Shown here: positions 1 through 64,000 of the stretch, piece after piece
Position numbering within the stretch: position 1 is the first letter of the stretch
Layout: the number at the start of each line of letters is the position of its first letter
Source: Clostridia bacterium
GTDB taxonomy: Bacteria; Bacillota; Clostridia; Christensenellales; Borkfalkiaceae
Direction: 5' to 3'
DNA length: 64,000 bases
Assembly: GCA_017399945.1 (NCBI GenBank)
Contig: JAFQAQ010000017.1
Span: 1 to 64,000 of the forward strand
Made by a program: the position numbers and the translations under genes
Notes under the pieces: generated by a model
The model's database searches: none
What the model was told of the DNA's origin: nothing
What the model saw: the letters and a program-made list of their open reading frames with translations, nothing else

Positions 1-105
1 AAAGACCCGTTTACGGGTAGCAAGTAAAAGGTGCAGGACTGGCAGGTCGTTTAAATACGCACTTGTGCGTAAGCCAGAATAGTTTAGGGCTAATTGCCCG
101 AAAAT
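1..105. ncRNA. Possible structured RNA, cut by window edge
   Basis: This stretch holds no ORF but several nested helices. ACCCG/CGGGT lies near 5-18, CTGGC pairs with GCCAG (about 39-43 with 72-76), ACGCA/TGCGT lies at about 57-70, and a GGGC/GCCC hairpin lies near 88-100. Such dense pairing in an AT-rich genome suggests the end of a structured RNA or the end of a mobile element. I do not recognise the family. The strand is uncertain and the left part is outside the window. Confidence 0.35.
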
Positions 106-106
106 G

Positions 107-130
107 AAAAACCACCAGCTAGGCTGGTGG
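107..130 (-). terminator. Rho-independent terminator after the Amidase_6 gene
   Basis: CCACCAGC (112-119) pairs with GCTGGTGG (123-130) around a 3-nt loop. Read on the minus strand the hairpin is followed by five T. It lies just past the minus-strand stop codon at 135. On the plus strand the T tract is poor. Confidence 0.75.
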
Positions 131-134
131 ATAT

Positions 135-614
135 TTATTTTCTTACCCCTTCTATATGTAAGCATCTTGCTCTTTCAAAATAATAACTATATAACGGTAT
201 ATCAAAAACGTCTTTGGTGTGTGCGCTAACGTTAATGCGTTCTCCGACGATAGACGTTATTATTAAGGAATGAAAAAATTCACCCTTTTTATATAATTGT
301 ATAACGTCACCCACGCGTGCGTCCGATAGAGGAATAGTTCTAGCAAACGGACCTACGTTGTTATTAGAAAGCAAAAAGCGAGCAAAGGGCAAAACACCCG
401 TCCATGCAGGAGCCCTATCGTTCAGTGAATTATAATACCAACCGTAATCTTTTTGATAATTCATTACCTGCGCGCCCGCGTATACGCATTGTGATATAAA
501 GTTAGTGCAGTCTCCACCTAACTTGTCAAAATTATAATAGTTTGGGTTTCTATCGAAAGCCCATTCTTTTGCGTAATTAACTGCTAAAACTCGGTCGTAT
601 TCAAAAACTTTCAC
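135..614 (-). CDS. Amidase_6-domain protein (NlpC/P60-like cysteine peptidase or amidase)
   Basis: A 159-residue single-domain protein. It shows the Amidase_6 hallmark GGDCTNFISQC, with the likely nucleophile Cys in GGDC, a later His in FFHSLI and a following AHTKD segment that could complete the active site. The family contains putative cell-wall amidases or peptidases, often attached to spore or envelope proteins. This one has no signal peptide or binding domain, so it may act inside the cell, in the mother cell, or as a lysis or remodelling enzyme (inference). The start is GTG at 614 with no ribosome-binding site. A TATAAA-like -10 lies exactly 6 nt upstream, so the mRNA may be leaderless. 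It is monocistronic with its own terminator. Confidence 0.8.
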   Translation of the reverse strand: MKVFEYDRVLAVNYAKEWAFDRNPNYYNFDKLGGDCTNFISQCVYAGAQVMNYQKDYGWYYNSLNDRAPAWTGVLPFARFLLSNNNVGPFARTIPLSDARVGDVIQLYKKGEFFHSLIITSIVGERINVSAHTKDVFDIPLYSYYFERARCLHIEGVRK

Positions 615-620
615 AAAATA

Positions 621-650
621 TTTATATGAAAAAGGTCAAAAGGATGTTAA
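621..650 (-). promoter_or_regulatory. Promoter of the Amidase_6 gene, possibly leaderless
   Basis: On the minus strand, TTAACA (650-645), 18 bp, TATAAA (626-621), then 6 nt to the GTG start at 614. The predicted +1 coincides with the start codon, and no SD sequence is present. Confidence 0.45.
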
Positions 651-746
651 AATGAATATTTAACAATTATTATTCATAAAATTATTCAAAAACAAGAATA
701 AAATTAAAAAAATATCAAAAATTTTTAAAAAATATGCAAAAATTAG

Positions 747-775
747 TTGACATAATTTTTTATCGTAGATATAAT
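747..775 (+). promoter_or_regulatory. Sigma-A promoter of the amino-acid ABC importer
   Basis: TTGACA (747-752), 17 bp, TATAAT (770-775): a perfect consensus. It lies inside the longest open frame, which begins at 734, and so rules out a start upstream of 818. Confidence 0.9.
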
Positions 776-817
776 ACAGGCATAGTCAAATCAAAAATTA
801 TTCAAGGAGACAAAAAA

Positions 818-1639
818 ATGAAAAAGATTTTAACCTTACTTTTAACAGTAATCCTCGGCGTTGCATGTTGCTTTGGCTTTGCAGGCTGTGGTGAAAACGC
901 AACCGTAAAGATTGGTAGCCAATCGGGAACTACCGGCGCAATGTACGCTGATTGTTTGAAGGGCTGTGAAGTTTCTTATTACGATACTTTTGCTCTTGCT
1001 GCACAAGATTTGAAAAACGGTAAAGTTGAATACGTTGTAGTAGACGGCGCAACTGCACAAAGTTTGAAAAACGATATTTCAGGCTTAAAAGTTATCGATA
1101 TCGAACTCAGCTCCGAATACTATGGTATCGCAGTAGATAAGGCTCAACCTGAATTGTTATCTAGTATCAACACTATTTTAGAAAGCAAGAAGGCTGAAAT
1201 CGACGCTATTATTGAAAAATACATGAATGACGATGAAGAAAACTTCGTTCCTGTTGCTTCTGCTGTTAAAGACGAAAGCAAGGCAGCAACTCAATTAGTA
1301 GTTGCAACCAACGCAGAATTCCCTCCATTCGAATCTATTTCAGGTGACAAATACGTTGGTATAGATATTGAAATTGCAAAGATTATTGCAGACGAATTAG
1401 GTTTAGAACTCGTTATTGACAACATGCAATTCGACGCAGTAGTTCAATCAATCGGCACTCACTCGGTTGATATTGGTATGTCCGGTTTAACCATTACTGC
1501 AGAAAGAAAGAAATCCGTAAACTTTGCTAACCCATACTATATTGAATCTCAATACATTTTAACCTTGGAATCTAACACCAAGTTAGATGATTGCATGACC
1601 GTTATCGACGTTCTTAACGTATTAACTGCAAACAAGTAA
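818..1639 (+). CDS. ABC transporter substrate-binding lipoprotein with permuted SBP_bac_3 order
   Basis: A 273-residue polar amino-acid-type binding protein. The lipobox FAGC (Cys24) shows membrane anchoring after signal peptidase II. The start at 818 is chosen because an SD (AAGGAG, 804-809) precedes it and the promoter lies upstream. Order is the surprise. Residues 29-100 (KIGSQSGTTG...) match what is normally the second lobe. Residues 101-136 (YYGIAVDKAQPELL...) match the usual C-terminal return to lobe 1. Only then, at 159-250, come LVVATNAEFPPFE, GIDIEIAK and NFANPYY, which normally begin the protein. It ends at 273 where lobe 2 would normally follow. Permease and ATPase genes follow directly, so it is probably functional. 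The ligand is unknown, probably an amino acid. Confidence 0.85.
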   Translation: MKKILTLLLTVILGVACCFGFAGCGENATVKIGSQSGTTGAMYADCLKGCEVSYYDTFALAAQDLKNGKVEYVVVDGATAQSLKNDISGLKVIDIELSSEYYGIAVDKAQPELLSSINTILESKKAEIDAIIEKYMNDDEENFVPVASAVKDESKAATQLVVATNAEFPPFESISGDKYVGIDIEIAKIIADELGLELVIDNMQFDAVVQSIGTHSVDIGMSGLTITAERKKSVNFANPYYIESQYILTLESNTKLDDCMTVIDVLNVLTANK

Positions 1640-1666
1640 TTTTAACGACAAATAAAAAAATAAACT

Positions 1667-1698
1667 ATTAGGTTTGGCGTTTTTACGCCAGACCTAAT
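1667..1698 (+). promoter_or_regulatory. Strong intercistronic hairpin
   Basis: ATTAGGTTTGGCG (1667-1679) pairs with CGCCAGACCTAAT (1686-1698) over 13 bp including one G-T pair. No T run follows, so it is not a typical terminator. Between a binding-protein gene and its permease such a hairpin usually protects the upstream mRNA and raises binding-protein output (known for ABC operons; inferred here). Confidence 0.65.
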
Positions 1699-1720
1699 GT
1701 GAATTTAAAGGAAGAATGCA

Positions 1721-2428
1721 ATGATAAATTGGGCAGAAGAGTGGAGTTCGTTTTACAAGCAGTTCGTAACTCTCGGTGGATACAAAAGATTATTCGACGG
1801 TTTAATAGCAACCGTTGAAATTGCCGTATTCGGTTTGGCAATAGGTATAATAATTGGTATTCTTATAGCAATCGTAGCCGTTATGCCACGATACAAACTA
1901 TTGCCGAAGATTTTAGACAAAATATGTAAAGTATACGTAGCGATATTCCGTGGCACGCCTATGGTAGTTCAACTACTCGTAGGGCATTATTTGTTATTAC
2001 CACTATTGGGTGTAAACGTGTCGGGCGTGTTTGAAGCCGTAATCATATTCGGCTTAAATTCGGGTGCTTACGTATCGGAAATTATGCGTTCGGGAATACA
2101 ATCGGTAGATGCTGGGCAGTTAGAAGCAGGCAGAGCGCTAGGCTTATCCTTTTGGTCTGCAATGGGTAAAATAGTTATTCCACAATCCATAAAGAACATT
2201 TTACCAACTCTTGGCAACGAATTTATTTCGTTGATTAAAGAGACCTCGGTAGTTTCCTTTATTGCGATAACCGACTTAACGAAGGCGTTAAAATTAATAG
2301 GTGACGCAACCTATCATTATTTCATGCCGTATATTATGCTAGCGCTTATATACTTGGTAATCGTGTTACTCATAACTTGGGGTATAAAAGTAATGGAAAG
2401 GAGGCTTGCAAGAAGTGATAGAAAATAA
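1721..2428 (+). CDS. Amino-acid ABC transporter permease (HisM/GlnP family)
   Basis: A 235-residue inner-membrane protein with about five hydrophobic segments, including an N-terminal [17 protein letters not shown] helix. It carries the family signatures RGTPMVVQL and the cytoplasmic [28 protein letters not shown] loop that contacts the ATPase (EAA motif). It would form the transmembrane channel of the importer encoded by 818-3287. An AAGGAAG SD precedes ATG 1721. Its 3' end overlaps the ATPase start, suggesting translational coupling. Length is normal for the family. Confidence 0.93.
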
Positions 2429-3287
2429 TATTTTAGACGTTCAAAACGAAAAGGAAGTCGTAGTTAAAGTAAGGGGACTTTGCAAGTCTTTTGATAGCCT
2501 TCAAGTGTTAAAAGGAATTGATATCGACGTGTATAAAGGAGACGTTGTTGCAATCATAGGTCCGTCCGGTTGTGGTAAATCAACCTTTTTAAGATGTTTA
2601 AATTGTTTGGAAGACCCCACTAGTGGTAATATCTTTTTTGAAGGGGAAGACCTAGCAGACATGAAAGTTGACATCAACGTTCATCGTCAAAAAATGGGTA
2701 TGGTATTTCAAAATTTCAACCTGTTTAACAACCTAACGGTACTTGAAAATATCACCTTAGCACCCGTTCTCATCGCTAAGAAAAACATAGCTAAAACCAA
2801 AAGAAAAAACTTCTTTATCAAAATTGGCAACTTGTTTAGAAAAAACAAAAAACCGTTGATAAAGATAGAACAAACTTTAAAAGAAGTTAAGGAAAACGCT
2901 AAACAAAAAGCACTCGACCTACTAGCTAAGATTGGCTTGGAAGAAAAAGCTAACGTTTATCCCTCAACCCTTTCTGGTGGCCAAAAACAACGTATTGCAA
3001 TCGTTAGGGCGTTTGCAATGGACCCAAAGGTTATGTTATTTGACGAACCTACTTCGGCGCTTGATCCTGAAATGGTAGGTGAGGTTCTAGACCTTATGAA
3101 AGAACTTGCCGAAGGTGGCATGACCATGCTTGTAGTAACTCACGAAATGGGTTTTGCAAAAGAAGTTGCAAACAGGGTAATCTTTATCGATGACGGCGTT
3201 ATAAAGGAGGAGAACAATCCAAAGGAATTCTTTGGTAATCCCCAAGACGAAAGACTTAAAGATTTCCTTGCGAAAGTACTTATTTAA
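2415..3287 (+). CDS. Amino-acid ABC transporter ATP-binding protein with a basic insertion
   Basis: A GlnQ/HisP-type ATPase that powers the importer. Visible motifs are Walker [11 protein letters not shown]-loop VFQNFNLF, signature LSGGQKQR, Walker [13 protein letters not shown] and the switch His in VVTHEMGF. The start is taken as GTG 2415, 10 nt after GGAGG (2400-2404); the alternative TTG at 2406 lies only 1 nt from that SD. It overlaps the permease by 14 nt. Unusual: between the Q-loop and the signature, after [10 protein letters not shown], about 38 extra residues rich in Lys and Arg ([10 protein letters not shown]...KEVKENA) enlarge the helical subdomain that normally docks on the permease. 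The protein is about 290 residues instead of about 250. Confidence 0.92.
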
Positions 3288-3293
3288 ACTAAA

Positions 3294-3329
3294 AAAGGTG
3301 GAGCGAACGCTACCACCTTTATTTTTTTT
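3294..3329. terminator. Bidirectional terminator between convergent genes
   Basis: AAAGGTGG plus AGCG pairs with CGCT plus CCACCTTT, with one bulged A, flanked by A and T runs on both sides. It serves the ABC importer operon (+) and the helical-protein gene (-). Confidence 0.85.
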
Positions 3330-3759
3330 ATAAATACTTTTTTAACCTTCTTTGATAATCTTCTTCTAAATGCAAAAGTTTTTCAATCAACCTTTTAACG
3401 TCTTCATTAAGGTTTTCCCCCTCGTTAATCATTGCTTGTAGTTCAATGATACCCATATCCGTCCCTTTAAGCATCATCTCGGCAATTTGATTTTTGCTGT
3501 TATTGAAAAGGGTTTTAACTTTAATACTACTCCAAAGCATAGCCTTTTTGAATGGGTTTATATCCTTTGGTAAGGATTGGTTTTCCTTCATGAATTCGGT
3601 AATATCCCTAATAACCCTTTCGTAACCTTCGTACTGTTCTTTAAGTTCTTTTTTTAGACTGTCGTCGTTTACAACGGGCAGTAAATCAGAAATACTTTGC
3701 AGGGCGATATGCGCGTTTTTATAAGTGTCGTTAACGGCTTTTAAATTATATTCGTTCAT
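3328..3759 (-). CDS. All-helical protein, possibly ferritin-like or DUF2383-like
   Basis: A 143-residue soluble protein predicted almost wholly helical, with heptad-like Leu spacing and no Cys, signal peptide or membrane segment. The segment MLWSSIKVKTLFNNSKNQIAEMMLKGTDMGIIEL resembles small four-helix-bundle proteins of Clostridia whose role is unknown. I do not see a clear di-iron EXXH pair, so iron binding cannot be claimed. A good SD (AGGAG) precedes ATG 3759. It is monocistronic and convergent with the ABC importer operon. Confidence 0.6.
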   Translation of the reverse strand: MNEYNLKAVNDTYKNAHIALQSISDLLPVVNDDSLKKELKEQYEGYERVIRDITEFMKENQSLPKDINPFKKAMLWSSIKVKTLFNNSKNQIAEMMLKGTDMGIIELQAMINEGENLNEDVKRLIEKLLHLEEDYQRRLKKYL

Positions 3760-3838
3760 AAAAATCTCCTATAAAATAAGGTATAAAATGATTTTTGGCA
3801 ATAGACGAAAAAATATACCGAAAACTGGCAAAAAACGT

Positions 3839-3867
3839 TTGACAATTACAACTAAATATAATAAAAT
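3839..3867 (+). promoter_or_regulatory. Promoter of rplU-rpmA
   Basis: TTGACA (3839-3844), 17 bp, TAAAAT (3862-3867). Transcription should begin near 3874, giving an 84-nt leader. Confidence 0.8.
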
Positions 3868-3869
3868 AA

Positions 3870-3957
3870 CGTGGTAACCGCTCGAAAGGGGTTTTTATAA
3901 GCGCGCAAGCCACCCCAAAAAACAAGTATTCGGCGAGTCAGGTAAGAGGAGGTAAAC
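3870..3957 (+). promoter_or_regulatory. Candidate L21 (rplU) mRNA leader
   Basis: The short leader contains GTGG (3871-3874) able to pair with CCAC (3910-3913), enclosing an inner hairpin around CTCGAAAGGGG, then a free AGGAGG SD (3947-3952). Firmicutes carry an autoregulatory L21 leader at this position. Its identity is inferred from position and structure, not from a covariance match. Confidence 0.5.
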
Positions 3958-4266
3958 ATGTACGCAATCGTAGATAACGGTAACAAGCAGTACAAGGTAG
4001 AAGTTGGTTCAATCGTAAGTTTTGAAAAACTTTCTGCAAACGTAGGCGACAAAGTGGAATTTGCAGTTTTGATGGTAGCAGACGAAAACGGCATCAAAGT
4101 AGCAGAAGAAGCAAACGGCTTTAAGTGTGTGGGCGAGGTTATTAAGCAAGGACGTGCTGATAAAATCGTAGTATACAAATATAAAGCAAAGAAGAACGAA
4201 AGGAAGAAACAAGGACACAGACAACCTTTCACCGCAGTTAAGATTTTAGAAATCGTTGCGAAGTAA
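3958..4266 (+). CDS. rplU: 50S ribosomal protein L21
   Basis: A 102-residue, full-length L21. It begins MYAIVDNGNKQYKVEVG and carries YKAKKNERKKQGHRQPFT, typical of the rRNA-binding loop (contacts domains of 23S rRNA). An excellent SD (AGGAGG) lies 5 nt upstream. It is the first gene of the rplU-rpmA operon. The prp protease gene that usually sits between these two genes in Firmicutes is absent. Confidence 0.98.
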   Translation: MYAIVDNGNKQYKVEVGSIVSFEKLSANVGDKVEFAVLMVADENGIKVAEEANGFKCVGEVIKQGRADKIVVYKYKAKKNERKKQGHRQPFTAVKILEIVAK

Positions 4267-4287
4267 TTGACGGAGGGTATAGATATT

Positions 4288-4569
4288 ATGATGTTTTTAT
4301 TCAGATTATTTGCACACCACAAAGGTGGCGGTAGTACCAAAAACGGCAGAGACAGCAACGCTAAAAGATTAGGCGTAAAGAGAAACGACGGTCAAGAAGT
4401 TCTTGCAGGTAGCATAATCGTACGTCAACGTGGCACTGCTATCCACCCAGGTAACAACGTTGGTATGGGTAGTGATAGAACTTTATTCGCTCTTATCGAT
4501 GGCGTTGTAAAGTTCGAAAGAATGGGCAGAAAAGACAAGAAAGTTAGCGTATACGCTAAAGAAAACTAA
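4288..4569 (+). CDS. rpmA: 50S ribosomal protein L27 with cleavable N-terminal extension
   Basis: A 93-residue L27 near the peptidyl-transferase centre. The start is ATG 4288 (10 nt after GGAGGG at 4272-4277); the upstream TTG at 4267 lies before that SD. The protein starts [22 protein letters not shown]. Mature L27 in other bacteria begins with AHxKGxGS, so the residues up to LF are an extension like the Firmicute one removed by the Prp cysteine protease (known). RLGVKR, RQRGTxIHPG and [12 protein letters not shown] complete the family pattern. No prp gene lies in this operon or elsewhere in the window. Confidence 0.96.
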
Positions 4570-4580
4570 TTTTAAAAATT

Positions 4581-4606
4581 AAGGGCTGACGTTCAGCCCT
4601 TTTTTT
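4581..4606 (+). terminator. Terminator after rpmA
   Basis: AAGGGCTGA (4581-4589) pairs with TCAGCCCTT around a 3-nt loop, followed by T residues up to 4606. The start codon of ogg is only 2 nt beyond the T run. Confidence 0.9.
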
Positions 4607-4608
4607 AT

Positions 4609-5451
4609 ATGGAAAATACAATTTTAACTTTTAACGACCAATATTTTAACCTAAAAGATACCCTAGAATGTGGACAAATATTTAGATTTTTGCCAAAAGA
4701 CGAGGGATATCTAGTTTTTTCTATGGACAAATGCGCCTATTGTTATAACAAAGACGGCAATGCGTATATTGAATGTAAAAAACAAGACCAAAGTTATTTT
4801 ATAAACTTTTTTGATACTGAAAGGGACTATTCGAAAATAGTTCAATCGGCGATTGAGAGTGAATATGAAATATTAAGCAAGTCGGCTATTTTAGGTAAGG
4901 GCATAAGAATATTAAACCAAAACCCCGTGGAAACTTTATTTTCCTTTATAATATCTCAAAACAACAATATTCCAAGAATTAAAAATATAATAGAACGTCT
5001 ATGTACCGCGCTAGGCAAAAAGCACGTCTTTATGGGTATAGAATATCACGCCTTTCCCACGGTAAAAGAAATGGCTAGTGCAAGCCTTGATTTTTATAAA
5101 CAAATTGGCTTAGGTTATAGAGCGGAATATATAAAATCTCTTGCAAATTCAATGGATAACGGCTTTGACGTAATTAGTTTAGGTAACTTACAAACGCAAG
5201 CGTTAAAAGGCGCGTTGCAAACTATTTTAGGCGTAGGTCCAAAAGTTGCCGATTGCGTAAGTTTGTTTGGTTTTCATCGTGTGGATAGTTTTCCGGTAGA
5301 TACTTGGATAGAAAAGGTCTATTTGCAGGACTTTAACGGAAAACTTTTAGATAGAAACAAAATTTCCAAATGGTTCGTGGAAAAATTTGGTCAAAACGCA
5401 GGGTTTTTTCAACAATATTTGTTCTATTATAAACGAAGTCTAGCCCAATAA
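4609..5451 (+). CDS. ogg: 8-oxoguanine DNA glycosylase/AP lyase
   Basis: A 280-residue DNA repair enzyme of the OGG1/AlkA superfamily that excises 8-oxoguanine opposite C. The N-terminal OGG domain has LECGQIFRF (residues 19-27). The helix-hairpin-helix is LQTILGVGPKVADC, with catalytic Lys212, followed by the GPD-type loop FPVDTWI with Asp231. Together these define a bifunctional glycosylase/lyase. Oddity: ATG 4609 sits 2 nt after the rpmA terminator T run and has no SD. The next in-frame Met is at residue 39, inside the conserved domain, so the start is probably right. Expression may depend on terminator read-through. Confidence 0.9.
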   Translation: MENTILTFNDQYFNLKDTLECGQIFRFLPKDEGYLVFSMDKCAYCYNKDGNAYIECKKQDQSYFINFFDTERDYSKIVQSAIESEYEILSKSAILGKGIRILNQNPVETLFSFIISQNNNIPRIKNIIERLCTALGKKHVFMGIEYHAFPTVKEMASASLDFYKQIGLGYRAEYIKSLANSMDNGFDVISLGNLQTQALKGALQTILGVGPKVADCVSLFGFHRVDSFPVDTWIEKVYLQDFNGKLLDRNKISKWFVEKFGQNAGFFQQYLFYYKRSLAQ

Positions 5452-5504
5452 GTTAAAAAATATATAAAGTAAATAAATAATTGGAATAAAAGTTAAAAAA
5501 ATAA

Positions 5505-5533
5505 TTGTCAAAAAAACAAATATTTGGTATACT
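5505..5533 (+). promoter_or_regulatory. Promoter of the NifU-like/GGGtGRT operon
   Basis: TTGTCA (5505-5510), 17 bp, TATACT (5528-5533). It overlaps the upstream part of the longest open frame and so supports ATG 5575 as the start. Confidence 0.75.
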
Positions 5534-5574
5534 TTAAAAAATTAATTGTAAAAAAATTTGGAGGGCATATATTA

Positions 5575-6276
5575 ATGCAGTATTCAACTGAAGTTAAAGA
5601 AATGACCTGCGTTTGCAAAGGACCTAAACACGGTCCTGCTCCCATTCCTGAAGAAGGCAGATGGGTAGAAGTAAAGGAAATTAAAGACGTTTCCGCATAT
5701 ACGCACGGTGTAGGCTGGTGTGCACCACAACAAGGCGCATGCAAACTCTCGTTAAACGTTAAAAACGGTATTATCGAAGAAGCGCTCGTAGAAACCATTG
5801 GTTGCTCTGGTATGACTCACTCTGCGGCAATGGCAGCAGAAATTCTTCCAGGCAAAACTCTTTTAGAAGCGCTTAATACCGACCTTGTTTGCGATGCAAT
5901 CAACACCGCTATGAGAGAATTGTTCTTACAAATCGTATACGGACGTTCGCAATCGGCTTTCTCTGAAGACGGTTTAGTAATCGGTGCAGGTATGGAAGAC
6001 CTTGGCAAGGGCGCACGTTCAATGGTAGGTACCATGTACGGCACTAAGGCAAAGGGCGTAAGATACTTGGAAATGACCGAAGGTTATTGTACTAGAATGG
6101 CGCTTGACGAAAACGACGAAGTAATCGGCTACGAATTCGTATCTCTCGGCAAGATGACTGACTTTATTAAAAAGGGTATGGAACCCAACGAAGCGTACGA
6201 AAAGTCCAAAGGTACTTATGGTCGCTTTAAGGCAGAAGACGGTGTGGTTAAGTATATTGACCCACGTAAAGAGTAA
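5575..6276 (+). CDS. NifU/IscU-like iron-sulfur scaffold-type protein, partner of GGGtGRT protein
   Basis: A 233-residue protein (start ATG 5575, GGAGGG SD at 5560-5565). The core LSLNVKNGIIEEALVETIGCSGMTHSAAMAAEILPGKTLLEAL resembles the scaffold fold of NifU/IscU proteins, with Cys in VGWCAPQQGACKLS and IGCSGM as candidate cluster ligands. A further CVCKG lies near the N terminus and EGYCTRM later on. The C-terminal third is not typical of IscU. In other Firmicutes this gene pairs with the GGGtGRT gene, as here 18 nt downstream, so the two probably act together. Its exact role is unknown; iron-sulfur assembly or a redox function is inferred. Confidence 0.75.
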   Translation: MQYSTEVKEMTCVCKGPKHGPAPIPEEGRWVEVKEIKDVSAYTHGVGWCAPQQGACKLSLNVKNGIIEEALVETIGCSGMTHSAAMAAEILPGKTLLEALNTDLVCDAINTAMRELFLQIVYGRSQSAFSEDGLVIGAGMEDLGKGARSMVGTMYGTKAKGVRYLEMTEGYCTRMALDENDEVIGYEFVSLGKMTDFIKKGMEPNEAYEKSKGTYGRFKAEDGVVKYIDPRKE

Positions 6277-6294
6277 TAAGGAGGTAAGCGAATC

Positions 6295-7308
6295 ATGGCA
6301 CAGTTTGAAGGATATGAAAGACGTGAAGCCAAAATATTGGCTACCTTAAAAGAATACGGCATTAAGTCTATCGACGAATGTAAAGAAATTTGTGATAAAT
6401 ACGGCATTGACCCATATACTATCACTCAAGAAACTCAACCAATTTGCTTTGAAAACGCAAAATGGGCATACACCGTAGGTTCGGCGATTGCATTAAAAGC
6501 AGCTGAAAAGACCGGTGACAAGAGCGCAGCTACCGCAGCAGCAAACATCGGTGTTGGTTTACAAGCATTCTGTATTCCAGGCTCAGTTGCAGAAAATAGA
6601 AAGGTTGGCTTAGGTCACGGTAACCTCGGCAAAATGCTTCTTTCCGAAGAAACCGAATGTTTCTGCTTCTTAGCAGGTCACGAATCATTTGCAGCAGCAG
6701 AAGGCGCAATCAAAATTGCACTTAACGCAAACAAAGTTCGTGTTAAACCTTTAAGAGTTATCCTTAACGGTTTAGGTAAAGACGCTGCTTATATCATCAG
6801 TAGAATCAATGGTTTTACCTATGTTGAAACCAAGTTCGATCCTGCTACTGAAGAAGTTAAAGTATTAGAACAAAAACCCTTCAGCAAGGGCGCAAGAGCA
6901 AACGTAAAATGTTACGGTTCTGACAGCGTTCCAGAAGGCGTTGCTATTATGAGACTTGAAAACGTTGGCGTTTCCATCACTGGTAACTCCACCAACCCAA
7001 CTCGTTTCCAACACCCCGTTGCAGGTACCTATAAGAAATGGGCTATTGAAAACGGCAAAAGCTACTTCTCAGTTGCATCCGGTGGTGGTACGGGTAGAAC
7101 TCTTCACCCAGACAACATGGCAGCAGGCCCTGCTTCTTACGGCATGACCGATACCATGGGTAGAATGCACTCAGACGCACAATTCGCTGGTTCAAGTTCC
7201 GTTCCTGCACACGTAGAAATGATGGGCTTAATCGGCGCTGGTAACAACCCAATGGTTGGTATGACCGTTGCCTGCGCAGTTGCAGTTCAAGAAGCATTAA
7301 ATAAATAA
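6295..7308 (+). CDS. GGGtGRT protein
   Basis: A 337-residue conserved protein named for its glycine motif, here SGGGTGRT at residues 262-269. Other conserved-looking blocks are IGVGLQAFCIPGSVAENRKVGLGHGNLGKMLL (near 85-116), ECFCFLAGHESFAAAEGAI and SSVPAHVEMMGLIGAGNNPMVG near the C terminus. No signal peptide or membrane helix is seen. The biochemical function is not established, as far as I know. It is co-transcribed with the NifU-like gene (SD AAGGAGG) and ends at a strong terminator. Two degenerate copies of its last 90 nt occur downstream at 10489 and 12564. Confidence 0.88.
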   Translation: MAQFEGYERREAKILATLKEYGIKSIDECKEICDKYGIDPYTITQETQPICFENAKWAYTVGSAIALKAAEKTGDKSAATAAANIGVGLQAFCIPGSVAENRKVGLGHGNLGKMLLSEETECFCFLAGHESFAAAEGAIKIALNANKVRVKPLRVILNGLGKDAAYIISRINGFTYVETKFDPATEEVKVLEQKPFSKGARANVKCYGSDSVPEGVAIMRLENVGVSITGNSTNPTRFQHPVAGTYKKWAIENGKSYFSVASGGGTGRTLHPDNMAAGPASYGMTDTMGRMHSDAQFAGSSSVPAHVEMMGLIGAGNNPMVGMTVACAVAVQEALNK

Positions 7309-7325
7309 TAATGTAAAACAAAAAG

Positions 7326-7360
7326 CTGCAACGGAGATTTTCTCCGTTGCAGTTTTTTTT
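7326..7360. terminator. Bidirectional terminator
   Basis: CTGCAACGGAGA (7326-7337) pairs with TCTCCGTTGCAG (7341-7352), followed by eight T. It serves the GGGtGRT operon; the minus-strand PHP gene ends just beyond it. Confidence 0.9.
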
Positions 7361-7373
7361 ATAAAACTTTGCT

Positions 7374-8387
7374 TTACAACCCTAGTTTATCTAAAAAGTA
7401 TGCACGTGTATTAGCGTGTTTGCCGTGCTCGTCAATTATATCAAATAAGAAAAACTTTTGCCCTTTAGGTAAGTCAAATACAGCTTCGGTTAAATACTCG
7501 TTTGTCATTGCTAAACGTATTCCACCAAAAGGACGGCGTTCGGTATTCATTGCAATAGATTTCACAGGCGAAGTTTTTATATGTATCTTACCGTCTTCTA
7601 CGTATAGCTCTTCTATCAACGGTCCGCAAGAAGAATAAAAATCGCCTTGTTCAAGGGCGCGCATAACTTCTTCGTAGGCAAGTGCTTTTGCTTTTATCAT
7701 TACGAAACCACCGTATCTGTCGCACTCAATCTCGTTGTCTAGCGCACCACCGTGGCAATCGTCCGTGGCAAGGCAGAAAAGTCTTTTTCCACGCCTTAAC
7801 ATATCGCTATACATAGCTGGGTTATAATCAAAAATCCCTGACACGGCAAAAGATAGATGGTTATATATTTCCATGGCGAAAAGACCGTTAAGATTGCCAA
7901 AAAATTCGGGTGTTTCCATTGAATACCCGGGATGGTTAAGGCTAACCAAAAAGCCGTTCTCGTTTGCTTTATCAATAACTTCTTGAATACAGTCTAAAGT
8001 GTATTCTCTTTCAAAAGGAGCACCCACGCTTTTTACGTTCTTTGCATTATCCTTTCCGTGAATAACGTATTTTGGGTTGTAGCAAACCTGGGTGGTATTA
8101 TGTTGGTTCTTAGCGAACAAGTTAAGTTCAATCGTTCGGCTTTCGTTGTAGTTATCCTTTTCAATAAAAGCGTATTCCATACCCGTAATCATTAAAAAGT
8201 CTTTGTCGTCAAGGGTAGAGTGGTCTACTAAAAGTTCGTGGTCGGTCAAAGCCAAAATACTGTATCCGTTCGCCTTGTAAAACTCTTTTAAGTGTTTTGG
8301 CGACCAAAGCCCATCTGAAACTGTGCTGTGTGCGTGTAGGTTAGCCTTGTAGAAAGTGCCTTCTTGTGGAATTAAAAAAAGTTTCAT
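7374..8387 (-). CDS. PHP-domain metal-dependent phosphoesterase
   Basis: A 337-residue protein with the PHP metal motifs HAHST (near residue 18), TDHE, NHPGYS and the late DDCHG. This arrangement is known from phosphoesterases such as polymerase-linked PHP domains and histidinol phosphatase relatives. A C-terminal beta-rich segment (from about residue 260) is extra. It is the second gene of a minus-strand operon, 4 nt after a glycosidase-like gene, so a sugar-phosphate or phosphodiester substrate is plausible (inference). No signal peptide is seen; the protein is cytosolic. Confidence 0.78.
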   Translation of the reverse strand: MKLFLIPQEGTFYKANLHAHSTVSDGLWSPKHLKEFYKANGYSILALTDHELLVDHSTLDDKDFLMITGMEYAFIEKDNYNESRTIELNLFAKNQHNTTQVCYNPKYVIHGKDNAKNVKSVGAPFEREYTLDCIQEVIDKANENGFLVSLNHPGYSMETPEFFGNLNGLFAMEIYNHLSFAVSGIFDYNPAMYSDMLRRGKRLFCLATDDCHGGALDNEIECDRYGGFVMIKAKALAYEEVMRALEQGDFYSSCGPLIEELYVEDGKIHIKTSPVKSIAMNTERRPFGGIRLAMTNEYLTEAVFDLPKGQKFFLFDIIDEHGKHANTRAYFLDKLGL

Positions 8388-8391
8388 ATTC

Positions 8392-10374
8392 TTATTTCCT
8401 TTTTTTAGATGCAGTAAACAACGCGAATCCGTAAGGTGGAATATCTTGGTCTAAAATAACTTTGTCCCCGTCTAACTTGCCACCTTTAAGGTATACGTCA
8501 AGGTTATCGTATGGTTCGTCAAGTTGAATTACGGGGTTTATAACTTCGTCGGCAAAGAAGTTCCAAAGCCCAACGGATATACTGTCTTCGTCTTTTTTTG
8601 CAATTATGTATAAGAAAGGATTTCCTGTGCAAACGGCAGGCAAGGGTTTTTTAGCAACGTAGTTAAATCCTTCTACTAACTGGCGTTGGCGGTAATAGCA
8701 TTTAAAGTTGCCCTTAATATAAGAAGCACCCCAAGTCGTTTCTGCAACGAATGGGAAAACAACGAAACGCTGGCCCAATTTGTTTTCGTATCGATAAGTG
8801 CCACACGTTTTGGGCGCAGTCTTCAACGCCTCAGGGGACACCCCACCCAAAGGCGTGCCGTTGATAGCAGGATATTCGCTCAAAACTTGCGCACCTTGTT
8901 TTAATTTAAAATCGTAAACCTTTGCGTCAGTACCAAGGTTGGTTACGGTGTAGTCTTGGTAATCTAAATAATGTTCTACGTTTAAGGCAGGTTTAATTTG
9001 GTAAGAATTAAAGCCAACGTCAACACCACGTTCAAAAAGTATTCGTGCGGCAGTGCCGTCTAAAATAGCGCCTGCGTTAAGTGCGTCAAGGTCGAAAAGT
9101 CTAGCCTCGTCGCCAAAAATCAGAGATGGGGTTTTGCCTATTTGCCCATAAGTTATTGGGATAGAGTTGTCCGTTAAGAACCATTGACTTGTCAAAGGCA
9201 AAAATCCGCAACTGTGAACTGAATTGGAAGTTACGTCTACTGAATAATCTTGAAAACGGAATAGAGAGGGATACGCCACAACGTTAAGTCCCACTGAATT
9301 TTTAGCATTGAAGCGTTTTTCAATCTCTAGATAGTGTTGTTGGTTTTTTATATGACGGTCGATATATCCCGTTTCGTAAGAAGGTCGAGAAAAGTAATCT
9401 ATCATATATTTCAAAATGCCGTCGCTTCCACCCGAAGCACGTAGCGCCATATCGTATCCTTCAAGATAATTCGCAGGGACAATATGGCGTGGGCGAGGGT
9501 AAACGTCCCCCTCGGTAATGAGTTCAGCACCCGTTTCTTCTAACCAATGGCATTGCAAACGAATAGCTTCAATATTAGCAGCAAGCGATGGGCCAGAATT
9601 CCAATATGGTGCGCCAGTCATCCTTGCAAACGGTTTTGTGTTGCCAGCCGTTGCTTTTACAAGTTCTGCAAAGGTTGCGCCTTCTATTTGATAGGAAGAA
9701 GCATTTGCGCTAAGTCCTAAACGAATAGATGGGTTAATTTCGTGAACGGCTTTTTCTATGCGTTTCACAAAGTCGAGTAGAGTATGTCTTTGTAGGTCTA
9801 AAAAACGGGAGCGATATTCGTTTGGTTTACCACCGTGCAAGCGTTGTTTAATTTCTTCAAGCGAAAGGTCTTCGCCAGTATATTCAACAAGTTTTTTTCT
9901 GTGAAGTTCGCATAAACAACCTACGTTGTATACCGAAAATTTTCCACCGCCAAGGGTAAAATCGTCTTCAAACATAATTTGTTGCACGCCAGTTTTAGCA
10001 AGCGCACAAAGTGTGCGAAGGAAATCGTCAACAAAGTTTTTATCCAATGGGCAGTATGCACCAGGGCATTCATATCCGTCGTCAGCAACAATGTGCGTGT
10101 ATACGTTGGGTGCGTTTCCGTCACAAGGAGAAAATCCCCCATATCCAATAGTGGGAACTAACCACGCACCAACGTTAAAGCCGTTCTGTTCAAAAAAACG
10201 TTTGTTATCTATAAAAACTTCTATTCCACGGTTTAACGCATCCTCGTCGGTAAGATAGCGGTCGAAAATCAAAAAAACCGTATCAGAGTTTGCTCTTTTT
10301 AATTGGTCTAAAAGAGCATTTCTTTGAACGACGTCTTTGGTAGGTTTTGCGGGAATATAAAGTCTATAAGCCAT
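8392..10374 (-). CDS. Large glycoside-hydrolase-like TIM-barrel protein
   Basis: A 660-residue cytosolic protein without a signal peptide. The first ~350 residues look like a (beta/alpha)8 hydrolase: VFLIFDRYL, NVGAWLVPTIGYGG, VQQIMFEDDF, IRLGLSANAS and ELITEGDVYPRPR. Acidic residues near strand ends (EDD, TEGD) are candidates for catalysis. The C-terminal ~200 residues are beta-rich (VTNLGTDAKVYDFKLKQGAQVLSE...), like the accessory domains of family 42-type galactosidases. I cannot assign a CAZy family. A GAGAGG SD and its own promoter precede it. The PHP phosphoesterase gene follows in the same operon. Confidence 0.6.
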   Translation of the reverse strand: MAYRLYIPAKPTKDVVQRNALLDQLKRANSDTVFLIFDRYLTDEDALNRGIEVFIDNKRFFEQNGFNVGAWLVPTIGYGGFSPCDGNAPNVYTHIVADDGYECPGAYCPLDKNFVDDFLRTLCALAKTGVQQIMFEDDFTLGGGKFSVYNVGCLCELHRKKLVEYTGEDLSLEEIKQRLHGGKPNEYRSRFLDLQRHTLLDFVKRIEKAVHEINPSIRLGLSANASSYQIEGATFAELVKATAGNTKPFARMTGAPYWNSGPSLAANIEAIRLQCHWLEETGAELITEGDVYPRPRHIVPANYLEGYDMALRASGGSDGILKYMIDYFSRPSYETGYIDRHIKNQQHYLEIEKRFNAKNSVGLNVVAYPSLFRFQDYSVDVTSNSVHSCGFLPLTSQWFLTDNSIPITYGQIGKTPSLIFGDEARLFDLDALNAGAILDGTAARILFERGVDVGFNSYQIKPALNVEHYLDYQDYTVTNLGTDAKVYDFKLKQGAQVLSEYPAINGTPLGGVSPEALKTAPKTCGTYRYENKLGQRFVVFPFVAETTWGASYIKGNFKCYYRQRQLVEGFNYVAKKPLPAVCTGNPFLYIIAKKDEDSISVGLWNFFADEVINPVIQLDEPYDNLDVYLKGGKLDGDKVILDQDIPPYGFALFTASKKRK

Positions 10375-10402
10375 AAATTACCTCTCGTTATTTAACTATT
10401 TA

Positions 10403-10431
10403 ATAATACAACAATATATTAGGTCCGTCAA
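10403..10431 (-). promoter_or_regulatory. Promoter of the glycosidase-like/PHP operon
   Basis: On the minus strand, TTGACG (10431-10426), 17 bp, TATTAT (10408-10403), then SD GAGAGG and ATG at 10374. Confidence 0.7.
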
Positions 10432-10488
10432 GATTATTTCGAAATCTTATTTGGCAACTGGTTTTCAAAAGCTCTCTAATGCACAGAA

Positions 10489-10641
10489 ATGATGGGACTT
10501 ATCGGTGCTGGTAACAACCCAAGGCTAAAATGACCGAAGCCTAAAGCAGTTGCAGTTCAAGAAGCACTCAATAAATAATTAAAAAAAATAAAATAAAAAA
10601 ACCTTTTGCTTTTTGCAAAAGGTTTTTTGCTTTAAAAAAAT
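10489..10641 (+). pseudogene. Degenerate 3' end of the GGGtGRT gene plus terminator (repeat copy 1)
   Basis: About 90 nt (10489-10578) match the last codons of the GGGtGRT gene at 7219-7308, including TCGGTGCTGGTAACAACCCA and GTTGCAGTTCAAGAAGCA. After AACCCA the block AGGCTAAAATGACC replaces 15 nt by 14, shifting the frame and creating a TGA stop. An AT-rich spacer and a hairpin terminator (10600-10628) follow. The same block, with the same indel and the same terminator, recurs at 12564-12717. It is therefore a direct repeat bounding the XRE element. Confidence 0.85.
10600..10628. terminator. Bidirectional terminator in repeat copy 1
   Basis: AACCTTTTGC (10600-10609) pairs with GCAAAAGGTT (10615-10624) around five T. 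T and A runs lie on both sides, so it can end the minus-strand XRE gene (stop at 10642). Confidence 0.85.
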
Positions 10642-10848
10642 TTAGTAGTCGGTAATGCCGACTAAATAGTCAAGTGTAACCTTAAAATATTTAGCTATTG
10701 CTACTAGCGTTGCAAGGTCAGGCTCAATTTTACCTGATTCTAAATGTGAGATTCGTCTTTGAGTGGTGTTTAATATTTTTGCTAAATCAATTTGTTTTAA
10801 GTTTGCTTCTTTTCTTAACAGTTGAAGCCTTTTTGAAAACCTTATCAT
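10642..10848 (-). CDS. XRE-family transcriptional repressor (cI-like), leaderless
   Basis: A 68-residue single helix-turn-helix protein. RLQLLRKEANLKQIDLAKILNTTQRRISHLESGKIEPDLATLVAIAKYF is a classic XRE domain, with the recognition helix around TTQRRISHLE. It has no sensor domain. It is divergent from the 10939-12561 operon, with two matching palindromes between them, so it is inferred to repress itself and that operon. A TATAAT -10 (10860-10855) lies exactly 6 nt before the ATG and there is no SD. This leaderless arrangement is known for lambda cI. Confidence 0.88.
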   Translation of the reverse strand: MIRFSKRLQLLRKEANLKQIDLAKILNTTQRRISHLESGKIEPDLATLVAIAKYFKVTLDYLVGITDY

Positions 10849-10854
10849 AGTTAA

Positions 10855-10875
10855 ATTATAGACAAAAATAGTCTA
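10855..10875 (-). promoter_or_regulatory. Repressor promoter -10 with operator 1
   Basis: On the minus strand the -10 is TATAAT (10860-10855). The palindrome TAGACAAAAATAGTCTA (10859-10875) overlaps its upstream edge. The -35 is weak. Binding of the XRE protein here would control its own gene. Confidence 0.65.
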
Positions 10876-10881
10876 AATTAT

Positions 10882-10910
10882 TTGACATAGACAAAAATTG
10901 TCTATATAAT
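10882..10910 (+). promoter_or_regulatory. Promoter of the element operon with operator 2 filling the spacer
   Basis: TTGACA (10882-10887) and TATAAT (10905-10910) are perfect. The 17-bp spacer (10888-10904) is exactly the palindrome TAGACAAAAATTGTCTA, near-identical to operator 1 at 10859-10875. The palindrome centres are 29 bp apart, close to three helical turns, which suits cooperative binding of two repressor dimers. Confidence 0.8.
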
Positions 10911-10938
10911 TATAATATCAAATATAGGGGGACTTATT

Positions 10939-12012
10939 GTGCGTGAAAATGAATTACAAGATTTAATGCCTATACTTTTAGAACTCCAACAATTAAAACA
11001 ACAGGAATATGATTTGACAGCTGAAAAAGAGTATTGGCAAGAAGCACTTGATACAAAAGATGAATGGCGAGAAAATGTAGATTATGAGAGATGGTGTTGG
11101 CAAGAGGAAGCGTTTGAATCATCTAAATTAAAAAAAGCCTTAAAAGAAAGGGAAGAGGCTTGCGAGAAAGTGTATGACTTTGAGGAAAATTACTGCACTT
11201 TTAAGGATGAATTAAAGAAGTTACCAATTCCAAAATTAGGCATAATAAGGTACATTGTATTTGTTTTGCTAATGATTTTTACTGTAAGGTTTTATCAAGA
11301 AGCAAATACTGACGCGATTAACCCAGAATTTTTTAGGACGCTGGCGATAATATTTACCGTCATAACCTCGTTAGTTTTTATTTTTTGTTTAAAAAATATT
11401 TTAGGTATATTAAGAGCTTTGGGGAAACAGCAACAAGAAAACGAGAGATTTGAGTTGGTTAAAAAAGAAAACGATATTCAAATAGCGAAAAATTCAAAGC
11501 AATTAGAAAAGCTAAATAACGACTATCAACAAAAAAGAGAACAAGTATTAATTGTTTTTGACGAATTTATAGAAGAAATAAAAATTAAAATTAAAAAAAT
11601 AAATGGAGATATTACAAAAATAAGAAAACAGCTTGTCAATGAAAAATTTTATACAAATGGAATAAAGGATTATGATTTAGAAGATATAAACAACATCATA
11701 GACGTAATTTTACATGGACGAGCAGATACTTTTAAGGAAGCAGTTAATATAGCATTATCTGAACGGGCAGAAAGAGAACATAGAGAAGAAGTTCTAAGGA
11801 TAGAACAAGAAAAGCTTTCTATTGAAGAAGATAGACAAAAACAAGAAAATGAAGCTAGGGAAAGACGCGAAAAAGAGCAAAAACGTCATAATAAGGAGAT
11901 GGAGCGATTGGCAAAAATCAATCCTGCAAGATGCATGACTTGCAAAAAAAGAAATACGTGTAGTAAAGAATATTGCTATGGATATTGGCATGATTTTAAT
12001 GCAAAAATTTAA
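10939..12012 (+). CDS. Membrane-anchored coiled-coil protein with C-terminal Cys cluster, function unknown
   Basis: A 357-residue protein (GTG start, purine-rich GGGGG upstream). Residues 1-95 are charged and helical. Two hydrophobic helices follow (IIRYIVFVLLMIFTV near 103-117 and TLAIIFTVITSLVFIFCLKNIL near 132-155), then a long coiled coil rich in Lys, Glu and Gln. Near 250-280 is NNIIDVILHGRADTFKEAVNIAL, a motif I have seen in accessory proteins of Firmicute mobile elements. The C terminus has CMTCKKRNTCSKEYC, a likely zinc-binding knot. Unlike neighbours, Asn/Asp/Tyr codons before G end in T rather than C. This fits foreign origin. No function can be assigned. Confidence 0.75.
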   Translation: MRENELQDLMPILLELQQLKQQEYDLTAEKEYWQEALDTKDEWRENVDYERWCWQEEAFESSKLKKALKEREEACEKVYDFEENYCTFKDELKKLPIPKLGIIRYIVFVLLMIFTVRFYQEANTDAINPEFFRTLAIIFTVITSLVFIFCLKNILGILRALGKQQQENERFELVKKENDIQIAKNSKQLEKLNNDYQQKREQVLIVFDEFIEEIKIKIKKINGDITKIRKQLVNEKFYTNGIKDYDLEDINNIIDVILHGRADTFKEAVNIALSERAEREHREEVLRIEQEKLSIEEDRQKQENEARERREKEQKRHNKEMERLAKINPARCMTCKKRNTCSKEYCYGYWHDFNAKI

Positions 12013-12024
12013 AGGGGAATGAAT

Positions 12025-12561
12025 ATGAATTTTATAAAAAAACTATTAGGAATTAAAAGTAAGACGCAACAAATATTGAGCAGTAATATAGATAATATTG
12101 AAAAAAGAAATAAATTACATAGATTAACCGAGAAGGAATCAATAAATGCATGGTATGAGTTTTGCGAGTTTTATCCGAAAGACAATATAGGGTCTAGTGA
12201 TATAGAAATAGAAAGAGCAATTGACTTGCACTTTAAATTTGCTATTTGTTTTGACTATTCGAAAGTTAGCGAGCAAGAAGTCAAGGAATTTTTAGCATAC
12301 GTTTTACCAAATATAGATTATTCTAAAAAAGGTTTTGATAGTAAAGACAAACTTCTAGAAGATTTGTACGAAGGCTTTTTAATATCAAAAGGATTAATGT
12401 TAAGAGAAACTTCTGTTAATTATTCTTATAGCGATATTAGACTATTATGTTCTCCATTTTGTTCACCGCAATATCATAAACTTATGAATATTGACTCTAA
12501 AAATTTCTTAAAAGAAATTACTATGAGAAAAAATTTATATTTGCAATATATAAAATATTAA
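12025..12561 (+). CDS. Unknown protein encoded by the XRE-controlled element
   Basis: A 178-residue soluble, mostly helical protein. ATG 12025 is preferred over ATG 12019 because the AAGGGG SD (12012-12017) lies 7 nt from the former and 1 nt from the latter. It begins MNFIKKLLGIKSKTQQIL, a short amphipathic helix, and contains WYEFCEFYPKDNIG and DIRLLCSPFCSPQYHKL with a Cys pair. No domain is recognised. It is the second gene of the operon repressed by the XRE protein, separated from the membrane protein by 12 nt, so the two probably act together. The coding sequence stops 2 nt before repeat copy 2. Confidence 0.7.
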   Translation: MNFIKKLLGIKSKTQQILSSNIDNIEKRNKLHRLTEKESINAWYEFCEFYPKDNIGSSDIEIERAIDLHFKFAICFDYSKVSEQEVKEFLAYVLPNIDYSKKGFDSKDKLLEDLYEGFLISKGLMLRETSVNYSYSDIRLLCSPFCSPQYHKLMNIDSKNFLKEITMRKNLYLQYIKY

Positions 12562-12563
12562 AC

Positions 12564-12717
12564 ATAATGGGCTTAATCGGTGCTGGTAACAACCCAAGGC
12601 TAAAATGACCGTTGCATGCACAGTTGCAGTTCAAGAAGCACTTAATAAATAATTAAAAAAATAAAATAAAAAACCTTTTGCTTTTTGCAAAAGGTTTTTT
12701 GTTTTAAAGTATTTAGC
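12564..12717 (+). pseudogene. Degenerate 3' end of the GGGtGRT gene plus terminator (repeat copy 2)
   Basis: Second copy of the 10489-10641 block in direct orientation. It has the same GGGtGRT tail, the same AGGCTAAAATGACC frameshifting change, the same AT-rich spacer and the same hairpin. At the AATGGGCTTAATCGG site it agrees with the intact gene, where copy 1 has changed. The two copies share derived changes, so they duplicated after the tail had already degenerated. Confidence 0.85.
12672..12700 (+). terminator. Terminator in repeat copy 2
   Basis: AACCTTTTGC (12672-12681) pairs with GCAAAAGGTT (12687-12696), followed by T residues. It would end the element operon. Confidence 0.85.
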
Positions 12718-12759
12718 CTAAAATAGTTTAGGATAATACGGCTTGTTTTTATAAAACAC

Positions 12760-12788
12760 TTGAAATTAACGATTAAAAATATTATAAT
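12760..12788 (+). promoter_or_regulatory. Promoter of the GH32/epimerase operon
   Basis: TTGAAA (12760-12765), 17 bp, TATAAT (12783-12788), 29 nt before ATG 12818. Confidence 0.75.
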
Positions 12789-12817
12789 AAATATATTAAT
12801 ATTAAAAGAGAGTATAT

Positions 12818-14356
12818 ATGAGAAAATCTTTCGTGGTTTATAAAAAATATCTAAAAATTCCTTCCGACTATTCGGCAGAGTCGGTGGTAGCCGTTTTGAC
12901 CGACCAAGAAGAAATGCTAGATTTTATTATTTCCTATTCAGAAAAGGGTAAGGACTATGCTTATATAGACGTAAAAGATTTTATAGGCAAGGCAATAAGT
13001 GTGGATTGTGAAAAGGATTTGATTATAAAACAAACCAACTACTGTCCTTTTTACAAGCAATATAAAAATCGACCAATGGTGCATTACACCACGCCTTACG
13101 GTCACATGAACGATCCAAACGGATTGTTTTATAAGGACGGGGAATACCATATTTATTACCAATGTCATCCATATTCGCCGTCTAGTAAAGGTAACGATTT
13201 TTGGTCAAGGCAAAATTGGGCGCATGCAACAACAAAAGATTTTGTAAAATTTACATACCACGGCATGCCTATTAGATACGATAGTAATGGTGCGGCGTGG
13301 TCGGGTAGCGCAATCGTCGATCGCCAAAACGTTAGCGGATACGGCAGTAAAGACAATCCCGCCGTTTTATATTATTGGACGTTAGCGCCAAGGCAAACTT
13401 TTGTGTGTGAGCAATCTCCTTACGTGCAAATTCTTTCGGTGTCTAACGATAACGGCAAAACCATTGAACATAAAGGCGTTTGTTTACCTAACGTAAAACC
13501 GGAAAATCGTGATCCTAAGGTGGTTTTTTGCCAAGAACTAGGTTGCTACGTAATGGCTTTATTTATAGAAGAACCCAACGTTTTCGGGCTTTTTAGGAGC
13601 AACAATTTAATTAATTGGGAACTCGTGCAACAAATCAAAATGGAAGATGATAGAGAATGCCCGAACTTCTTTCCCTTAACGGCGGACGACGGAAAGGTGA
13701 AATGGGTGTTTTTAACTGCCGGTGGCAAGTATTTAGTAGGTGATTTCAAAAAAGGCAAATATTCTGCCGGTCAACCGATAAAAACTACCAACTATTCAAA
13801 CTTTACTACGGCAACCCAAGTATTTGACGGGGAAGAAAACCTTTCGATATCTTGGTTACACGTTCCCTATACGGAAGGTCAAAATTTTGCCGGTGCGTTA
13901 ACTTTCCCCGTAAAGTATTTCCTTAAAAAAATTGGTCAGGAATACCTTATTCACCAAAAACCTTACGGCATAGAAAAACTAATGAAAAAGCCAAAGGTTT
14001 TACCTGACGGGGAACAAACGATAGACCTTAAAGATAAAGCTTATTTATTAGACCTAAAACTTACTGCAAACGGCGTTCAACATATAAAAATAAACAACCA
14101 CGTTTGCACGGTTGATTTTGATAAAAAGATACTATATTTAAATCAAAGTCAAATGTCTTTTGAATGTGATAAAACCTTGTCGTTGCAAATCTTAATCGAT
14201 AGACATTGCGTTGAGTTATACGCCCAAAACGGACTGTATAATTTATCCGAATGTAAACCGCACGATAAAAAACAAACGCTTTTAGTTTTACCACAAACTG
14301 CTTGTTCGGTACAACTTACCGGCTTAAAACACTTAAAGTACAAAAAAGGAGAATAA
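12818..14356 (+). CDS. GH32 beta-fructofuranosidase (invertase/levanase-type)
   Basis: A 512-residue enzyme that hydrolyses beta-fructosides such as sucrose or fructo-oligosaccharides. The GH32 signatures are present: HMNDPNG with nucleophile Asp99, WSGSAI, RDP (231-233, transition-state stabiliser) and the acid/base Glu280 in ECPN. A five-bladed propeller should span about 85-380, followed by the beta-sandwich typical of the family. The first ~80 residues are an extra N-terminal segment. No signal peptide is seen, so it acts on imported oligosaccharides. No transporter lies beside it. An aldose-epimerase gene follows after 1 nt. Confidence 0.92.
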   Translation: MRKSFVVYKKYLKIPSDYSAESVVAVLTDQEEMLDFIISYSEKGKDYAYIDVKDFIGKAISVDCEKDLIIKQTNYCPFYKQYKNRPMVHYTTPYGHMNDPNGLFYKDGEYHIYYQCHPYSPSSKGNDFWSRQNWAHATTKDFVKFTYHGMPIRYDSNGAAWSGSAIVDRQNVSGYGSKDNPAVLYYWTLAPRQTFVCEQSPYVQILSVSNDNGKTIEHKGVCLPNVKPENRDPKVVFCQELGCYVMALFIEEPNVFGLFRSNNLINWELVQQIKMEDDRECPNFFPLTADDGKVKWVFLTAGGKYLVGDFKKGKYSAGQPIKTTNYSNFTTATQVFDGEENLSISWLHVPYTEGQNFAGALTFPVKYFLKKIGQEYLIHQKPYGIEKLMKKPKVLPDGEQTIDLKDKAYLLDLKLTANGVQHIKINNHVCTVDFDKKILYLNQSQMSFECDKTLSLQILIDRHCVELYAQNGLYNLSECKPHDKKQTLLVLPQTACSVQLTGLKHLKYKKGE

Positions 14357-14357
14357 A

Positions 14358-15239
14358 ATGAACTACACGCTAAAAAACCAAATATTAACCGTTGAAATAA
14401 GTGATTACGGCGCAGAAATACAATCAATAAAAAGTAATAAAACGGGCATAGAATACTTGTGGCAGGGAAGCGACGTTTATTGGAAAAATCGCGCAACGGT
14501 AATTTTTCCTATATGTGGAAGACTTCATCAAGGCAAGTATACCTATAACGGAAAGGAATATCAAATGATAATCCACGGATTTGCTAAAAAAAGCACCTTT
14601 ACCGTAGTAGAACAATCGGACGAAAAAATCGTTTTTCAATTAAAAGCAAACGATTTTACTCGCGAACAATATCCTTTTGAATTTATACTTAATTTAGAAT
14701 ACCAATTAGATAATAACGAGTTAAAACAAACTTATAGGGTATTTAATCCGGACGATAAAACGCTTATCTTCTCGATTGGTGGACACCCAGGGTTTAACGT
14801 TCCCTTTATCGAGGGCGAAAGGTTTGAAGATTATTATATAGAATTCGATAGCGTAGGCGAAAAACTAAACAGCTTTTTTTCGGACGACGGCTTAACGTTA
14901 CCTAAGAGTGAATACTATCCAATGGTAGACGGAAAGATAATCAATTTAACCCACGGACTTTTTGATAACGACGCAATCTTTTTAGACGATAAAGACGACG
15001 CCGTAACGTTAAAGAGTAAAACGAATAATTATAGCGTAAGGGTGGAATTTAAGGATATGACTAAAATCGGTTTTTGGCAAGACGAACGTACGGAGGCTCC
15101 TTTCCTTTGTATAGAACCTTGGCACGGAATTCCCGCAGATGACGGAGTAACCGACGATTTAAGTACTAAAAAGCAAATGATTCATTTGCAACCAAACCAA
15201 GAGTATTCCACTTATTTCAAGATTATAATTCAAGAATAA
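14358..15239 (+). CDS. Aldose 1-epimerase family protein (GalM/LacX-like)
   Basis: A 293-residue beta-sandwich mutarotase. Visible are RATVIFPICGRL, the conserved SIGGHPGFNVPF (with the catalytic-type His) and a late FLCIEPWHGIPADDG. These match the LacX branch that interconverts sugar anomers. It starts 1 nt after the GH32 stop with AAGGAG overlapping the end of that gene, implying translational coupling. It probably speeds anomer conversion of sugars released by the GH32 enzyme (inference). It ends at a bidirectional terminator shared with araC-type gene 15303-16181. Confidence 0.88.
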   Translation: MNYTLKNQILTVEISDYGAEIQSIKSNKTGIEYLWQGSDVYWKNRATVIFPICGRLHQGKYTYNGKEYQMIIHGFAKKSTFTVVEQSDEKIVFQLKANDFTREQYPFEFILNLEYQLDNNELKQTYRVFNPDDKTLIFSIGGHPGFNVPFIEGERFEDYYIEFDSVGEKLNSFFSDDGLTLPKSEYYPMVDGKIINLTHGLFDNDAIFLDDKDDAVTLKSKTNNYSVRVEFKDMTKIGFWQDERTEAPFLCIEPWHGIPADDGVTDDLSTKKQMIHLQPNQEYSTYFKIIIQE

Positions 15240-15257
15240 TAACTAACGAATAAAACA

Positions 15258-15290
15258 AAAAAAGCCTTGGCGACGCCAAAGGCTTTTTTT
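15258..15290. terminator. Bidirectional terminator
   Basis: The arms GCCTTGGCG and CGCCAAAGGC pair with one bulge, with A and T runs outside. It separates the convergent epimerase and AraC genes. Confidence 0.85.
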
Positions 15291-15302
15291 GTTGTGGGTA
15301 TA

Positions 15303-16181
15303 TTATAATGAAGATCTTTTTCTGTATTGAAGGGGAGTCATTCCCGTTTTTTTCTTAAACGTCTTACTGAAATAGTTAGGGGTGTCAAAAGCAAGTTTAT
15401 CGGCGATTTCCTTTACCGAAAGTTCCCTTTCTCTAATAAGTCGCTTAGCTTCGGTCATTTTAAGATTAATAAAATATTCCATAACGGTCTTGCCGGTAGT
15501 CTTTTTAAATTTTTTGAATAAATAAGCCCTGCTATAAATAGTGGAGTTGCAAATATCTTGAATGCTAACCCTACCATACACGTTATCTTTAAGCATCTCA
15601 ACCGTCTTTTTAACAAGTTGCCCACCAAGTTCGATAGTGTTGACGAAAAGGGAATTTTCCCCGTCGTTTTCGGTGGTAGAGCGCATTAAGTTAATAAGCA
15701 AAATTTCAAGATAATTCTTAATCATTTGCACTCCGCCTAGAATAGGAGAAGACAAAATTTCCATCTTTTTTAATTCTGGATCGGAAAAGGGAATATTAAA
15801 AGACCTTTTAGCTTCGTCTATAATAGTGTAAATATACTTTTTTTGAAGGTCGCTAAGAGTAATTTTCTTGCCCTCAAAAAACCTCATTGCCTCCGAGTGA
15901 CAAACGAAAGAAATGATAAAAACGTTAGGGGCAGTTTTACCGTTAGCCGAAAGCGAGTGAAATTCGTTAGGTTTATGAAAAAACGCCTGTCCTTCTTTAA
16001 GGTGAATTTGTTTACCGTCGGCATAACAAAATACGTCTTGCTTATCACAATAAACAAGCTCCCAAAAGTCGTGCGATTCACCTTCGTTACGATAATTTTT
16101 ATCAAATTCGAAATAATGAACGGTAACTATCCCGTTGATTATAAGCAAATTGTTTATCTTGTGCTTAAAATATTTCTTCAC
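15303..16181 (-). CDS. AraC-family regulator with N-terminal cupin
   Basis: A 292-residue regulator. The N-terminal sugar-binding-type cupin covers about 1-150 (SHDFWELVYCDKQ, LKEGQAFFHKPNEFHSL). The C-terminal AraC domain covers about 195-290 (VSIQDICNSTIYSRAYLFKKFKKTTGKTVMEY, then ELSVKEIADKLAFDTPNYFSKTFKKKTGMTPLQYR). It is divergent from the PIG-L/NagB-like operon and convergent with the GH32 operon, so it likely controls one of these in response to a sugar (inference). The start is GTG 16181, with no SD. The -10 TATACT ends exactly 6 nt upstream, so the mRNA appears leaderless. Confidence 0.92.
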   Translation of the reverse strand: MKKYFKHKINNLLIINGIVTVHYFEFDKNYRNEGESHDFWELVYCDKQDVFCYADGKQIHLKEGQAFFHKPNEFHSLSANGKTAPNVFIISFVCHSEAMRFFEGKKITLSDLQKKYIYTIIDEAKRSFNIPFSDPELKKMEILSSPILGGVQMIKNYLEILLINLMRSTTENDGENSLFVNTIELGGQLVKKTVEMLKDNVYGRVSIQDICNSTIYSRAYLFKKFKKTTGKTVMEYFINLKMTEAKRLIRERELSVKEIADKLAFDTPNYFSKTFKKKTGMTPLQYRKRSSL

Positions 16182-16187
16182 ACAAAA

Positions 16188-16216
16188 AGTATAACATAAA
16201 ACAATAAAATAGTCAA
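16188..16216 (-). promoter_or_regulatory. Leaderless promoter of the AraC gene
   Basis: On the minus strand, TTGACT (16216-16211), 17 bp, TATACT (16193-16188), then 6 nt to the GTG start at 16181, which coincides with the expected +1. Confidence 0.75.
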
Positions 16217-16252
16217 GTAGATTTTTTTACTCTTTTTGTATATTTTTATGGC

Positions 16253-16281
16253 TTGAAATTATTTAAGTTATTCTATAGAAT
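16253..16281 (+). promoter_or_regulatory. Promoter of the PIG-L/NagB-like/MtlD-like/PfkB operon
   Basis: TTGAAA (16253-16258), 17 bp, TAGAAT (16276-16281). Because it lies within the longest open frame, the PIG-L start is ATG 16334, not 16253. Confidence 0.7.
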
Positions 16282-16333
16282 AAAAGTATGTAAAGTAGAA
16301 CGCTATAAAATTTGCGTTCATAAGGAGAGCCAA

Positions 16334-17056
16334 ATGAGAATTTTAGCAATAGGCGCGCATCCGGACGATATTGAAATTGCATGTTCGGGTACGCTTGCAA
16401 AATGCGTTAAAAGGGGGGATACCGTTATCGTATGCCACCTTTCTAGCGGAAACCTAGGGCACGTTATAATTCCCCCCGAGGAATTAAAAGTAATTCGTGC
16501 AAACGAAGCAAAAACTGCGGGCAAGCTTGCGGGTATTGAAGTAATACACGGTGGTTTTGACGATTTAGAGATTTACGACAATAACCAGCTTGCAAGGGAT
16601 AAGGTGGTAGACGTAATTAGATACGCTAATCCAGATCTTATTATTACCCACAACCCAGACGATTATATGCCCGACCACACGGCGACGAGTAGACTTGTTT
16701 TCGATGCAAGCTTTACGGCAACCTTGCCAAACTACGTTACCGTTACCGATAATAAGGACAAGGTAAACGCACCTGCAAAACTAGTTCCAATTTTTTATAT
16801 GGATACTTTGGCGGGTGTGGAGTTTAATCCAACGATATACGTAGATATAAGCGAATTTATCGATCTAAAAATCCAAATGCTAAACTGCCACGAATCGCAG
16901 GTGGTTTGGATGAAAGATCACGACGGCATAGACTTTGCCGACATGGTAAAAACCTGTTCTAGATACAGGGGATATCAATGTGGTGCGGACTACGCCGAAG
17001 GATTTAGACAATGTAACGTGTACTTAAAAGGCACGACGAAAAGATTATTACCATAA
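16334..17056 (+). CDS. PIG-L family deacetylase
   Basis: A 240-residue zinc-dependent N-deacetylase. The family signature HPDD (residues 9-12, AIGAHPDDIEIACSGTL) and the later HNPDDYMPDHTATSRLV supply the metal ligands and catalytic Asp. Relatives remove acetyl groups from N-acetylglucosaminyl compounds such as bacillithiol or chitobiose intermediates. ATG 16334 has an AAGGAGAG SD. It is the first gene of a four-gene operon with a NagB-like protein, a polyol-phosphate dehydrogenase and a PfkB kinase. This suggests catabolism of an acetylated amino sugar rather than thiol synthesis (inference). Confidence 0.88.
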   Translation: MRILAIGAHPDDIEIACSGTLAKCVKRGDTVIVCHLSSGNLGHVIIPPEELKVIRANEAKTAGKLAGIEVIHGGFDDLEIYDNNQLARDKVVDVIRYANPDLIITHNPDDYMPDHTATSRLVFDASFTATLPNYVTVTDNKDKVNAPAKLVPIFYMDTLAGVEFNPTIYVDISEFIDLKIQMLNCHESQVVWMKDHDGIDFADMVKTCSRYRGYQCGADYAEGFRQCNVYLKGTTKRLLP

Positions 17057-17068
17057 AGGAGAACGATT

Positions 17069-18016
17069 ATGAACTTTAATTCAACCGTAAAAGGCAGTTT
17101 ACTAGAAGGCTTTTATCCAGAAGGATGGGATTTTGACAAAATAGACGCGTGTATAGACGCGCCCGAAAAGATAACCGAAAGACAATCGTTTTGGAACGAC
17201 GGATTTACCCCCGTTCAATGCGAAAGTCTTGCTGAATTTGAAACGTATATGGGACACGAAATTGCAATGCAAATTCGTCTTGCAAAAGAACGCAAGGAAA
17301 AAATCGCATTTATTCTTCCAGTAGGTCCTATGGGAATGTATAAATGGGTAGTGTACTTTTTGAAAGAATGGAAGGTATCTTGCGAACACGTTTATACTTT
17401 TAATATGGACGAATGGGCAGACGGCGAAGGTAATACCTTGTCGCCCGATAACAGTGGTTCTTTCCAATACGCTATGGAACAAGCCTTGTTCAATCCGTTG
17501 GGCGAACTAACCGTTCCAAAAGACCAAAGAAACTTTGCAACTAAAACAAATCTTCCAACCTATCCTGAAAAAATTGCAAAACTTAAATCAGAAGGCGCAA
17601 AACTCGTTTTAGTTTATGGTATTGGAAGAATGTGCCACATAGCATTCTGGGAACCCCATTTTGCAAAAGATTATGAAAACGCAACCGAATGGGAAAAAGC
17701 GCCGTATAGAATAGGTGCAAAAATCCATCCGTTAACAGTAGAACAAAACGCGCTAACTAGCTTTAAGAGTAGAACGACGCTAGTTCCTTGTAGAGCAAAC
17801 ACTATCGGCCCAGGTTTATTCTTACAAGCCGACTACGCAATCGGCGGTGCCGACGGGACGTTAGGTCGTGGAATGCAATGGCAAGGAATGTCTTTATGGA
17901 TGACCTTGCGTCACGGCAAGACTCCATGGATAACTTCTTCGTATATTCCCACGTTAGCAGGTAGATTATTCTTCCTTAAAGAACTTGCTGGTCCGCTCGT
18001 TGCTGAATGTAACTAA
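17069..18016 (+). CDS. Diverged NagB-like (glucosamine-6-phosphate isomerase) protein
   Basis: A 315-residue member of the NagB/RpiA fold, longer than canonical NagB (~240-265). FNMDEW keeps the base Asp114 (Asp72 of E. coli NagB). The motif GVGxDGHIAFNEP appears as [13 protein letters not shown] (184-196): His190 and Glu195 are kept, but the catalytic Asp (Asp141 in E. coli) is Met188. Extra N-terminal ~75 residues and a long C-terminal tail ([21 protein letters not shown]...) differ from NagB. The fold and operon point to a sugar isomerase or deaminase, but the substrate and the deamination step are uncertain. An AAGGAG SD lies 13 nt after the PIG-L stop. Confidence 0.78.
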
Positions 18017-18025
18017 GGTGAATTT

Positions 18026-19243
18026 ATGAAAAAATTTATAATGTACGGCGCAGGCAATATCGGCCGTGGATTTATAGGACCGACCTTTGCCTTTTCCGGA
18101 TATTCGGTAGGTTTTATCGATATAAACATGAAGGTAATTTCCCGTCTTAACCAAGACGGGAAGTATCCCGTTGAAGTGGTTAGTAACGACGGCGTGGAAA
18201 CCTTAAACGTAACCGACGTATACGGCATAGACGGAAACGATTTAGAAAAAGTTTCAGAAGAAATCGCCTCTTGCGATATAATGGCTACGGCTATTGGTGT
18301 AAACGTTTTAAAATTCATTGCAAAACCAATCGCAATGGGAATTAAAAAACGTTTGGACCGTAACGGAAAACCACTTAATATAATCATATGCGAAAACTTA
18401 ATTGGTGCAGACGAGTTTTTAAAAGGACTTATCAAATCACAAATTCCAGAGTATAGCGACAGGATAGAAAACGAAGTTGGCTTTGTAGAAGCAAGTATTG
18501 GTAGAATGGTGCCGGCGCTCAGTAAAGAAGAAGCCGAGAAAAATCCGCTTCGCATTTGCGTAGAGCCTTATAATATTTTACCGGTGGATAAAAACGCTTT
18601 TAAGGGAGAAATTCCAAACGTAAAAAATCTCTATCCATACGCGCCTTTTAATCTCTTTATTCAAAGAAAACTTTTCTTGCATAACATGAGCCATGCGTTA
18701 ACTGCCTACTTAGGTAATTTTAGAAATTATCAATATATTTACCAAGCAGTAGCAGACTTTGATATTAAATACGCGGCGTTTAAGGCTTTAACCCAATCGG
18801 CACAAGCCGTTGCCAAAGAAAACGGAGCAGAGGTAGATTTTTTACTCTCTCACGGTGAAAATCTATTATATAGATTTGCTAATAAAGCCCTTGGTGACAC
18901 CGTGGAAAGAGTGGGTAAGGACACCATAAGAAAACTAGGCAAAAACGATAGATTAATCGGCGCGATAAACTTATGCGAAAAACATAACGTCGATTGTAGT
19001 TTCTTGTGCATAGGCGTTGCAGCAGGAATGTTCTTTGCTCCTAAGGAAGACCTTGCGAGCGTGGAACTAAGCAACTACGCAAAGGAAAACGGTGTTATAA
19101 AAACTCTTGAAAAATACTGTGAATATCATGGCGAAAACGTAAAACTAATCGAAAAACTATATCAAATGTTTAACGACGGCGCAAGTATATCCGAGGTAAT
19201 CGATTACTGCGACGTGCTTTCGGGTAAAACAATAAGGGTGTAA
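18026..19243 (+). CDS. Mannitol-1-phosphate 5-dehydrogenase-like protein
   Basis: A 405-residue NAD-dependent polyol-specific long-chain dehydrogenase. The Rossmann motif is GAGNIGRGFIG (residues 8-18). The catalytic segment RKLFLHNMSHALTAYLG contains the Lys, Asn and His of the family. Canonical MtlD is ~380 residues and sits with a mannitol PTS; none is here. The neighbours (PIG-L, NagB-like, PfkB) suggest it oxidises or reduces a polyol or keto-sugar phosphate in the same pathway (inference). It overlaps nothing and starts 9 nt after the previous stop. Confidence 0.85.
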   Translation: MKKFIMYGAGNIGRGFIGPTFAFSGYSVGFIDINMKVISRLNQDGKYPVEVVSNDGVETLNVTDVYGIDGNDLEKVSEEIASCDIMATAIGVNVLKFIAKPIAMGIKKRLDRNGKPLNIIICENLIGADEFLKGLIKSQIPEYSDRIENEVGFVEASIGRMVPALSKEEAEKNPLRICVEPYNILPVDKNAFKGEIPNVKNLYPYAPFNLFIQRKLFLHNMSHALTAYLGNFRNYQYIYQAVADFDIKYAAFKALTQSAQAVAKENGAEVDFLLSHGENLLYRFANKALGDTVERVGKDTIRKLGKNDRLIGAINLCEKHNVDCSFLCIGVAAGMFFAPKEDLASVELSNYAKENGVIKTLEKYCEYHGENVKLIEKLYQMFNDGASISEVIDYCDVLSGKTIRV

Positions 19244-19244
19244 A

Positions 19245-20207
19245 ATGTATAATAAAGGAATTGCCGTAGCAGGCGTTATTTTAGTAGATAAAATAAACGA
19301 AATACGTGCCTATCCAAACATCGGCGAGCTAACACAAATCCAAAGCGTAACCTTGGCAACGGGTGGTTGCGTGCCAAACGTAGCTATGGACCTAAAACGA
19401 CTTCAACCTAGTTTAACCGTTAAAGCGGTGGGTAAGGTTGGTTTTGATTCGGAGGGCGACTATGCTATCGACCAACTAAAAAACGACGGGGTGGACGTAT
19501 CAAACGTCGTACGTTGTGAAAATAAGACGAGTTTTACCGAAGTAATGAGTGTGGTCGGTGGTCAAAGAACTTTCTTTACCTATGCCGGTGCGAACGCGGT
19601 TTTTGGCGCTAACGACGTCGATTTAGAAAAATTAGACGTTGATGTGTTGCACCTAGGCTACTTGCTTTTAATGGACAAAATGGATAACGGAGATGCCGTT
19701 GTATTACTACAAAAGGCTAAACGTAAAGGCATAAAAACTTCTATTGATTTAGTAAGTGAAAATTCGGATAGATACTCGTTAGTTTTACCCTGCTTAAAAT
19801 ATACGGACAATCTTATTATTAACGAAGTAGAAGCTTGCAATTTAACTGGCATTCCAATAAGCAAACAAAACCTTAAACTTATGGCGGAAAAACTAAAATC
19901 TAACGGGGTAATGGAAAGGGTAGTTATCCACACGCCCGAACTTAGTGTTTGTCTGTCGAACGACGGATACGTTGAAAGTCCGTCCTATCAAATCTCTCCC
20001 GAACTAATAAAAGGAACAACGGGCGCGGGAGACGCCTTTTGCGCAGGAACGCTATTAGGAATTTATCTAGGTTTATCCGACCAAGAAATTTTAACCCTAG
20101 CTTCTGGCGTTGCTGCAACGTCCTTGTTTAGTAAAGACGCTGTAAGTGGAATAAAAAGCCTATCCCAAACCCAAGCCTTTTGCAAAACTTTAAAACTTAG
20201 AAAATAA
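19245..20207 (+). CDS. PfkB-family carbohydrate kinase
   Basis: A 320-residue ribokinase-like sugar kinase. The N-terminal block has LATGGCVPNVAMDLKRL (substrate-binding glycines). The anion-hole and catalytic motif is KGTTGAGDAFCAGTLLG, containing the base Asp. The substrate cannot be told from sequence; relatives act on fructose, KDG or nucleosides. It starts 1 nt after the dehydrogenase stop and is the last gene of the operon, which ends in a strong terminator. It probably phosphorylates the sugar processed by the three upstream enzymes. Confidence 0.88.
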   Translation: MYNKGIAVAGVILVDKINEIRAYPNIGELTQIQSVTLATGGCVPNVAMDLKRLQPSLTVKAVGKVGFDSEGDYAIDQLKNDGVDVSNVVRCENKTSFTEVMSVVGGQRTFFTYAGANAVFGANDVDLEKLDVDVLHLGYLLLMDKMDNGDAVVLLQKAKRKGIKTSIDLVSENSDRYSLVLPCLKYTDNLIINEVEACNLTGIPISKQNLKLMAEKLKSNGVMERVVIHTPELSVCLSNDGYVESPSYQISPELIKGTTGAGDAFCAGTLLGIYLGLSDQEILTLASGVAATSLFSKDAVSGIKSLSQTQAFCKTLKLRK

Positions 20208-20214
20208 GTGAAAT

Positions 20215-20244
20215 AAAAGAGAGTTTTTTCTAACTCTCTTTTTT
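20215..20244 (+). terminator. Terminator after the PfkB operon
   Basis: AAAAGAGAGTT (20215-20225) pairs with AACTCTCTTTT (20232-20242), followed by further T. Confidence 0.88.
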
Positions 20245-20245
20245 G

Positions 20246-20274
20246 TTGCTTTTTGGGTGTGTTTTGGGTATAAT
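20246..20274 (+). promoter_or_regulatory. Promoter of the chromate-transporter pair
   Basis: TTGCTT (20246-20251), 17 bp, TATAAT (20269-20274), with start codon at 20303. Confidence 0.7.
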
Positions 20275-20302
20275 TATAAAAAAATGATAAACGGAGCGAC
20301 AA

Positions 20303-20902
20303 ATGTCAAAATTTAAACGTGCGCTAGGGCTATTTTGGGCATTTTTCAAAATAGGTTTATTCACCTTTGGTGGTGGTTATGCAATGATAGCCGTTATTGA
20401 AAGGGAGATAGTTGAACGTAAAAAATGGATAGAACATGAGGAATTTACCGACCTAATTGCCATTGCGGAATCTACGCCAGGTCCACTAGCAATAAATTCG
20501 GCAACTTACGTGGGGTATAAATATGCAGGCGTGCTTGGTTCGGTGCTTGCAACTTTTGGGGTTGTGTTGCCATCCTTTTGCATAATATTTGCAATATCCT
20601 TTTTCTTTGATGCGTTTTTAAGTTTGACGTGGGTGGGGTACGCTTTCCGTGGAATCCAAGCTTGCGTGGCTTTTTTGATTGTAAACGCAGGTATAAAAAT
20701 GGCAAAACACCTTAAACTAAATTGGTTTAACGGCATACTATTCGGCGTGACGATAACGGCAATGGTAGTTTTAGATTTGCTTGCTATAAACGTGTCGTCA
20801 ATATTATATATATTAGCAGGTGGAGTATTAGGCGTTGCCTTTTTTCTCGGCAAGTTTATGAAAGAAAAAAAGGCTGAAAACAAGGAGGAAAAAGATAAAT
20901 GA
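20303..20902 (+). CDS. Chromate transporter, N-terminal-type half
   Basis: A 199-residue membrane protein, one half of a split CHR-family transporter. The signature FKIGLFTFGGGYAMIAVIEREIVE and ESTPGPLAINSATYVGYKYAGVLGS are CHR hallmarks, followed by about five hydrophobic segments. In Firmicutes, short CHR proteins occur as adjacent pairs that work as a heterodimer. Chromate export is the founding role, but the physiological anion in gut-type bacteria is unclear. It overlaps the second half by 4 nt (ATGA). Confidence 0.92.
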   Translation: MSKFKRALGLFWAFFKIGLFTFGGGYAMIAVIEREIVERKKWIEHEEFTDLIAIAESTPGPLAINSATYVGYKYAGVLGSVLATFGVVLPSFCIIFAISFFFDAFLSLTWVGYAFRGIQACVAFLIVNAGIKMAKHLKLNWFNGILFGVTITAMVVLDLLAINVSSILYILAGGVLGVAFFLGKFMKEKKAENKEEKDK

Positions 20903-21477
20903 TTTTTCTTCAATTGCTTTTAACCTTTATGAAAATTGGCGTCGTTTCGTTTGGTGGTGGCTATGCAATGATACCACTACTAACCGACGAAGTGTTGGCG
21001 CACGGTTGGTTAACCCAAGACCAAATAATGAATTTTATTGCCGTTGCCGAGTCTACGCCGGGGCCAATTGCTATAAATATGGCAACCTTTATCGGTGCGT
21101 CGCAAGCAGGTTTTTTTGGCTCTGTATGTGCAACGCTTGGTATAGTTTTGCCCTCTTTTATAATCATACTTTTAATTGCTACCATAATCAAAAACCTAAT
21201 GCATTTTTCGGGTGTAAAAGCCTTTTTGACAGGGCTTAGACCGGTAATTTGTGGACTTATCGTTGCAACAGGACTTTTGATGGTGTTATCGGTTATAGTT
21301 GGCCTAGAAAAAATTGGTCAATCGGTGCATATTGATTATAAATCACTTATAATATTCGGTGTCGTAGCCACTACGCATATAGTATATAAAAAGATAAAAA
21401 AGAAGACTATTTCGCCAATATTACTGATACTATTATCGGCAGTTTTGGGCGTGCTATTATTTGGCGTGTTAGGATAA
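20899..21477 (+). CDS. Chromate transporter, second half
   Basis: A 192-residue partner of the preceding CHR protein, with the same signature in its own copy: MKIGVVSFGGGYAMIPLLTDEVL and ESTPGPIAINMATFIGASQAGFFGS. About five membrane helices are visible. The 4-nt stop/start overlap with the first half shows translational coupling, so this is a genuine two-gene transporter, not a frameshifted single gene. It ends at a bidirectional terminator. Confidence 0.92.
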   Translation: MIFLQLLLTFMKIGVVSFGGGYAMIPLLTDEVLAHGWLTQDQIMNFIAVAESTPGPIAINMATFIGASQAGFFGSVCATLGIVLPSFIIILLIATIIKNLMHFSGVKAFLTGLRPVICGLIVATGLLMVLSVIVGLEKIGQSVHIDYKSLIIFGVVATTHIVYKKIKKKTISPILLILLSAVLGVLLFGVLG

Positions 21478-21492
21478 AAAATTTAAAATTAA

Positions 21493-21525
21493 AACGCCAC
21501 GGTTTTTGTCGTGGCGTTAATTTTT
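21493..21525. terminator. Bidirectional terminator
   Basis: AACGCCACG (21493-21501) pairs with CGTGGCGTT (21510-21518), with T and A runs outside. It lies between the convergent CHR pair and SPFH gene. Confidence 0.88.
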
Positions 21526-21531
21526 TATCTA

Positions 21532-22581
21532 TTAAAGTTTAGTTCCACACTCAGGGCAGAATTTACTTGCGTCAGTACATTCCTTTCCACATTCGGGACA
21601 AAATCTCTTTGACGCTAATTTAGTTCCACATTCGGGGCAAAACTTAGCGTTTGGGCTAACGTTTGCGCCACAATTAGAACAAGTTTTTCCCGTTTGGGTG
21701 GGTTTTGGTTGTTCTTGGGTTTGACTAGAAGATTTCATTGCGTCGCCAAATATAGAGCCCATACCCATACCAGCGCCCATGCCCATACCAGCGCCCATAA
21801 ACGCACCGCCCATGCCTTCGTTTTTGGCTGCGTCTTTCATTGCTTCTGCGGCGGCAATCTTCATCATAACGTCCGTCTTGTCACCTAAAATACCTAACTT
21901 ACTGCGTTCGTCGATAGCCTTTTCAACTTCTTCGGGAACGGACATGTTTTCAATAAATAGGTTAGTGAGTTTAAGACCGTATTCGCTAAACTTGCTTTGT
22001 ATAGAAGCAGATACTATTTGGTTAAATTCAATGGTATTACCTGCAAGGTCTAAAACTGAAACTCTGCTTTCGCCAAGCGCGTCGGTAAGAGCGGAGACGA
22101 GCATAGTTTTTAGCCAATCGGTAATATCGTTAGTTTCAAATGAAGAATTTGTTCCAAAAAGTTCTTTTAAGAAAACGTCGGGTTCTTCAACCTTAAATGC
22201 GTACGAACCGTAACCCTTAACTCTAACCATACCGAACTCAGGATCACGCATGGTGATTGGGTTAGCCGTTCCCCATTTGCATCCGGTAAATTGTTTTACG
22301 TTAACGAAATAAACGTCAACAGAAATTGGTGTTTGAAAACCGTATTTCCAACCTGCAAGTTTGCTTAAAATAGGGAATATGTCGGTATTAAGGTTATATG
22401 TACCGGCGGGGAAAATGTCGCAAATTTGTCCTTTATGAACGAAGATAGCTTGCTGAGATTCTCTTACGATAAGTTTACTCTTATGGTTAATCTCTCTACC
22501 ACCTTTTTCTAGTGGATATTTATAAACCAAAGTATTTTTAGAATCGTCAGCCCATTCAATAATTCTTAAAAATAAAGCCAT
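21532..22581 (-). CDS. SPFH-domain protein with C-terminal double zinc ribbon (YdjI-like)
   Basis: A 349-residue protein. Residues 1-230 form an SPFH/band-7-like module (LIVRESQQAIFVHKGQICDIFPAGTYNLNT...VKGYGSYAFKVEEPDVFLKEL). A Gly/Met-rich linker (GAGMGMGAGMGMGSIF) follows. Two zinc ribbons end the protein (CSNCG...CPECG and CPECG...CPECGTKL). This architecture is that of Bacillus YdjI, which bridges membrane-stress PspA-like proteins to the membrane. No PspA-type gene is beside it here. An AAGGAG SD precedes ATG 22581. It is monocistronic. Confidence 0.88.
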   Translation of the reverse strand: MALFLRIIEWADDSKNTLVYKYPLEKGGREINHKSKLIVRESQQAIFVHKGQICDIFPAGTYNLNTDIFPILSKLAGWKYGFQTPISVDVYFVNVKQFTGCKWGTANPITMRDPEFGMVRVKGYGSYAFKVEEPDVFLKELFGTNSSFETNDITDWLKTMLVSALTDALGESRVSVLDLAGNTIEFNQIVSASIQSKFSEYGLKLTNLFIENMSVPEEVEKAIDERSKLGILGDKTDVMMKIAAAEAMKDAAKNEGMGGAFMGAGMGMGAGMGMGSIFGDAMKSSSQTQEQPKPTQTGKTCSNCGANVSPNAKFCPECGTKLASKRFCPECGKECTDASKFCPECGTKL

Positions 22582-22659
22582 AAAAAATCTCCTTGTCGTT
22601 ATTTATCAAATTATAACACAATTTTTTAACGAATACAACACAAAACGTTAAAATTGCGT

Positions 22660-22688
22660 TTGCGTTTTTATAAAAAATGTGTTATATT
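22660..22688 (+). promoter_or_regulatory. Promoter of tRNA-Gly
   Basis: TTGCGT (22660-22665), 17 bp, TATATT (22683-22688). Confidence 0.6.
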
Positions 22689-22705
22689 AACAATACAAAA
22701 TAAAA

Positions 22706-22779
22706 GCGAATGTAGTTTAACGGCAAAATAGAAGCTTCCCAAGCTTCGGTCGAGGGTTCGACTCCCTTCATTCGCTCCA
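22706..22779 (+). tRNA. tRNA-Gly (anticodon CCC)
   Basis: The acceptor GCGAATG pairs with CATTCGC. The anticodon stem GAAGC/GCTTC encloses loop TTCCCAA (anticodon CCC). The T arm has loop TTCGACT, and the CCA end is encoded (22777-22779). It is a single-gene unit with its own promoter and a terminator 5 nt downstream. CCC is a minor glycine anticodon in AT-rich genomes. Confidence 0.96.
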
Positions 22780-22783
22780 AACA

Positions 22784-22816
22784 AAAAAGGCTTTTGCAAC
22801 TAGCAAAAGCCTTTTT
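22784..22816. terminator. Bidirectional terminator between tRNA-Gly and SRP RNA
   Basis: AAAAAGGCTTTTGC (22784-22797) pairs with GCAAAAGCCTTTTT (22803-22816), so it can stop the tRNA (+) and any SRP RNA read-through (-). Confidence 0.9.
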
Positions 22817-22828
22817 AATTCAAAAAAA

Positions 22829-23092
22829 CCGTGCATCTTTTCTCGAAATTGATTGCCGAAACGTTAACCTTACAGGTAACTCCTTCAAAGCTACCTTATG
22901 GCACACGAACCTTTCCGCTTAGTGCTGCTGTATTCCTACTCTGACACGGTTCACGGGGACTCGTTGCATAAGACCTTAATATCAACGTCCCTTATAGGGC
23001 ACTGCTTTCCACAAACAAGGCCTAAAAAAGCATTCTGCTCCGCTAAGCGAATTGCGGACGACAGGGCATCGCTAACTCCCCGCATAGCACGG
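22829..23092 (-). ncRNA. ffs: Signal recognition particle RNA (long, Alu-containing Firmicute type)
   Basis: About 264 nt on the minus strand. It begins CCGTGCTATGCGGGGAGTTAG (close to the known CCGTGCTAGGCGGGGAGGTAG start of Bacillus scRNA) and ends GCACGG, which pairs with the 5' CCGTGC. In the S domain, GTGAACCGTGTCAG, AGGAATACAGCAGCA and a downstream TAAGCGG give the Ffh-binding helix 8 region. It directs Ffh-dependent targeting of membrane proteins. The 3' end runs into seven T. The promoter is at 23100-23128. Confidence 0.93.
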
Positions 23093-23099
23093 TGAACTT

Positions 23100-23128
23100 A
23101 TTTTAACCTAAAATCTTGTTAAAAGCAA
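23100..23128 (-). promoter_or_regulatory. Promoter of SRP RNA
   Basis: On the minus strand, TTGCTT (23128-23123), 17 bp, TAAAAT (23105-23100), placing +1 at or next to the RNA 5' end near 23092. Confidence 0.8.
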
Positions 23129-23168
23129 GTTATTTTAATTAAAATTTTCAAATCCGGTCAAAATTAAC

Positions 23169-23197
23169 TTTACAAAACCGACAAATATCTTTATACT
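23169..23197 (+). promoter_or_regulatory. Promoter of ileS
   Basis: TTTACA (23169-23174), 17 bp, TATACT (23192-23197). The leader is only about 55 nt, too short for the T-box riboswitch often found before ileS in Firmicutes. Confidence 0.75.
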
Positions 23198-23259
23198 ATA
23201 ATAGAGTAATTATTAATATAATGGCGTAACTATGTTCATGGCTACGTCGGGAGACAACA

Positions 23260-26200
23260 ATGTATAAGAAAGTCGATACCTCACTTAATTTTTTAGACAG
23301 AGAAAAGGAAATTTTGCAATTCTGGAAAGAAAACAAAATTTTTGAAGCCAACCAAGAACTTAATTCTGGTAATAGAGAATTCACCTTTTACGATGGTCCG
23401 CCAACGGCAAACGGCAAACCACACATTGGTCATATTCTTACCAGAGTAATTAAAGATATAATTCCACGTTACCACGTAATGAAAGGCGACCACTGTTTAA
23501 GAAAGGCTGGTTGGGATACCCACGGTCTTCCCGTTGAACTAGAAGTAGAAAAACTTTTAGGTTTAGACGGTAAACAAGAAATTGAAAAATACGGCATAGA
23601 GCCTTTTATCAAACAATGTAAAGAAAGCGTTTGGAAATACAAAGCCGAATGGGAAAAGATGAGTGACCGTGTAGGTTATTGGGCGGATATGGAAAACCCA
23701 TACGTTACCTACGACGATAACTTTATCGAATCGGTATGGTGGGCGGTAAAGACCATTGCTGATAAGGGACTATTATACAAAGGCTATAAAATCGTGCCTT
23801 ATTGTCCACGTTGTGGAACGGCTCTTTCTTCGCACGAAGTTGCGCAAGGCTATAAGGACGTAAAGGACGTTTCCGTATTCGTTAAGTTTGCTATTAAAAA
23901 TAGAGAAAACGCATACTTCTTAGCATGGACGACTACTCCTTGGACCTTGCCTTCAAACGTATGTCTATGTATGAACGCTTCCGAAGACTATTCTGAAATT
24001 CAGTTAGAAGACGGCACTATATACGTTCTTGCAACTGCTTTAGTAGACAAGTTCTTTGAAAACTACAAAACCCTTTCGGTTAAAAAGGGTAGCGAGTACG
24101 AATGGGTGGAATACGAGCCTCTATTCGACTTTACCGTAGATGCAATCGAAAAGAATAAAAAAGCTTTCGTAGTAGTAACCGACGATTACGTAACTATGCA
24201 AGACGGTACGGGTATCGTACACAACGCGCCTGCGTTTGGTGAAGACGACGCTAGGGTGTGTCAAAAATACGATATTGCTTTCGTAAGCATGGTAGATACT
24301 GCTGGAAAGATGACTGCGCAAGCAGGCTCTTATGCAGGACTTTTCGTTAAGGATGCCGATAAAGAAATTATAAAAGACCTTAAAGCAAACGGAAAGTTAT
24401 TTGCCGACCTTCCTTTCGAACACAGTTATCCTTTCTGTTGGAGATGTGATACTCCTTTGATTTACTATGCAAGACAAAGCTGGTTTATCAAGATGACTGC
24501 CGTAAAGGACAGGCTTATTGCTGCAAATAACTCGGTTAACTGGATTCCAGAAACCATTAAAAACGGCAGAATGGGTAACTTCTTAGAAAACGTTATCGAC
24601 TGGGGTATTTCTCGTGAACGTTATTGGGGTACTCCGTTGCCTGTATGGGTATGTAATAAATGTGGCAAAGTTCACGTTATTGGAAGTAAACAAGAACTTA
24701 AAGACCTTTGCAAGATAGAAGGGGATATCGAACTTCATAGACCTTATATCGACGAATGTAAATTCGATTGTGAATGTGGTGGAACTTTCGTTCGCGAACC
24801 CGAAGTTATGGACTGTTGGTTTGACTCTGGCTCAATGCCTTTTGCTCAATATCACTATCCATTTGAAAACAAGGAATTATTCGAGAGTCATTTCCCCGCA
24901 GACTTTATCAGTGAAGCAATCGACCAAACGAGGGGCTGGTTCTATACGTTACTTGCAATATCCACCTTGTTATTTGATAAAGCGCCTTTCAAAAACTGCA
25001 TAGTTTTAGGCCACGTAAACGATAAAAACGGCATTAAAATGAGTAAGCACAAGGGTAACGTAGTAGATCCTTGGAGCATTTTGGATAAACAAGGCGCAGA
25101 CGCAGTAAGATGGTACTTCTACACTGGTTCTGCACCATGGCTACCTTCACGTTTTTATGAAGAAGCAGTATCCGAAGCGCAAAGAAAGTTTATGGGTACT
25201 CTTTGGAATACTTACGCTTTCTTCGTGTTATACGCAGATATCGATAAATATAACCCTGCAAACTATTCGCTTAAAGACTGCAAACTTACCCTTATGGATA
25301 AGTGGGTGCTTTCTAAACTAAACACCTTAATAAAAACGGTAGACGACGGTCTTAACAAATACGACATCTTTGATAGCGCAAGGGCGTTATCGGCGTTTAC
25401 CGACGACTTGTCTAACTGGTACGTTCGTCGTGGCAGAGAAAGGTATTGGGGACACGATATGACCGAAGATAAGATTGCCGCATACACCACGCTTTATACC
25501 GTGCTTGTAACTATGGCAAAAATCTCAGCGCCCTTCACACCGTTTATGGCAGAAAGCATTTATCAAAACCTAGTTCCAAACTTTTATAAGGACGCGCCCA
25601 AATCAGTTCACCTTTGCGCTTTCCCACAGGTAGACGAAAGTGCAATCGACGTTGATCTTGAAAAGGGTATGCAAAACGTTTTAGACATCGTTGTTTTAGG
25701 TCGTGCTTGTAGAAACGCTTCAAATATCAAAAATCGTCAACCCTTATCGAAAGTTTTCGTATGTTCTGAAAGAACTACGCCACTCACCGAAGGCTTGCTA
25801 AATATTGCAAAAGAAGAGCTTAACGTCAAAGACGTTGAATACTTAAAAGACGCGTCCAACTTCGTGTCTTACAAGTTAAAACCTCAACTCAAAACGTTAG
25901 GACCAAAATACGGCGCAAAACTCGGTAAGATTAAAGCCTTCTTAGAAACTTGCGATGCAACGGCAGTAGTAACCACCGTTAAAAACGGCGAAATCTATAA
26001 GGCTGATTTACAGGGCGATATCATAGAATTTGCACTAGAAGACCTTCAAATTTTTACCGAAAGTGCAGAAGGATTTACTTCGGCTAGCGATAACGGTTTG
26101 ACAATCGTTTTAGACACTAGGGTAACCGAAGAACTTAAAGCCGAAGGTAACGAAAGAGAACTTATTTCTAAGATTCAGTCTATGAGAAAAGAAGCTAACT

Positions 26201-26388
26201 TTGAAGTAACCGACAGAATAGAAGTTTACTATCAAACCAACAGTCAAAACGTCATCGACGCAATGAATAGTAGCGCGTTAAAGTCGGTTGTTTTAGCCAA
26301 CTCAGTAATTCAAGGTAACGCACAAGGCTTCACCAAAGAACTCGACGTAAACGGTGAAACGTGCGTAGTAACCGTAGTAAAGGCGTAA
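23260..26388 (+). CDS. ileS: Isoleucyl-tRNA synthetase, type 2 (long, eukaryote-like)
   Basis: A 1042-residue class I synthetase that charges tRNA-Ile and edits Val. HIGH lies at 55-58 (GKPHIGHILTR) and KMSKHKGN near 593. CP1 editing-domain motifs (TWTTTPWTLPSN, GTGIVHNAPAFGEDD) are present, as is a zinc-type CNKCG...CECGG segment. Length (>1000) and KMSKHKGNVVDP rather than KMSKSLGN mark the IleS2 branch, whose members are naturally less sensitive to mupirocin (known). GGGAGA precedes ATG 23260. It heads a run with an rRNA methyltransferase and a pseudouridine synthase. Confidence 0.97.
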   Translation: MYKKVDTSLNFLDREKEILQFWKENKIFEANQELNSGNREFTFYDGPPTANGKPHIGHILTRVIKDIIPRYHVMKGDHCLRKAGWDTHGLPVELEVEKLLGLDGKQEIEKYGIEPFIKQCKESVWKYKAEWEKMSDRVGYWADMENPYVTYDDNFIESVWWAVKTIADKGLLYKGYKIVPYCPRCGTALSSHEVAQGYKDVKDVSVFVKFAIKNRENAYFLAWTTTPWTLPSNVCLCMNASEDYSEIQLEDGTIYVLATALVDKFFENYKTLSVKKGSEYEWVEYEPLFDFTVDAIEKNKKAFVVVTDDYVTMQDGTGIVHNAPAFGEDDARVCQKYDIAFVSMVDTAGKMTAQAGSYAGLFVKDADKEIIKDLKANGKLFADLPFEHSYPFCWRCDTPLIYYARQSWFIKMTAVKDRLIAANNSVNWIPETIKNGRMGNFLENVIDWGISRERYWGTPLPVWVCNKCGKVHVIGSKQELKDLCKIEGDIELHRPYIDECKFDCECGGTFVREPEVMDCWFDSGSMPFAQYHYPFENKELFESHFPADFISEAIDQTRGWFYTLLAISTLLFDKAPFKNCIVLGHVNDKNGIKMSKHKGNVVDPWSILDKQGADAVRWYFYTGSAPWLPSRFYEEAVSEAQRKFMGTLWNTYAFFVLYADIDKYNPANYSLKDCKLTLMDKWVLSKLNTLIKTVDDGLNKYDIFDSARALSAFTDDLSNWYVRRGRERYWGHDMTEDKIAAYTTLYTVLVTMAKISAPFTPFMAESIYQNLVPNFYKDAPKSVHLCAFPQVDESAIDVDLEKGMQNVLDIVVLGRACRNASNIKNRQPLSKVFVCSERTTPLTEGLLNIAKEELNVKDVEYLKDASNFVSYKLKPQLKTLGPKYGAKLGKIKAFLETCDATAVVTTVKNGEIYKADLQGDIIEFALEDLQIFTESAEGFTSASDNGLTIVLDTRVTEELKAEGNERELISKIQSMRKEANFEVTDRIEVYYQTNSQNVIDAMNSSALKSVVLANSVIQGNAQGFTKELDVNGETCVVTVVKA

Positions 26389-26391
26389 TAA

Positions 26392-27255
26392 ATGAGAACG
26401 GCTGATTGGAAAAGTTACCAAGTAATCGCCACGGGCGACGGCTACAAACTAGAAAAATGGTCGAACGTGGTATTGCTACGTCCCGACCCCCAAGTAATAT
26501 GGAAAAGTTCAATCGATATGAACTCTTATAAAGGCTTGGTTGCAAAATACGTTCGTAGCGAATCGGGTGGTGGTAGATGGATATTCAAAGGCGCGATGCC
26601 TGAGGAATGGACGGTAAACTATAAAGACCTTACTTTTAAGATAAAACCCATGGGTTTTAAACATACGGGACTATTTCCCGAGCAAGCGGTTAATTGGGAT
26701 TTAATGCGTAAACTGATTGAAGAGTCAGGAAGGGAAATAACCGTACTAAATTTATTTGCCTACACGGGTGGCGCTACGGTAGCGTGCGCAAAATCGGGCG
26801 CGAAAGTAACCCACGTTGACTCGGCAAAAGGCATGGTAGAGCGTGCAGGCGAGAACGTTAGATTATCAGGCGTTCAAAACGACAGAGTGCGTTATATCAT
26901 AGACGACTGCAAAAAATTCGTTGAAAGAGAAATTCGTCGCGGTAGAAAGTACGACGCGGTAATTATGGACCCGCCAAGTTACGGCAGAGGACCTAACGGC
27001 GAAATGTGGAAATTGGAAAGTGAACTGTATCCACTAGTTGAGTTGTGTGAAAAGGTGCTCTCCGACCATCCGTTGTTCTTTTTAATAAATAGTTATACCA
27101 CGGGGCTTCAACCCCAAGTAATAAAAAACATTTTGTCAAAAACCATTGCAAAAGGTAGAAACGGAAGGGTGGAAGCATACGAAGTAGGTCTTAACACCCA
27201 AGAAGACGGCGTAATTTTACCTTGTGGAAACAGTGGGATTTGGATAAAAGAGTAA
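26392..27255 (+). CDS. SAM-dependent rRNA methyltransferase (RlmI/RlmK-like)
   Basis: A 287-residue class I methyltransferase. NLFAYTGGATVACAKSGAKVTHVDSAKGMVERAGEN (near 118-153) is the SAM-binding region, and YDAVIMDPPSYGRG is motif IV (DPPSYG) of the RlmI/RlmK family. The canonical N-terminal PUA domain is reduced to ~90 residues. The exact target base is not deducible; 23S rRNA is likely. It starts 3 nt after ileS, so it is co-transcribed. Confidence 0.85.
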   Translation: MRTADWKSYQVIATGDGYKLEKWSNVVLLRPDPQVIWKSSIDMNSYKGLVAKYVRSESGGGRWIFKGAMPEEWTVNYKDLTFKIKPMGFKHTGLFPEQAVNWDLMRKLIEESGREITVLNLFAYTGGATVACAKSGAKVTHVDSAKGMVERAGENVRLSGVQNDRVRYIIDDCKKFVEREIRRGRKYDAVIMDPPSYGRGPNGEMWKLESELYPLVELCEKVLSDHPLFFLINSYTTGLQPQVIKNILSKTIAKGRNGRVEAYEVGLNTQEDGVILPCGNSGIWIKE

Positions 27256-27267
27256 AAGAGAGTTTGT

Positions 27268-27978
27268 ATGGAAGATTTAGTTATACTTCACGAAGATAAT
27301 CACATAATCGTAGTTCTAAAACCTCAAAACGTTCCTACTTGTGAAGACGAGAGTAAAGATCCCGACCTTCTAAACGCTATTAAGGAATACATTAGGGTTA
27401 CCTACTCAAAACAAGGCAACGTTTATCTAGGGTTAGTTCATCGTTTAGACAGACCTACCGGCGGAATAATGGTTTTTGCAAAAAGCAGTAAGGCGGCGGC
27501 TAGACTAAGCGAACAAATGAAGGAAGGCGATTTTGAAAAAAGATACTACGCGGTAGTAGTAGGGGAGCCTAGGGAAGAAAAGGCAGTGCTTACCCACTAT
27601 ATGAAAAAGAACGTAGTAAACAATATGGTTTACGTTTGCGAACCAACCGTGCAAGGAGCAAAATTTGCCGAACTTGACTACAAGACGTTGGAAGTAGTCG
27701 ACGGCAATTCTTTGGTGGACGTAAGATTACACACGGGCAGAAGTCACCAAATTCGCGTGCAAATGAACGCAATAGGCTGTCCTGTATACGGAGATATGCG
27801 ATACGGTGGTCCAAAGGCAAAAAAAGGAAACCTAGCGCTATGGGCGTATTATCTATCGTTTACCCATCCGGTAAGCAAGGAAAGGCTTGTGTTTAGAGTA
27901 CAACCACCAAAAGATAACAATCCTTGGAACGCGTTTAACACGGAAAAATCGGTTACCGTTATGAAACCGAGCTTATAA
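27268..27978 (+). CDS. RluA-family pseudouridine synthase
   Basis: A 236-residue enzyme that isomerises uridine in RNA. It has the catalytic motif GLVHRLDRPTGGIMVFAKSS (Asp in HRLDR) and the later LHTGRSHQIRVQMNAIGCPVYGD. No S4 domain precedes it, so it is the short RluA/RluC type. It lies 12 nt after the methyltransferase gene in the ileS operon. The RNA target cannot be told from sequence. Confidence 0.92.
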   Translation: MEDLVILHEDNHIIVVLKPQNVPTCEDESKDPDLLNAIKEYIRVTYSKQGNVYLGLVHRLDRPTGGIMVFAKSSKAAARLSEQMKEGDFEKRYYAVVVGEPREEKAVLTHYMKKNVVNNMVYVCEPTVQGAKFAELDYKTLEVVDGNSLVDVRLHTGRSHQIRVQMNAIGCPVYGDMRYGGPKAKKGNLALWAYYLSFTHPVSKERLVFRVQPPKDNNPWNAFNTEKSVTVMKPSL

Positions 27979-28005
27979 TTAAAAACATATTTAGGAGATA
28001 TAAAC

Positions 28006-28203
28006 ATGGCAAAAATTACTGAAAACACTACTATTTTCGATGCAATTCAAATCAATCCAAAAGCAGGTGAAATTTTAATGGCACACGGCATGCATTGCTT
28101 AGGTTGTGCGCTTGCTCACGGTGAAACCGTTGGCGAAGCAGCTGAAGTACACGGCGCTGACCTTGCGCAAATGCTTGAAGAATTAAACGATATCGAAGAA
28201 TAA
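28006..28203 (+). CDS. DUF1858-domain protein
   Basis: A 65-residue protein matching the hybrid-cluster-protein-associated redox disulfide (DUF1858) domain. It has TIFDAIQINPKAGEILMAHGMHCLGCALAHGETVGEAA, with the CLGC pair as the likely redox or ligand site. Such proteins are small partners of hybrid-cluster or sulfur-metabolism enzymes. An AGGAG SD precedes it. It is likely the end of the ileS run or a separate small unit. Confidence 0.92.
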   Translation: MAKITENTTIFDAIQINPKAGEILMAHGMHCLGCALAHGETVGEAAEVHGADLAQMLEELNDIEE

Positions 28204-28236
28204 TAAAACGATTATCAAAGGAAAGGGCGTAAGAGA

Positions 28237-29331
28237 GTGACAGAAGAAAAGCTAAACGAGTTTGGCGGAAAACAAAACTCCGTAGAAACCGAACACGTCA
28301 AGTGTAGTGGCTGTGGCGCAAATATGGAGTTTAATCCCGAAAATCAAGTTTTGATATGTCCGCATTGTGGAAACAAGGTGGAATTTAACACCCAAACACA
28401 AGCGCAAGAAATTGATATCACTGCGGGATTTAATTCGGATAATAATTGGCAAAAAGACGAGGCTACGGTTTTTAAGTGTGATAACTGTGGCGCGCAAGTC
28501 GTTTTAAACAACGGGCAAACGGCTTCATCTTGTCCGTTTTGCGGAACACCACACGTTCAGCGTGCAGAAGAACTAGCTGGGCTAAAACCCAATGCAGTGC
28601 TTCCGTTTACTTTTGGTGTGGACAAGGCTATAGAATTCACCAAAAAGTGGGTGAAAAGACTTTTCTATGCAAAAAAAGCCTTCAAAAAAAGGGTGGATAC
28701 CGACCACGTGAAAGGTGTTTACGCGCCTTGTTTTACCTTTGATAGTTATACGACTTCTTCATACGTTGGAAGGATAGGAAAAACGTATACTAGAACCGTC
28801 GGTTCCGGTAAAAATCGTCGAACGGAAACTTATACCGTTTGGCGTGATATTGCAGGCACTTATTACGATAGTTTTGACGACGTTTTAATAACGGCAGGCA
28901 GTAAATTCGACCAAAAAAAGATGGATAAACTTTCGCCTTTTGATACCAATTCAAGCAAAAGTTACGAAGGTAAATATCTTTTAGGTTACATGGCGTATCG
29001 CTACGACTACGAACTTGAAGATTGTTGGAGTAACGCTAAAAATATTATGGATAGGCGAATCGAACGTGGTATTTTAAGCCAATATTCATACGATAAGGTT
29101 GCCTACTTAAACGTTTCAACTTCTCACGAGCGCGTTACATATAAATACGTTATGCTCCCCGTATACGTGGGAAGTATTCCTTTTAACAAAAAAAGTTATA
29201 ACTTCTACATAAACGGCAATACGGGAAAAGTGTGGGGGCAGTATCCCAAGTCTTTTTGGAAAATATTGTTTACCGTTCTTTTGGGTTTGGGTATAATTGC
29301 GGGGATAGTACTGCTAGTCAATTTGTCATAG
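28237..29331 (+). CDS. Zinc-ribbon membrane-anchored protein
   Basis: A 364-residue protein with a GTG start (SD GGAAAGGG ~10 nt upstream). Two N-terminal zinc ribbons are visible: CSGCG...CPHCG (residues 22-47) and CDNCG...CPFCG (79-106). A beta-rich central domain follows (VKGVYAPCFTFDSYTTSSYVGRIGKTYTR...), then a single C-terminal membrane helix (ILFTVLLGLGIIAGIVLLV). This TFIIB-like zinc-ribbon plus tail-anchor architecture recurs in Firmicutes, with unknown function. The ribbons should face the cytoplasm. Confidence 0.8.
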   Translation: MTEEKLNEFGGKQNSVETEHVKCSGCGANMEFNPENQVLICPHCGNKVEFNTQTQAQEIDITAGFNSDNNWQKDEATVFKCDNCGAQVVLNNGQTASSCPFCGTPHVQRAEELAGLKPNAVLPFTFGVDKAIEFTKKWVKRLFYAKKAFKKRVDTDHVKGVYAPCFTFDSYTTSSYVGRIGKTYTRTVGSGKNRRTETYTVWRDIAGTYYDSFDDVLITAGSKFDQKKMDKLSPFDTNSSKSYEGKYLLGYMAYRYDYELEDCWSNAKNIMDRRIERGILSQYSYDKVAYLNVSTSHERVTYKYVMLPVYVGSIPFNKKSYNFYINGNTGKVWGQYPKSFWKILFTVLLGLGIIAGIVLLVNLS

Positions 29332-29401
29332 CGAAAACTGCTTTTAGCCATCAAAAACTCAAAAAACTCAATCATAATTTACTTTTTATTTCAAAAACTT
29401 A

Positions 29402-29430
29402 TTGACCTTTCGGCAGTTTTTATATATAAT
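29402..29430 (+). promoter_or_regulatory. Promoter of secD/secF
   Basis: TTGACC (29402-29407), 17 bp, TATAAT (29425-29430). Confidence 0.75.
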
Positions 29431-29453
29431 TGTTAGGATAGGCTACAAATTAA

Positions 29454-29470
29454 TGGGGAGTATACCCCCA
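29454..29470 (+). promoter_or_regulatory. Hairpin touching the secD ribosome-binding site
   Basis: TGGGG (29454-29458) pairs with CCCCA (29466-29470), immediately before AGGAGG. It could modulate access to the SD; this is a weak inference. Confidence 0.3.
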
Positions 29471-29482
29471 TAGGAGGCAAAA

Positions 29483-30808
29483 ATGAAAAAAGGAACGTCA
29501 ATAGTGTTATTGTCGATCATATCCATTTTAATGGCTTTTATGCTCGTAATGACCTTTGCTCGCTTCCCCATCGGGACGAATAAAAATTACAACTCCGTTC
29601 TCGGTGCAATTGAACTGGACCATGGAATGTCCGACAGTGTAGTATACACTTATAAAATGGACCCCAACAGTGAAATTCCCGAAGATATCGAACAGGTTAT
29701 TGATACCGTAAGTTATAGACTTACCGCCTTAGGTTACGATAACCATACCTTAAAGGCAGTTAAAAGCGTAGACGCAGACGTTTACGATATTAGAGTAGAA
29801 GTAAATCCTAGTATTGACGAATATTATCAACCAGACCAAGATACCGTTACCAACGTTATTCAAACGGCGTTTGCATATGGTGAAGTAACCTTCTTCGGTG
29901 GTTCTCAATCTGGTCCTACTTCGGAAATTTTTACCGACGTACAAGCTATTGAAAAGGCTGAATATACCGGTTACGATTCCTATTCTAAAAAGTACATTTG
30001 CGCTATAACCTTTACTAGCCAAGCTTTTAGCGAAATAACCGAAATTATGGAAGAAGGCGATTTTTATCTAAAAGTTACTTTGGGTGACCAAACTCTTTCT
30101 CCATTCGACGGTAATTCGGCAATTAGCGAAGGTTTCTTCCTTCAAAGAAGTATTTCTATTCAATGTGATAGTGAAGACACTGCAAAACAAATGGCTTTAC
30201 AAATTACTTCTGGTGGTCTTGCATACAAGTACACCTTAAAGGATACCAACTCTGCGCTAATCAGTTCGCCATACGGCAATAACGTTGCAAGCGTAAGCTT
30301 AATTGTACTTGGTGCAATTACTCTTGCTTTTGCAATCGCTTTAATCGTTAAAGATAAAGGTCTTGGCGTAATTTCTTGCTTGTCGATAGTATTGTTCTTC
30401 TTGGTAACTGCAAGCATGCTTATTGCAGTACCGGGTGTAAAACTTTCTCTCGGTGGCGTAATCGGATTGCTTGTTTCGGCAATTATGATTATAGACGCAA
30501 TGTTTACCCTTAATAAAAACGTTAAAAACCAATTTGCTTCTGGCAAAACGGTTAAGTCGGCTATCAGAGCAGGCTTTAAGGACGCATTACTTCCCACTCT
30601 TAACGGTGGCGTAATCGCAGTGGTTATCGGCTTGTTGTTATATTTTATTACCCAAGCTGAAATCAAAGCATTCGCACTTACCCTTATTATTGGCGTAGTA
30701 ATAGCACAAATTATCGCTCTTGCGGTTAGCAGGTTGTTCGTTGCAGTTATCCTTCCCTTAGTAAAGGATAAAGAAAAATTCTTAAATCTTAAAAGGGAGG
30801 ATGCGTAA
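29483..30808 (+). CDS. secD: SecD-like protein-export subunit (diverged)
   Basis: A 441-residue membrane protein with one N-terminal helix, a large external region (about 35-265: DIEQVIDTVSYRLTALGY, VRVEVNP-like IRVEVNPSI, FTSQAFSEITEIM) and about five C-terminal helices. This is the SecD topology. SecD/F pull exported proteins using the proton gradient. In helix 4 the usual DANVLIFERI appears as IDAMFTLNKNV: the Asp is kept, the following Arg is not. It is paired with a SecF-like gene 2 nt downstream. Confidence 0.8.
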   Translation: MKKGTSIVLLSIISILMAFMLVMTFARFPIGTNKNYNSVLGAIELDHGMSDSVVYTYKMDPNSEIPEDIEQVIDTVSYRLTALGYDNHTLKAVKSVDADVYDIRVEVNPSIDEYYQPDQDTVTNVIQTAFAYGEVTFFGGSQSGPTSEIFTDVQAIEKAEYTGYDSYSKKYICAITFTSQAFSEITEIMEEGDFYLKVTLGDQTLSPFDGNSAISEGFFLQRSISIQCDSEDTAKQMALQITSGGLAYKYTLKDTNSALISSPYGNNVASVSLIVLGAITLAFAIALIVKDKGLGVISCLSIVLFFLVTASMLIAVPGVKLSLGGVIGLLVSAIMIIDAMFTLNKNVKNQFASGKTVKSAIRAGFKDALLPTLNGGVIAVVIGLLLYFITQAEIKAFALTLIIGVVIAQIIALAVSRLFVAVILPLVKDKEKFLNLKREDA

Positions 30809-30810
30809 TT

Positions 30811-31710
30811 ATGAAATGCAGTATCACTAAAAAATTCAAATTATGGATTACTCTCGTAATATCAATTTTAGTCGTAGGTCTTGCAATGTTCGGTGTGTTT
30901 GGATTAAACCAAACTAACGATTATAAAACTTCTTACGAAGCAGTTGTTTCTATGGACACGCAAAGTTCTATAACAACCGAACAATTTAAGTATATTACTA
31001 GCGATTATCTAGAAAGCAAAGGCATAGAAACGTGCAGTGCTACTCAACAAATCGACGGACCTATCGGCAGATATTCAATCATTTATAAGTTTAGTAAAGA
31101 CGTAAACTTAAACAAAACCGAAATGGTAGATTACGTAAAGTCAAAGATTTCCGACAACCAATTGGTAATTACCGTAAACTACAATGAAGTTACCGGTTAC
31201 GATGCGCAAAAGACGGGCAGTGTTATCTTAGCGTTAGGTATTGCCGCAGTAGTAATAACCCTTTATTTGTTTATTATGGAAGGTGTTAAGTCGGGTGTAT
31301 CCGTGCTAATTTCTTCGGTGCTTTCGGCATTATTATTCCTTGCGTTAATGGGAATTACTAGAATTCCAGCAGCACCTTTCGTAACTATTTTTGGTTGTGT
31401 TGCTTTCTTGCTAAACGCAGTGTTATCGGCAGGTATCGTAAATTCAGCAAAAGCACAAAAAAGACTTAACGATGCAAGCGTAACCAACGCGGAAAAACTT
31501 ACGTCAAAGCAACTTGCAGACAAGGCAGCTTGTATAAATTTTGCAAAAATAGCATTTGTTTTTGTTGGTTTGCTTGTTGCAGGTATTCTCTTTATAGCGC
31601 TTGGCAACGTCTACGTTAAGTTCTTAGGCTTGCAGTTAATCGTTTCAGCCGTTTGCTCGGCGTTCTCTTCCTTAGTTGGGACGACGGTTGCTTGGTCACT
31701 ACTTAACTAA
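30811..31710 (+). CDS. secF: SecF-like protein-export subunit (diverged)
   Basis: A 299-residue membrane protein. One N-terminal helix and a short external domain (LESKGIETCSATQQIDGPIGRYSIIYKF...) precede five helices, matching SecF. The helix that normally reads NDTIVVFDRIRE reads LNAVLSAGIVNSAKA, so the conserved Asp and Arg of the proton path are missing. It lies in an operon with the SecD-like gene and ends at a strong terminator. It may be a specialised or partly degenerated SecF. Confidence 0.7.
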   Translation: MKCSITKKFKLWITLVISILVVGLAMFGVFGLNQTNDYKTSYEAVVSMDTQSSITTEQFKYITSDYLESKGIETCSATQQIDGPIGRYSIIYKFSKDVNLNKTEMVDYVKSKISDNQLVITVNYNEVTGYDAQKTGSVILALGIAAVVITLYLFIMEGVKSGVSVLISSVLSALLFLALMGITRIPAAPFVTIFGCVAFLLNAVLSAGIVNSAKAQKRLNDASVTNAEKLTSKQLADKAACINFAKIAFVFVGLLVAGILFIALGNVYVKFLGLQLIVSAVCSAFSSLVGTTVAWSLLN

Positions 31711-31725
31711 CAAAAAAATCAAGTT

Positions 31726-31757
31726 CAGGCGGAAAGGTTCTTTCCGCCTGTTTATTT
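31726..31757 (+). terminator. Terminator after secF
   Basis: CAGGCGGAAA (31726-31735) pairs with TTTCCGCCTG (31741-31750), followed by a T-rich tract. The recJ ATG is 13 nt beyond the stem. Confidence 0.88.
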
Positions 31758-31763
31758 TTAATT

Positions 31764-34049
31764 ATGAAAATTGTCTACGGAAAAGTTCCTTCAAAAGAAC
31801 AATCTATTGAAATAAATAATCTTTCAAATCAATGTGGTATTACTTTTGATACTGCACGTCTTTTGTATTTCCGTGGAATTGACACCGTAGATAAAATAAC
31901 TCGTTTTTTAAATCCTACCTTAAAAAACCTTCATAACCCAATGCTTTTTAAGGATATGAAAGGGGTAATTAATAAAATACAAAAAGCAAAAGAAAACGAA
32001 CAAATCGTTTTAGTATTCGGCGATTACGACGCTGACGGCGTTTGCGCAACTACCATACTATACAATTGCTTAAAAGAATATGGCATAAAGGTTTTTTGCG
32101 CTATCCCAGAAAGAGAAGATGGATACGGTCTTAACGTTGAGAAAATACTCCAAATGAAAAAAGATTTAGGCGTATCTTTGGTTATAACCGTTGACTGTGG
32201 AATATCGGATAAAGATAAGATTTTATCACTTAAAGAACAGTCGATAGACGTTATTGTAACCGACCATCACGAGCCACCGGAGGAACTTCCGGATTGTCTA
32301 ATTATTAATCCCAAAGTAACAGATTCAGGCTATCCTTTCGACGGGCTTTGCGGGGCTGGTGTCGCCTATAAAGTAGGCTTTGCTTTAATTAGCAAAAACG
32401 CCAATAAATATCTAGACTTTGTGGCTCTTGCAACAGTTGCCGATAGCATGAACTTAATTGATGAAAATAGAGATCTTGTATACCAAGGACTTAAACTATT
32501 TGAATCAAGTAAAATAAGGGAATGTTTTAAACAACTTTTAGGTGATTCCGATAAAACTATAACGGCAAGTTCGCTTGCTTATACGCTTGCTCCTAGAATA
32601 AACGCAGGTGGAAGAATGGGCGATGCCCTTTCTGCGCTAAAATTATTTATTTCCGACAACAGCGAGGAGATTTATAATCTAGCAGTACTTCTTAATAAAT
32701 ACAACGTTCAACGCCAAACCGAGTGTGATCAGGTTTACAGACAAACTAAAAACGTTATAATTACACAAAAATTATATAATGATAACGTAATTTGTGTTAA
32801 GGGCGAAGATTGGAGCGCGGGAGTAATAGGTATAGTTGCTGCAAAACTAGTGGAAGACTACAATCGTCCCGTAATAGTTTTTGCTCATCACGAAGGGTTT
32901 TATAAAGGCTCTGCAAGAAGCGTTCAAGGAGTTAACATACTAAACTTAATAGCGTCTGCAAAACATTTGCTTTTGGGTTTCGGCGGGCACTCGCAAGCGG
33001 CAGGCGTATCCGTTGAATACGATAAGTTTGAGGATTTTTCCGAGTATATTTCAAACAAAATGCAACAAATATACGACTGCGAAAAACCAGAACCTATTAT
33101 TAGAGTAGAATGGGAAACGGATAAACCAATTAGCGTGCAATTTGCAAAAGAATTAGATGCCTTAGAACCGTTTGGTACGGGCAACCAAAAACCGTGTTTT
33201 GTAACCACCGTTAAAAACGCAAAACCCAATCCTATTAAATTGGGTTCTCCACACTATAATTTGCAATCTAACGCCCTTCCGTTGCTTTATTTTAATGCGG
33301 TAAAAGACCTTTTACCTCTTTCTATCGACGTGGAAAAAAAGATTGTATACGAAATCAATTATTCTATTTATCGTGGGAGAGAACAAATAAAAGGTTTTGT
33401 TAAAAAAGTGCTTCCCATATACACTGATTTTAACGAAGCAAACGAATTTTTATATAAAAACCAACTAAATTCTTTGATGTTGCCTAGTGGAAAGGCTGAG
33501 ATGATATCGTATGAAAAAGATATCGTAAAACAAGGTTTCGGTACTCTTTACGTTATTTCAGACGCGAAAAACCTTAATAAATATCACGTTCCACGTGGAA
33601 TAGAAATTTATCCTATGTCGATAGAGGGGCGCTCGGGAAGAAATTGCATAGTTTTGTCACCGGTAAGTGTACCCGACGAATATTCTACCGTTGTATACTT
33701 AGATAAACCCCTTCAAATTATAAACACTTGCGTGGCAAGTTATTTCGTTGACATTGACGGATGCTCGTGGATAAACGACGTTAGAACGGATAGAGAGTAT
33801 TTCGCTAGCGTTTATAACTTACTAGTAAGTTTAGAAGGCAAGCAATTTAACGATAGCGTGTACGCACACCAAAACTATGCAAAAGATTTTGACTGGAAAA
33901 GTTTTATCTTTGCAACGGAAGTTTTTCTAGAATTAGGTCTTTTTGATATTAACAACGGATTATTAACTAGAAATATTCAAGTAAAAAACGCATTGACAAA
34001 CTCGCTACAATATAGTAAAATTTGCAGTATAAAGGAAAAATTATGCTGA
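31764..34049 (+). CDS. recJ: Single-stranded-DNA-specific exonuclease RecJ
   Basis: A 761-residue DHH-family 5'-3' exonuclease for recombination and mismatch repair. Motifs seen are VFGDYDADGVCATTIL (metal Asp), VTVDCGISD, DHHEPPEELPD and, in the DHHA1 domain, GFGGHSQAAGVSVE. An OB-like region follows at about 455-560 and a diverged C-terminal extension after that. ATG 31764 lies 13 nt after the secF terminator stem with no SD, like ogg. Its end overlaps the rsh start (ATGCTGA). Confidence 0.95.
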   Translation: MKIVYGKVPSKEQSIEINNLSNQCGITFDTARLLYFRGIDTVDKITRFLNPTLKNLHNPMLFKDMKGVINKIQKAKENEQIVLVFGDYDADGVCATTILYNCLKEYGIKVFCAIPEREDGYGLNVEKILQMKKDLGVSLVITVDCGISDKDKILSLKEQSIDVIVTDHHEPPEELPDCLIINPKVTDSGYPFDGLCGAGVAYKVGFALISKNANKYLDFVALATVADSMNLIDENRDLVYQGLKLFESSKIRECFKQLLGDSDKTITASSLAYTLAPRINAGGRMGDALSALKLFISDNSEEIYNLAVLLNKYNVQRQTECDQVYRQTKNVIITQKLYNDNVICVKGEDWSAGVIGIVAAKLVEDYNRPVIVFAHHEGFYKGSARSVQGVNILNLIASAKHLLLGFGGHSQAAGVSVEYDKFEDFSEYISNKMQQIYDCEKPEPIIRVEWETDKPISVQFAKELDALEPFGTGNQKPCFVTTVKNAKPNPIKLGSPHYNLQSNALPLLYFNAVKDLLPLSIDVEKKIVYEINYSIYRGREQIKGFVKKVLPIYTDFNEANEFLYKNQLNSLMLPSGKAEMISYEKDIVKQGFGTLYVISDAKNLNKYHVPRGIEIYPMSIEGRSGRNCIVLSPVSVPDEYSTVVYLDKPLQIINTCVASYFVDIDGCSWINDVRTDREYFASVYNLLVSLEGKQFNDSVYAHQNYAKDFDWKSFIFATEVFLELGLFDINNGLLTRNIQVKNALTNSLQYSKICSIKEKLC

Positions 34050-36169
34050 GTATCTATCAACATTTAGAAAAGGTCTATACGGGTGAAGATTTAATACTCG
34101 TGCAAAAAGCATACGAGTTTTCTAAGCAAGCCCATAAAAACCAAAAACGCGCTTCGGGTGAAGAATATTTTATTCACCCATGTTTCGTTGCGGGTATTTT
34201 GGTTGATTTAGGTCTTGACGCATCTACCGTTGCCGCTGCATTTTTACACGACGTAATAGAAGATACTCCCGTATCTGAAAACCACATAAAATCAGAGTTT
34301 GGTGAAGAAGTATTAGCGCTAGTTCAAGGGGTAACCAAACTAGAAAAGATTCAATTTACTTCTACCGAGCAAGAACAAGCTGAAAATTTCCGCAAGCTAT
34401 TCGTTGCAATGGCAAAGGATATAAGGGTAATCATAATAAAACTTGCCGATAGATTACACAATATGCGTTCACTAAACTTTTTATCAAAAGAACGCCAACA
34501 AAAAATTGCAAAAGAAACTATTGATATTTACGCGCCGTTAGCCGGAAGACTAGGTATTTCGCAAGTAAAATGCGAATTAGAAGACCTTTGCTTAAAATAT
34601 TTAGAACCCGATTTTTACGAGTTTTTATCTACCAATATTGAAGAAAGGGTAAAGGAATCGGGTAATTTAGTTGAACAAGTTATCGCCCAAGTAAAAGACA
34701 TTATGCAAGAGTCTAATATAAACGGCGAAGTTTTCGGCAGAAAAAAACACTTGTATAGTATATATCGCAAAATGAAAGAACGTGGCAAAACGTTCGACCA
34801 AATTTACGATTTAGTTGCAATAAGAATAATCGTAAATAACGTGGACGAATGCTACGAGATTTTTGGAAAAATTCACCATATATGGAAACCTGTTCCAGGG
34901 AGAATTAAGGACTATATAGCAACACCAAAACCAAACATGTACCGTTCGTTACACACGACGGTCGTAACCAATTTTGGAAGGTTTTTTGAAATACAAATAA
35001 GAACTTACGAAATGAACCATGCAGCCGAATACGGTATCGCCGCCCATTGGAAATACAAGGAAAAGCGTATGGGCGACGATTTAGATACCAGACTTTCTTG
35101 GATAAGGGAAGTAATGGAATGGCAAGGTGGCCTAAAAGATAGTAAAGAGTTTTTAGACTCGCTTAAAGGTGACGTGTACAGTTCGGAAGTACTTGTTTTT
35201 ACTCCAAAAGGGGACGTTATTAGTTTGCCAAAAGGCGCAACTCCGTTAGATTTTGCCTATCATATTCACTCGGCGGTAGGTAATCGTTGCGTAGGCGCTA
35301 AGGTAAACACCAAAATGGTGCCCTTAAACACCGAACTTCATATTGGTGATATAGTAGAAATCATCACTTCTCAAAACTCCAAAGGCCCTTCATGGGACTG
35401 GCTAAAAATTGTTCGTAGCCCAAGCGCAAGGGTAAAGATAAAACAATTCTTCAAAAAAGAAATGAAGGAAGAAAACGGCAAAACCGGCAAGGTTATGCTT
35501 GAAGAAGAAGCCAAAAAACGCGGATATAAACTATCCGAGCTTTTGACCGAAGAATCCTTCCTTATTTTATCAACGAAAATGTCCTTTAACGGTCAAGACG
35601 AAATGTTTTCGTCTGTTGGCTATGGCGCTGTTTCGCCCACCCAAGTTATCGTTAAATTAATTGATTATTACAAGAAAAAACAGCCGGTTGAAAATATAGT
35701 AAAAAGTTCAAGCGTAAACACCAAAGCGTGTGGCGTAACCGTAAAGGGTATGGAAGGCATACTCGTGCGTTTTGCCGGTTGCTGTAACCCCGTTCCGGGC
35801 GACCAAATCATAGGCTTTATATCTCGTGGTAGGGGTGTTACCGTACACAGAAAGGACTGTCCTAACCTTAAACACGTAGAAACGGATAGACTTATTGAAG
35901 TATCTTGGACGGGGGATTATAAAACAAGCTTTAACGTAGGAATAGAGGTGGTTGGAAACAACCAAACTGATTTGCTTACGGCAGTAGCCGCACAGTGCGC
36001 AGTGTCTAAACTAGAAATCATTTCAACTAATGGTAGAATAGACGCGAAAACGCGCAGAGTAATAGTTGATTTTCATATTCGCCTTAACGATAAGGACGAA
36101 TTAGATAAACTTATTTCCAAACTAAAACAAGAACCCAAAATCGTTGAAGTATTTAGGACGACTAACTAA
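34043..36169 (+). CDS. rsh: Bifunctional (p)ppGpp synthetase/hydrolase (RelA/SpoT homolog)
   Basis: A 708-residue stringent-response enzyme. ATG 34043 is chosen (SD AAAGGA; the upstream in-frame TTG at 34022 lacks one). The HD hydrolase domain has FIHP, FLHDVIEDT and KLADRLHNMRSL. The synthetase domain has GRKKHLYSIYRKM and FDQIYDLVAIRIIV. The TGS domain is VFTPKGDVISLPKGATPLDFAYHIHSAVG, followed by a helical/zinc-finger part (GCCNPVPGDQIIGFIS) and a C-terminal ACT domain. It overlaps recJ by 7 nt and the MBL gene by 1 nt. Confidence 0.96.
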   Translation: MLSIYQHLEKVYTGEDLILVQKAYEFSKQAHKNQKRASGEEYFIHPCFVAGILVDLGLDASTVAAAFLHDVIEDTPVSENHIKSEFGEEVLALVQGVTKLEKIQFTSTEQEQAENFRKLFVAMAKDIRVIIIKLADRLHNMRSLNFLSKERQQKIAKETIDIYAPLAGRLGISQVKCELEDLCLKYLEPDFYEFLSTNIEERVKESGNLVEQVIAQVKDIMQESNINGEVFGRKKHLYSIYRKMKERGKTFDQIYDLVAIRIIVNNVDECYEIFGKIHHIWKPVPGRIKDYIATPKPNMYRSLHTTVVTNFGRFFEIQIRTYEMNHAAEYGIAAHWKYKEKRMGDDLDTRLSWIREVMEWQGGLKDSKEFLDSLKGDVYSSEVLVFTPKGDVISLPKGATPLDFAYHIHSAVGNRCVGAKVNTKMVPLNTELHIGDIVEIITSQNSKGPSWDWLKIVRSPSARVKIKQFFKKEMKEENGKTGKVMLEEEAKKRGYKLSELLTEESFLILSTKMSFNGQDEMFSSVGYGAVSPTQVIVKLIDYYKKKQPVENIVKSSSVNTKACGVTVKGMEGILVRFAGCCNPVPGDQIIGFISRGRGVTVHRKDCPNLKHVETDRLIEVSWTGDYKTSFNVGIEVVGNNQTDLLTAVAAQCAVSKLEIISTNGRIDAKTRRVIVDFHIRLNDKDELDKLISKLKQEPKIVEVFRTTN

Positions 36170-36786
36170 TGAAACTTTATTCTTTGCAAACGGGTTTGCT
36201 TGGCGTAAATTCCTATTTTTTAGTAAATGAAAAAAATAACCAAGCCATACTAATCGACGGTGGTGAAAGTTATAAATCAATAAAAAAAGCAGAGAGCGAT
36301 TTAGGCGTTAAAATAACTGCTTTATTGCTTACGCACGCGCATTTTGATCATGCGGGAAATGCCGCTAAATTACAAAATGAAGGAGTGAAAGTTTATATTG
36401 GCGAAAAGGACGCCGAAAAACTATCTAATTCCTTGAATTTAGCAGGCGATTTTGGTCGTAAGTTTGAGTGCCTTACGCCAGATTTTACACTATTTGACGG
36501 ACAAGTTTTGGATATAAACGACGTTAAAATCAAGGTCATTTCAACACCTGGTCACACGGACGGAAGCGTAAGCTATTTAGTAGAAGATATGCTTTTTACG
36601 GGAGATACGTTGTTTAATCTTTCGGTAGGAAGAACGGACTTTCCAACGGGCGATAAAACCCAACTTTTTAACTCTATAAAAAAACTCTTTGCGTTTGATG
36701 GGGATTATAGAGTATTCCCTGGACACGGAGAGTTTACTAGTTTAGATTTTGAACGCAAGAACAATCCCTTGGTAGATTATGATTAA
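36169..36786 (+). CDS. MBL-fold metallohydrolase (glyoxalase II-like)
   Basis: A 205-residue metallo-beta-lactamase-fold enzyme. THAHFDHAGNAA gives the HxHxDH zinc site, with STPGHTDGS, FTGDTLF and VFPGHGEFT supplying the remaining ligands. Small stand-alone members often hydrolyse thioesters such as S-lactoylglutathione analogues. The physiological substrate here is unknown. Its start overlaps the rsh stop (TAATG) and its end overlaps hemZ, so the three are translated together, the usual Clostridia arrangement. Confidence 0.9.
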   Translation: MKLYSLQTGLLGVNSYFLVNEKNNQAILIDGGESYKSIKKAESDLGVKITALLLTHAHFDHAGNAAKLQNEGVKVYIGEKDAEKLSNSLNLAGDFGRKFECLTPDFTLFDGQVLDINDVKIKVISTPGHTDGSVSYLVEDMLFTGDTLFNLSVGRTDFPTGDKTQLFNSIKKLFAFDGDYRVFPGHGEFTSLDFERKNNPLVDYD

Positions 36787-38143
36787 TACGGATTTAGAAA
36801 ATTTTTTACCCGACTTAAAAGAAGTTGAAAACCTATTCGGTGACGGATACAATATCCGTCACCGCTTTAAACGTGCCGAAAACAAAATGGTAAACACCGT
36901 AACCGTAAACGGAAGCACATATGCGTACGGCAATTTCGTGGGAGAAAATCTAGATGAAATTACCGAAAAAAGACTAACTAAACGCTATGCAAAACTCTCA
37001 TTATATAAAGCGCTTGCAAAGTTTACAGGTAAAGATATGCCGTGGGGTGCGCTCACGGGCATAAGACCAACTAAACTTGCCTATCAACAACTTGAAAAGC
37101 AAGGCGAATTTACAGAATTTTTTACCGACGTTATGAAGGTAAGTAAGCAAAAAACAACGCTAACCCAATCGGTCATTGACAGTCAAAAAGGTATTTATAA
37201 AAAAGACGATGAAAACGTAGACTTTTTCGTGTTTATCCCATTTTGTCCGTCAAGATGTAGATACTGTTCGTTTATAAGTGCCGATATGAAATCGGCAAGC
37301 AAATATTTAGACCAATACGTAGATGCGTTGGTAGACGAAATACTCCATGCAAAACAGTTTATAAAAAATCTACGGAGTATATATATCGGTGGTGGAACTC
37401 CAGTTTGCCTTCCGGACGATAAACTAGAAAAAGTTCTTTGTGCTATCGACCAAATAAATAGCGGTGTAGAATACACCGTAGAGGCGGGCAGACCGGACAC
37501 TATAACTCCAACCAACCTTGCTATTTTGAAAAAACATAAGGTTACAAGAATTTGCGTTAATCCACAAACCTTTTCGGATAAAACCCTTAAACTACTTGGA
37601 AGAAATCATACTTCAACCCAAATTGAACAAGCGTACGAACTAGCAAAAAACGATTTTTCAATAAACATGGATTTAATTGCGGGGTTAGAAGGGGAAAGTT
37701 TGGAAGACTTTAAACAAACCTTAGAAAAAACTATAAACTTAAATCCAGACAATATAACCGTTCATACTCTTTGTGTAAAACGTGGTTCTAAACTAGCGGA
37801 CGATACGGATAGACTTACCGAAGGACAAGTTAATGATATGGTTGAATATGCCCACGGAAGACTAAACGATGCAGGTTATAAACCCTATTATATGTACAGA
37901 CAAAAATATATGGCGGGAAACCTTGAAAACACGGGGTATACAAAAGAAGGTAAAGCTTGTGTTTATAACGTAGACGTTATGGAAGAAATATCTCAAAACG
38001 TTGCGTGTGGAGCAAACGCAGTAAGTAAAAGGGTGTTTAACGGTGGGGAAAGGATAGAGCGACTTGCAAGTCCAAAAGATATAGCAACCTATCTATCAAA
38101 AATAGAAAAAATCAAAAAAGATAAAGAAAAGTTCTTTAATTAA
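36779..38143 (+). CDS. hemZ: Radical SAM protein HemZ (coproporphyrinogen dehydrogenase-like)
   Basis: A 454-residue radical SAM protein of the HemN/HemZ group. FIPFCPSRCRYCSFIS holds the CxxxCxxC iron-sulfur motif, with SIYIGGGTPVCLPDDKL next to it. VEAGRPDTIT, INPQTF-like VNPQTFSDKTL and a HemZ-type N-terminal ~150 residues complete it. Many HemZ-like proteins have untested activity and no other heme gene is near, so heme synthesis is not certain. The start overlaps the MBL gene by 8 nt. Confidence 0.88.
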   Translation: MINTDLENFLPDLKEVENLFGDGYNIRHRFKRAENKMVNTVTVNGSTYAYGNFVGENLDEITEKRLTKRYAKLSLYKALAKFTGKDMPWGALTGIRPTKLAYQQLEKQGEFTEFFTDVMKVSKQKTTLTQSVIDSQKGIYKKDDENVDFFVFIPFCPSRCRYCSFISADMKSASKYLDQYVDALVDEILHAKQFIKNLRSIYIGGGTPVCLPDDKLEKVLCAIDQINSGVEYTVEAGRPDTITPTNLAILKKHKVTRICVNPQTFSDKTLKLLGRNHTSTQIEQAYELAKNDFSINMDLIAGLEGESLEDFKQTLEKTINLNPDNITVHTLCVKRGSKLADDTDRLTEGQVNDMVEYAHGRLNDAGYKPYYMYRQKYMAGNLENTGYTKEGKACVYNVDVMEEISQNVACGANAVSKRVFNGGERIERLASPKDIATYLSKIEKIKKDKEKFFN

Positions 38144-38185
38144 CCTAAAACGCCCCAAAAAAAGCAAATTCAATGCAAAAAATAG

Positions 38186-38214
38186 TTTACAAAAAATAAT
38201 ATTTTTGTTATAAT
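38186..38214 (+). promoter_or_regulatory. Promoter of rpsO
   Basis: TTTACA (38186-38191), 17 bp, TATAAT (38209-38214). It starts a ~90-nt leader. Confidence 0.85.
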
Positions 38215-38220
38215 CATAAG

Positions 38221-38310
38221 GCTTAATACTTTGCGCAAGGTTTTGTGGATTCTCCACCCATTGCTTTGTACAAAGCGAATTAATCCATAAAATATAGGAG
38301 GTAAAAACAA
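38221..38310 (+). promoter_or_regulatory. Candidate S15 autoregulatory leader
   Basis: The leader contains hairpins GTGGA/TCCAC and CTTTG/CAAAG, then a free AGGAGG. S15 represses its own mRNA through leader structures in several bacterial groups. Assignment here is by position and structure only. Confidence 0.4.
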
Positions 38311-38574
38311 ATGGATAAAGCAAAAAAGGCAGAAATAATTAAAAAGTTTGGTCAACACGAAGGTGATACCGGTTCAGCAGAAGTGCAAATCGCACTTTTA
38401 ACCGAAAGAATCAATCACTTAAACCAACACCTATCAAAAAACATTCACGACAATCACTCTCGTCGTGGTTTGTTAAAAATGGTTGGTGAACGCCGTGGCC
38501 TTTTGAAATATTTACAAGAAGTAGATATTGAAAGATACAGAAAGGTTATTGCAGCGTTAGAACTCAGAAAGTAA
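38311..38574 (+). CDS. rpsO: 30S ribosomal protein S15
   Basis: An 87-residue full-length S15 that binds 16S rRNA in the central domain. [29 protein letters not shown] and [22 protein letters not shown] are the family signature, with the rRNA-binding His and Arg present. An excellent SD (AGGAGG) precedes it. It lies upstream of pnp, as in Bacillus and relatives, with a weak terminator between them. Confidence 0.98.
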
Positions 38575-38582
38575 TAAAAATA

Positions 38583-38614
38583 GGGCGGCATAAATTTTTT
38601 GTCGCCCAATTTTT
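38583..38614 (+). terminator. Terminator between rpsO and pnp
   Basis: GGGCGGCA (38583-38590) pairs with TGTCGCCC (38600-38607) with one G-T pair, then a T run at 38610-38614. Partial read-through to pnp is possible. Confidence 0.7.
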
Positions 38615-38701
38615 GTACGTATAGCTAAATTGAAATTGTGCGCAGTCGCGGGGTGCGAATGCGTTTCAAAATACAGAGTTTAGAATATAGGAGAAAACAA
38701 A

Positions 38702-40798
38702 ATGACAGCTAATTACAGAGAATTCAAAACTACCTTAGGTGGCAGAGAACTTATCGTTGAAACGGGCAAATATGCCGAACAAACCAACGGTTCTTGCGTA
38801 GTAAGGTGTGGCGAAACCGCAGTTATGGTAAACGTAACCATGGCTGAAAAACCAAGAGACGGAATGGATTACTTTCCTTTGGGCGTAGACTTTGAAGAAA
38901 AAATGTATTCCATCGGTTCTATCCCAGGTGGATTCAAAAAGAGAGAAGGCAGAGCTTCTGATAAAGCTATTTTAACTAGCCGACTTATCGATAGACCTAT
39001 CCGTCCATTATTCCCCAAGGGATTATTTAACGACGTAATCGTTATTGCAACTGCACTTTCAGTTGAACCCGATATCCAACCCGAAGTGTTGGCAATGATC
39101 GGTAGTTCGATTGCAATCAGCATTTCGGATATTCCTTTTGCAGGTCCTACCGGAAGCGTAGTAGTAGGTATCGTTGACGGCGAATACGTAATCAACCCAA
39201 ATGCTGAACAAAGAGAAAAAAGCACCCTTAACTTAAACCTTGCTGGTACGAAAGACGCTATCATGATGGTTGAAGCAGGTGCAAAAGAAATTTCAGACGA
39301 CGAAATGGTTGGCGCAATTCTTTTCGGTCACGAAGAAATCAAAAAACTTTGTGATTTCCAAGAAGCAATCGTTAAAGAAATCGGCAAACCCAAAAGAGAA
39401 ATGGAACTTTACCATATTCCCGAAGAAATTGACGCTGCCGTAAGAGAATTTGCTAGCGATATGCTCGATAAGGCTTTGGACACTTTTGATAGAAAAGTTC
39501 GTCAAGACGGTCAAGACGCAGTTGAAAAGGCAACCTTAGAACATTTTGCTGAAATTTATCCCGATAAAGAAAGAGAAATTAAGGATTCCTTGTATTACTT
39601 AACCAAAGAAAAAGTAAGAGCAAAAATTACCCACAAGGGTATCCGTCCCGACGGAAGAACTCTTACCGAAGTTAGACCTATTTGGTGTGAAGCAGGCGTT
39701 CTTCCTAGAGTACACGGCTCGGGCGTATTTACCAGAGGACAAACTCAGGTTATGAGTACTTGTACCTTAGGTATGTTATCTGAAGCACAAAAACTTGAAG
39801 GACTAGACGGCGAATCCGAAAAGAGATATATGCACCAATACAATATGCCTGGATACGCTTCCGGCGAGGCTAAGCCTTTAAGAAGCCCAGGTAGACGTGA
39901 AATTGGTCACGGCGCACTCGCTGAAAGAGCGTTAGAACCAGTTATTCCATCTCCCGATGAATTCCCATACGCTATAAGAATCGTATCAGAAGTTCTTTCT
40001 TCTAACGGTTCTACTTCGCAAGGTAGCGTTTGTGGTTCTACCTTAGCGCTTATGGACGCAGGCGTTCCGATTAAAGCGCCCGTTGCAGGTATTGCTATGG
40101 GACTTATCAAGGACGTTGAAAGTGGCAAGGTTTCCGTTCTTACCGATATTCAAGGTTTGGAAGACTTCCTTGGCGATATGGACTTTAAGGTAGCGGGTAC
40201 CGAAAAGGGTATCACGGCAATCCAAATGGATATTAAAATTAAGGGTATTGACGAAGCTATTTTAAGACAAGCAATTGCACAAGCAAACGTTGGCAGACAA
40301 CATATCTTAGGCAAAATGCTTGAAGTAATAAGCGAGCCTAGGGAAGAACTTTCTAAATATGCTCCTAGAATAATTACCTTTACTATTGACCCCGAAAAGA
40401 TTGGCGACGTAGTTGGTAAGCAAGGCAAGGTAATCAACAAGATTATCGAAGAAACGGGCGTTAAGATTGATATAGAAGACGACGGAAGAGTTAACGTTGC
40501 TTGCGTGGGTAACCCCGAACAAGCAGAAAGGGCAAAAGCGATTATCCTTTCTATTGCTAAGGATCCCGAAGTTGGTGATATGTTTATTTCCGAAGTTGTA
40601 AGAATTCTTCCAAAGGTTGGTGCGTTCTGCGAACTAGCTCCCGGAAAAGACGGTTTAATTCACATTTCCAAGATGAGCGAAAAGAGAATTAACACCGTTG
40701 AAGAAGTTTTGCATATAGGCGATAAAGTTAAGGTAGAAATCATCAAAATTGGTGACAAGGGTATCGACCTTAAACTTCTAGAAATTATCAACGACTAA
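38702..40798 (+). CDS. pnp: Polyribonucleotide nucleotidyltransferase (PNPase)
   Basis: A 698-residue phosphorolytic 3'-5' exoribonuclease, active as a trimer. Two RNase PH domains are visible (DYFPLGVDFEEKMYSIGSIPGGFKKREGR, then HGSGVFTRGQTQVMSTCTLG with SNGSTSQGSVCGSTLALMDAGVP). A KH domain follows (VGKQGKVINKIIEETGVKIDI), then a C-terminal S1 domain (KDGLIHISKMSEKRI). It is full length. SD AGGAG. The gene is followed by a strong terminator and then ylxY. Confidence 0.98.
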   Translation: MTANYREFKTTLGGRELIVETGKYAEQTNGSCVVRCGETAVMVNVTMAEKPRDGMDYFPLGVDFEEKMYSIGSIPGGFKKREGRASDKAILTSRLIDRPIRPLFPKGLFNDVIVIATALSVEPDIQPEVLAMIGSSIAISISDIPFAGPTGSVVVGIVDGEYVINPNAEQREKSTLNLNLAGTKDAIMMVEAGAKEISDDEMVGAILFGHEEIKKLCDFQEAIVKEIGKPKREMELYHIPEEIDAAVREFASDMLDKALDTFDRKVRQDGQDAVEKATLEHFAEIYPDKEREIKDSLYYLTKEKVRAKITHKGIRPDGRTLTEVRPIWCEAGVLPRVHGSGVFTRGQTQVMSTCTLGMLSEAQKLEGLDGESEKRYMHQYNMPGYASGEAKPLRSPGRREIGHGALAERALEPVIPSPDEFPYAIRIVSEVLSSNGSTSQGSVCGSTLALMDAGVPIKAPVAGIAMGLIKDVESGKVSVLTDIQGLEDFLGDMDFKVAGTEKGITAIQMDIKIKGIDEAILRQAIAQANVGRQHILGKMLEVISEPREELSKYAPRIITFTIDPEKIGDVVGKQGKVINKIIEETGVKIDIEDDGRVNVACVGNPEQAERAKAIILSIAKDPEVGDMFISEVVRILPKVGAFCELAPGKDGLIHISKMSEKRINTVEEVLHIGDKVKVEIIKIGDKGIDLKLLEIIND

Positions 40799-40810
40799 TT
40801 AAACTATCGG

Positions 40811-40842
40811 GTATGCAAGGCAAATTGCCTTGCATACTTTTT
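40811..40842 (+). terminator. Terminator after pnp
   Basis: GTATGCAAGGCA (40811-40822) pairs with TGCCTTGCATAC (40826-40837), followed by five T. Confidence 0.92.
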
Positions 40843-40894
40843 ATAAAGTAATTTATTACCACCTTTCGTCATAAAATATGGCAGTGAGGTTGGT

Positions 40895-41620
40895 ATGAAA
40901 AACAGATTGCCGTATAAAACTCTTATAACAAACGTTGCGCTTATATTGATAGTCGTCGTTGTGTCGGCTGTTACTTTTATACCACAACCGACGTTGCCAA
41001 GTTACGGTAACGGAACGTTAAAAGCTGTTTATAACGGGGATAGAAGCAAACCGAACGTGTCGTTAATGTTTAACGTGTACGAAAATGCGGATATTGTAGA
41101 TAAAATTGCCACTTTGCTAGAAAACAGAAAACTTACGGCAACCTTTTTCGTGGGTGGTTGTTGGGCTGACGATAATGAACTAACCTTAAAAAGACTAGTT
41201 AACGGTGGTCACGAGATAGCGAATCACGGGTATTTTCATAAAGACCACAAAAAACTATCTTATAAACAAAACGAACAAGAAATATCCCTTACGGGCAAAA
41301 TTATAACGGCGCTATGTGGTGCAAAACCAAACTTGTTTGCGCCTCCTTCGGGAAGTTATGGCGACAACACGCTTTTATCTGCAAACGACCTTGGGTATAC
41401 CGTAGTTATGTGGTCGAAAGACACTATCGATTGGCGTGATAAAAACGTTGAAACAATAATAAAACGGGCAACAAACGGAACTTCTAACGGTGATTTAATT
41501 TTAATGCACCCCAAAGAACATACCTTAAAAGCTTTGCCACAAATTTTAGATTATTTTGAAAAAACGGGATTAAAACAAGTTCCAGTAAGCCAAAATATAA
41601 ATTATCAGGAGATACAATGA
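40895..41620 (+). CDS. ylxY: Polysaccharide-deacetylase-like protein (YlxY family), motif 1 lost
   Basis: A 241-residue NodB-fold protein with an N-terminal membrane anchor (TNVALILIVVVVSAVTFIP). The position between pnp and an M16 peptidase matches ylxY of Bacillus. Motif 2 is kept (HEIANHGYFHKDH, metal His residues) and so is APPSGSYGDNT. Motif 1, normally TFDDG with the catalytic Asp and metal Asp, reads MFNVYE. The enzyme may therefore be catalytically altered or dead, as reported for some YlxY relatives. It likely acts at the cell wall. It overlaps the next gene by 4 nt. Confidence 0.85.
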   Translation: MKNRLPYKTLITNVALILIVVVVSAVTFIPQPTLPSYGNGTLKAVYNGDRSKPNVSLMFNVYENADIVDKIATLLENRKLTATFFVGGCWADDNELTLKRLVNGGHEIANHGYFHKDHKKLSYKQNEQEISLTGKIITALCGAKPNLFAPPSGSYGDNTLLSANDLGYTVVMWSKDTIDWRDKNVETIIKRATNGTSNGDLILMHPKEHTLKALPQILDYFEKTGLKQVPVSQNINYQEIQ

Positions 41621-42864
41621 CGTTTGTAAAAAAATTTGACAACGGCCTTAGGCTGATTATAGAAAAGATAGATGGACTGCTTTCGGTAAGTACGGGCGTG
41701 CTAGTTAAAACGGGTAGCGTTAACGAAAGTAAAAACATAAACGGAATTTCACACTTTATCGAACACGTGTTATTTAAAGGTACGGATAAGCGTTCTGCGT
41801 TTGAAATTTCTGATTATATAGACACGATTGGTGCTTCTATAAATGCTTTTACTTCAAAAGAAGTGACCTGTTATTATACAAAATCTACCTATGAGCACAC
41901 TGAAGAAACCATGGAAGTTCTTTCCGACTTGTTTTTTAATTCTAAATTAGACAGTGCAGAATTAGAAAAAGAAAAGGGTGTTATAATAGAAGAAATCAAT
42001 ATGTCAGAAGATACTCCGGAAGACCTTTTGTTTAATCTCTTAGCCGAAAACTATTACGGGAAAAAAGGTTTTGGGCAAAGTATCTTAGGGCCCGAAAAGA
42101 ACATTAAAAAATTCACCAAAGAAGACGCTCTTGCTTATATGGACAAGTATTATACGGCAGATAACGTGGTAATTTCCGTTGCTGGAAACGTAGACGTGGA
42201 TAGCGTTACTAAATACGTGGAAAAGTATTTTGTAAACAACTTTAAACGTAAAAAGAGCGCAAAGCAGTTTACGACCAAACAAACGTACACGGCAAATACC
42301 TACAAGTATAAAAAGATAGAACAATGCCACGTCGGATTGGCAATCCCAGGTATCGACGCGCTTGATGATCGTTACGAAGCAGTAAGTGCCGCAAACATAG
42401 TTTTAGGTGGCGGTATGAGTAGTAGGTTGTTCCAAAAAATCCGTGAGGAAATGGGACTTGCATACAGCGTATACTCATATTCTTCTGCTTATAAGGATCA
42501 AGGCGTTATCGAGTTTTATGCAGGGGTTAACCCAACTTCTCGCGATAAGACGGTTGAAGAGATGATAAAAGTTATCAATACTTTTACAAAGGACGGCGTG
42601 ACAGAAAAAGAACTGCTTCGTGGAAAAGAACAAATGAAAAGTTCGTTAATTATGGGTAGGGAAAGCACGTCTAGCCAAATGCTTACGTTTGGTAAATATT
42701 TGTTACTTTACGATCAAGTGTTTAATATTGAAGAACGCATGCAAAAGATTAACGAGCTAAAAGTTGATTACGTAAACAAAGTTATAAAAGAAGTGTTTAA
42801 ACTAGATAAAGTTTGCGCCGCTACGGTAGGTCCTAAACGTAAACCCGTTGAATTATCAATATAA
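41617..42864 (+). CDS. M16-family zinc peptidase (MlpA/YmxG-like)
   Basis: A 415-residue insulinase-like protease. ISHFIEHVLFKGT carries the inverted zinc motif HxxEH; the downstream Glu ligand is in ELEKEKGVIIEEINMSEDTPED. The second half (from about 200) has the inactive-lobe pattern with GGGMSSRLFQKIREEMGLAYSVYSY. Full length and cytosolic. The ATGA overlap with ylxY and synteny with pnp match Bacillus mlpA. Its natural substrate is not known. Confidence 0.93.
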   Translation: MTFVKKFDNGLRLIIEKIDGLLSVSTGVLVKTGSVNESKNINGISHFIEHVLFKGTDKRSAFEISDYIDTIGASINAFTSKEVTCYYTKSTYEHTEETMEVLSDLFFNSKLDSAELEKEKGVIIEEINMSEDTPEDLLFNLLAENYYGKKGFGQSILGPEKNIKKFTKEDALAYMDKYYTADNVVISVAGNVDVDSVTKYVEKYFVNNFKRKKSAKQFTTKQTYTANTYKYKKIEQCHVGLAIPGIDALDDRYEAVSAANIVLGGGMSSRLFQKIREEMGLAYSVYSYSSAYKDQGVIEFYAGVNPTSRDKTVEEMIKVINTFTKDGVTEKELLRGKEQMKSSLIMGRESTSSQMLTFGKYLLLYDQVFNIEERMQKINELKVDYVNKVIKEVFKLDKVCAATVGPKRKPVELSI

Positions 42865-42869
42865 TATAA

Positions 42870-42898
42870 AAAGACTTCCACTGTGAAGTCTTTTTTTT
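42870..42898 (+). terminator. Terminator after the M16 peptidase
   Basis: AAAGACTTC (42870-42878) pairs with GAAGTCTTT (42885-42893), then more T. Confidence 0.88.
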
Positions 42899-42922
42899 GT
42901 TTAAATAAAATATATTATTATT

Positions 42923-43927
42923 ATGAAATTCGTTCGGCCGTTAATATGCGTGTTTTTAGCATTTTGCATATGTTTTACGCTTTTATATGGAAATAAAAAA
43001 ATTAATAACGATTACTTAGAAAAAACTCCTGAATATAAATGCCTTATAAACCTATGGCAAGTGGACACTTTCGAAGGGGGGACGGGGTCAAGAAAACAAT
43101 TTCTACTTAAAGTTTGCAGAGAGTTTGAAAGACAATATCAGGGAGTTTTAATAGCCGTTTCTTCCTTTACGATAGAAGGCGTTAAACAAGCTTTAAAAAA
43201 AGGAAATAATCCGGATATGATATCCTACGGGCTTGGCGTTGACCTTTCCCAAGTTAACGTTCTAAAAGAAAAGGCGAATTATATCGGTGGGATAATAAAC
43301 GGCAAAACCTACGCGCAAGCATGGTGTAGGGGTGGTTATTGTTTGGTTAAAAATGCCGAGAGCGATATTGATATTAACTCAAACCAATTTGACGATATAA
43401 TCGTTTCTAAATCTGAATTCACTCAACCGTTATTAGCACTAGCGCTTGAAGGGGTAACAGTTAACAATTTCACTATAAAAAAACCATTAGACGCTTACGT
43501 TGATTTTATAAACCAAAAACAAAAGGTTTTTTTATGCACGCAACGTGATTTAGTGAGGCTTTCGAATAGAGGGGTATCGATTGAAGTGCGACCGATGACT
43601 AGGTATAACGATATAATACAATACGTAAGTTTAACGACAAGCGATAACTTAAAATCCGTTTATTCAGAAAGGTTTATTGAATACTTGTTATCTAGTAAAG
43701 TTCAAACCCAATTACAGCAAATAAATATGTTAAGCGTAAGTCAAAATTTAAATTGGCAAAACCAAGGATACTTGAAATTACAAGGGGTAAAAACAACCGA
43801 GTTTTGTACGTTGCCAATAACTACGTCGTCGGATATATTAAGACAAATTGATGCTGAATCTCAAAGGGCAGTGATTGGAGAAAAAACGTTGGTTGATAAA
43901 ATTAAAAATTTACTCGTTCAATCTTGA
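42923..43927 (+). CDS. Membrane-anchored binding-protein-like protein, function unknown
   Basis: A 334-residue protein with an N-terminal hydrophobic segment (LICVFLAFCICFTLLYG) but no clear lipobox. The exported part resembles extracellular solute-binding proteins: LINLWQVDTFEGGTGSRKQFLLKV, REFERQYQGVLIAV and NNPDMISYG in order, with a later FIEYLLSSKVQTQLQ near the C terminus. There is no permease or ATPase nearby. It has no SD; a TATATT -10 lies exactly 6 nt before ATG 42923. The murB promoter overlaps its last codons. A sensing or cell-wall role is only a guess. Confidence 0.6.
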   Translation: MKFVRPLICVFLAFCICFTLLYGNKKINNDYLEKTPEYKCLINLWQVDTFEGGTGSRKQFLLKVCREFERQYQGVLIAVSSFTIEGVKQALKKGNNPDMISYGLGVDLSQVNVLKEKANYIGGIINGKTYAQAWCRGGYCLVKNAESDIDINSNQFDDIIVSKSEFTQPLLALALEGVTVNNFTIKKPLDAYVDFINQKQKVFLCTQRDLVRLSNRGVSIEVRPMTRYNDIIQYVSLTTSDNLKSVYSERFIEYLLSSKVQTQLQQINMLSVSQNLNWQNQGYLKLQGVKTTEFCTLPITTSSDILRQIDAESQRAVIGEKTLVDKIKNLLVQS

Positions 43928-43952
43928 AAAAAAAGGTAAAATATAGTAGAAT
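43924..43952 (+). promoter_or_regulatory. Promoter of murB
   Basis: TTGAAA (43924-43929), 17 bp, TAGAAT (43947-43952), overlapping the stop codon of the upstream gene. Confidence 0.7.
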
Positions 43953-43966
43953 AAAAAAGGAGAGAA

Positions 43967-44869
43967 ATGAACCTTCAAAAAGAGTTGTCACTATCCCACG
44001 GCGTAGCCGTGTTTACCGATTATCCTGCAAGATTACACACTGCCTACGGTACGGGTGGAAATTGCGATTATTTTATAAAGGTAAGTTCGATAAAAGGCTT
44101 AAACGACGTAGTTGAAAGTTGTAAAGAACACGGCGTTCCTTATAAATTTCTGGCTAACGGAACTAACGTTTTGCTCGCAGATAAAGGTTATCGGGGTGCG
44201 TTAATAAGTACGTTAGGTTTAAATTGGATAAAGTATGAGAGTGATAAGATAAGGGCGGGTTCAGGCGCATTATTAAAAAAGGTTATATGTCTTGCTTTAA
44301 GCTATGATTTATACGGTGGTGAATATTTAATAGGCATACCTGCCTCCGTGGGTGGCGCTTTGTGTATGAACGCAGGCGCATACGGAAAGACCGTTTCAGA
44401 TATTATCGAAAGCGTTACTATATTAAAACAAGGCGCTTTATATAAACTTAGTAAAAACGAGTGCGAGTTTGGGTATAGAAAAAGCATTTTCTTAACAAAC
44501 GAATATCCCATAGTCGAAGCATTGTTTTCTTTTGATAAAAGCGTTGGGTACGACGATAGGTTTGGCGATAGGATAGACCTTTGTACAAAACTTAGAAATC
44601 AAACCCAACCACAAGGCAAAAGTTGTGGTTCAGTATTTAAAAACCCCGCGGGCGATTACGCTGGTAGAATAATAGAAAGTTGTGGGTTAAAAGGATATGG
44701 TATCGGCAACGTTTCGGTATCGCAAAAACACGCAAACTTTATTATTGCAAAAAACGGCGCTAGTTCAAAGGAAATTTACGCCTTGATGCAGTATATTAAA
44801 AATAGAGTATATCAACTAACGGGAATTACGTTAGAAAGAGAAGTACAGTTACTTGGAGAATTTGAATGA
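43967..44869 (+). CDS. murB: UDP-N-acetylenolpyruvoylglucosamine reductase (MurB)
   Basis: A 300-residue FAD enzyme making UDP-MurNAc for peptidoglycan. The FAD-binding part has FLANGTNVLLADKGYRG and YGGEYLIGIPASVGGALCMNAGAYG. The active-site region has FGYRKSIF, GKSCGSVFKNPAG and the late SQKHANFIIA. This pattern is the type IIb MurB of Firmicutes. SD AAGGAGAG. It is followed with a 4-nt overlap by a PHP-domain gene and then whiA. Confidence 0.96.
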   Translation: MNLQKELSLSHGVAVFTDYPARLHTAYGTGGNCDYFIKVSSIKGLNDVVESCKEHGVPYKFLANGTNVLLADKGYRGALISTLGLNWIKYESDKIRAGSGALLKKVICLALSYDLYGGEYLIGIPASVGGALCMNAGAYGKTVSDIIESVTILKQGALYKLSKNECEFGYRKSIFLTNEYPIVEALFSFDKSVGYDDRFGDRIDLCTKLRNQTQPQGKSCGSVFKNPAGDYAGRIIESCGLKGYGIGNVSVSQKHANFIIAKNGASSKEIYALMQYIKNRVYQLTGITLEREVQLLGEFE

Positions 44870-45639
44870 AACTTACAGCCGATTATCACACGCATACTCG
44901 TTATAGCCACGGGAAATCTAGCGTGCTTGAAAACGCTATATGGGCAAAAGACCAAGGGTTAAAGGAAATAGCAATTACCGACCATGGTTTTTCTCATCCT
45001 GCGTTTGGGCTGAGAAAGGGTAAAATTAACCCATTAAAACAAGATTGTAAAAAAGCAAGTTTAATAACTGGCGTAAAGGTTTATACGGGTATAGAATCAA
45101 ACCTAACGTCAATAAATGGTGACGTTGACCTTAAACCCAAGTATTACGACGATTTTGAAGTGTTTTTAGTAGGTATCCATAAACTAATCGTTTATAAACT
45201 AGGCAGTTACTTTAATTTTTCATTTCCAACCTTATTTTGTTCAACCTTTAACGTAAAGCCTTCAAACGCGTTAGTAAAACGCACCACCAAAGCGTTAATA
45301 AATGCCATTAAGAAAAATCCAATAGATATGATAACCCACGTAAATTTTTGTTCTTTTTGTGATCCGGTTGAAGTTGTAAAGGCGGCGGCGGATTACGGTA
45401 CGTATATAGAAATTAGCGCAAAAAAGGAACACGTTACGGACGAGCAGTTGTATTTGATGGGACAAACTGGCGCTAGATTTTTGCTTAGTTCAGATGCTCA
45501 CAAGTTTTCAAAAGTAGGGGACGTATCCCTTGCTGTAAACAAGTTATCAAAAATAGATTTTCCTTTGGAAAAAATTGATAATATAGACGGAAGATTGCCG
45601 GACTTTAGGTTTAAGAACTTTAAGGAGAAATCGTTATGA
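44866..45639 (+). CDS. PHP-domain phosphatase-like protein (YcdX-like)
   Basis: A 257-residue PHP protein. ADYHTHTRYSHGKS, ITDHGFSH, ESNLTSI, MITHVNF and SSDAHKF supply the metal ligands of the YcdX/histidinol-phosphatase-like group. It overlaps murB by 4 nt and whiA by 4 nt, so it is translationally coupled in a tight operon. The same murB-PHP order is seen in many Clostridia. The substrate is unknown. Confidence 0.88.
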   Translation: MKLTADYHTHTRYSHGKSSVLENAIWAKDQGLKEIAITDHGFSHPAFGLRKGKINPLKQDCKKASLITGVKVYTGIESNLTSINGDVDLKPKYYDDFEVFLVGIHKLIVYKLGSYFNFSFPTLFCSTFNVKPSNALVKRTTKALINAIKKNPIDMITHVNFCSFCDPVEVVKAAADYGTYIEISAKKEHVTDEQLYLMGQTGARFLLSSDAHKFSKVGDVSLAVNKLSKIDFPLEKIDNIDGRLPDFRFKNFKEKSL

Positions 45640-46589
45640 GTTTCGCGCAAAAAGTAAAAACCGAAATAATATCAAAACCAATAAAGGACGACCATTGTAA
45701 AATTGCTTTTTTGTCCGGCGTAATGCGTGGTTCCGGCGTGCTTTTTGAAAGGGACGGAGAACTCGGCGTTGATTTTAGAATTGGTACCGAACAAGGCGCC
45801 GAATTCGTTTCCTTACTTCTAAAAAGTCTTTTTAACTACGACGTAAGGGAAATTTCCGTTTCGGAAAACAATCTTTCTAAAAACGACAGGTTTGAAATAA
45901 GTGTTACGGGAAAAGAAGCAATAACCATATTAAAAACGCTTGGAATACTAACGGGCGACGACGATCAGTTAACGGTAGATTTTGATTTTTACGGTAAGAT
46001 ATGCAAAAAAGATTGTTGTTTAAGAAGTTTTTTTAAGGGGCTTTTTTACGCGTCGGGTAATTGTACCGTGCCAACGCAAGGCAAAAGTTCTTCTAATACG
46101 GGGTATCACTTGGAATTTACCTTTTCGCACGTGGCGTCGGCGCAAGCCACTGCCGATAAACTTTCGCAAATAGGTTTATCGCCTAAGGTGACTTCAAGAA
46201 AAGGTAAATACGTCGTATATATAAAAAGTGCCGAAGAAATAAAAGATTTTATTGCCTTTTTACCGGCGCCGGTATCCGTTTTAAGTATAATCGATTTGAT
46301 GATAAATAAAGAAATTGCCAATAACTCCAATAGACAAAAGAATTGTGATTTAGGCAACCTTAATCGTCAAGTAACTGCGTCGATAAATCAAATAAACGCA
46401 ATTAATAAAATTGAAAAATCCGTCGGCTTAAAAACGTTAAAAGACGACCTTAAAACGGTTGCTATTGCTAGAAAAAACAATCCCGACCAAACGCTTGTTG
46501 AACTAGCCGATGAACTAGGTATAAGCAAAAGTTGTCTCAATCACAGACTTAGAAAAATAGTAGAAATTGCAAATGATATAAAGGGGTAA
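45636..46589 (+). CDS. whiA: DNA-binding protein WhiA
   Basis: A 317-residue WhiA. The N-terminal part is a LAGLIDADG-like domain (KIAFLSGVMRGSGVLF, CCLRSFFKGLFYASGNCTVP). The C-terminal helix-turn-helix is QTLVELADELGISKSCLNHRLRKI. In Firmicutes it affects chromosome segregation and division. The usual upstream rapZ and yvcK genes are missing here; whiA follows PHP directly with a 4-nt overlap. Confidence 0.95.
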   Translation: MSFAQKVKTEIISKPIKDDHCKIAFLSGVMRGSGVLFERDGELGVDFRIGTEQGAEFVSLLLKSLFNYDVREISVSENNLSKNDRFEISVTGKEAITILKTLGILTGDDDQLTVDFDFYGKICKKDCCLRSFFKGLFYASGNCTVPTQGKSSSNTGYHLEFTFSHVASAQATADKLSQIGLSPKVTSRKGKYVVYIKSAEEIKDFIAFLPAPVSVLSIIDLMINKEIANNSNRQKNCDLGNLNRQVTASINQINAINKIEKSVGLKTLKDDLKTVAIARKNNPDQTLVELADELGISKSCLNHRLRKIVEIANDIKG

Positions 46590-46592
46590 TTC

Positions 46593-49500
46593 ATGCCTGA
46601 TTTCGTTCACTTACACGTACATACAGAATACAGTTTATTAGACGGTGCAACCCGTATAGATAAAGTTTTTTCAGCATGCCGAAGAAAAGGTATGCACGCG
46701 CTTGCAATAACCGACCACGGCAACATGTTCGGCAGTTTGTATTTTGCTGAATGTGCAAAACAAGAGTATCTAAACGCATTAAAAGAGGGCGCTAGCGAAG
46801 AGCAAGCGAAAATGCTTCCAATAATCGGTTGCGAACTTTACGCTGCCGAAGACTATACTAAACAAGAACGTGATTACGATCACATAATTTTACTATGTAA
46901 GAATAAAAAAGGCTATAAAAACCTTATTAAACTAGATTCCATTGCCTTTGTAGACGGATTTTATTATAAACCTAGAATAGACTATAAGTTGCTCAAAGAA
47001 CACTCCGAAGGTTTGGTGTGTCTTTCTGCATGTTTGCAAGGAAGGGTTTCTAAGCGGCTAGTTCAAAACGACTACGAAGGCGCAAAACAAGCGGCAATGA
47101 TGCTAAAAGATATCTTTGGTGAAGACTTTTATATTGAGCTCCAAGACCATGGAATAGAAGACCAAAGAAGAATCAATCCGTTACTTATAAAACTAGCAAA
47201 AGAACTCGACATCGAGGTTGTTGCTACCAACGACGTGCATTATGTTGAACGTGAAGATTGTGAAGTTCAAGACGTAATCGCTTGTATTAGTACCAAGTCC
47301 ACCATTGACGATCCCACGAGATTTAAGATGGATACCGACCAAGCGTATCTTAAAACTCCCGAAGAAATGGCAGAACTTTTCTCCTATATTCCATCAGCAA
47401 TTACAAACACCGTGGTTATTGCAAATAAGTGTAGCGAAGAGCCTATATTCGACTTAAATAACAAATGCGAGCCTATAAGAGATAACTCGCTTATTCCAGG
47501 CTACGTGCCGGATAATGGACAAACTGCCTTTGACTTTTTTAAAGATTTAGCGTTAAAGGGCTTGGCAGAACGTTATCCTACTATCACTCCCGAAATTAAC
47601 GAAAGATTTGAATACGAACTAAACACCATTCACTCTATGGGTTACGTTGAGTACTACCTTATCGTATGGGATTTTATCAACAAAGCAAAAGAAATGGGAA
47701 TTTCAGTAGGTGCAGGAAGAGGTAGTGGCGTATCGTCAATTATAGCTTATTCGCTAGGTATAACCGACGTTGATCCATTAAAATATGATTTAGTATTTGA
47801 AAGATTTTTGAATAAAGAACGCGTAAGTATGCCAGACTTTGATATAGACTTTCAGGACGATAGACGTGGCGAAGTCGTTGAATACGTTCGTAACAAATAC
47901 GGCGCGGATAGAGTAGCCCAAATAGTAACCTTTGGTACGCTTGCGGGTAGAGTTGCTATAAAAGACGTTGGTAGGGTTTATCGTGTCCCTTATGCTGAAA
48001 CCGATAAAATAACTAAGCTTATGGACGGAAAAAGTAGCATAAGCGAGTGTTTTGGCTTTAAGAAAAATAAGGACGGTGAAGACGTAAGCGTAAAAGAACT
48101 TCGCGAAATGTACGATCAAGACGAAACGGTAAGAAAGGTCGTTGATATGGCTATAAGGGTTGAAGATATGCCAAGGCAAACGGGTATGCACGCTGCCGGC
48201 GTAGTAATTTGCGCAAAACCTATTGCCGATAACGTTCCACTTCAAAGAAGTGGTGACGACGTTACCACGCAATTCGACATGAAGGAAGTAGAACAACTAG
48301 GCATGCTTAAAATGGACTTCCTTGGACTGAGAACTCTTACTGATATTTCAAAGGCCAAACAGTACATAAGGGAGGATTTTGGCGTTGAACTTGATTTCCA
48401 TAAACTAGGCTATGAAGATCCCGAAGTATATAAACTAATAGGCGACGGTGAAACGGACGCAGTGTTCCAACTTGAAAGTCCGGGTATGAAGCGTTTTATG
48501 CGTGATTTACGTCCATCTACGTTTGAAGATATTATCGCAGGTATTTCTATGTATAGACCGGGACCTATGGATTCCATACCAACTTACGTAAAGTATAAAC
48601 ATAATCCCGAAACTATAAGATATAAACACCCACTTTTAGAACCGTTGTTAAAGGCTACGTACGGGGTGCTTATTTACCAAGAACAAGTTATGCAAGTATG
48701 CCAAAAACTCGGTGGATTCTCACTTGGTCAGTCAGATATCGTGCGTCGTGCAATGGGTAAGAAAAACGTTGCCGAAATGGACAGGCAAAAGAAGATATTT
48801 ATCGAAGGTGGTATAAGTGAAAAAGGCGATCCAATATGCGGTGCGGTTGCAAACGGAGTTCCCGTGGAAATCGCAACTGAAATATTCGACGAAATGGCTG
48901 GTTTTGCTAAATACGCCTTTAACAAATCACACGCAGCCGCATACGCAGTTTTAGCTTACCAAACCGCCTACTTAAAACGTTATTATTTTGTAGAGTTTTT
49001 TGCATCTATCTTAAATAACCGTTTAGAAAAAATAGAAGAAACTTCTAAATACCTAACTTATATAAAATCAAAAGGATACGTTGTTTATCCGCCTGATATC
49101 AACAAAAGTACCGCGTATTTTGCTTGCGAAAACGGTGGGCTTAGGTTTGGTCTTGTAGGACTTAAAAACGTAGGACTAGGCGTTATTAACGATATAGTAA
49201 AAGAACGCAAGACAAACGGAGATTTTACTTCTTTTGAAGACTTTGTAAATAGAACGGTATCGCTTGGTATAAACAAACGATTGGTAGAAAGTTTGATTTT
49301 AGCGGGAGTATTCGATTGCTTTAACATTACTCGTCGTTCGTTAATTGCCGTATATGCAGATTATATCGATAGAGTTGCAACTGCAAACAAAAAGAAAAAC
49401 GAGTTCCAAATAAGTCTTTTCGGCACGTTGCTTGAAGAGGATGAAGGATTAAAACTTGAATATCCAGATCTTCCGGAATATTCCTCTAAGGAAAAATTAG

Positions 49501-50150
49501 TAAACGAAAAATCGGTGGTAGGTATTTACCTTTCAGGGCATCCACTAAACGATTATAAAGAGCAGTTTGATAAATTCTCGTTTAATACTAGCGTTCTCGA
49601 TTTTTATGAGGAGGACGAGCATCAAAACCGTCATTATACCGAAATAAAGGAAAACGAAAGGGTTGTAATGGGTGGTATAATAAGCGAGTTCAAACGTCTC
49701 GCAACGAGAAGTGGAACCAATATGGCATTCTTAAAAGTGGAAGACGTTTACGGGCAAATTGAGGTTATAGTTTTCCCCAAGGTCTTTGAAAGCGCAAGGG
49801 CGCTTCTTAAAGAAGAACAAATTGTTAAAATTACCGGTAAGATTCAAATTAAGGATAACCAACCCCAAATTATTGCAGAGGAAATAACCGAACTAGTGGT
49901 TAAAGAACAAGAAAAAGAGCAAGACGTTAAAAAAGAGTTTATGGGACTTATTATAAGTGACGATAAGGACGAAACGCTTGATAAAGTGTTAGAGGTTTGT
50001 CAAGACTATCCGGGAGATATAGCCGTTATAGTTGCTATAAAAGGAAAAAAATATAACGCGCATCTTTCGGTAAGACGCTGTGAAGGTCTGCTTGCTGAAC
50101 TTTCAGGGTATATAAAAAGTGAAGATATAATTTTTTTCACGAAAAAATAG
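46593..50150 (+). CDS. dnaE: DNA polymerase III alpha subunit (DnaE1-type)
   Basis: A 1185-residue replicative polymerase subunit. The N-terminal PHP domain has FVHLHVHTEYSLLDGA and AITDHGNMFG. Palm Asp residues lie in PDFDIDFQDDRRGEV, with AGRGSGVSSIIAYSLGIT and GMHAAGVVICAKP around them. Finger and C-terminal motifs include YRPGPMDSIPTYVKYKHN and YQEQVMQVCQKLGGFSLG. An OB domain (VVMGGIISEFKRLATRSGTNMAFLKVEDVYGQIEVIVFP) follows. Full length. It starts 3 nt after whiA; synteny with pfkA downstream is the Clostridia pattern. Confidence 0.97.
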   Translation: MPDFVHLHVHTEYSLLDGATRIDKVFSACRRKGMHALAITDHGNMFGSLYFAECAKQEYLNALKEGASEEQAKMLPIIGCELYAAEDYTKQERDYDHIILLCKNKKGYKNLIKLDSIAFVDGFYYKPRIDYKLLKEHSEGLVCLSACLQGRVSKRLVQNDYEGAKQAAMMLKDIFGEDFYIELQDHGIEDQRRINPLLIKLAKELDIEVVATNDVHYVEREDCEVQDVIACISTKSTIDDPTRFKMDTDQAYLKTPEEMAELFSYIPSAITNTVVIANKCSEEPIFDLNNKCEPIRDNSLIPGYVPDNGQTAFDFFKDLALKGLAERYPTITPEINERFEYELNTIHSMGYVEYYLIVWDFINKAKEMGISVGAGRGSGVSSIIAYSLGITDVDPLKYDLVFERFLNKERVSMPDFDIDFQDDRRGEVVEYVRNKYGADRVAQIVTFGTLAGRVAIKDVGRVYRVPYAETDKITKLMDGKSSISECFGFKKNKDGEDVSVKELREMYDQDETVRKVVDMAIRVEDMPRQTGMHAAGVVICAKPIADNVPLQRSGDDVTTQFDMKEVEQLGMLKMDFLGLRTLTDISKAKQYIREDFGVELDFHKLGYEDPEVYKLIGDGETDAVFQLESPGMKRFMRDLRPSTFEDIIAGISMYRPGPMDSIPTYVKYKHNPETIRYKHPLLEPLLKATYGVLIYQEQVMQVCQKLGGFSLGQSDIVRRAMGKKNVAEMDRQKKIFIEGGISEKGDPICGAVANGVPVEIATEIFDEMAGFAKYAFNKSHAAAYAVLAYQTAYLKRYYFVEFFASILNNRLEKIEETSKYLTYIKSKGYVVYPPDINKSTAYFACENGGLRFGLVGLKNVGLGVINDIVKERKTNGDFTSFEDFVNRTVSLGINKRLVESLILAGVFDCFNITRRSLIAVYADYIDRVATANKKKNEFQISLFGTLLEEDEGLKLEYPDLPEYSSKEKLVNEKSVVGIYLSGHPLNDYKEQFDKFSFNTSVLDFYEEDEHQNRHYTEIKENERVVMGGIISEFKRLATRSGTNMAFLKVEDVYGQIEVIVFPKVFESARALLKEEQIVKITGKIQIKDNQPQIIAEEITELVVKEQEKEQDVKKEFMGLIISDDKDETLDKVLEVCQDYPGDIAVIVAIKGKKYNAHLSVRRCEGLLAELSGYIKSEDIIFFTKK

Positions 50151-50240
50151 TAAAAAAGAACAAAAATAAGTAGATAATTTTTAAAGTATATGCTAAAATA
50201 TTTTTGTTAAGTTTACAAACGAAATAAAGGGGAACTTATT

Positions 50241-51203
50241 ATGGAAAGAATAGCCGTTTTAACAAGTGGTGGCGACGCTCCTGGCATGAATGCGTGCATA
50301 AGGGCTGTTGTTCGTACGGCACTTAACAACAAAATGGATATCTATGGTGTAGAAAGGGGATACGCTGGTCTTGTAGAAGGCAAAATAACCCGTATGAATC
50401 ACCGTTCGGTTTCCGACATGATACACAAGGGCGGTACCTTCTTAAAGACTGCTAGATGTCCTGAATTTAAGGATATTGAAGTTCAACGCAAAGCAGTTGA
50501 AGCTCTTTCCGCTTTCGGTATTGACGGATTAGTAGTAATCGGTGGCGACGGCACTTTTAGGGGTGCTAAGGATTTATACGATAATTTTGGAATTAAAGTT
50601 GTTGGTATTCCCGGTACTATTGATAACGATTTAGCTTATACCGACTATACGGTTGGTTTTGATACTGCAGTAAACAGCGTTTTATGGGCAATTAATAATT
50701 TAAGAGACACTATGCACTCACACGATAGAGTAAGTTTACTCGAAGTAATGGGACGTCATTGCGGTGATATTGCTTTATACGCTGGCGTAGCAGGTGGTGC
50801 TGAATACGTTTTAGTACCTGAGATTCCTTATGATTTAGACGCCATTGCATCTTCTATTAAAAAGAGTTATCTAAGGGGTAAAACTTCTAATATGATTATT
50901 CTTGCCGAAGGCGCAGGTAATAGAGAAGAAATTATAAAAACTATACAAGAAAAGAGTGGTATTAGCGTAAAGGTAACTAATTTTGGTTATATCCAACGTG
51001 GTGGCTCACCAAATATGATGGACCGTATTTTGGCGGCAAGGTTTGGATATAAAGCGGTTGAACTTTTAATGAACGGTTGCGAAAGCTGTGCTATCGGTAT
51101 TAAGGATAACAAAGTTATAACCGTACCCTTTGAACAAGTTAAAAAGGCAAAGAAAGAATTTGACACGGAATTGTACAATATTGCTCACACGTTGAGTTTG
51201 TAA
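50241..51203 (+). CDS. pfkA: ATP-dependent 6-phosphofructokinase
   Basis: A 320-residue glycolytic enzyme that phosphorylates fructose-6-phosphate. GGDAPGMNACIRA binds nucleotide. GGDGTFRGA and PGTIDNDL (Gly before TIDND) mark the ATP-using type. EVMGRHCGDIALYAG and the Firmicute length (319-320) fit PfkA. GGGGAA SD. A PPi-type PFK follows 22 nt downstream in the same direction. Confidence 0.97.
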   Translation: MERIAVLTSGGDAPGMNACIRAVVRTALNNKMDIYGVERGYAGLVEGKITRMNHRSVSDMIHKGGTFLKTARCPEFKDIEVQRKAVEALSAFGIDGLVVIGGDGTFRGAKDLYDNFGIKVVGIPGTIDNDLAYTDYTVGFDTAVNSVLWAINNLRDTMHSHDRVSLLEVMGRHCGDIALYAGVAGGAEYVLVPEIPYDLDAIASSIKKSYLRGKTSNMIILAEGAGNREEIIKTIQEKSGISVKVTNFGYIQRGGSPNMMDRILAARFGYKAVELLMNGCESCAIGIKDNKVITVPFEQVKKAKKEFDTELYNIAHTLSL

Positions 51204-51225
51204 TAAAAACAAAAGGAGAACTATA

Positions 51226-52476
51226 ATGAAAGATTTGAAAGGTGCGTTAATTTTCGCGCAATCAGGTGGTCCCACTTCCGTTATTAACGCAAGTGCAGCA
51301 GGCGTATTTTTGGAGGGTTTGCACTCCGAACAAGTTACCGCAGTATACGGTGCGGCTCACGGTATTAGAGGTATCTTGAACGAAGAAATGTACGATATTA
51401 GCAAGGAAGACGAAAAAGAACTTCTTTTGCTTAAACAAACTCCATCTTCTGCAATGGGATCTGTAAGATATAAACTTAAAGATGCAGACGTGGACGATAC
51501 CGATTATAAGAGATTGTTAGAAGTATTCAAAAAGTACGACGTTCGTTACTTCTTCTATAATGGTGGTAACGACTCTATGGATACCTGTAACAAAATTAGT
51601 AAGTATATGGCTAAGTCGGGTTACGATATGAACGTTATCGGCGTTCCAAAGACCATTGATAACGACCTTTACGGAACCGACCACTGCCCAGGTTTTGCAA
51701 GTGCCGCTAAGTATATTGCAACTACTATTATGGAAATTAACCTTGATGCAAAAGTTTACGATACCCCGATGGTATGCGTAATCGAAGCAATGGGTAGAAA
51801 CGCAGGTTGGCTTACTGCATCTGCAGCTCTTGCTAACGCGCAAGGCTATGGTGCAGACCTTATTTATCTTCCCGAAGTAGCGTTTGACGTTGATAAATTC
51901 GTTGAAGACGTTAAGAACGTTTGTGCTAAGAACAACAACAAGTGTATTGCAGTCGTAAGTGAAGGTATTCACGATAAAGACGGCGTACTTATTTGTGAAA
52001 AGCTTGGTGAAACCGCTGCAAGAGACAGTTTTGGTCACGCACAACTCGGTGGTGTAGCTTCTATGCTTGCTGGTTTAATTAAGGAAAAGACTGGTTTTAA
52101 GACCAGAGGCATTGAACTTTCCTTAATGCAAAGATGTGGCGCACACTGTGCAAGCAAAACTGATATCGAAGAAACCTTCCAAGCTGGTAAAGAAGCTGTT
52201 AAGGCTGCTGTTAGAGGCGAAACCGACAAGATGGTTTGCTACGCTAGAAAAGAAGGCGATAAATATGAATGCGAATACAAGCTTCTTCCATTAGAACTTG
52301 CTGCTAATACCGAAAAGACCGTTCCTGTTGAATGGATTATCAACGACGGTACTGGTATTTCCGAAGAATTCGTTAAGTATGCAATGCCTCTAATTCAAGG
52401 CGAAGCAGATATGGTTAAAGAAAACGGTCTTCCCAGATTTGCAAAACTTAAAAAAGTTCTCGTAGAAAAGAGATAA
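51226..52476 (+). CDS. pfp: Pyrophosphate-dependent 6-phosphofructokinase
   Basis: A 416-residue PFK-superfamily enzyme. NGGNDSMDTC (Asn-Asp in place of Asp-Gly) and PKTIDNDL (Lys before TIDND) are the residues that give pyrophosphate rather than ATP use. EAMGRNAGWLTASAAL and RCGAHCASKTDIEE follow. PPi-PFKs work reversibly in glycolysis and gluconeogenesis and save ATP. AAGGAGA SD, 22 nt after pfkA, and a strong terminator after it. Confidence 0.94.
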   Translation: MKDLKGALIFAQSGGPTSVINASAAGVFLEGLHSEQVTAVYGAAHGIRGILNEEMYDISKEDEKELLLLKQTPSSAMGSVRYKLKDADVDDTDYKRLLEVFKKYDVRYFFYNGGNDSMDTCNKISKYMAKSGYDMNVIGVPKTIDNDLYGTDHCPGFASAAKYIATTIMEINLDAKVYDTPMVCVIEAMGRNAGWLTASAALANAQGYGADLIYLPEVAFDVDKFVEDVKNVCAKNNNKCIAVVSEGIHDKDGVLICEKLGETAARDSFGHAQLGGVASMLAGLIKEKTGFKTRGIELSLMQRCGAHCASKTDIEETFQAGKEAVKAAVRGETDKMVCYARKEGDKYECEYKLLPLELAANTEKTVPVEWIINDGTGISEEFVKYAMPLIQGEADMVKENGLPRFAKLKKVLVEKR

Positions 52477-52496
52477 TAAACTATAAATTTTACTAA

Positions 52497-52528
52497 AAAC
52501 ACCCACTAAAAATTAGTGGGTGTTTTTT
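52497..52528 (+). terminator. Terminator after the PFK pair
   Basis: AAACACCCACTAA (52497-52509) pairs with TTAGTGGGTGTTT (52513-52525), then further T. Confidence 0.92.
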
Positions 52529-52574
52529 TATTTAATCAAGCGGTAAAAATTTTTGTAAAACCCATTAAAATTAA

Positions 52575-52603
52575 TTGACAGCATAATGTATATATGATAT
52601 AAC
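52575..52603 (+). promoter_or_regulatory. Promoter of the regulator-potABCD operon
   Basis: TTGACA (52575-52580), 17 bp, TATAAC (52598-52603). Confidence 0.8.
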
Positions 52604-52670
52604 TATACCATTAAAAAGTTTACATTTATTAAACTTTGGGTTAAAAATCTCTAAACTTTAAGGAGAGCAA

Positions 52671-53207
52671 ATGGTACTAGGCGAAAGGATAAAAGATTTG
52701 AGACTCTCTTGTGAACTTACGCAAGAAGAACTTGCCGATAGATGCGAGCTTACGAAAGGCTATATTTCGCAGATTGAAAACGATTTGACTAGCCCTTCTA
52801 TTGCCACGCTTATTGACATTCTTTCTGCGCTTGGTACTGACCTTAAAGAGTTTTTTGCAGGAGAAGAAACCGAAGAAAAACTAACTTTTAACAAAAACGA
52901 ATTTATTGAAAAAATAACTGAAGAATACACGCTTAATTGGCTTGTTCCAAACGCGCAGAAAAACTCAATGGAGCCAACGTTAGTAAAACTTAATCCCAAC
53001 GGGAGTACGGACGAAGATTTTCCGCACGAAGGCGAGGAGTTTGGATACGTTCTTAAAGGCGAAATTATTCTCGTTATAGGGAAAAGGCGAGTCCGAGTCA
53101 AAAAAGGGGAGTCTTTTTATTTTACGGCTAACAAGGTGCATCAAATAATTAATCGTTCTACTACGTACGCAGAGTTTATTTGGGTATCTTCCCCGCCTTC
53201 ATTTTGA
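52671..53207 (+). CDS. XRE-cupin transcriptional regulator of the polyamine operon
   Basis: A 178-residue regulator. The N-terminal XRE helix-turn-helix is LRLSCELTQEELADRCELTKGYISQIENDLTSPSIATL (about 10-47). The C-terminal cupin has HEGEEFGYVLKGEIILVIGKRRVRVKKGESFYFTANKVHQIIN, which can bind a small effector. This architecture (PuuR-like) controls polyamine genes in many bacteria. It is the first gene upstream of potABCD, 23 nt before potA, so it likely senses polyamine (inference). Confidence 0.9.
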   Translation: MVLGERIKDLRLSCELTQEELADRCELTKGYISQIENDLTSPSIATLIDILSALGTDLKEFFAGEETEEKLTFNKNEFIEKITEEYTLNWLVPNAQKNSMEPTLVKLNPNGSTDEDFPHEGEEFGYVLKGEIILVIGKRRVRVKKGESFYFTANKVHQIINRSTTYAEFIWVSSPPSF

Positions 53208-53230
53208 TTTTAAGTTGAGAGGATAAGAAT

Positions 53231-54769
53231 ATGGCAAACCAAAGAATACGTCGCGACGCGGTTATGTCCGACGAAAAGATAATACAATTAGTAGATTTAT
53301 GTCGTTGTTTTGATGGTGGTGTGTATGCCGTTGACAACGTAAATTTATACGTTAGAAAAGGGGAATTTATCACCTTTTTAGGACCTTCCGGCTGTGGCAA
53401 AACCACTACGCTTCGTATGATTGCGGGCTTTGATAAACCAACGTCCGGAAAAATTTTATTAAACGGAAAGGATATTAGTAATCTTCCGCCTAACAAGCGT
53501 CCTATTAACACGGTATTCCAAAGATACGCATTATTTCCACATCTAAATATTTACGACAACATCGCATTTGGTCTTAAACTCAAAAAATTTAAAGTAACCT
53601 ATGAAAACGACCAAGGGCATCGTATAGAAAAAATAGAAAAACTTAAAAAGAGCGAGATTGCTGCAAAAGTAGAAAAAGTACTTAAAATGGTTGACCTTGA
53701 AGGTTTTGAAAAAAGAAGCGTTTCAACCTTATCGGGTGGTCAACAACAAAGAGTTGCAATTGCAAGGGCGTTAGTTAACGAGCCTGAAATTTTGTTGCTT
53801 GACGAACCTTTGGGCGCGCTAGACCTTAAAATGCGTAAGGACATGCAACTAGAATTAAAGGAAATGCATAGAAAACTGGGCATAACCTTTATATACGTTA
53901 CGCACGACCAAGAAGAAGCGCTTACCATGAGCGATACGATAGTTGTAATGAAAGACGGCGTAATTCAACAAATAGGCACGCCGACTGACATATATAACGA
54001 GCCTAAAAACGCCTTTGTAGCCGACTTTATCGGGGAGAGCAACATCTTCTCTGGGACGTATATCGGTGGTGGTAAGGTGCGCTTTTTAGGGCATGCTTTC
54101 GAATGCGTTGATAACTTTGAAGTAAACGAAAAGGTCGACGTAGTAGTTCGTCCTGAAGACGTAGTTATAAAAGACCGTGACGAGGGACAAGTTAACGGTA
54201 AAATAATTAGTTCTATTTTTAAGGGCGTGCATTACGAAATGGTTATGCAGACAGGAAAGTCTGAGATAGTTATTCAAAGCACGGTAGAAAGAAAGGTTGG
54301 CGAAGAAGTTAGCGTTTATATCGCACCGGACAGCATTCACTTAATGCATAAAGAATTCGTGTCAAATAAATATGAAGGGTATATTACTAAGCACAATACA
54401 GTTTGTTTTGGCGACGGTGAGTTTGAATGTGACGTAACCAAACTTTATCCTAATTCAATTTTAGATGAGGAAGGGTATATTATTACACAAGAGGGCGAAA
54501 GAATTGACCTTACCGACGTAGACGTTAACGTTGAAGTAGGGTTAAAGGATATTGAAATTAGCGACCACGAAGTAGAATATGGTGCCGTTGGTAACATAGT
54601 TTCCATTATTTATAAAGGTGACCACTATCAAATTATAGTTCGTACCGACGAAAATGAAGAAGATTTCGTATTCGATACCGAAGATACTTGGAACGAAAAC
54701 GATAGGGTATACGTAATTATTCCCAAGGAAAAAATTAAACTTTCCTTAAAAGAGGAGGTTAAAAGATAA
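53231..54769 (+). CDS. potA: Spermidine/putrescine ABC transporter ATPase PotA, extended
   Basis: A 512-residue ATPase for the polyamine importer; typical PotA is ~360-380. Walker A GPSGCGKTTTLR, Q-loop TVFQRYALF, signature LSGGQQQR, Walker B ILLLDEPLGALD and VTHDQEEAL are intact. A ~25-residue charged insertion follows FGLKLKKFKV. After the usual TOBE domain (VVVRPEDVVI...VYIAPDSIHLM) a second, similar region (EVGLKDIEISDHEV...VIIPKEKIKLSL) ends the protein, apparently a duplicated TOBE module. GAGAGG SD. Its stop overlaps potB (TAATG). Confidence 0.92.
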   Translation: MANQRIRRDAVMSDEKIIQLVDLCRCFDGGVYAVDNVNLYVRKGEFITFLGPSGCGKTTTLRMIAGFDKPTSGKILLNGKDISNLPPNKRPINTVFQRYALFPHLNIYDNIAFGLKLKKFKVTYENDQGHRIEKIEKLKKSEIAAKVEKVLKMVDLEGFEKRSVSTLSGGQQQRVAIARALVNEPEILLLDEPLGALDLKMRKDMQLELKEMHRKLGITFIYVTHDQEEALTMSDTIVVMKDGVIQQIGTPTDIYNEPKNAFVADFIGESNIFSGTYIGGGKVRFLGHAFECVDNFEVNEKVDVVVRPEDVVIKDRDEGQVNGKIISSIFKGVHYEMVMQTGKSEIVIQSTVERKVGEEVSVYIAPDSIHLMHKEFVSNKYEGYITKHNTVCFGDGEFECDVTKLYPNSILDEEGYIITQEGERIDLTDVDVNVEVGLKDIEISDHEVEYGAVGNIVSIIYKGDHYQIIVRTDENEEDFVFDTEDTWNENDRVYVIIPKEKIKLSLKEEVKR

Positions 54770-55623
54770 TGCAGAACGCAAACAGCAAACGCGTTTCCTG
54801 TGAGCCTTTGGGAATAGGTGGTCAAAAAGCCAAATTTTCTCCTTTTTCAAGGAAACAGTTATGTATTCCGTACGGTGTGTTTTTAGCCTGTTTCGTAGTG
54901 ATTCCATTGTTATTGATAGTTTTTTATTCGTTTACCGATAAAAATGGAAATATATCTTTGGATAACTTCATAAGGTTTTTTTCTAGCGCTACCACACTTT
55001 CAACGGTAATAATAAGTATATTAATTGCACTGGCAACTACCATAATATGCATACTTCTTGCATATCCCGTCGCTTACGTTTTGGCTAATAGCAAGCTAAA
55101 TAAAGGTGGCACTTTACTTATGCTTTTCATTATGCCGATGTGGATAAACTTCGTTTTAAGGGCTATGGCAATGAAAGACCTTTTAACCTTGACGGGTATA
55201 TTTGGTGTAAACAATTATCTAAACGTAATTATTGGTATGGTATACGATTACTTGCCCTTTATGATTTTGCCTATTTATACCGTATTGATAAAAATGGATA
55301 AAAGCCTAATTGAAGCAAGTCAAGACTTAGGTGCAAGTCCGTTAAAGACTTTTACCAAGGTAACCTTGCCACTTTCTCTTTCGGGAATTGCAAGTGGGGT
55401 AACCATGGTGTTTATGCCTACGATGACTTGTTACGTAATATCCGATACCTTCGGTAACGGTCTTATAACCATTATAGGTAAACTTATCGACGAACAATTT
55501 ACAACCTTCCAAAATTGGAACTTAGGCTCGGCAATGGCAATGGTGCTATTGGTAATAATGCTTGTTTCAATGTGGGTAACGGGTGGATTTAAGAATCAAG
55601 ACGAAAAGGAGGGTAGCCTCTAA
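54769..55623 (+). CDS. potB: Polyamine ABC transporter permease PotB
   Basis: A 284-residue membrane protein with about six helices (VFLACFVVIPLLLIVFYSFTD first). The cytoplasmic coupling loop is LIEASQDLGASPLKTFTKVTLPLSLSG (EAA motif). It forms the channel with PotC. The start overlaps potA and the stop overlaps potC, each by one nucleotide, showing a tightly coupled operon. The N-terminal ~25 residues before the first helix are hydrophilic. Confidence 0.94.
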   Translation: MQNANSKRVSCEPLGIGGQKAKFSPFSRKQLCIPYGVFLACFVVIPLLLIVFYSFTDKNGNISLDNFIRFFSSATTLSTVIISILIALATTIICILLAYPVAYVLANSKLNKGGTLLMLFIMPMWINFVLRAMAMKDLLTLTGIFGVNNYLNVIIGMVYDYLPFMILPIYTVLIKMDKSLIEASQDLGASPLKTFTKVTLPLSLSGIASGVTMVFMPTMTCYVISDTFGNGLITIIGKLIDEQFTTFQNWNLGSAMAMVLLVIMLVSMWVTGGFKNQDEKEGSL

Positions 55624-56423
55624 TGAAAAAGTTCTTGCAAATCTTTTACGTCGCCCTAATGCTATTGTTTATATACGCGCCAATTTTTACCTTGGTTTTA
55701 TATAGTTTCGTTGATACTCCCGTAGTAAATATAAAAGACGCGTTAGAAATAGGTTTTTCCTTTAATCTATACCAAAAACTTTTTAACGACGCAGCTTTAA
55801 TGAAAATTGTTTGGGATACTTTATTACTTGCGCTTATCGTTGCAATTTTAGCAACTTTACTTGGAACTTTGGGCGCGATAGGAATTTATTATAGCAAAGG
55901 AAAACTCGGTAAAAGCGTTTCGGTTGCTTCAAGAATCCCCGTTATAAACGCGGAAATAGTAACGGCTGTTGCTTTGGTGCTATTATTTGCTTTTATATTT
56001 ACTGAAAGCAGATCTTATTTTGCAATGATTGTAGGACATACTGTAATAACGACACCTTTCGTAGTGCTCTCGGTCATGCCTAAATTAAAGCAAATGGATT
56101 CCAATCTATACGAAGCGGCGCTAGACCTTGGCGCAACTCCTTTTAAGGCGTTGTTTAAGGTGGTGATTCCAGAAATTTTACCGGGTATACTAAGTGGTTT
56201 TATGATGGCGATAACCTTGTCGTTAGACGATTATATTATATCGGCATACACCAAACCTGCTGGTTTTGATACCATATCTACTTACGTATACGGCGCAATG
56301 GCAAAATCAAACGCCAATTCTTCTTTACCGGCATTAAGGGCGTTATCCGCAATAATTTTCGTTGTGATAATACTAGTGGTAGTTATTAAAAACCTCGTTG
56401 CTAGAAAAAAGGAGGTTAACTAA
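55623..56423 (+). CDS. potC: Polyamine ABC transporter permease PotC
   Basis: A 266-residue partner permease, six helices starting FLQIFYVALMLLFIYAPIFTLVLYSF. The coupling loop LYEAALDLGATPFKALFKVVIPEILPG matches PotC. SLDDYIISAYTKPAGFDTISTYVYGA is the PotC signature region. It overlaps potB and potD by one nucleotide each. Here it is not fused to PotD, unlike in some Clostridia. Confidence 0.94.
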   Translation: MKKFLQIFYVALMLLFIYAPIFTLVLYSFVDTPVVNIKDALEIGFSFNLYQKLFNDAALMKIVWDTLLLALIVAILATLLGTLGAIGIYYSKGKLGKSVSVASRIPVINAEIVTAVALVLLFAFIFTESRSYFAMIVGHTVITTPFVVLSVMPKLKQMDSNLYEAALDLGATPFKALFKVVIPEILPGILSGFMMAITLSLDDYIISAYTKPAGFDTISTYVYGAMAKSNANSSLPALRALSAIIFVVIILVVVIKNLVARKKEVN

Positions 56424-57937
56424 TGAAAAAAGTTTTTTCCATTACGCTTGCTCTCCTTATGATACTTTCATGCTTTTCTTTTGTGGGGTGTGGAAATAAA
56501 GAACAAGGCACCGTTTTAAGAATTTGTAACTGCGAAGATTATATTGATGAAACGTTACTAGAAGATTTTGAAAAAGAGTATCCCTATATTACGGTTGAAT
56601 ATTCTACGTACGGCACTAACGAAAACCTTTATAACGAACTAGTTATAAATCCCGAAAGTTACGATTTAGTCGTTCCTTCGGAATATATGATAGAAAAGTT
56701 AGCGGCAGAAGGAAGAATACAAAAACTTGATTTTAACAAGCTTTCTTCATATCAGAAAAACCTTTCTCCTTTTATAAAAGAAAGGTTAAACGGCATGATT
56801 ATGTCCAACGGCAACTCTATCTACGATTATATGGTAGGGTATATGTGGGGCACTATGGGTTGGGTGTATAATACCGACTACGTTGACTTAGAAGAAGTAA
56901 AAAGTTGGGAAGGAGTGTTTTCTAATAAAGACCTTCAAAAGAAAATTACTATAAAGGATGCCGTTAGAGACTCATATTTAGTTGGTCTTGCAATGGTTTA
57001 TAAAGACCAAATTTCAGGCGCTAGCAATCAAGAAATTACCAACTATCTAAACAGAACGGATAAAGAGGCCATTTCAAAAGTAGAACAAAAACTCAACTCT
57101 TTAAAACCAATGCTCTACGGATTTGAGGTAGATAGTGGTAAAAACGATATAATATTGGGTAATATTTACGCTTACGTTGCTTGGAGTGGTGATGCGGCTT
57201 ATGCAATAGACGTTGCATCGGGTGACGCTGAAGACGAAGACGGCACCACGTTAGAAGAAAGCAAGCGCAGGAGTTTAAGTTACAGTATTCCCGAAGAGGG
57301 TAGTAACATTTGGTTTGACGGATTCGTAATGCCTAGCGCAAGCACTAATCAAGACGCTGCTTATAAGTTTTTAGAATTCATAACTCGCCCTGAAAGCGTT
57401 TATAGAAACATGGATTATACTGGATATACCGGTATGGTAAGTGGTGGGGAATTTGAACTTGACGTTTACGATGATGACGACGTTTATCAAGAAACCATTA
57501 CTACCAACTTATTTGAACAAGTTGTATTAAATTGGTTTGACGAATCTGAAGACCCCGATCTTGTAGACGGAATAGAGGTTGATTTATCATACTTTTTCGG
57601 TAATGATAAAGAATACGTAGTAACCGTTTCACCTGAATCGTATGGTAGACTGATTGCCCAATACCCTGAAGAAAACATTGTAGAGCGTTGCGCTGTAATG
57701 AGCTATTTTAAGGACGACGCGTTAATGGATATCAACGATATGTGGGAGAAAGTAAAGGGCGAAACGTTTGATACTTGGTTAATTCTTTTAGTTGTGGGAT
57801 TAGTTGTTCTACTTGCAGTTTTAATCGTTTTAATTCGTCATAAAGACAAAATATTTAGGATAAATATTCCCGTAAAAGAAAAAAATCGTCTTGAAAAGAG
57901 TGGATATAGAATTATAAAGATTGAAGAAATAAAATAA
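56423..57937 (+). CDS. potD: Polyamine-binding protein PotD with lipobox and extra C-terminal membrane helix
   Basis: A 504-residue binding protein; typical PotD is ~350. The lipobox is FVGC (Cys23). The binding region has RICNCEDYIDETLLEDFEKEYP, YDLVVPSEYMIEKL and WSGDAAYAIDVASGD. Near the end, LILLVVGLVVLLAVLIVLIRH forms a membrane helix followed by a ~30-residue basic cytoplasmic tail. The protein could thus be anchored at both ends, keeping the receptor next to PotBC (inference). It ends the operon at a palindromic terminator. Confidence 0.9.
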   Translation: MKKVFSITLALLMILSCFSFVGCGNKEQGTVLRICNCEDYIDETLLEDFEKEYPYITVEYSTYGTNENLYNELVINPESYDLVVPSEYMIEKLAAEGRIQKLDFNKLSSYQKNLSPFIKERLNGMIMSNGNSIYDYMVGYMWGTMGWVYNTDYVDLEEVKSWEGVFSNKDLQKKITIKDAVRDSYLVGLAMVYKDQISGASNQEITNYLNRTDKEAISKVEQKLNSLKPMLYGFEVDSGKNDIILGNIYAYVAWSGDAAYAIDVASGDAEDEDGTTLEESKRRSLSYSIPEEGSNIWFDGFVMPSASTNQDAAYKFLEFITRPESVYRNMDYTGYTGMVSGGEFELDVYDDDDVYQETITTNLFEQVVLNWFDESEDPDLVDGIEVDLSYFFGNDKEYVVTVSPESYGRLIAQYPEENIVERCAVMSYFKDDALMDINDMWEKVKGETFDTWLILLVVGLVVLLAVLIVLIRHKDKIFRINIPVKEKNRLEKSGYRIIKIEEIK

Positions 57938-57938
57938 T

Positions 57939-57968
57939 AAAAAGGATAGCAAATTTGCTATCCTTTTT
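57939..57968. terminator. Bidirectional terminator
   Basis: A perfect palindrome with arms AAAGGATAGCAAA and TTTGCTATCCTTT lies between the convergent potD and radical SAM genes, with A and T runs at its ends. Confidence 0.92.
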
Positions 57969-57976
57969 CGTTTGTG

Positions 57977-58852
57977 CTAAAAATCCCATTTTGGGATATA
58001 AACGTCGCTAGCGCTTTCAATTTGTTGATAAAAAGCGTTTTTGATATTAAGCGAAATTAAATAATCAATGACGATTTTATATTCTCTTTTGGTGATTTTT
58101 CTTTTTAGTTCAGGGAAGTCGTCTATCTCTCCAAAAGGAGTATATTGACTCATAACGGTTATATAAGCGTTATCTTTGATAGTGCTAAACCAATCGAGAA
58201 TTTTTTTACTATCCGACGTGCATTGGGGAAGTACTAAATGTCTAACTAACGTACCACTTTTCATTTGTCTGTTACTATCAAAAACGAGTGGTTTCTTTAC
58301 CATAAATTCTATGGCTTTGCTTGCTATTTCAAAATAATTTTCTTTTCCCGAATATCTTTTGCTAAGGGTTGGGGAAAAGTATTTTAAGTCGGGTAGATAA
58401 ACGTCTATATACCTATCAATTTTTTGCAAAACGTCAAGATTTTCATATCCGTGTGTGTTATAAACTATTGGGATATTTGGTTTATAAATATCAAGCGCTC
58501 TAATAATTTGATCTGAATAATGGGTGGGGTTTACTAAGTTAATATTCGCAGCGCCCATATCTTCTAGTTGTTTAAATATATCTACTAGTTGCTCAACGCT
58601 GATAATTTTGCCGGTAATATTTCTTGATACGGGATAGTTTTGACAAAAAACGCATCTGAGTGAACAACCGCAAAAGAATATCGTGCCGGATCCTTTATCG
58701 CCCGTTAAACAAGGTTCTTCAAATGCGTGAAGATAGTATTTTGCGATACGAAGGTTATTGTCCGTTCCGCAAAGACCTTTTTGCGATTTTTTATCAATTT
58801 TACACCCGTTAGGGCAAAGATTACAATAAGTTTTATTCAAGTTCAAATGCAC
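57977..58852 (-). CDS. Radical SAM protein (PflX / pyruvate-formate-lyase-activase-like)
   Basis: A 291-residue radical SAM protein. FFCGCSLRCVFCQNYPVS holds the CxxxCxxC cluster motif. An N-terminal CNLCPNGC and CG pair (residues 11-28) may bind a second cluster. Members of this group activate glycyl-radical enzymes or act in unknown modifications; no glycyl-radical enzyme gene is in the window. Its start overlaps the end of the downstream-of-promoter ABC gene by 20 nt, so it may belong to the exporter operon. Confidence 0.85.
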   Translation of the reverse strand: MHLNLNKTYCNLCPNGCKIDKKSQKGLCGTDNNLRIAKYYLHAFEEPCLTGDKGSGTIFFCGCSLRCVFCQNYPVSRNITGKIISVEQLVDIFKQLEDMGAANINLVNPTHYSDQIIRALDIYKPNIPIVYNTHGYENLDVLQKIDRYIDVYLPDLKYFSPTLSKRYSGKENYFEIASKAIEFMVKKPLVFDSNRQMKSGTLVRHLVLPQCTSDSKKILDWFSTIKDNAYITVMSQYTPFGEIDDFPELKRKITKREYKIVIDYLISLNIKNAFYQQIESASDVYIPKWDF

Positions 58853-60833
58853 CTGTGTATAGTTGGTAATAATTACCTTTTTTATTGATTAATTCGTTGT
58901 GTGAACCACGTTCGATGATATAGCCGTGGTCTAATACCATAATAACGTCTGAATTTTGAACGGTAGAAAGTCTGTGTGCAATAACGAAAACCGTCCTACC
59001 TTCCATAAGTCTGTCAGTGCCTTTTTGTACTAACGCTTCGGTACGAGTATCGATAGAACTAGTTGCTTCGTCCAAAATCATAACGGGTGCGTTTTTAACG
59101 GCAGCTCTCGCGATAGACAAGAGTTGGCGTTGACCTTGTGAAAGATTTGCGCCGTCAGAAGTTAACACGGTGTTATATCCGTTTGGAAGACGTGTGATAA
59201 AATCGTCGGCATAGGCAAGTTTTGCCGCTGCGATACATTCTTCGTCGGTTGCGTCAAGTTTGCCGTAACGTATGTTTTCCATAATCGTTCCGCTAAATAG
59301 GTTAGTGTCTTGCAAAACGATACCCAAAGAGCGTCTTAAATCGCTCTTTTTTATTTTGTTGATATTTATACCGTCATACCTAATTTTACCGTCTGCAATA
59401 TCGTAAAAACGGTTAATAAGGTTTGTTATAGTAGTTTTTCCAGCGCCCGTCGCCCCTACGAAAGCAATTTTTTGACCGGGGTATGCGTAAAGCGTAACGT
59501 TGTGGAGAACTACTTTTTCGGGTAGATATCCAAAGTCTACGTCAAACATTTGAATATCACCTTTAAGTTGGGTATAGGTTATGGTTCCGTCAGCTTTGTG
59601 TGGGTGTTTCCATGCCCAATAACCGGTATATTCGGGGGTTTCTTGTATGTTACCGTTTTCGTCTATACGGCAACGAACTAAACTAACGTATCCTTCGTCT
59701 GCTTCGGGTTGTTCGTCTATAAGATCAAAGATTCTAGATGCGCCCGCAAGTCCCATTACGATAGAGTTAATTTGTTGAGAACATTGGGATACTTGACCGG
59801 TAAACTGTTTGCTTATAGGTAAAAATGCCATAATGGCTGCAACTATTGATAAAAATCCTTTTTCGTTATACAAAGGTTGAAGTCCGGTAATTGAGAGGTT
59901 GGGAATTTCTAGTGCCGCTAAAATACCTCCTACAAAAGCTATCATAACGTAAAGTATGTTGCCTATATTGTTCATTATGGGCATCAGAATGTTTGCAAAA
60001 GTGTGAGCTTTGGTTGCGTCGTCGCATAGTTTATCATTCTTTTTGTCGAAACCTTTTTTGGATTCTTCTTCGTGACAAAAAACTTTAATGACCTTCTGAC
60101 CGTTCATCATTTCTTGAACGTAACCTTCTTCATCACCCAAGGCAATTTGTTGCGCCATAAAATATTTTGCGCTTTTGCCACCGATTTTTTTGGTGACGAA
60201 AAACATTAGTATTACGCCTAAAAACATAACTAACGCAAGCCAAATACTAAAAGAGAACATCAGGCAAACGAGGGTAGTGATACTTATAATTGCCGAACAC
60301 AACGAAGGAATGCTTTGCGATACTAACTGTCTTAAAGAGTCGGTATCGTTAGTGTAAACGCTCATTAAGTCGCCCGTTTTATGGGTGTCGAAAAACCTTA
60401 TTGGAAGAGACTGCATTTTGTTAAAAATTGCCGTTCTCGTTTGGTGTAAAAATCTTTGGGTAACTATTGCCATTAATCTATTAGAAATAAAGATAGAAAG
60501 TACGCTTATAAGATAAATTACACCCATGGTAACAAAGATAGTAATAAGCGTGGGTAAAATGGCTTGCCATGCTTGTGACGACGTATAGGCGGTTGCTGAT
60601 GGATCGATAGGATTCATAAGGCGAAGTCCGTCTTGAATGGTGTTTATAAGCCAAGTCAAAAAGAAGGATGAAGAAACGCCCGTGATAGCCGAAACTACAA
60701 GACAGCAAATAACAACAAACAACAACTTTTTATTGTTTTTAATAAGCATGCTAAGCAATCTTTTTAGGGTGCCTTTTTTAGCCTTTTGATGCGCAACGGA
60801 ACCTTTCATTGCGCGTGGTGCTCTGGGGGGCAT
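58833..60833 (-). CDS. ABC multidrug exporter half, catalytically complete subunit
   Basis: A 666-residue fused membrane-ATPase half-transporter. Six helices cover about 35-370; the ATPase follows with Walker A FVGATGAGKTT, signature NLSQGQRQ, Walker B VMILDEATSSIDT (catalytic Glu kept) and switch His in VIAHRLSTV. The ~50-residue insert between the domains (ENGNIQETPEYTGYWAWKHPH) is typical of the BmrD/TM288-like subunit. It is the partner of the preceding gene. An AAGGAGGTG SD precedes ATG 60833, 1 nt after the partner's stop. Confidence 0.95.
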   Translation of the reverse strand: MPPRAPRAMKGSVAHQKAKKGTLKRLLSMLIKNNKKLLFVVICCLVVSAITGVSSSFFLTWLINTIQDGLRLMNPIDPSATAYTSSQAWQAILPTLITIFVTMGVIYLISVLSIFISNRLMAIVTQRFLHQTRTAIFNKMQSLPIRFFDTHKTGDLMSVYTNDTDSLRQLVSQSIPSLCSAIISITTLVCLMFSFSIWLALVMFLGVILMFFVTKKIGGKSAKYFMAQQIALGDEEGYVQEMMNGQKVIKVFCHEEESKKGFDKKNDKLCDDATKAHTFANILMPIMNNIGNILYVMIAFVGGILAALEIPNLSITGLQPLYNEKGFLSIVAAIMAFLPISKQFTGQVSQCSQQINSIVMGLAGASRIFDLIDEQPEADEGYVSLVRCRIDENGNIQETPEYTGYWAWKHPHKADGTITYTQLKGDIQMFDVDFGYLPEKVVLHNVTLYAYPGQKIAFVGATGAGKTTITNLINRFYDIADGKIRYDGININKIKKSDLRRSLGIVLQDTNLFSGTIMENIRYGKLDATDEECIAAAKLAYADDFITRLPNGYNTVLTSDGANLSQGQRQLLSIARAAVKNAPVMILDEATSSIDTRTEALVQKGTDRLMEGRTVFVIAHRLSTVQNSDVIMVLDHGYIIERGSHNELINKKGNYYQLYTGAFELE

Positions 60834-60834
60834 A

Positions 60835-62694
60835 CTATTTCACCTCCTTTTTATCTTGTTCGATTTTGTTTTGAGAGTAATATAATTCTTGATAAATGCT
60901 ACTACTTTGCATAAGTTCGTCATGATTACCGATATTAACGATTTTGCCGTTATTTAAAACGATAATTTTATCGGCGTCTTGTACCGAAGCGATTCGTTGC
61001 GCGATAATAATTTTAGTCGTTTGGGAAATATAGTTTTTAAAACCTTGTCTAATAAGAGCATCGGTTTTGGTGTCGACTGCGCTAGTGGAATCGTCTAAAA
61101 TAAGAATTTTTGGTTTTTTAAGCAAAGCTCTTGCAATACAAAGTCTTTGTTTTTGTCCACCGGAAACGTTTACGCCTCCTTGCTCGATATAAGTGTCGTA
61201 TTTTTGTGGGAAAGATTGAATAAACTCGTCTGCTTGTGCAAGTTTACAAGCTTCGACTATTTGCTCGTCGGTAGCGTTTTTATCGCCCCAACGCATGTTT
61301 TCTTTAATAGTACCGGAGAAGAGAACGTTTTTTTGTAAAACCATTGCCACCGAGTTTCTTAAAACTTCAAGGTCGTATTCCTTAACGTTAACTCCACCGA
61401 CTAGCACGTCGCCACAAGAAACGTCGTATAATCTTGGAATAAGACCGACAAGCGAAGTCTTACCCGAGCCGGTTGAACCTATTATTCCGACCGTTTCACC
61501 GGAATTGATTTTTATATTGATTTCTGAAAGTGCGTCTTTTTCAGCAGTTTTCGAGTATCTAAAACAAACGTTGCTAAACTCGATGCTACCGTCTTTAACT
61601 TGTGTTACGGGATTTTCAGGGGAGGTAATGGTGCTTTCTTCCGAAAGAACTTCTCCAATACGTTTTGCAGAAGCCGCGCTCATAGTAAGCGTTACCATAA
61701 TCATTGAAACCATCATCAAACTCATTAGAATTTGGAAGGAATACGACATAAAAGTATTTAGTTGAGTATATTGAAAAAGCGTGTTGTTAGAATTAATTAT
61801 AAGTATGGACCCAACTACGTAAATACAAATTAAACCAGTGTATATACAAAAGTTCATTAAAGGCCCGTTAAGAGCAACAAGTTTTTCAGCCTTTGTAAAA
61901 TTATCTCTAACGCTAGCTGAAGCTTTGTCGAACTTTTCCTTTTCATAATCTTCTCTAACGTATGATTTAACAACTCTCATACCACGAATATTTTCTTCAA
62001 CCGATTCGTTGAGCGCGTCGTATTTGGGGAAGATTTTGTTAAATAACGGAACTGCCTTAGTTAAGATAAGAATAAGGCCGGTCACTAGTAATGGGGTGGT
62101 TAAAAGGAATATAAGCGCCATTTTTGAATTGATACTAAACGCCATGGTTAAGGAAAAAATCAACATTAAAGGCGCTCTTATAGCAGTTCTTATAATCATC
62201 ATATAAGACATTTCAATATTAGTAACGTCGGTAGTAAGACGCGTTACTAAACTAGAAGTAGAAAACTTGTCTATATTAGCAAAGGAAAAACCTTGGATTT
62301 TGTAATACAAATCCTTTCTTAAATTCTTTGCAAAACCACTAGAAGCCTTTGCGCAATATCTTCCGGCAATAGCTCCGCAAGTAAGGGATATTACTGCAAG
62401 AAGAATAAAAACAAGTCCAAATTGCAATATGATTAAAAGCATGTTGGGTTGATTACCGTGTGATAAAAAATCAACTATTTTAACAACTAATGGATCGGCG
62501 TTAACCCCACTACCTGAAACGTAATCGATAACGCCTACAAGCAAACTCATTATCCAAGGAATAAGACATTCTACGATAACTTCTAGCAATACGAAGATAG
62601 GACATAATATAGAGGGCTTTTTGTACTCACGAATAGCGCCGACTATGCGTTTGAAGTTAGAAGGTTTTTTTATACTAGCAGTTTTATTATTCAT
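60835..62694 (-). CDS. ABC multidrug exporter half, degenerate-site subunit
   Basis: A 619-residue half-transporter (start ATG 62694, SD AAAGGAG; an upstream open extension begins at 62724). Six helices cover about 25-340. The ATPase has Walker A GIIGSTGSGKTS, signature VSGGQKQR and Walker B ILILDDSTSAVD: Asp replaces the catalytic Glu, as in the degenerate site of TM287/BmrC-type subunits (known). With the neighbouring subunit it forms an asymmetric heterodimer that exports drugs or lipids. It overlaps tetR by 8 nt. Confidence 0.94.
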   Translation of the reverse strand: MNNKTASIKKPSNFKRIVGAIREYKKPSILCPIFVLLEVIVECLIPWIMSLLVGVIDYVSGSGVNADPLVVKIVDFLSHGNQPNMLLIILQFGLVFILLAVISLTCGAIAGRYCAKASSGFAKNLRKDLYYKIQGFSFANIDKFSTSSLVTRLTTDVTNIEMSYMMIIRTAIRAPLMLIFSLTMAFSINSKMALIFLLTTPLLVTGLILILTKAVPLFNKIFPKYDALNESVEENIRGMRVVKSYVREDYEKEKFDKASASVRDNFTKAEKLVALNGPLMNFCIYTGLICIYVVGSILIINSNNTLFQYTQLNTFMSYSFQILMSLMMVSMIMVTLTMSAASAKRIGEVLSEESTITSPENPVTQVKDGSIEFSNVCFRYSKTAEKDALSEINIKINSGETVGIIGSTGSGKTSLVGLIPRLYDVSCGDVLVGGVNVKEYDLEVLRNSVAMVLQKNVLFSGTIKENMRWGDKNATDEQIVEACKLAQADEFIQSFPQKYDTYIEQGGVNVSGGQKQRLCIARALLKKPKILILDDSTSAVDTKTDALIRQGFKNYISQTTKIIIAQRIASVQDADKIIVLNNGKIVNIGNHDELMQSSSIYQELYYSQNKIEQDKKEVK

Positions 62695-63325
62695 TATCGG
62701 CTCCTTTGAAAAATATATCGGCAACGAAATCTGCGTTTGGCAGTTTCATTTTGTTTTGTATGTGTTTTGGTGCGATGGCGTAGCCTAATGAAGCGCCTTG
62801 TATAATAGATACGAACATTTCGGCACACTCAACGGCAGAGTAGTTGGTGGTTATTTGACCTGCGTCAATACCAGATTGAAAGAAATCAACTATATAAGAA
62901 AAAAACGGTTTTTTTGCTTTACAATCTTGATTTTTTGGCAGTGTAGAACTATTTTCCTTTCTATGAAAACATTGTGTTACGAAAAAATAAAAATAATAAC
63001 TTGCATTCTCGTCGTGTTTAATATCGTGAAAAATCTGTTCTGTAATAATCTTAATTTTATTTCTAAAACAAGGTTCGCTATCAACTTTTGCCTTGGTTTC
63101 TTCTTGAAGTAAGGCTTTTTTTGCGTTCATAACTTCTTCAAAAAGCTTCTTTTTGGTGGGGAAGTAATGGTAGAATAACCCGTGACTACATTTTGCCTTT
63201 TTGGTTATATCGTCAACCTTAGTGCCTTCGTATCCTTTTTCGCAAAAAGTGGTAAGAGCACAATGTATAATACGTTGTTTTCGACTTTGTTTTATAGAGT
63301 CTAATTGTTGTTTTGTTTTAGGCAT
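62687..63325 (-). CDS. TetR-family repressor of the ABC exporter
   Basis: A 212-residue regulator. The N-terminal TetR DNA-binding domain is RIIHCALTTFCEKGYEGTKVDDITKKAKCSHGLFYHYFPTKKKLFEEV (about 18-66). The C-terminal region is helical and likely binds the drug ligand. The gene leads the exporter operon and overlaps the first ABC gene by 8 nt. An 18-bp palindrome lies over its transcription start, so autorepression and control of the exporter are inferred. SD AAGGAG. Confidence 0.94.
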   Translation of the reverse strand: MPKTKQQLDSIKQSRKQRIIHCALTTFCEKGYEGTKVDDITKKAKCSHGLFYHYFPTKKKLFEEVMNAKKALLQEETKAKVDSEPCFRNKIKIITEQIFHDIKHDENASYYFYFFVTQCFHRKENSSTLPKNQDCKAKKPFFSYIVDFFQSGIDAGQITTNYSAVECAEMFVSIIQGASLGYAIAPKHIQNKMKLPNADFVADIFFKGADNE

Positions 63326-63339
63326 AAAACTCCTTTTTG

Positions 63340-63357
63340 ATTGACAAAAAAGTCAAT
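63340..63357. promoter_or_regulatory. TetR operator
   Basis: ATTGAC-AAAAAA-GTCAAT, a perfect 6-6-6 palindrome, lies just downstream of the -10 box where the transcript of tetR should begin. Confidence 0.7.
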
Positions 63358-63365
63358 ACTACATT

Positions 63366-63394
63366 ATTATAAAATAACCTAATAATATTGTCAA
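63366..63394 (-). promoter_or_regulatory. Promoter of tetR-ABC exporter operon
   Basis: On the minus strand, TTGACA (63394-63389), 17 bp, TATAAT (63371-63366): perfect consensus. Confidence 0.88.
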
Positions 63395-63494
63395 ATATTT
63401 TGTCCCGATTTTTCAACTAATATCAAGGTTTTTTAAAGACAATTAAAAGGGTTGTTCTTCTTCAAAATACGACATGGAATATATAAATATGCGT

Positions 63495-63523
63495 TTGACA
63501 ATAACTAATTATTGTTGTATAAT
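63495..63523 (+). promoter_or_regulatory. Promoter of metK with an internal palindrome
   Basis: TTGACA (63495-63500), 17 bp, TATAAT (63518-63523). The palindrome ACAATAA-CTAA-TTATTGT (63498-63515) fills the spacer and could be an operator. The leader is ~35 nt, so there is no SAM riboswitch. Confidence 0.8.
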
Positions 63524-63562
63524 AACTTAGAATGCGAAATTATGTTTACAAAGGAAACGAAA

Positions 63563-64000
63563 ATGAAGTATTTTTTTACTAGTGAAAGTGTTACCTGTGG
63601 TCATCCAGATAAAGTAAGCGATCAAATTTCAGATGCTATATTAGACGCTTATTTAAGTCAAGATGCTTTTTCGAGAGTTGCTTGCGAAGTCAGTGTTTGT
63701 AAGGACTTCGTTTTAGTTATGGGCGAAATAACCTCAAAAGCAAACGTTGACGTAAAGGCTATCGTTCGCAAAGTAATTAGTGATATAGGATATACCGAAA
63801 AGGGTATTGGTTTCGATAGTGAAACGGTTAATATAGACGTAAGGTTAAATACTCAAAGTCCCGATATAGCAATGGGTGTTGACAATTCTATGGAGTCAAA
63901 AATAGGTGGTGACGTTTTTGATAAGACGGGTGCTGGCGACCAAGGTATTATGTTTGGTTATGCTTGTACTGAAACCGAGGAACTTATGCCACTTCCCATA
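63563..64000 (+). CDS. metK: S-adenosylmethionine synthetase, 5' part (runs off the window)
   Basis: The first 146 codons are present; the rest lies beyond 64000. [24 protein letters not shown] is the methionine/ATP-binding N-terminal signature (HPDK). [18 protein letters not shown] and [21 protein letters not shown] follow, with the conserved GAGDQG ATP-binding motif. It makes SAM, the methyl donor used by the methyltransferase and radical SAM proteins in this window. AAAGGA SD precedes ATG 63563. Confidence 0.95.

Follow-up and report, generated by a model that had tools for sequence, protein, structure and literature searches.

Type II substrate-binding proteins (SBPs; SBP_bac_3, cluster F), such as GlnH, TmArgBP (4prs) and the substrate-binding domains (SBDs) of GlnP, follow a canonical segment order in which the N-part of lobe 1 (L1N) is followed by lobe 2 (L2) and then by the C-part of lobe 1 (L1C). 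Natural circular permutations are usually regarded as single, old events. The only natural permuted SBP that we found in the open literature, which is thin on subscription papers, is Tp0684 (TpMglB-2) of Treponema pallidum, a lipoprotein SBP that serves an ABC importer and is circularly permuted (PMC4990184). Its relatives are reported to occur mostly in treponemes and Gram-positive bacteria, and the authors name tethering as one possible reason (PMC4990184). No natural permuted type II SBP was found in the open full-text literature, where the thin coverage of subscription papers makes this weak evidence of absence.

Here, we describe a gene in a 64-kb stretch of DNA (the whole stretch analysed, hereafter the window) whose product is homologous to GlnH, TmArgBP and the GlnP SBDs in both halves and shares key ligand residues and operon partners with them, whereas its segment order is rotated and its anchor would sit on lobe 2 rather than on lobe 1. 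Like Tp0684, it appears to be a natural permuted lipoprotein SBP of an ABC importer. However, Tp0684 has a type I (cluster B) sugar-binding fold and a permutation that adds a fourth hinge crossing (PMC4990184), whereas the permutation of the window protein adds or cuts none; the window protein resembles type II amino-acid SBPs in sequence, and membership of the Tp0684-like type Ic SBPs was rejected on these grounds. As in GlnP-type transporters, in which SBDs are fused to the permease, some relatives of the window protein carry permuted SBDs fused to a permease or to a permease plus ATPase, whereas the window SBP is a separate lipoprotein. Among the phmmer matches listed, the N-terminal part of solved GlnP SBDs corresponds to the C-terminal half of the window protein, as the canonical order implies. 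The evidence supports natural circular permutation of the window protein, an intact, operon-borne binding protein of type II (SBP_bac_3). We put at roughly 90% the probability that the gene encodes a circularly permuted, lipid-anchored subunit that binds the amino acid for a PAAT-type ABC importer with one permease.

Segment order and hinges of the window protein

The features of the locus are as follows.

818..1639, plus strand: SBP gene, 273 aa, type B order (lobe 2, lobe 1 C-part, lobe 1 N-part); from ORF, phmmer and segment HMMs
818..889, plus strand: signal peptide and lipobox-like FAGC, with Cys24 at 887-889; predicted by eye from sequence
905..1075, plus strand: L2 segment, lobe 2 from strand KIGSQSGTTG on; segment HMM, phmmer
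1082..1222, plus strand: L1C segment, comprising the last lobe-2 strand, hinge 2 and the lobe-1 return part; segment HMM
1109..1123, plus strand: hinge 2, residues 98-102 (GlnH 181-185), within the chain; GlnH alignment
1223..1291, plus strand: ring-closing linker from the old C-terminus to the old N-terminus; segment bounds, linker comparison
1292..1576, plus strand: L1N segment, from LVVATNAEFPPFE on, comprising the lobe 1 N-part, hinge 1 and the first lobe-2 strand; phmmer, segment HMM
1535..1549, plus strand: hinge 1, residues 240-244 (GlnH 85-89), within the chain; GlnH alignment
1577..1636, plus strand: C-terminal lobe-2 helix TKLDDCMTVIDVLNVLTANK; AlphaFold2 model, GlnH alignment, comparison of B proteins
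1721..2428, plus strand: PAAT-type permease (BPD_transp_1); domain/profile match
2415..3287, plus strand: GlnQ-like ATPase (ABC_tran), ORF listed from TTG 2406, start taken as GTG 2415; domain/profile match

A phmmer search against solved structures gave 87 distinct sequences at E 0.001, 60 of them listed, and all three matches that were aligned show two domains in swapped order. Specifically, residues 3-102 of 4prs match query residues 152-250 (i-E 1.7e-19) and residues 120-226 match 32-137 (i-E 9.5e-13), so that the homology to type II SBPs spans both lobes. The Pfam SBP_bac_3 (PF00497) match is confined to residues 160-254, and the N-terminal half searched alone against Pfam gave no match at E 0.01, a warning that models tied to one segment order, Pfam's among them, may miss half of a permuted protein. 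Because Pfam sees only residues 160-254, the lobe-2 assignment rests on phmmer and on segment HMMs (L1N, L2 and L1C) built from kin, with seeds that include the window protein. In a six-frame scan of the whole 64 kb, each of the three segments was found once, all within the SBP ORF, in the rotated order L2-L1C-L1N instead of the canonical L1N-L2-L1C. The first-pass annotation, which had placed the lobe-2 half and the return segment ahead of the usual mature start, is thus borne out by both the swapped domains and the segment order; the hidden extra lobe-2 copy downstream that would have spoken against it is rejected, since the window holds a single copy of each segment.

The hinges of GlnH, which we take to lie at residues 85-89 and 181-185, align (E. 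coli GlnH) with residues 240-244 and 98-102 of the window protein. Because both hinge strands map inside the chain, the break lies in a lobe-2 loop rather than at a hinge. In particular, the mature protein begins at a lobe-2 strand, and its C-terminus (residue 273) lies about 29 residues past hinge 1, inside lobe 2 after one strand and one helix; the earlier statement that the chain ends exactly at the hinge does not hold. We propose that a linker of about 23 residues came to connect the old termini in lobe 1 and that the resulting ring opened within a lobe-2 loop, which would give the order L2, L1C, linker, then L1N together with lobe 2's first strand and helix. Lobe 1 would thereby become a continuous inserted lobe, and lobe 2 a discontinuous lobe bearing the lipid anchor.

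The best AlphaFold2 model, from a shallow input alignment, reached pLDDT 89 and pTM 0.80, and the remaining four reached pLDDT 83.7, 67.7, 58.7 and 52.8. A Foldseek search with order-bound alignment gave query-normalised TM values of at most 0.45 among the 50 matches listed. By alignment to GlnH, the Arg and Asp that presumably hold the amino acid, as they do in GlnH, are R230 and D76. Since these residues and the hinge strands are retained, the protein would be expected to close on an amino acid as a normal Venus flytrap, and then to pass the ligand to the permease. Amino-acid binding and import are predicted from the sequence and from an operon shared with permease and ATPase; expression, lipidation, closure, transport and the nature of the ligand are likewise predictions.

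Two further features of the locus were noted. In the ATPase, the match to GlnQ models is broken in two by a Lys-rich insert, some 40 aa long and located at about residues 113-156, and a relative (L008) aligns with the ATPase across the insert at 74% identity. Upstream of the SBP operon, an Amidase_6 domain protein lies at 135-614 on the minus strand.

Rotated orders and cut sites among relatives

Full-length matches with the same order as the window protein, at 51-55% identity, were found in four further genomes of its genus, which also holds the type A order (L1C-L1N-L2), the canonical order and C-like orders. Matches that span the L1C-linker-L1N junction (profile A1), counted by eye from tables, occur in at least 52/201 genomes of the family (138 bits or more), at least 67/396 of the order (143 or more) and at least 58/391 of the class (148 or more); these genome sets overlap and include the window's own genome, and the counts are lower bounds because weaker spanning matches exist, such as the type A protein L143. 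By segment order, all junction-spanning loci that were sorted are type A or B, although L129 shows an additional L1N match that is weak and stray; the counts also include three spanning matches (G163, G513 and G1221) outside the sorted set. In a phylum search, 28/398 genomes matched at a cut-off of E 1e-33, and outside the class the junction was spanned in a single-SBP ORF only in G657, G673 and G860, the class of G657 being represented by 3 genomes only. Sorting of the 247 unique proteins from fetched loci gave 116 of type A, 62 of type B, 56 with the canonical order and a remainder of 13, of which two are type C; the ratio is not a prevalence because loci were fetched mainly for the spanning junction. 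A genome-contig search for relatives gave two, one canonical (L003) and one with L1N only by HMM and canonical by eye (L004), and viral contigs yielded no relative with either P0001 or the canonical alignment A2. In the window's own genome (93% complete), both SBP_bac_3 proteins (PF00497, E 0.001) are permuted; the second (L273; 1153-1998 of G000:C4) is type A, belongs to another subfamily, and has permease-like and ATPase-like ORFs behind it. The single permutant of the first-pass annotation stands, and what it missed is the scale, namely many genomes and at least four cut sites.

Judged by segment order, each of these at least four cut sites falls in lobe 2, which leaves both hinge strands uninterrupted; hinge positions are mapped on the window protein, and the cuts of the other types are placed by segment order and reading of the sequences. 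Type A is cut ahead of the last lobe-2 strand. In type B', 24 of 59 unfused B proteins end 0-4 residues past the L1N model and keep an N-terminal helix, (S)xxDLxGK, whereas the window's type B has 18-34 more C-terminal residues, helix included; L075 is a B protein with a short end lacking this extension. Type C is cut mid lobe 2, as in L160 and L168, for whose family 10/19 genomes (query included) match at 64-100% identity, two of the matches being cut by contig ends. By eye, type C also occurs separately in a second SBP subfamily (L145 and L147), although L145 is counted among the 62 B proteins. The type C family f110 (L274-L283), cut mid lobe 2, lies outside the window's class.

Canonical and several rotated orders thus coexist among close relatives in one genus of a widespread family, with the same operon partners and ligand residues, and therefore the path of duplication, fusion and trimming, its reversibility and the cut-site rule can be tested directly. 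The apparent rule is that the chain may be cut in lobe 2 and not at a hinge. Repeated rotation at several chain positions amounts to a natural test of how a protein can be re-wired without breakage, and the permuted SBPs are natural templates for SBP-based sensors.

In line with the window protein, the ligand residues are kept across types. In GlnH numbering, Arg R75 is present in 56/56 canonical, 114/116 A and 62/62 B proteins, and Asp D157 in 56/56, 115/116 and 62/62, respectively. Conservation is looser at other contact positions: G68 is Gly in 46/62 B proteins (Ala in 15) versus 52/56 canonical ones, and T118 is Thr in 99/116 A proteins (Gln in 14) versus 55/56 canonical ones. Where the locus has enough flank, a permease lies within 700 bp downstream in 58/58 B, 108/109 A and 50/53 canonical cases. 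Coevolution of the two halves is similar across types (Mantel r 0.79-0.82; shuffled maximum 0.14). Segment order, residue conservation, gene context and recurrence are, in this way, direct readings of the sequences.

That the chain does not fold alone, with its halves pairing between two molecules, or that it represents what is left of a decayed tandem SBP, would fit an N-terminal half that Pfam does not recognise, and the two-unit arrays of some relatives (below) could shed such fragments. Against this, all three segments are present once each, the operon is kept in every B locus with flank, the key Arg and Asp are kept in all 62 B proteins and in 114 and 115 of the 116 A proteins, and the best single-chain AlphaFold2 model is confident; we regard this alternative as very improbable. 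The first-pass annotation had likewise held that the gene is not a dead fragment, and the lipobox-like FAGC, the permease, the ATPase and the two ligand residues agree with it. An assembly or gene-calling artefact is less probable still, to the point of being negligible, even though the genome is a draft of 29 contigs: the 116 A and 62 B unique proteins come from many separate assemblies, some permutants lie on single-contig genomes (e.g. G1145, L184), and an IMG/VR contig (L261) carries the same order as the window with a permease-like ORF behind it. With the same order in four further genomes of the genus as well, assembly error was rejected.

Origins of the rotated orders

The C-terminal tails of the canonical proteins L142, L227, L022 and L023 run on, partly letter for letter, in A-protein linkers such as SFFDGTATFEYTNPASKEG and KYFKGVGEKVGYTITTTDV, which is the junction expected from a head-to-tail fusion; similar tails sought by eye in the other 52 of the 56 canonical proteins were not seen. 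These four proteins may be reversions, or they may retain a tail from their ancestor. Longer versions do occur among relatives, as the first-pass annotation had suggested checking: two-unit arrays in shifted phase (L2-L1C-L1N twice, weak parts by eye) are fused to a permease in L262, L263 and L267, those of L262 and L263 continuing into an ATPase in one chain, while L166 is a canonical double unit. Single permuted units are fused to a permease in L264-L266 and L268 (weak L2 or L1C parts by eye). The linker-tail matches and the shifted-phase arrays lend indirect support to the tandem duplication and trimming envisaged earlier, and we propose that the rotated orders arose by head-to-tail duplication followed by trimming, possibly via the A order.

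Trees were built on segments put in canonical order (206 columns). A 234-row FastTree, covering the 247 unique proteins less the 13 with a segment string other than the three main ones, requires 19 state changes. An IQ-TREE thinned to 51 rows, from which the long-branch proteins L145, L259, L020, L143 and L031 were removed along with any row sharing more than 55% identity with a retained row in the same state, requires 15 (shuffled mean 23.8). In the 51-row tree, a clade of four (100/95) contains a B, an A and two canonical proteins. In the 234-row tree, the window protein lies within an all-B group of 9 (support 99, starred) nested in a mixed clade of 32 (25 B, 4 A, 3 canonical; support 97, starred). 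The A protein L063 groups with the window's B kin in two trees (92/92 and 97/94), but a further tree places L063 beside canonical L229 (98/92) and the window protein beside the A protein L114 (91/82). The grouping in the two trees, together with A and B linkers that look related there, suggests that the window's order may derive from an already permuted L1C-L1N-L2 ancestor rather than directly from a canonical one, a step that we grade as weak because the placement of L063 depends on the tree read.

A single permutation event, with the mixed tree an artefact of a short alignment and the canonical proteins among permutants misplaced, would be favoured by the 206 columns and many unresolved forks. 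On the thinned tree, moreover, two label counts lie close to those of shuffled labels: the canonical label takes 12 changes against a shuffled mean of 14.5 (as low in 47/500) and the A label 12 against 16.4 (as low in 12/500). The canonical pair L142/L227 can also sit outside the 28 A proteins of its clade, which held together were not rejected (AU p 0.41), and a search by AU for a reversion in this pair accordingly demonstrated none. Furthermore, within the large clade of the window protein, the linkers of A and B types resemble each other by eye (SAxxDxSKxQLVV), so the ring may have closed once there and then been re-cut. However, linkers of other clades look unlike these, and the cut sites differ (B versus B', and C). 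In addition, starred branches of the 51-row tree force at least 6 (A), 3 (B) and 7 (canonical) changes, and AU tests under one model and 206 columns reject a single clade for A (p 9e-46), B (4e-51) and canonical proteins (6e-6). A single origin of either main permuted order was rejected on these AU tests, and one permutation event overall appears unlikely to us.

For the L022/L023 clade, holding its 8 A proteins together was rejected (AU p 0.002), which allows either reversion or parallel permutation, and holding L022 and L023 together was not rejected (p 0.13). It is conceivable, though we would put it at somewhat less than even odds, that type II SBPs of this lineage re-wire repeatedly and reversibly, with ring closure in lobe 1 and reopening at one or another of at least four loops of lobe 2 while the hinges are never cut. 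Some canonical proteins would then be reversions whose C-terminal tail is a leftover half of the former linker, and the anchor would move between lobes, which may tune docking on a homodimeric permease.

Elsewhere among the loci, two canonical SBP genes stand in tandem in L269, a possible raw material for permutation. In the type A proteins L240 and L249-L254, the HMM bounds leave linkers about 60 residues long, some of which carry Asp/Gly-rich YDxxGDG motifs that give the impression of calcium-binding loops.
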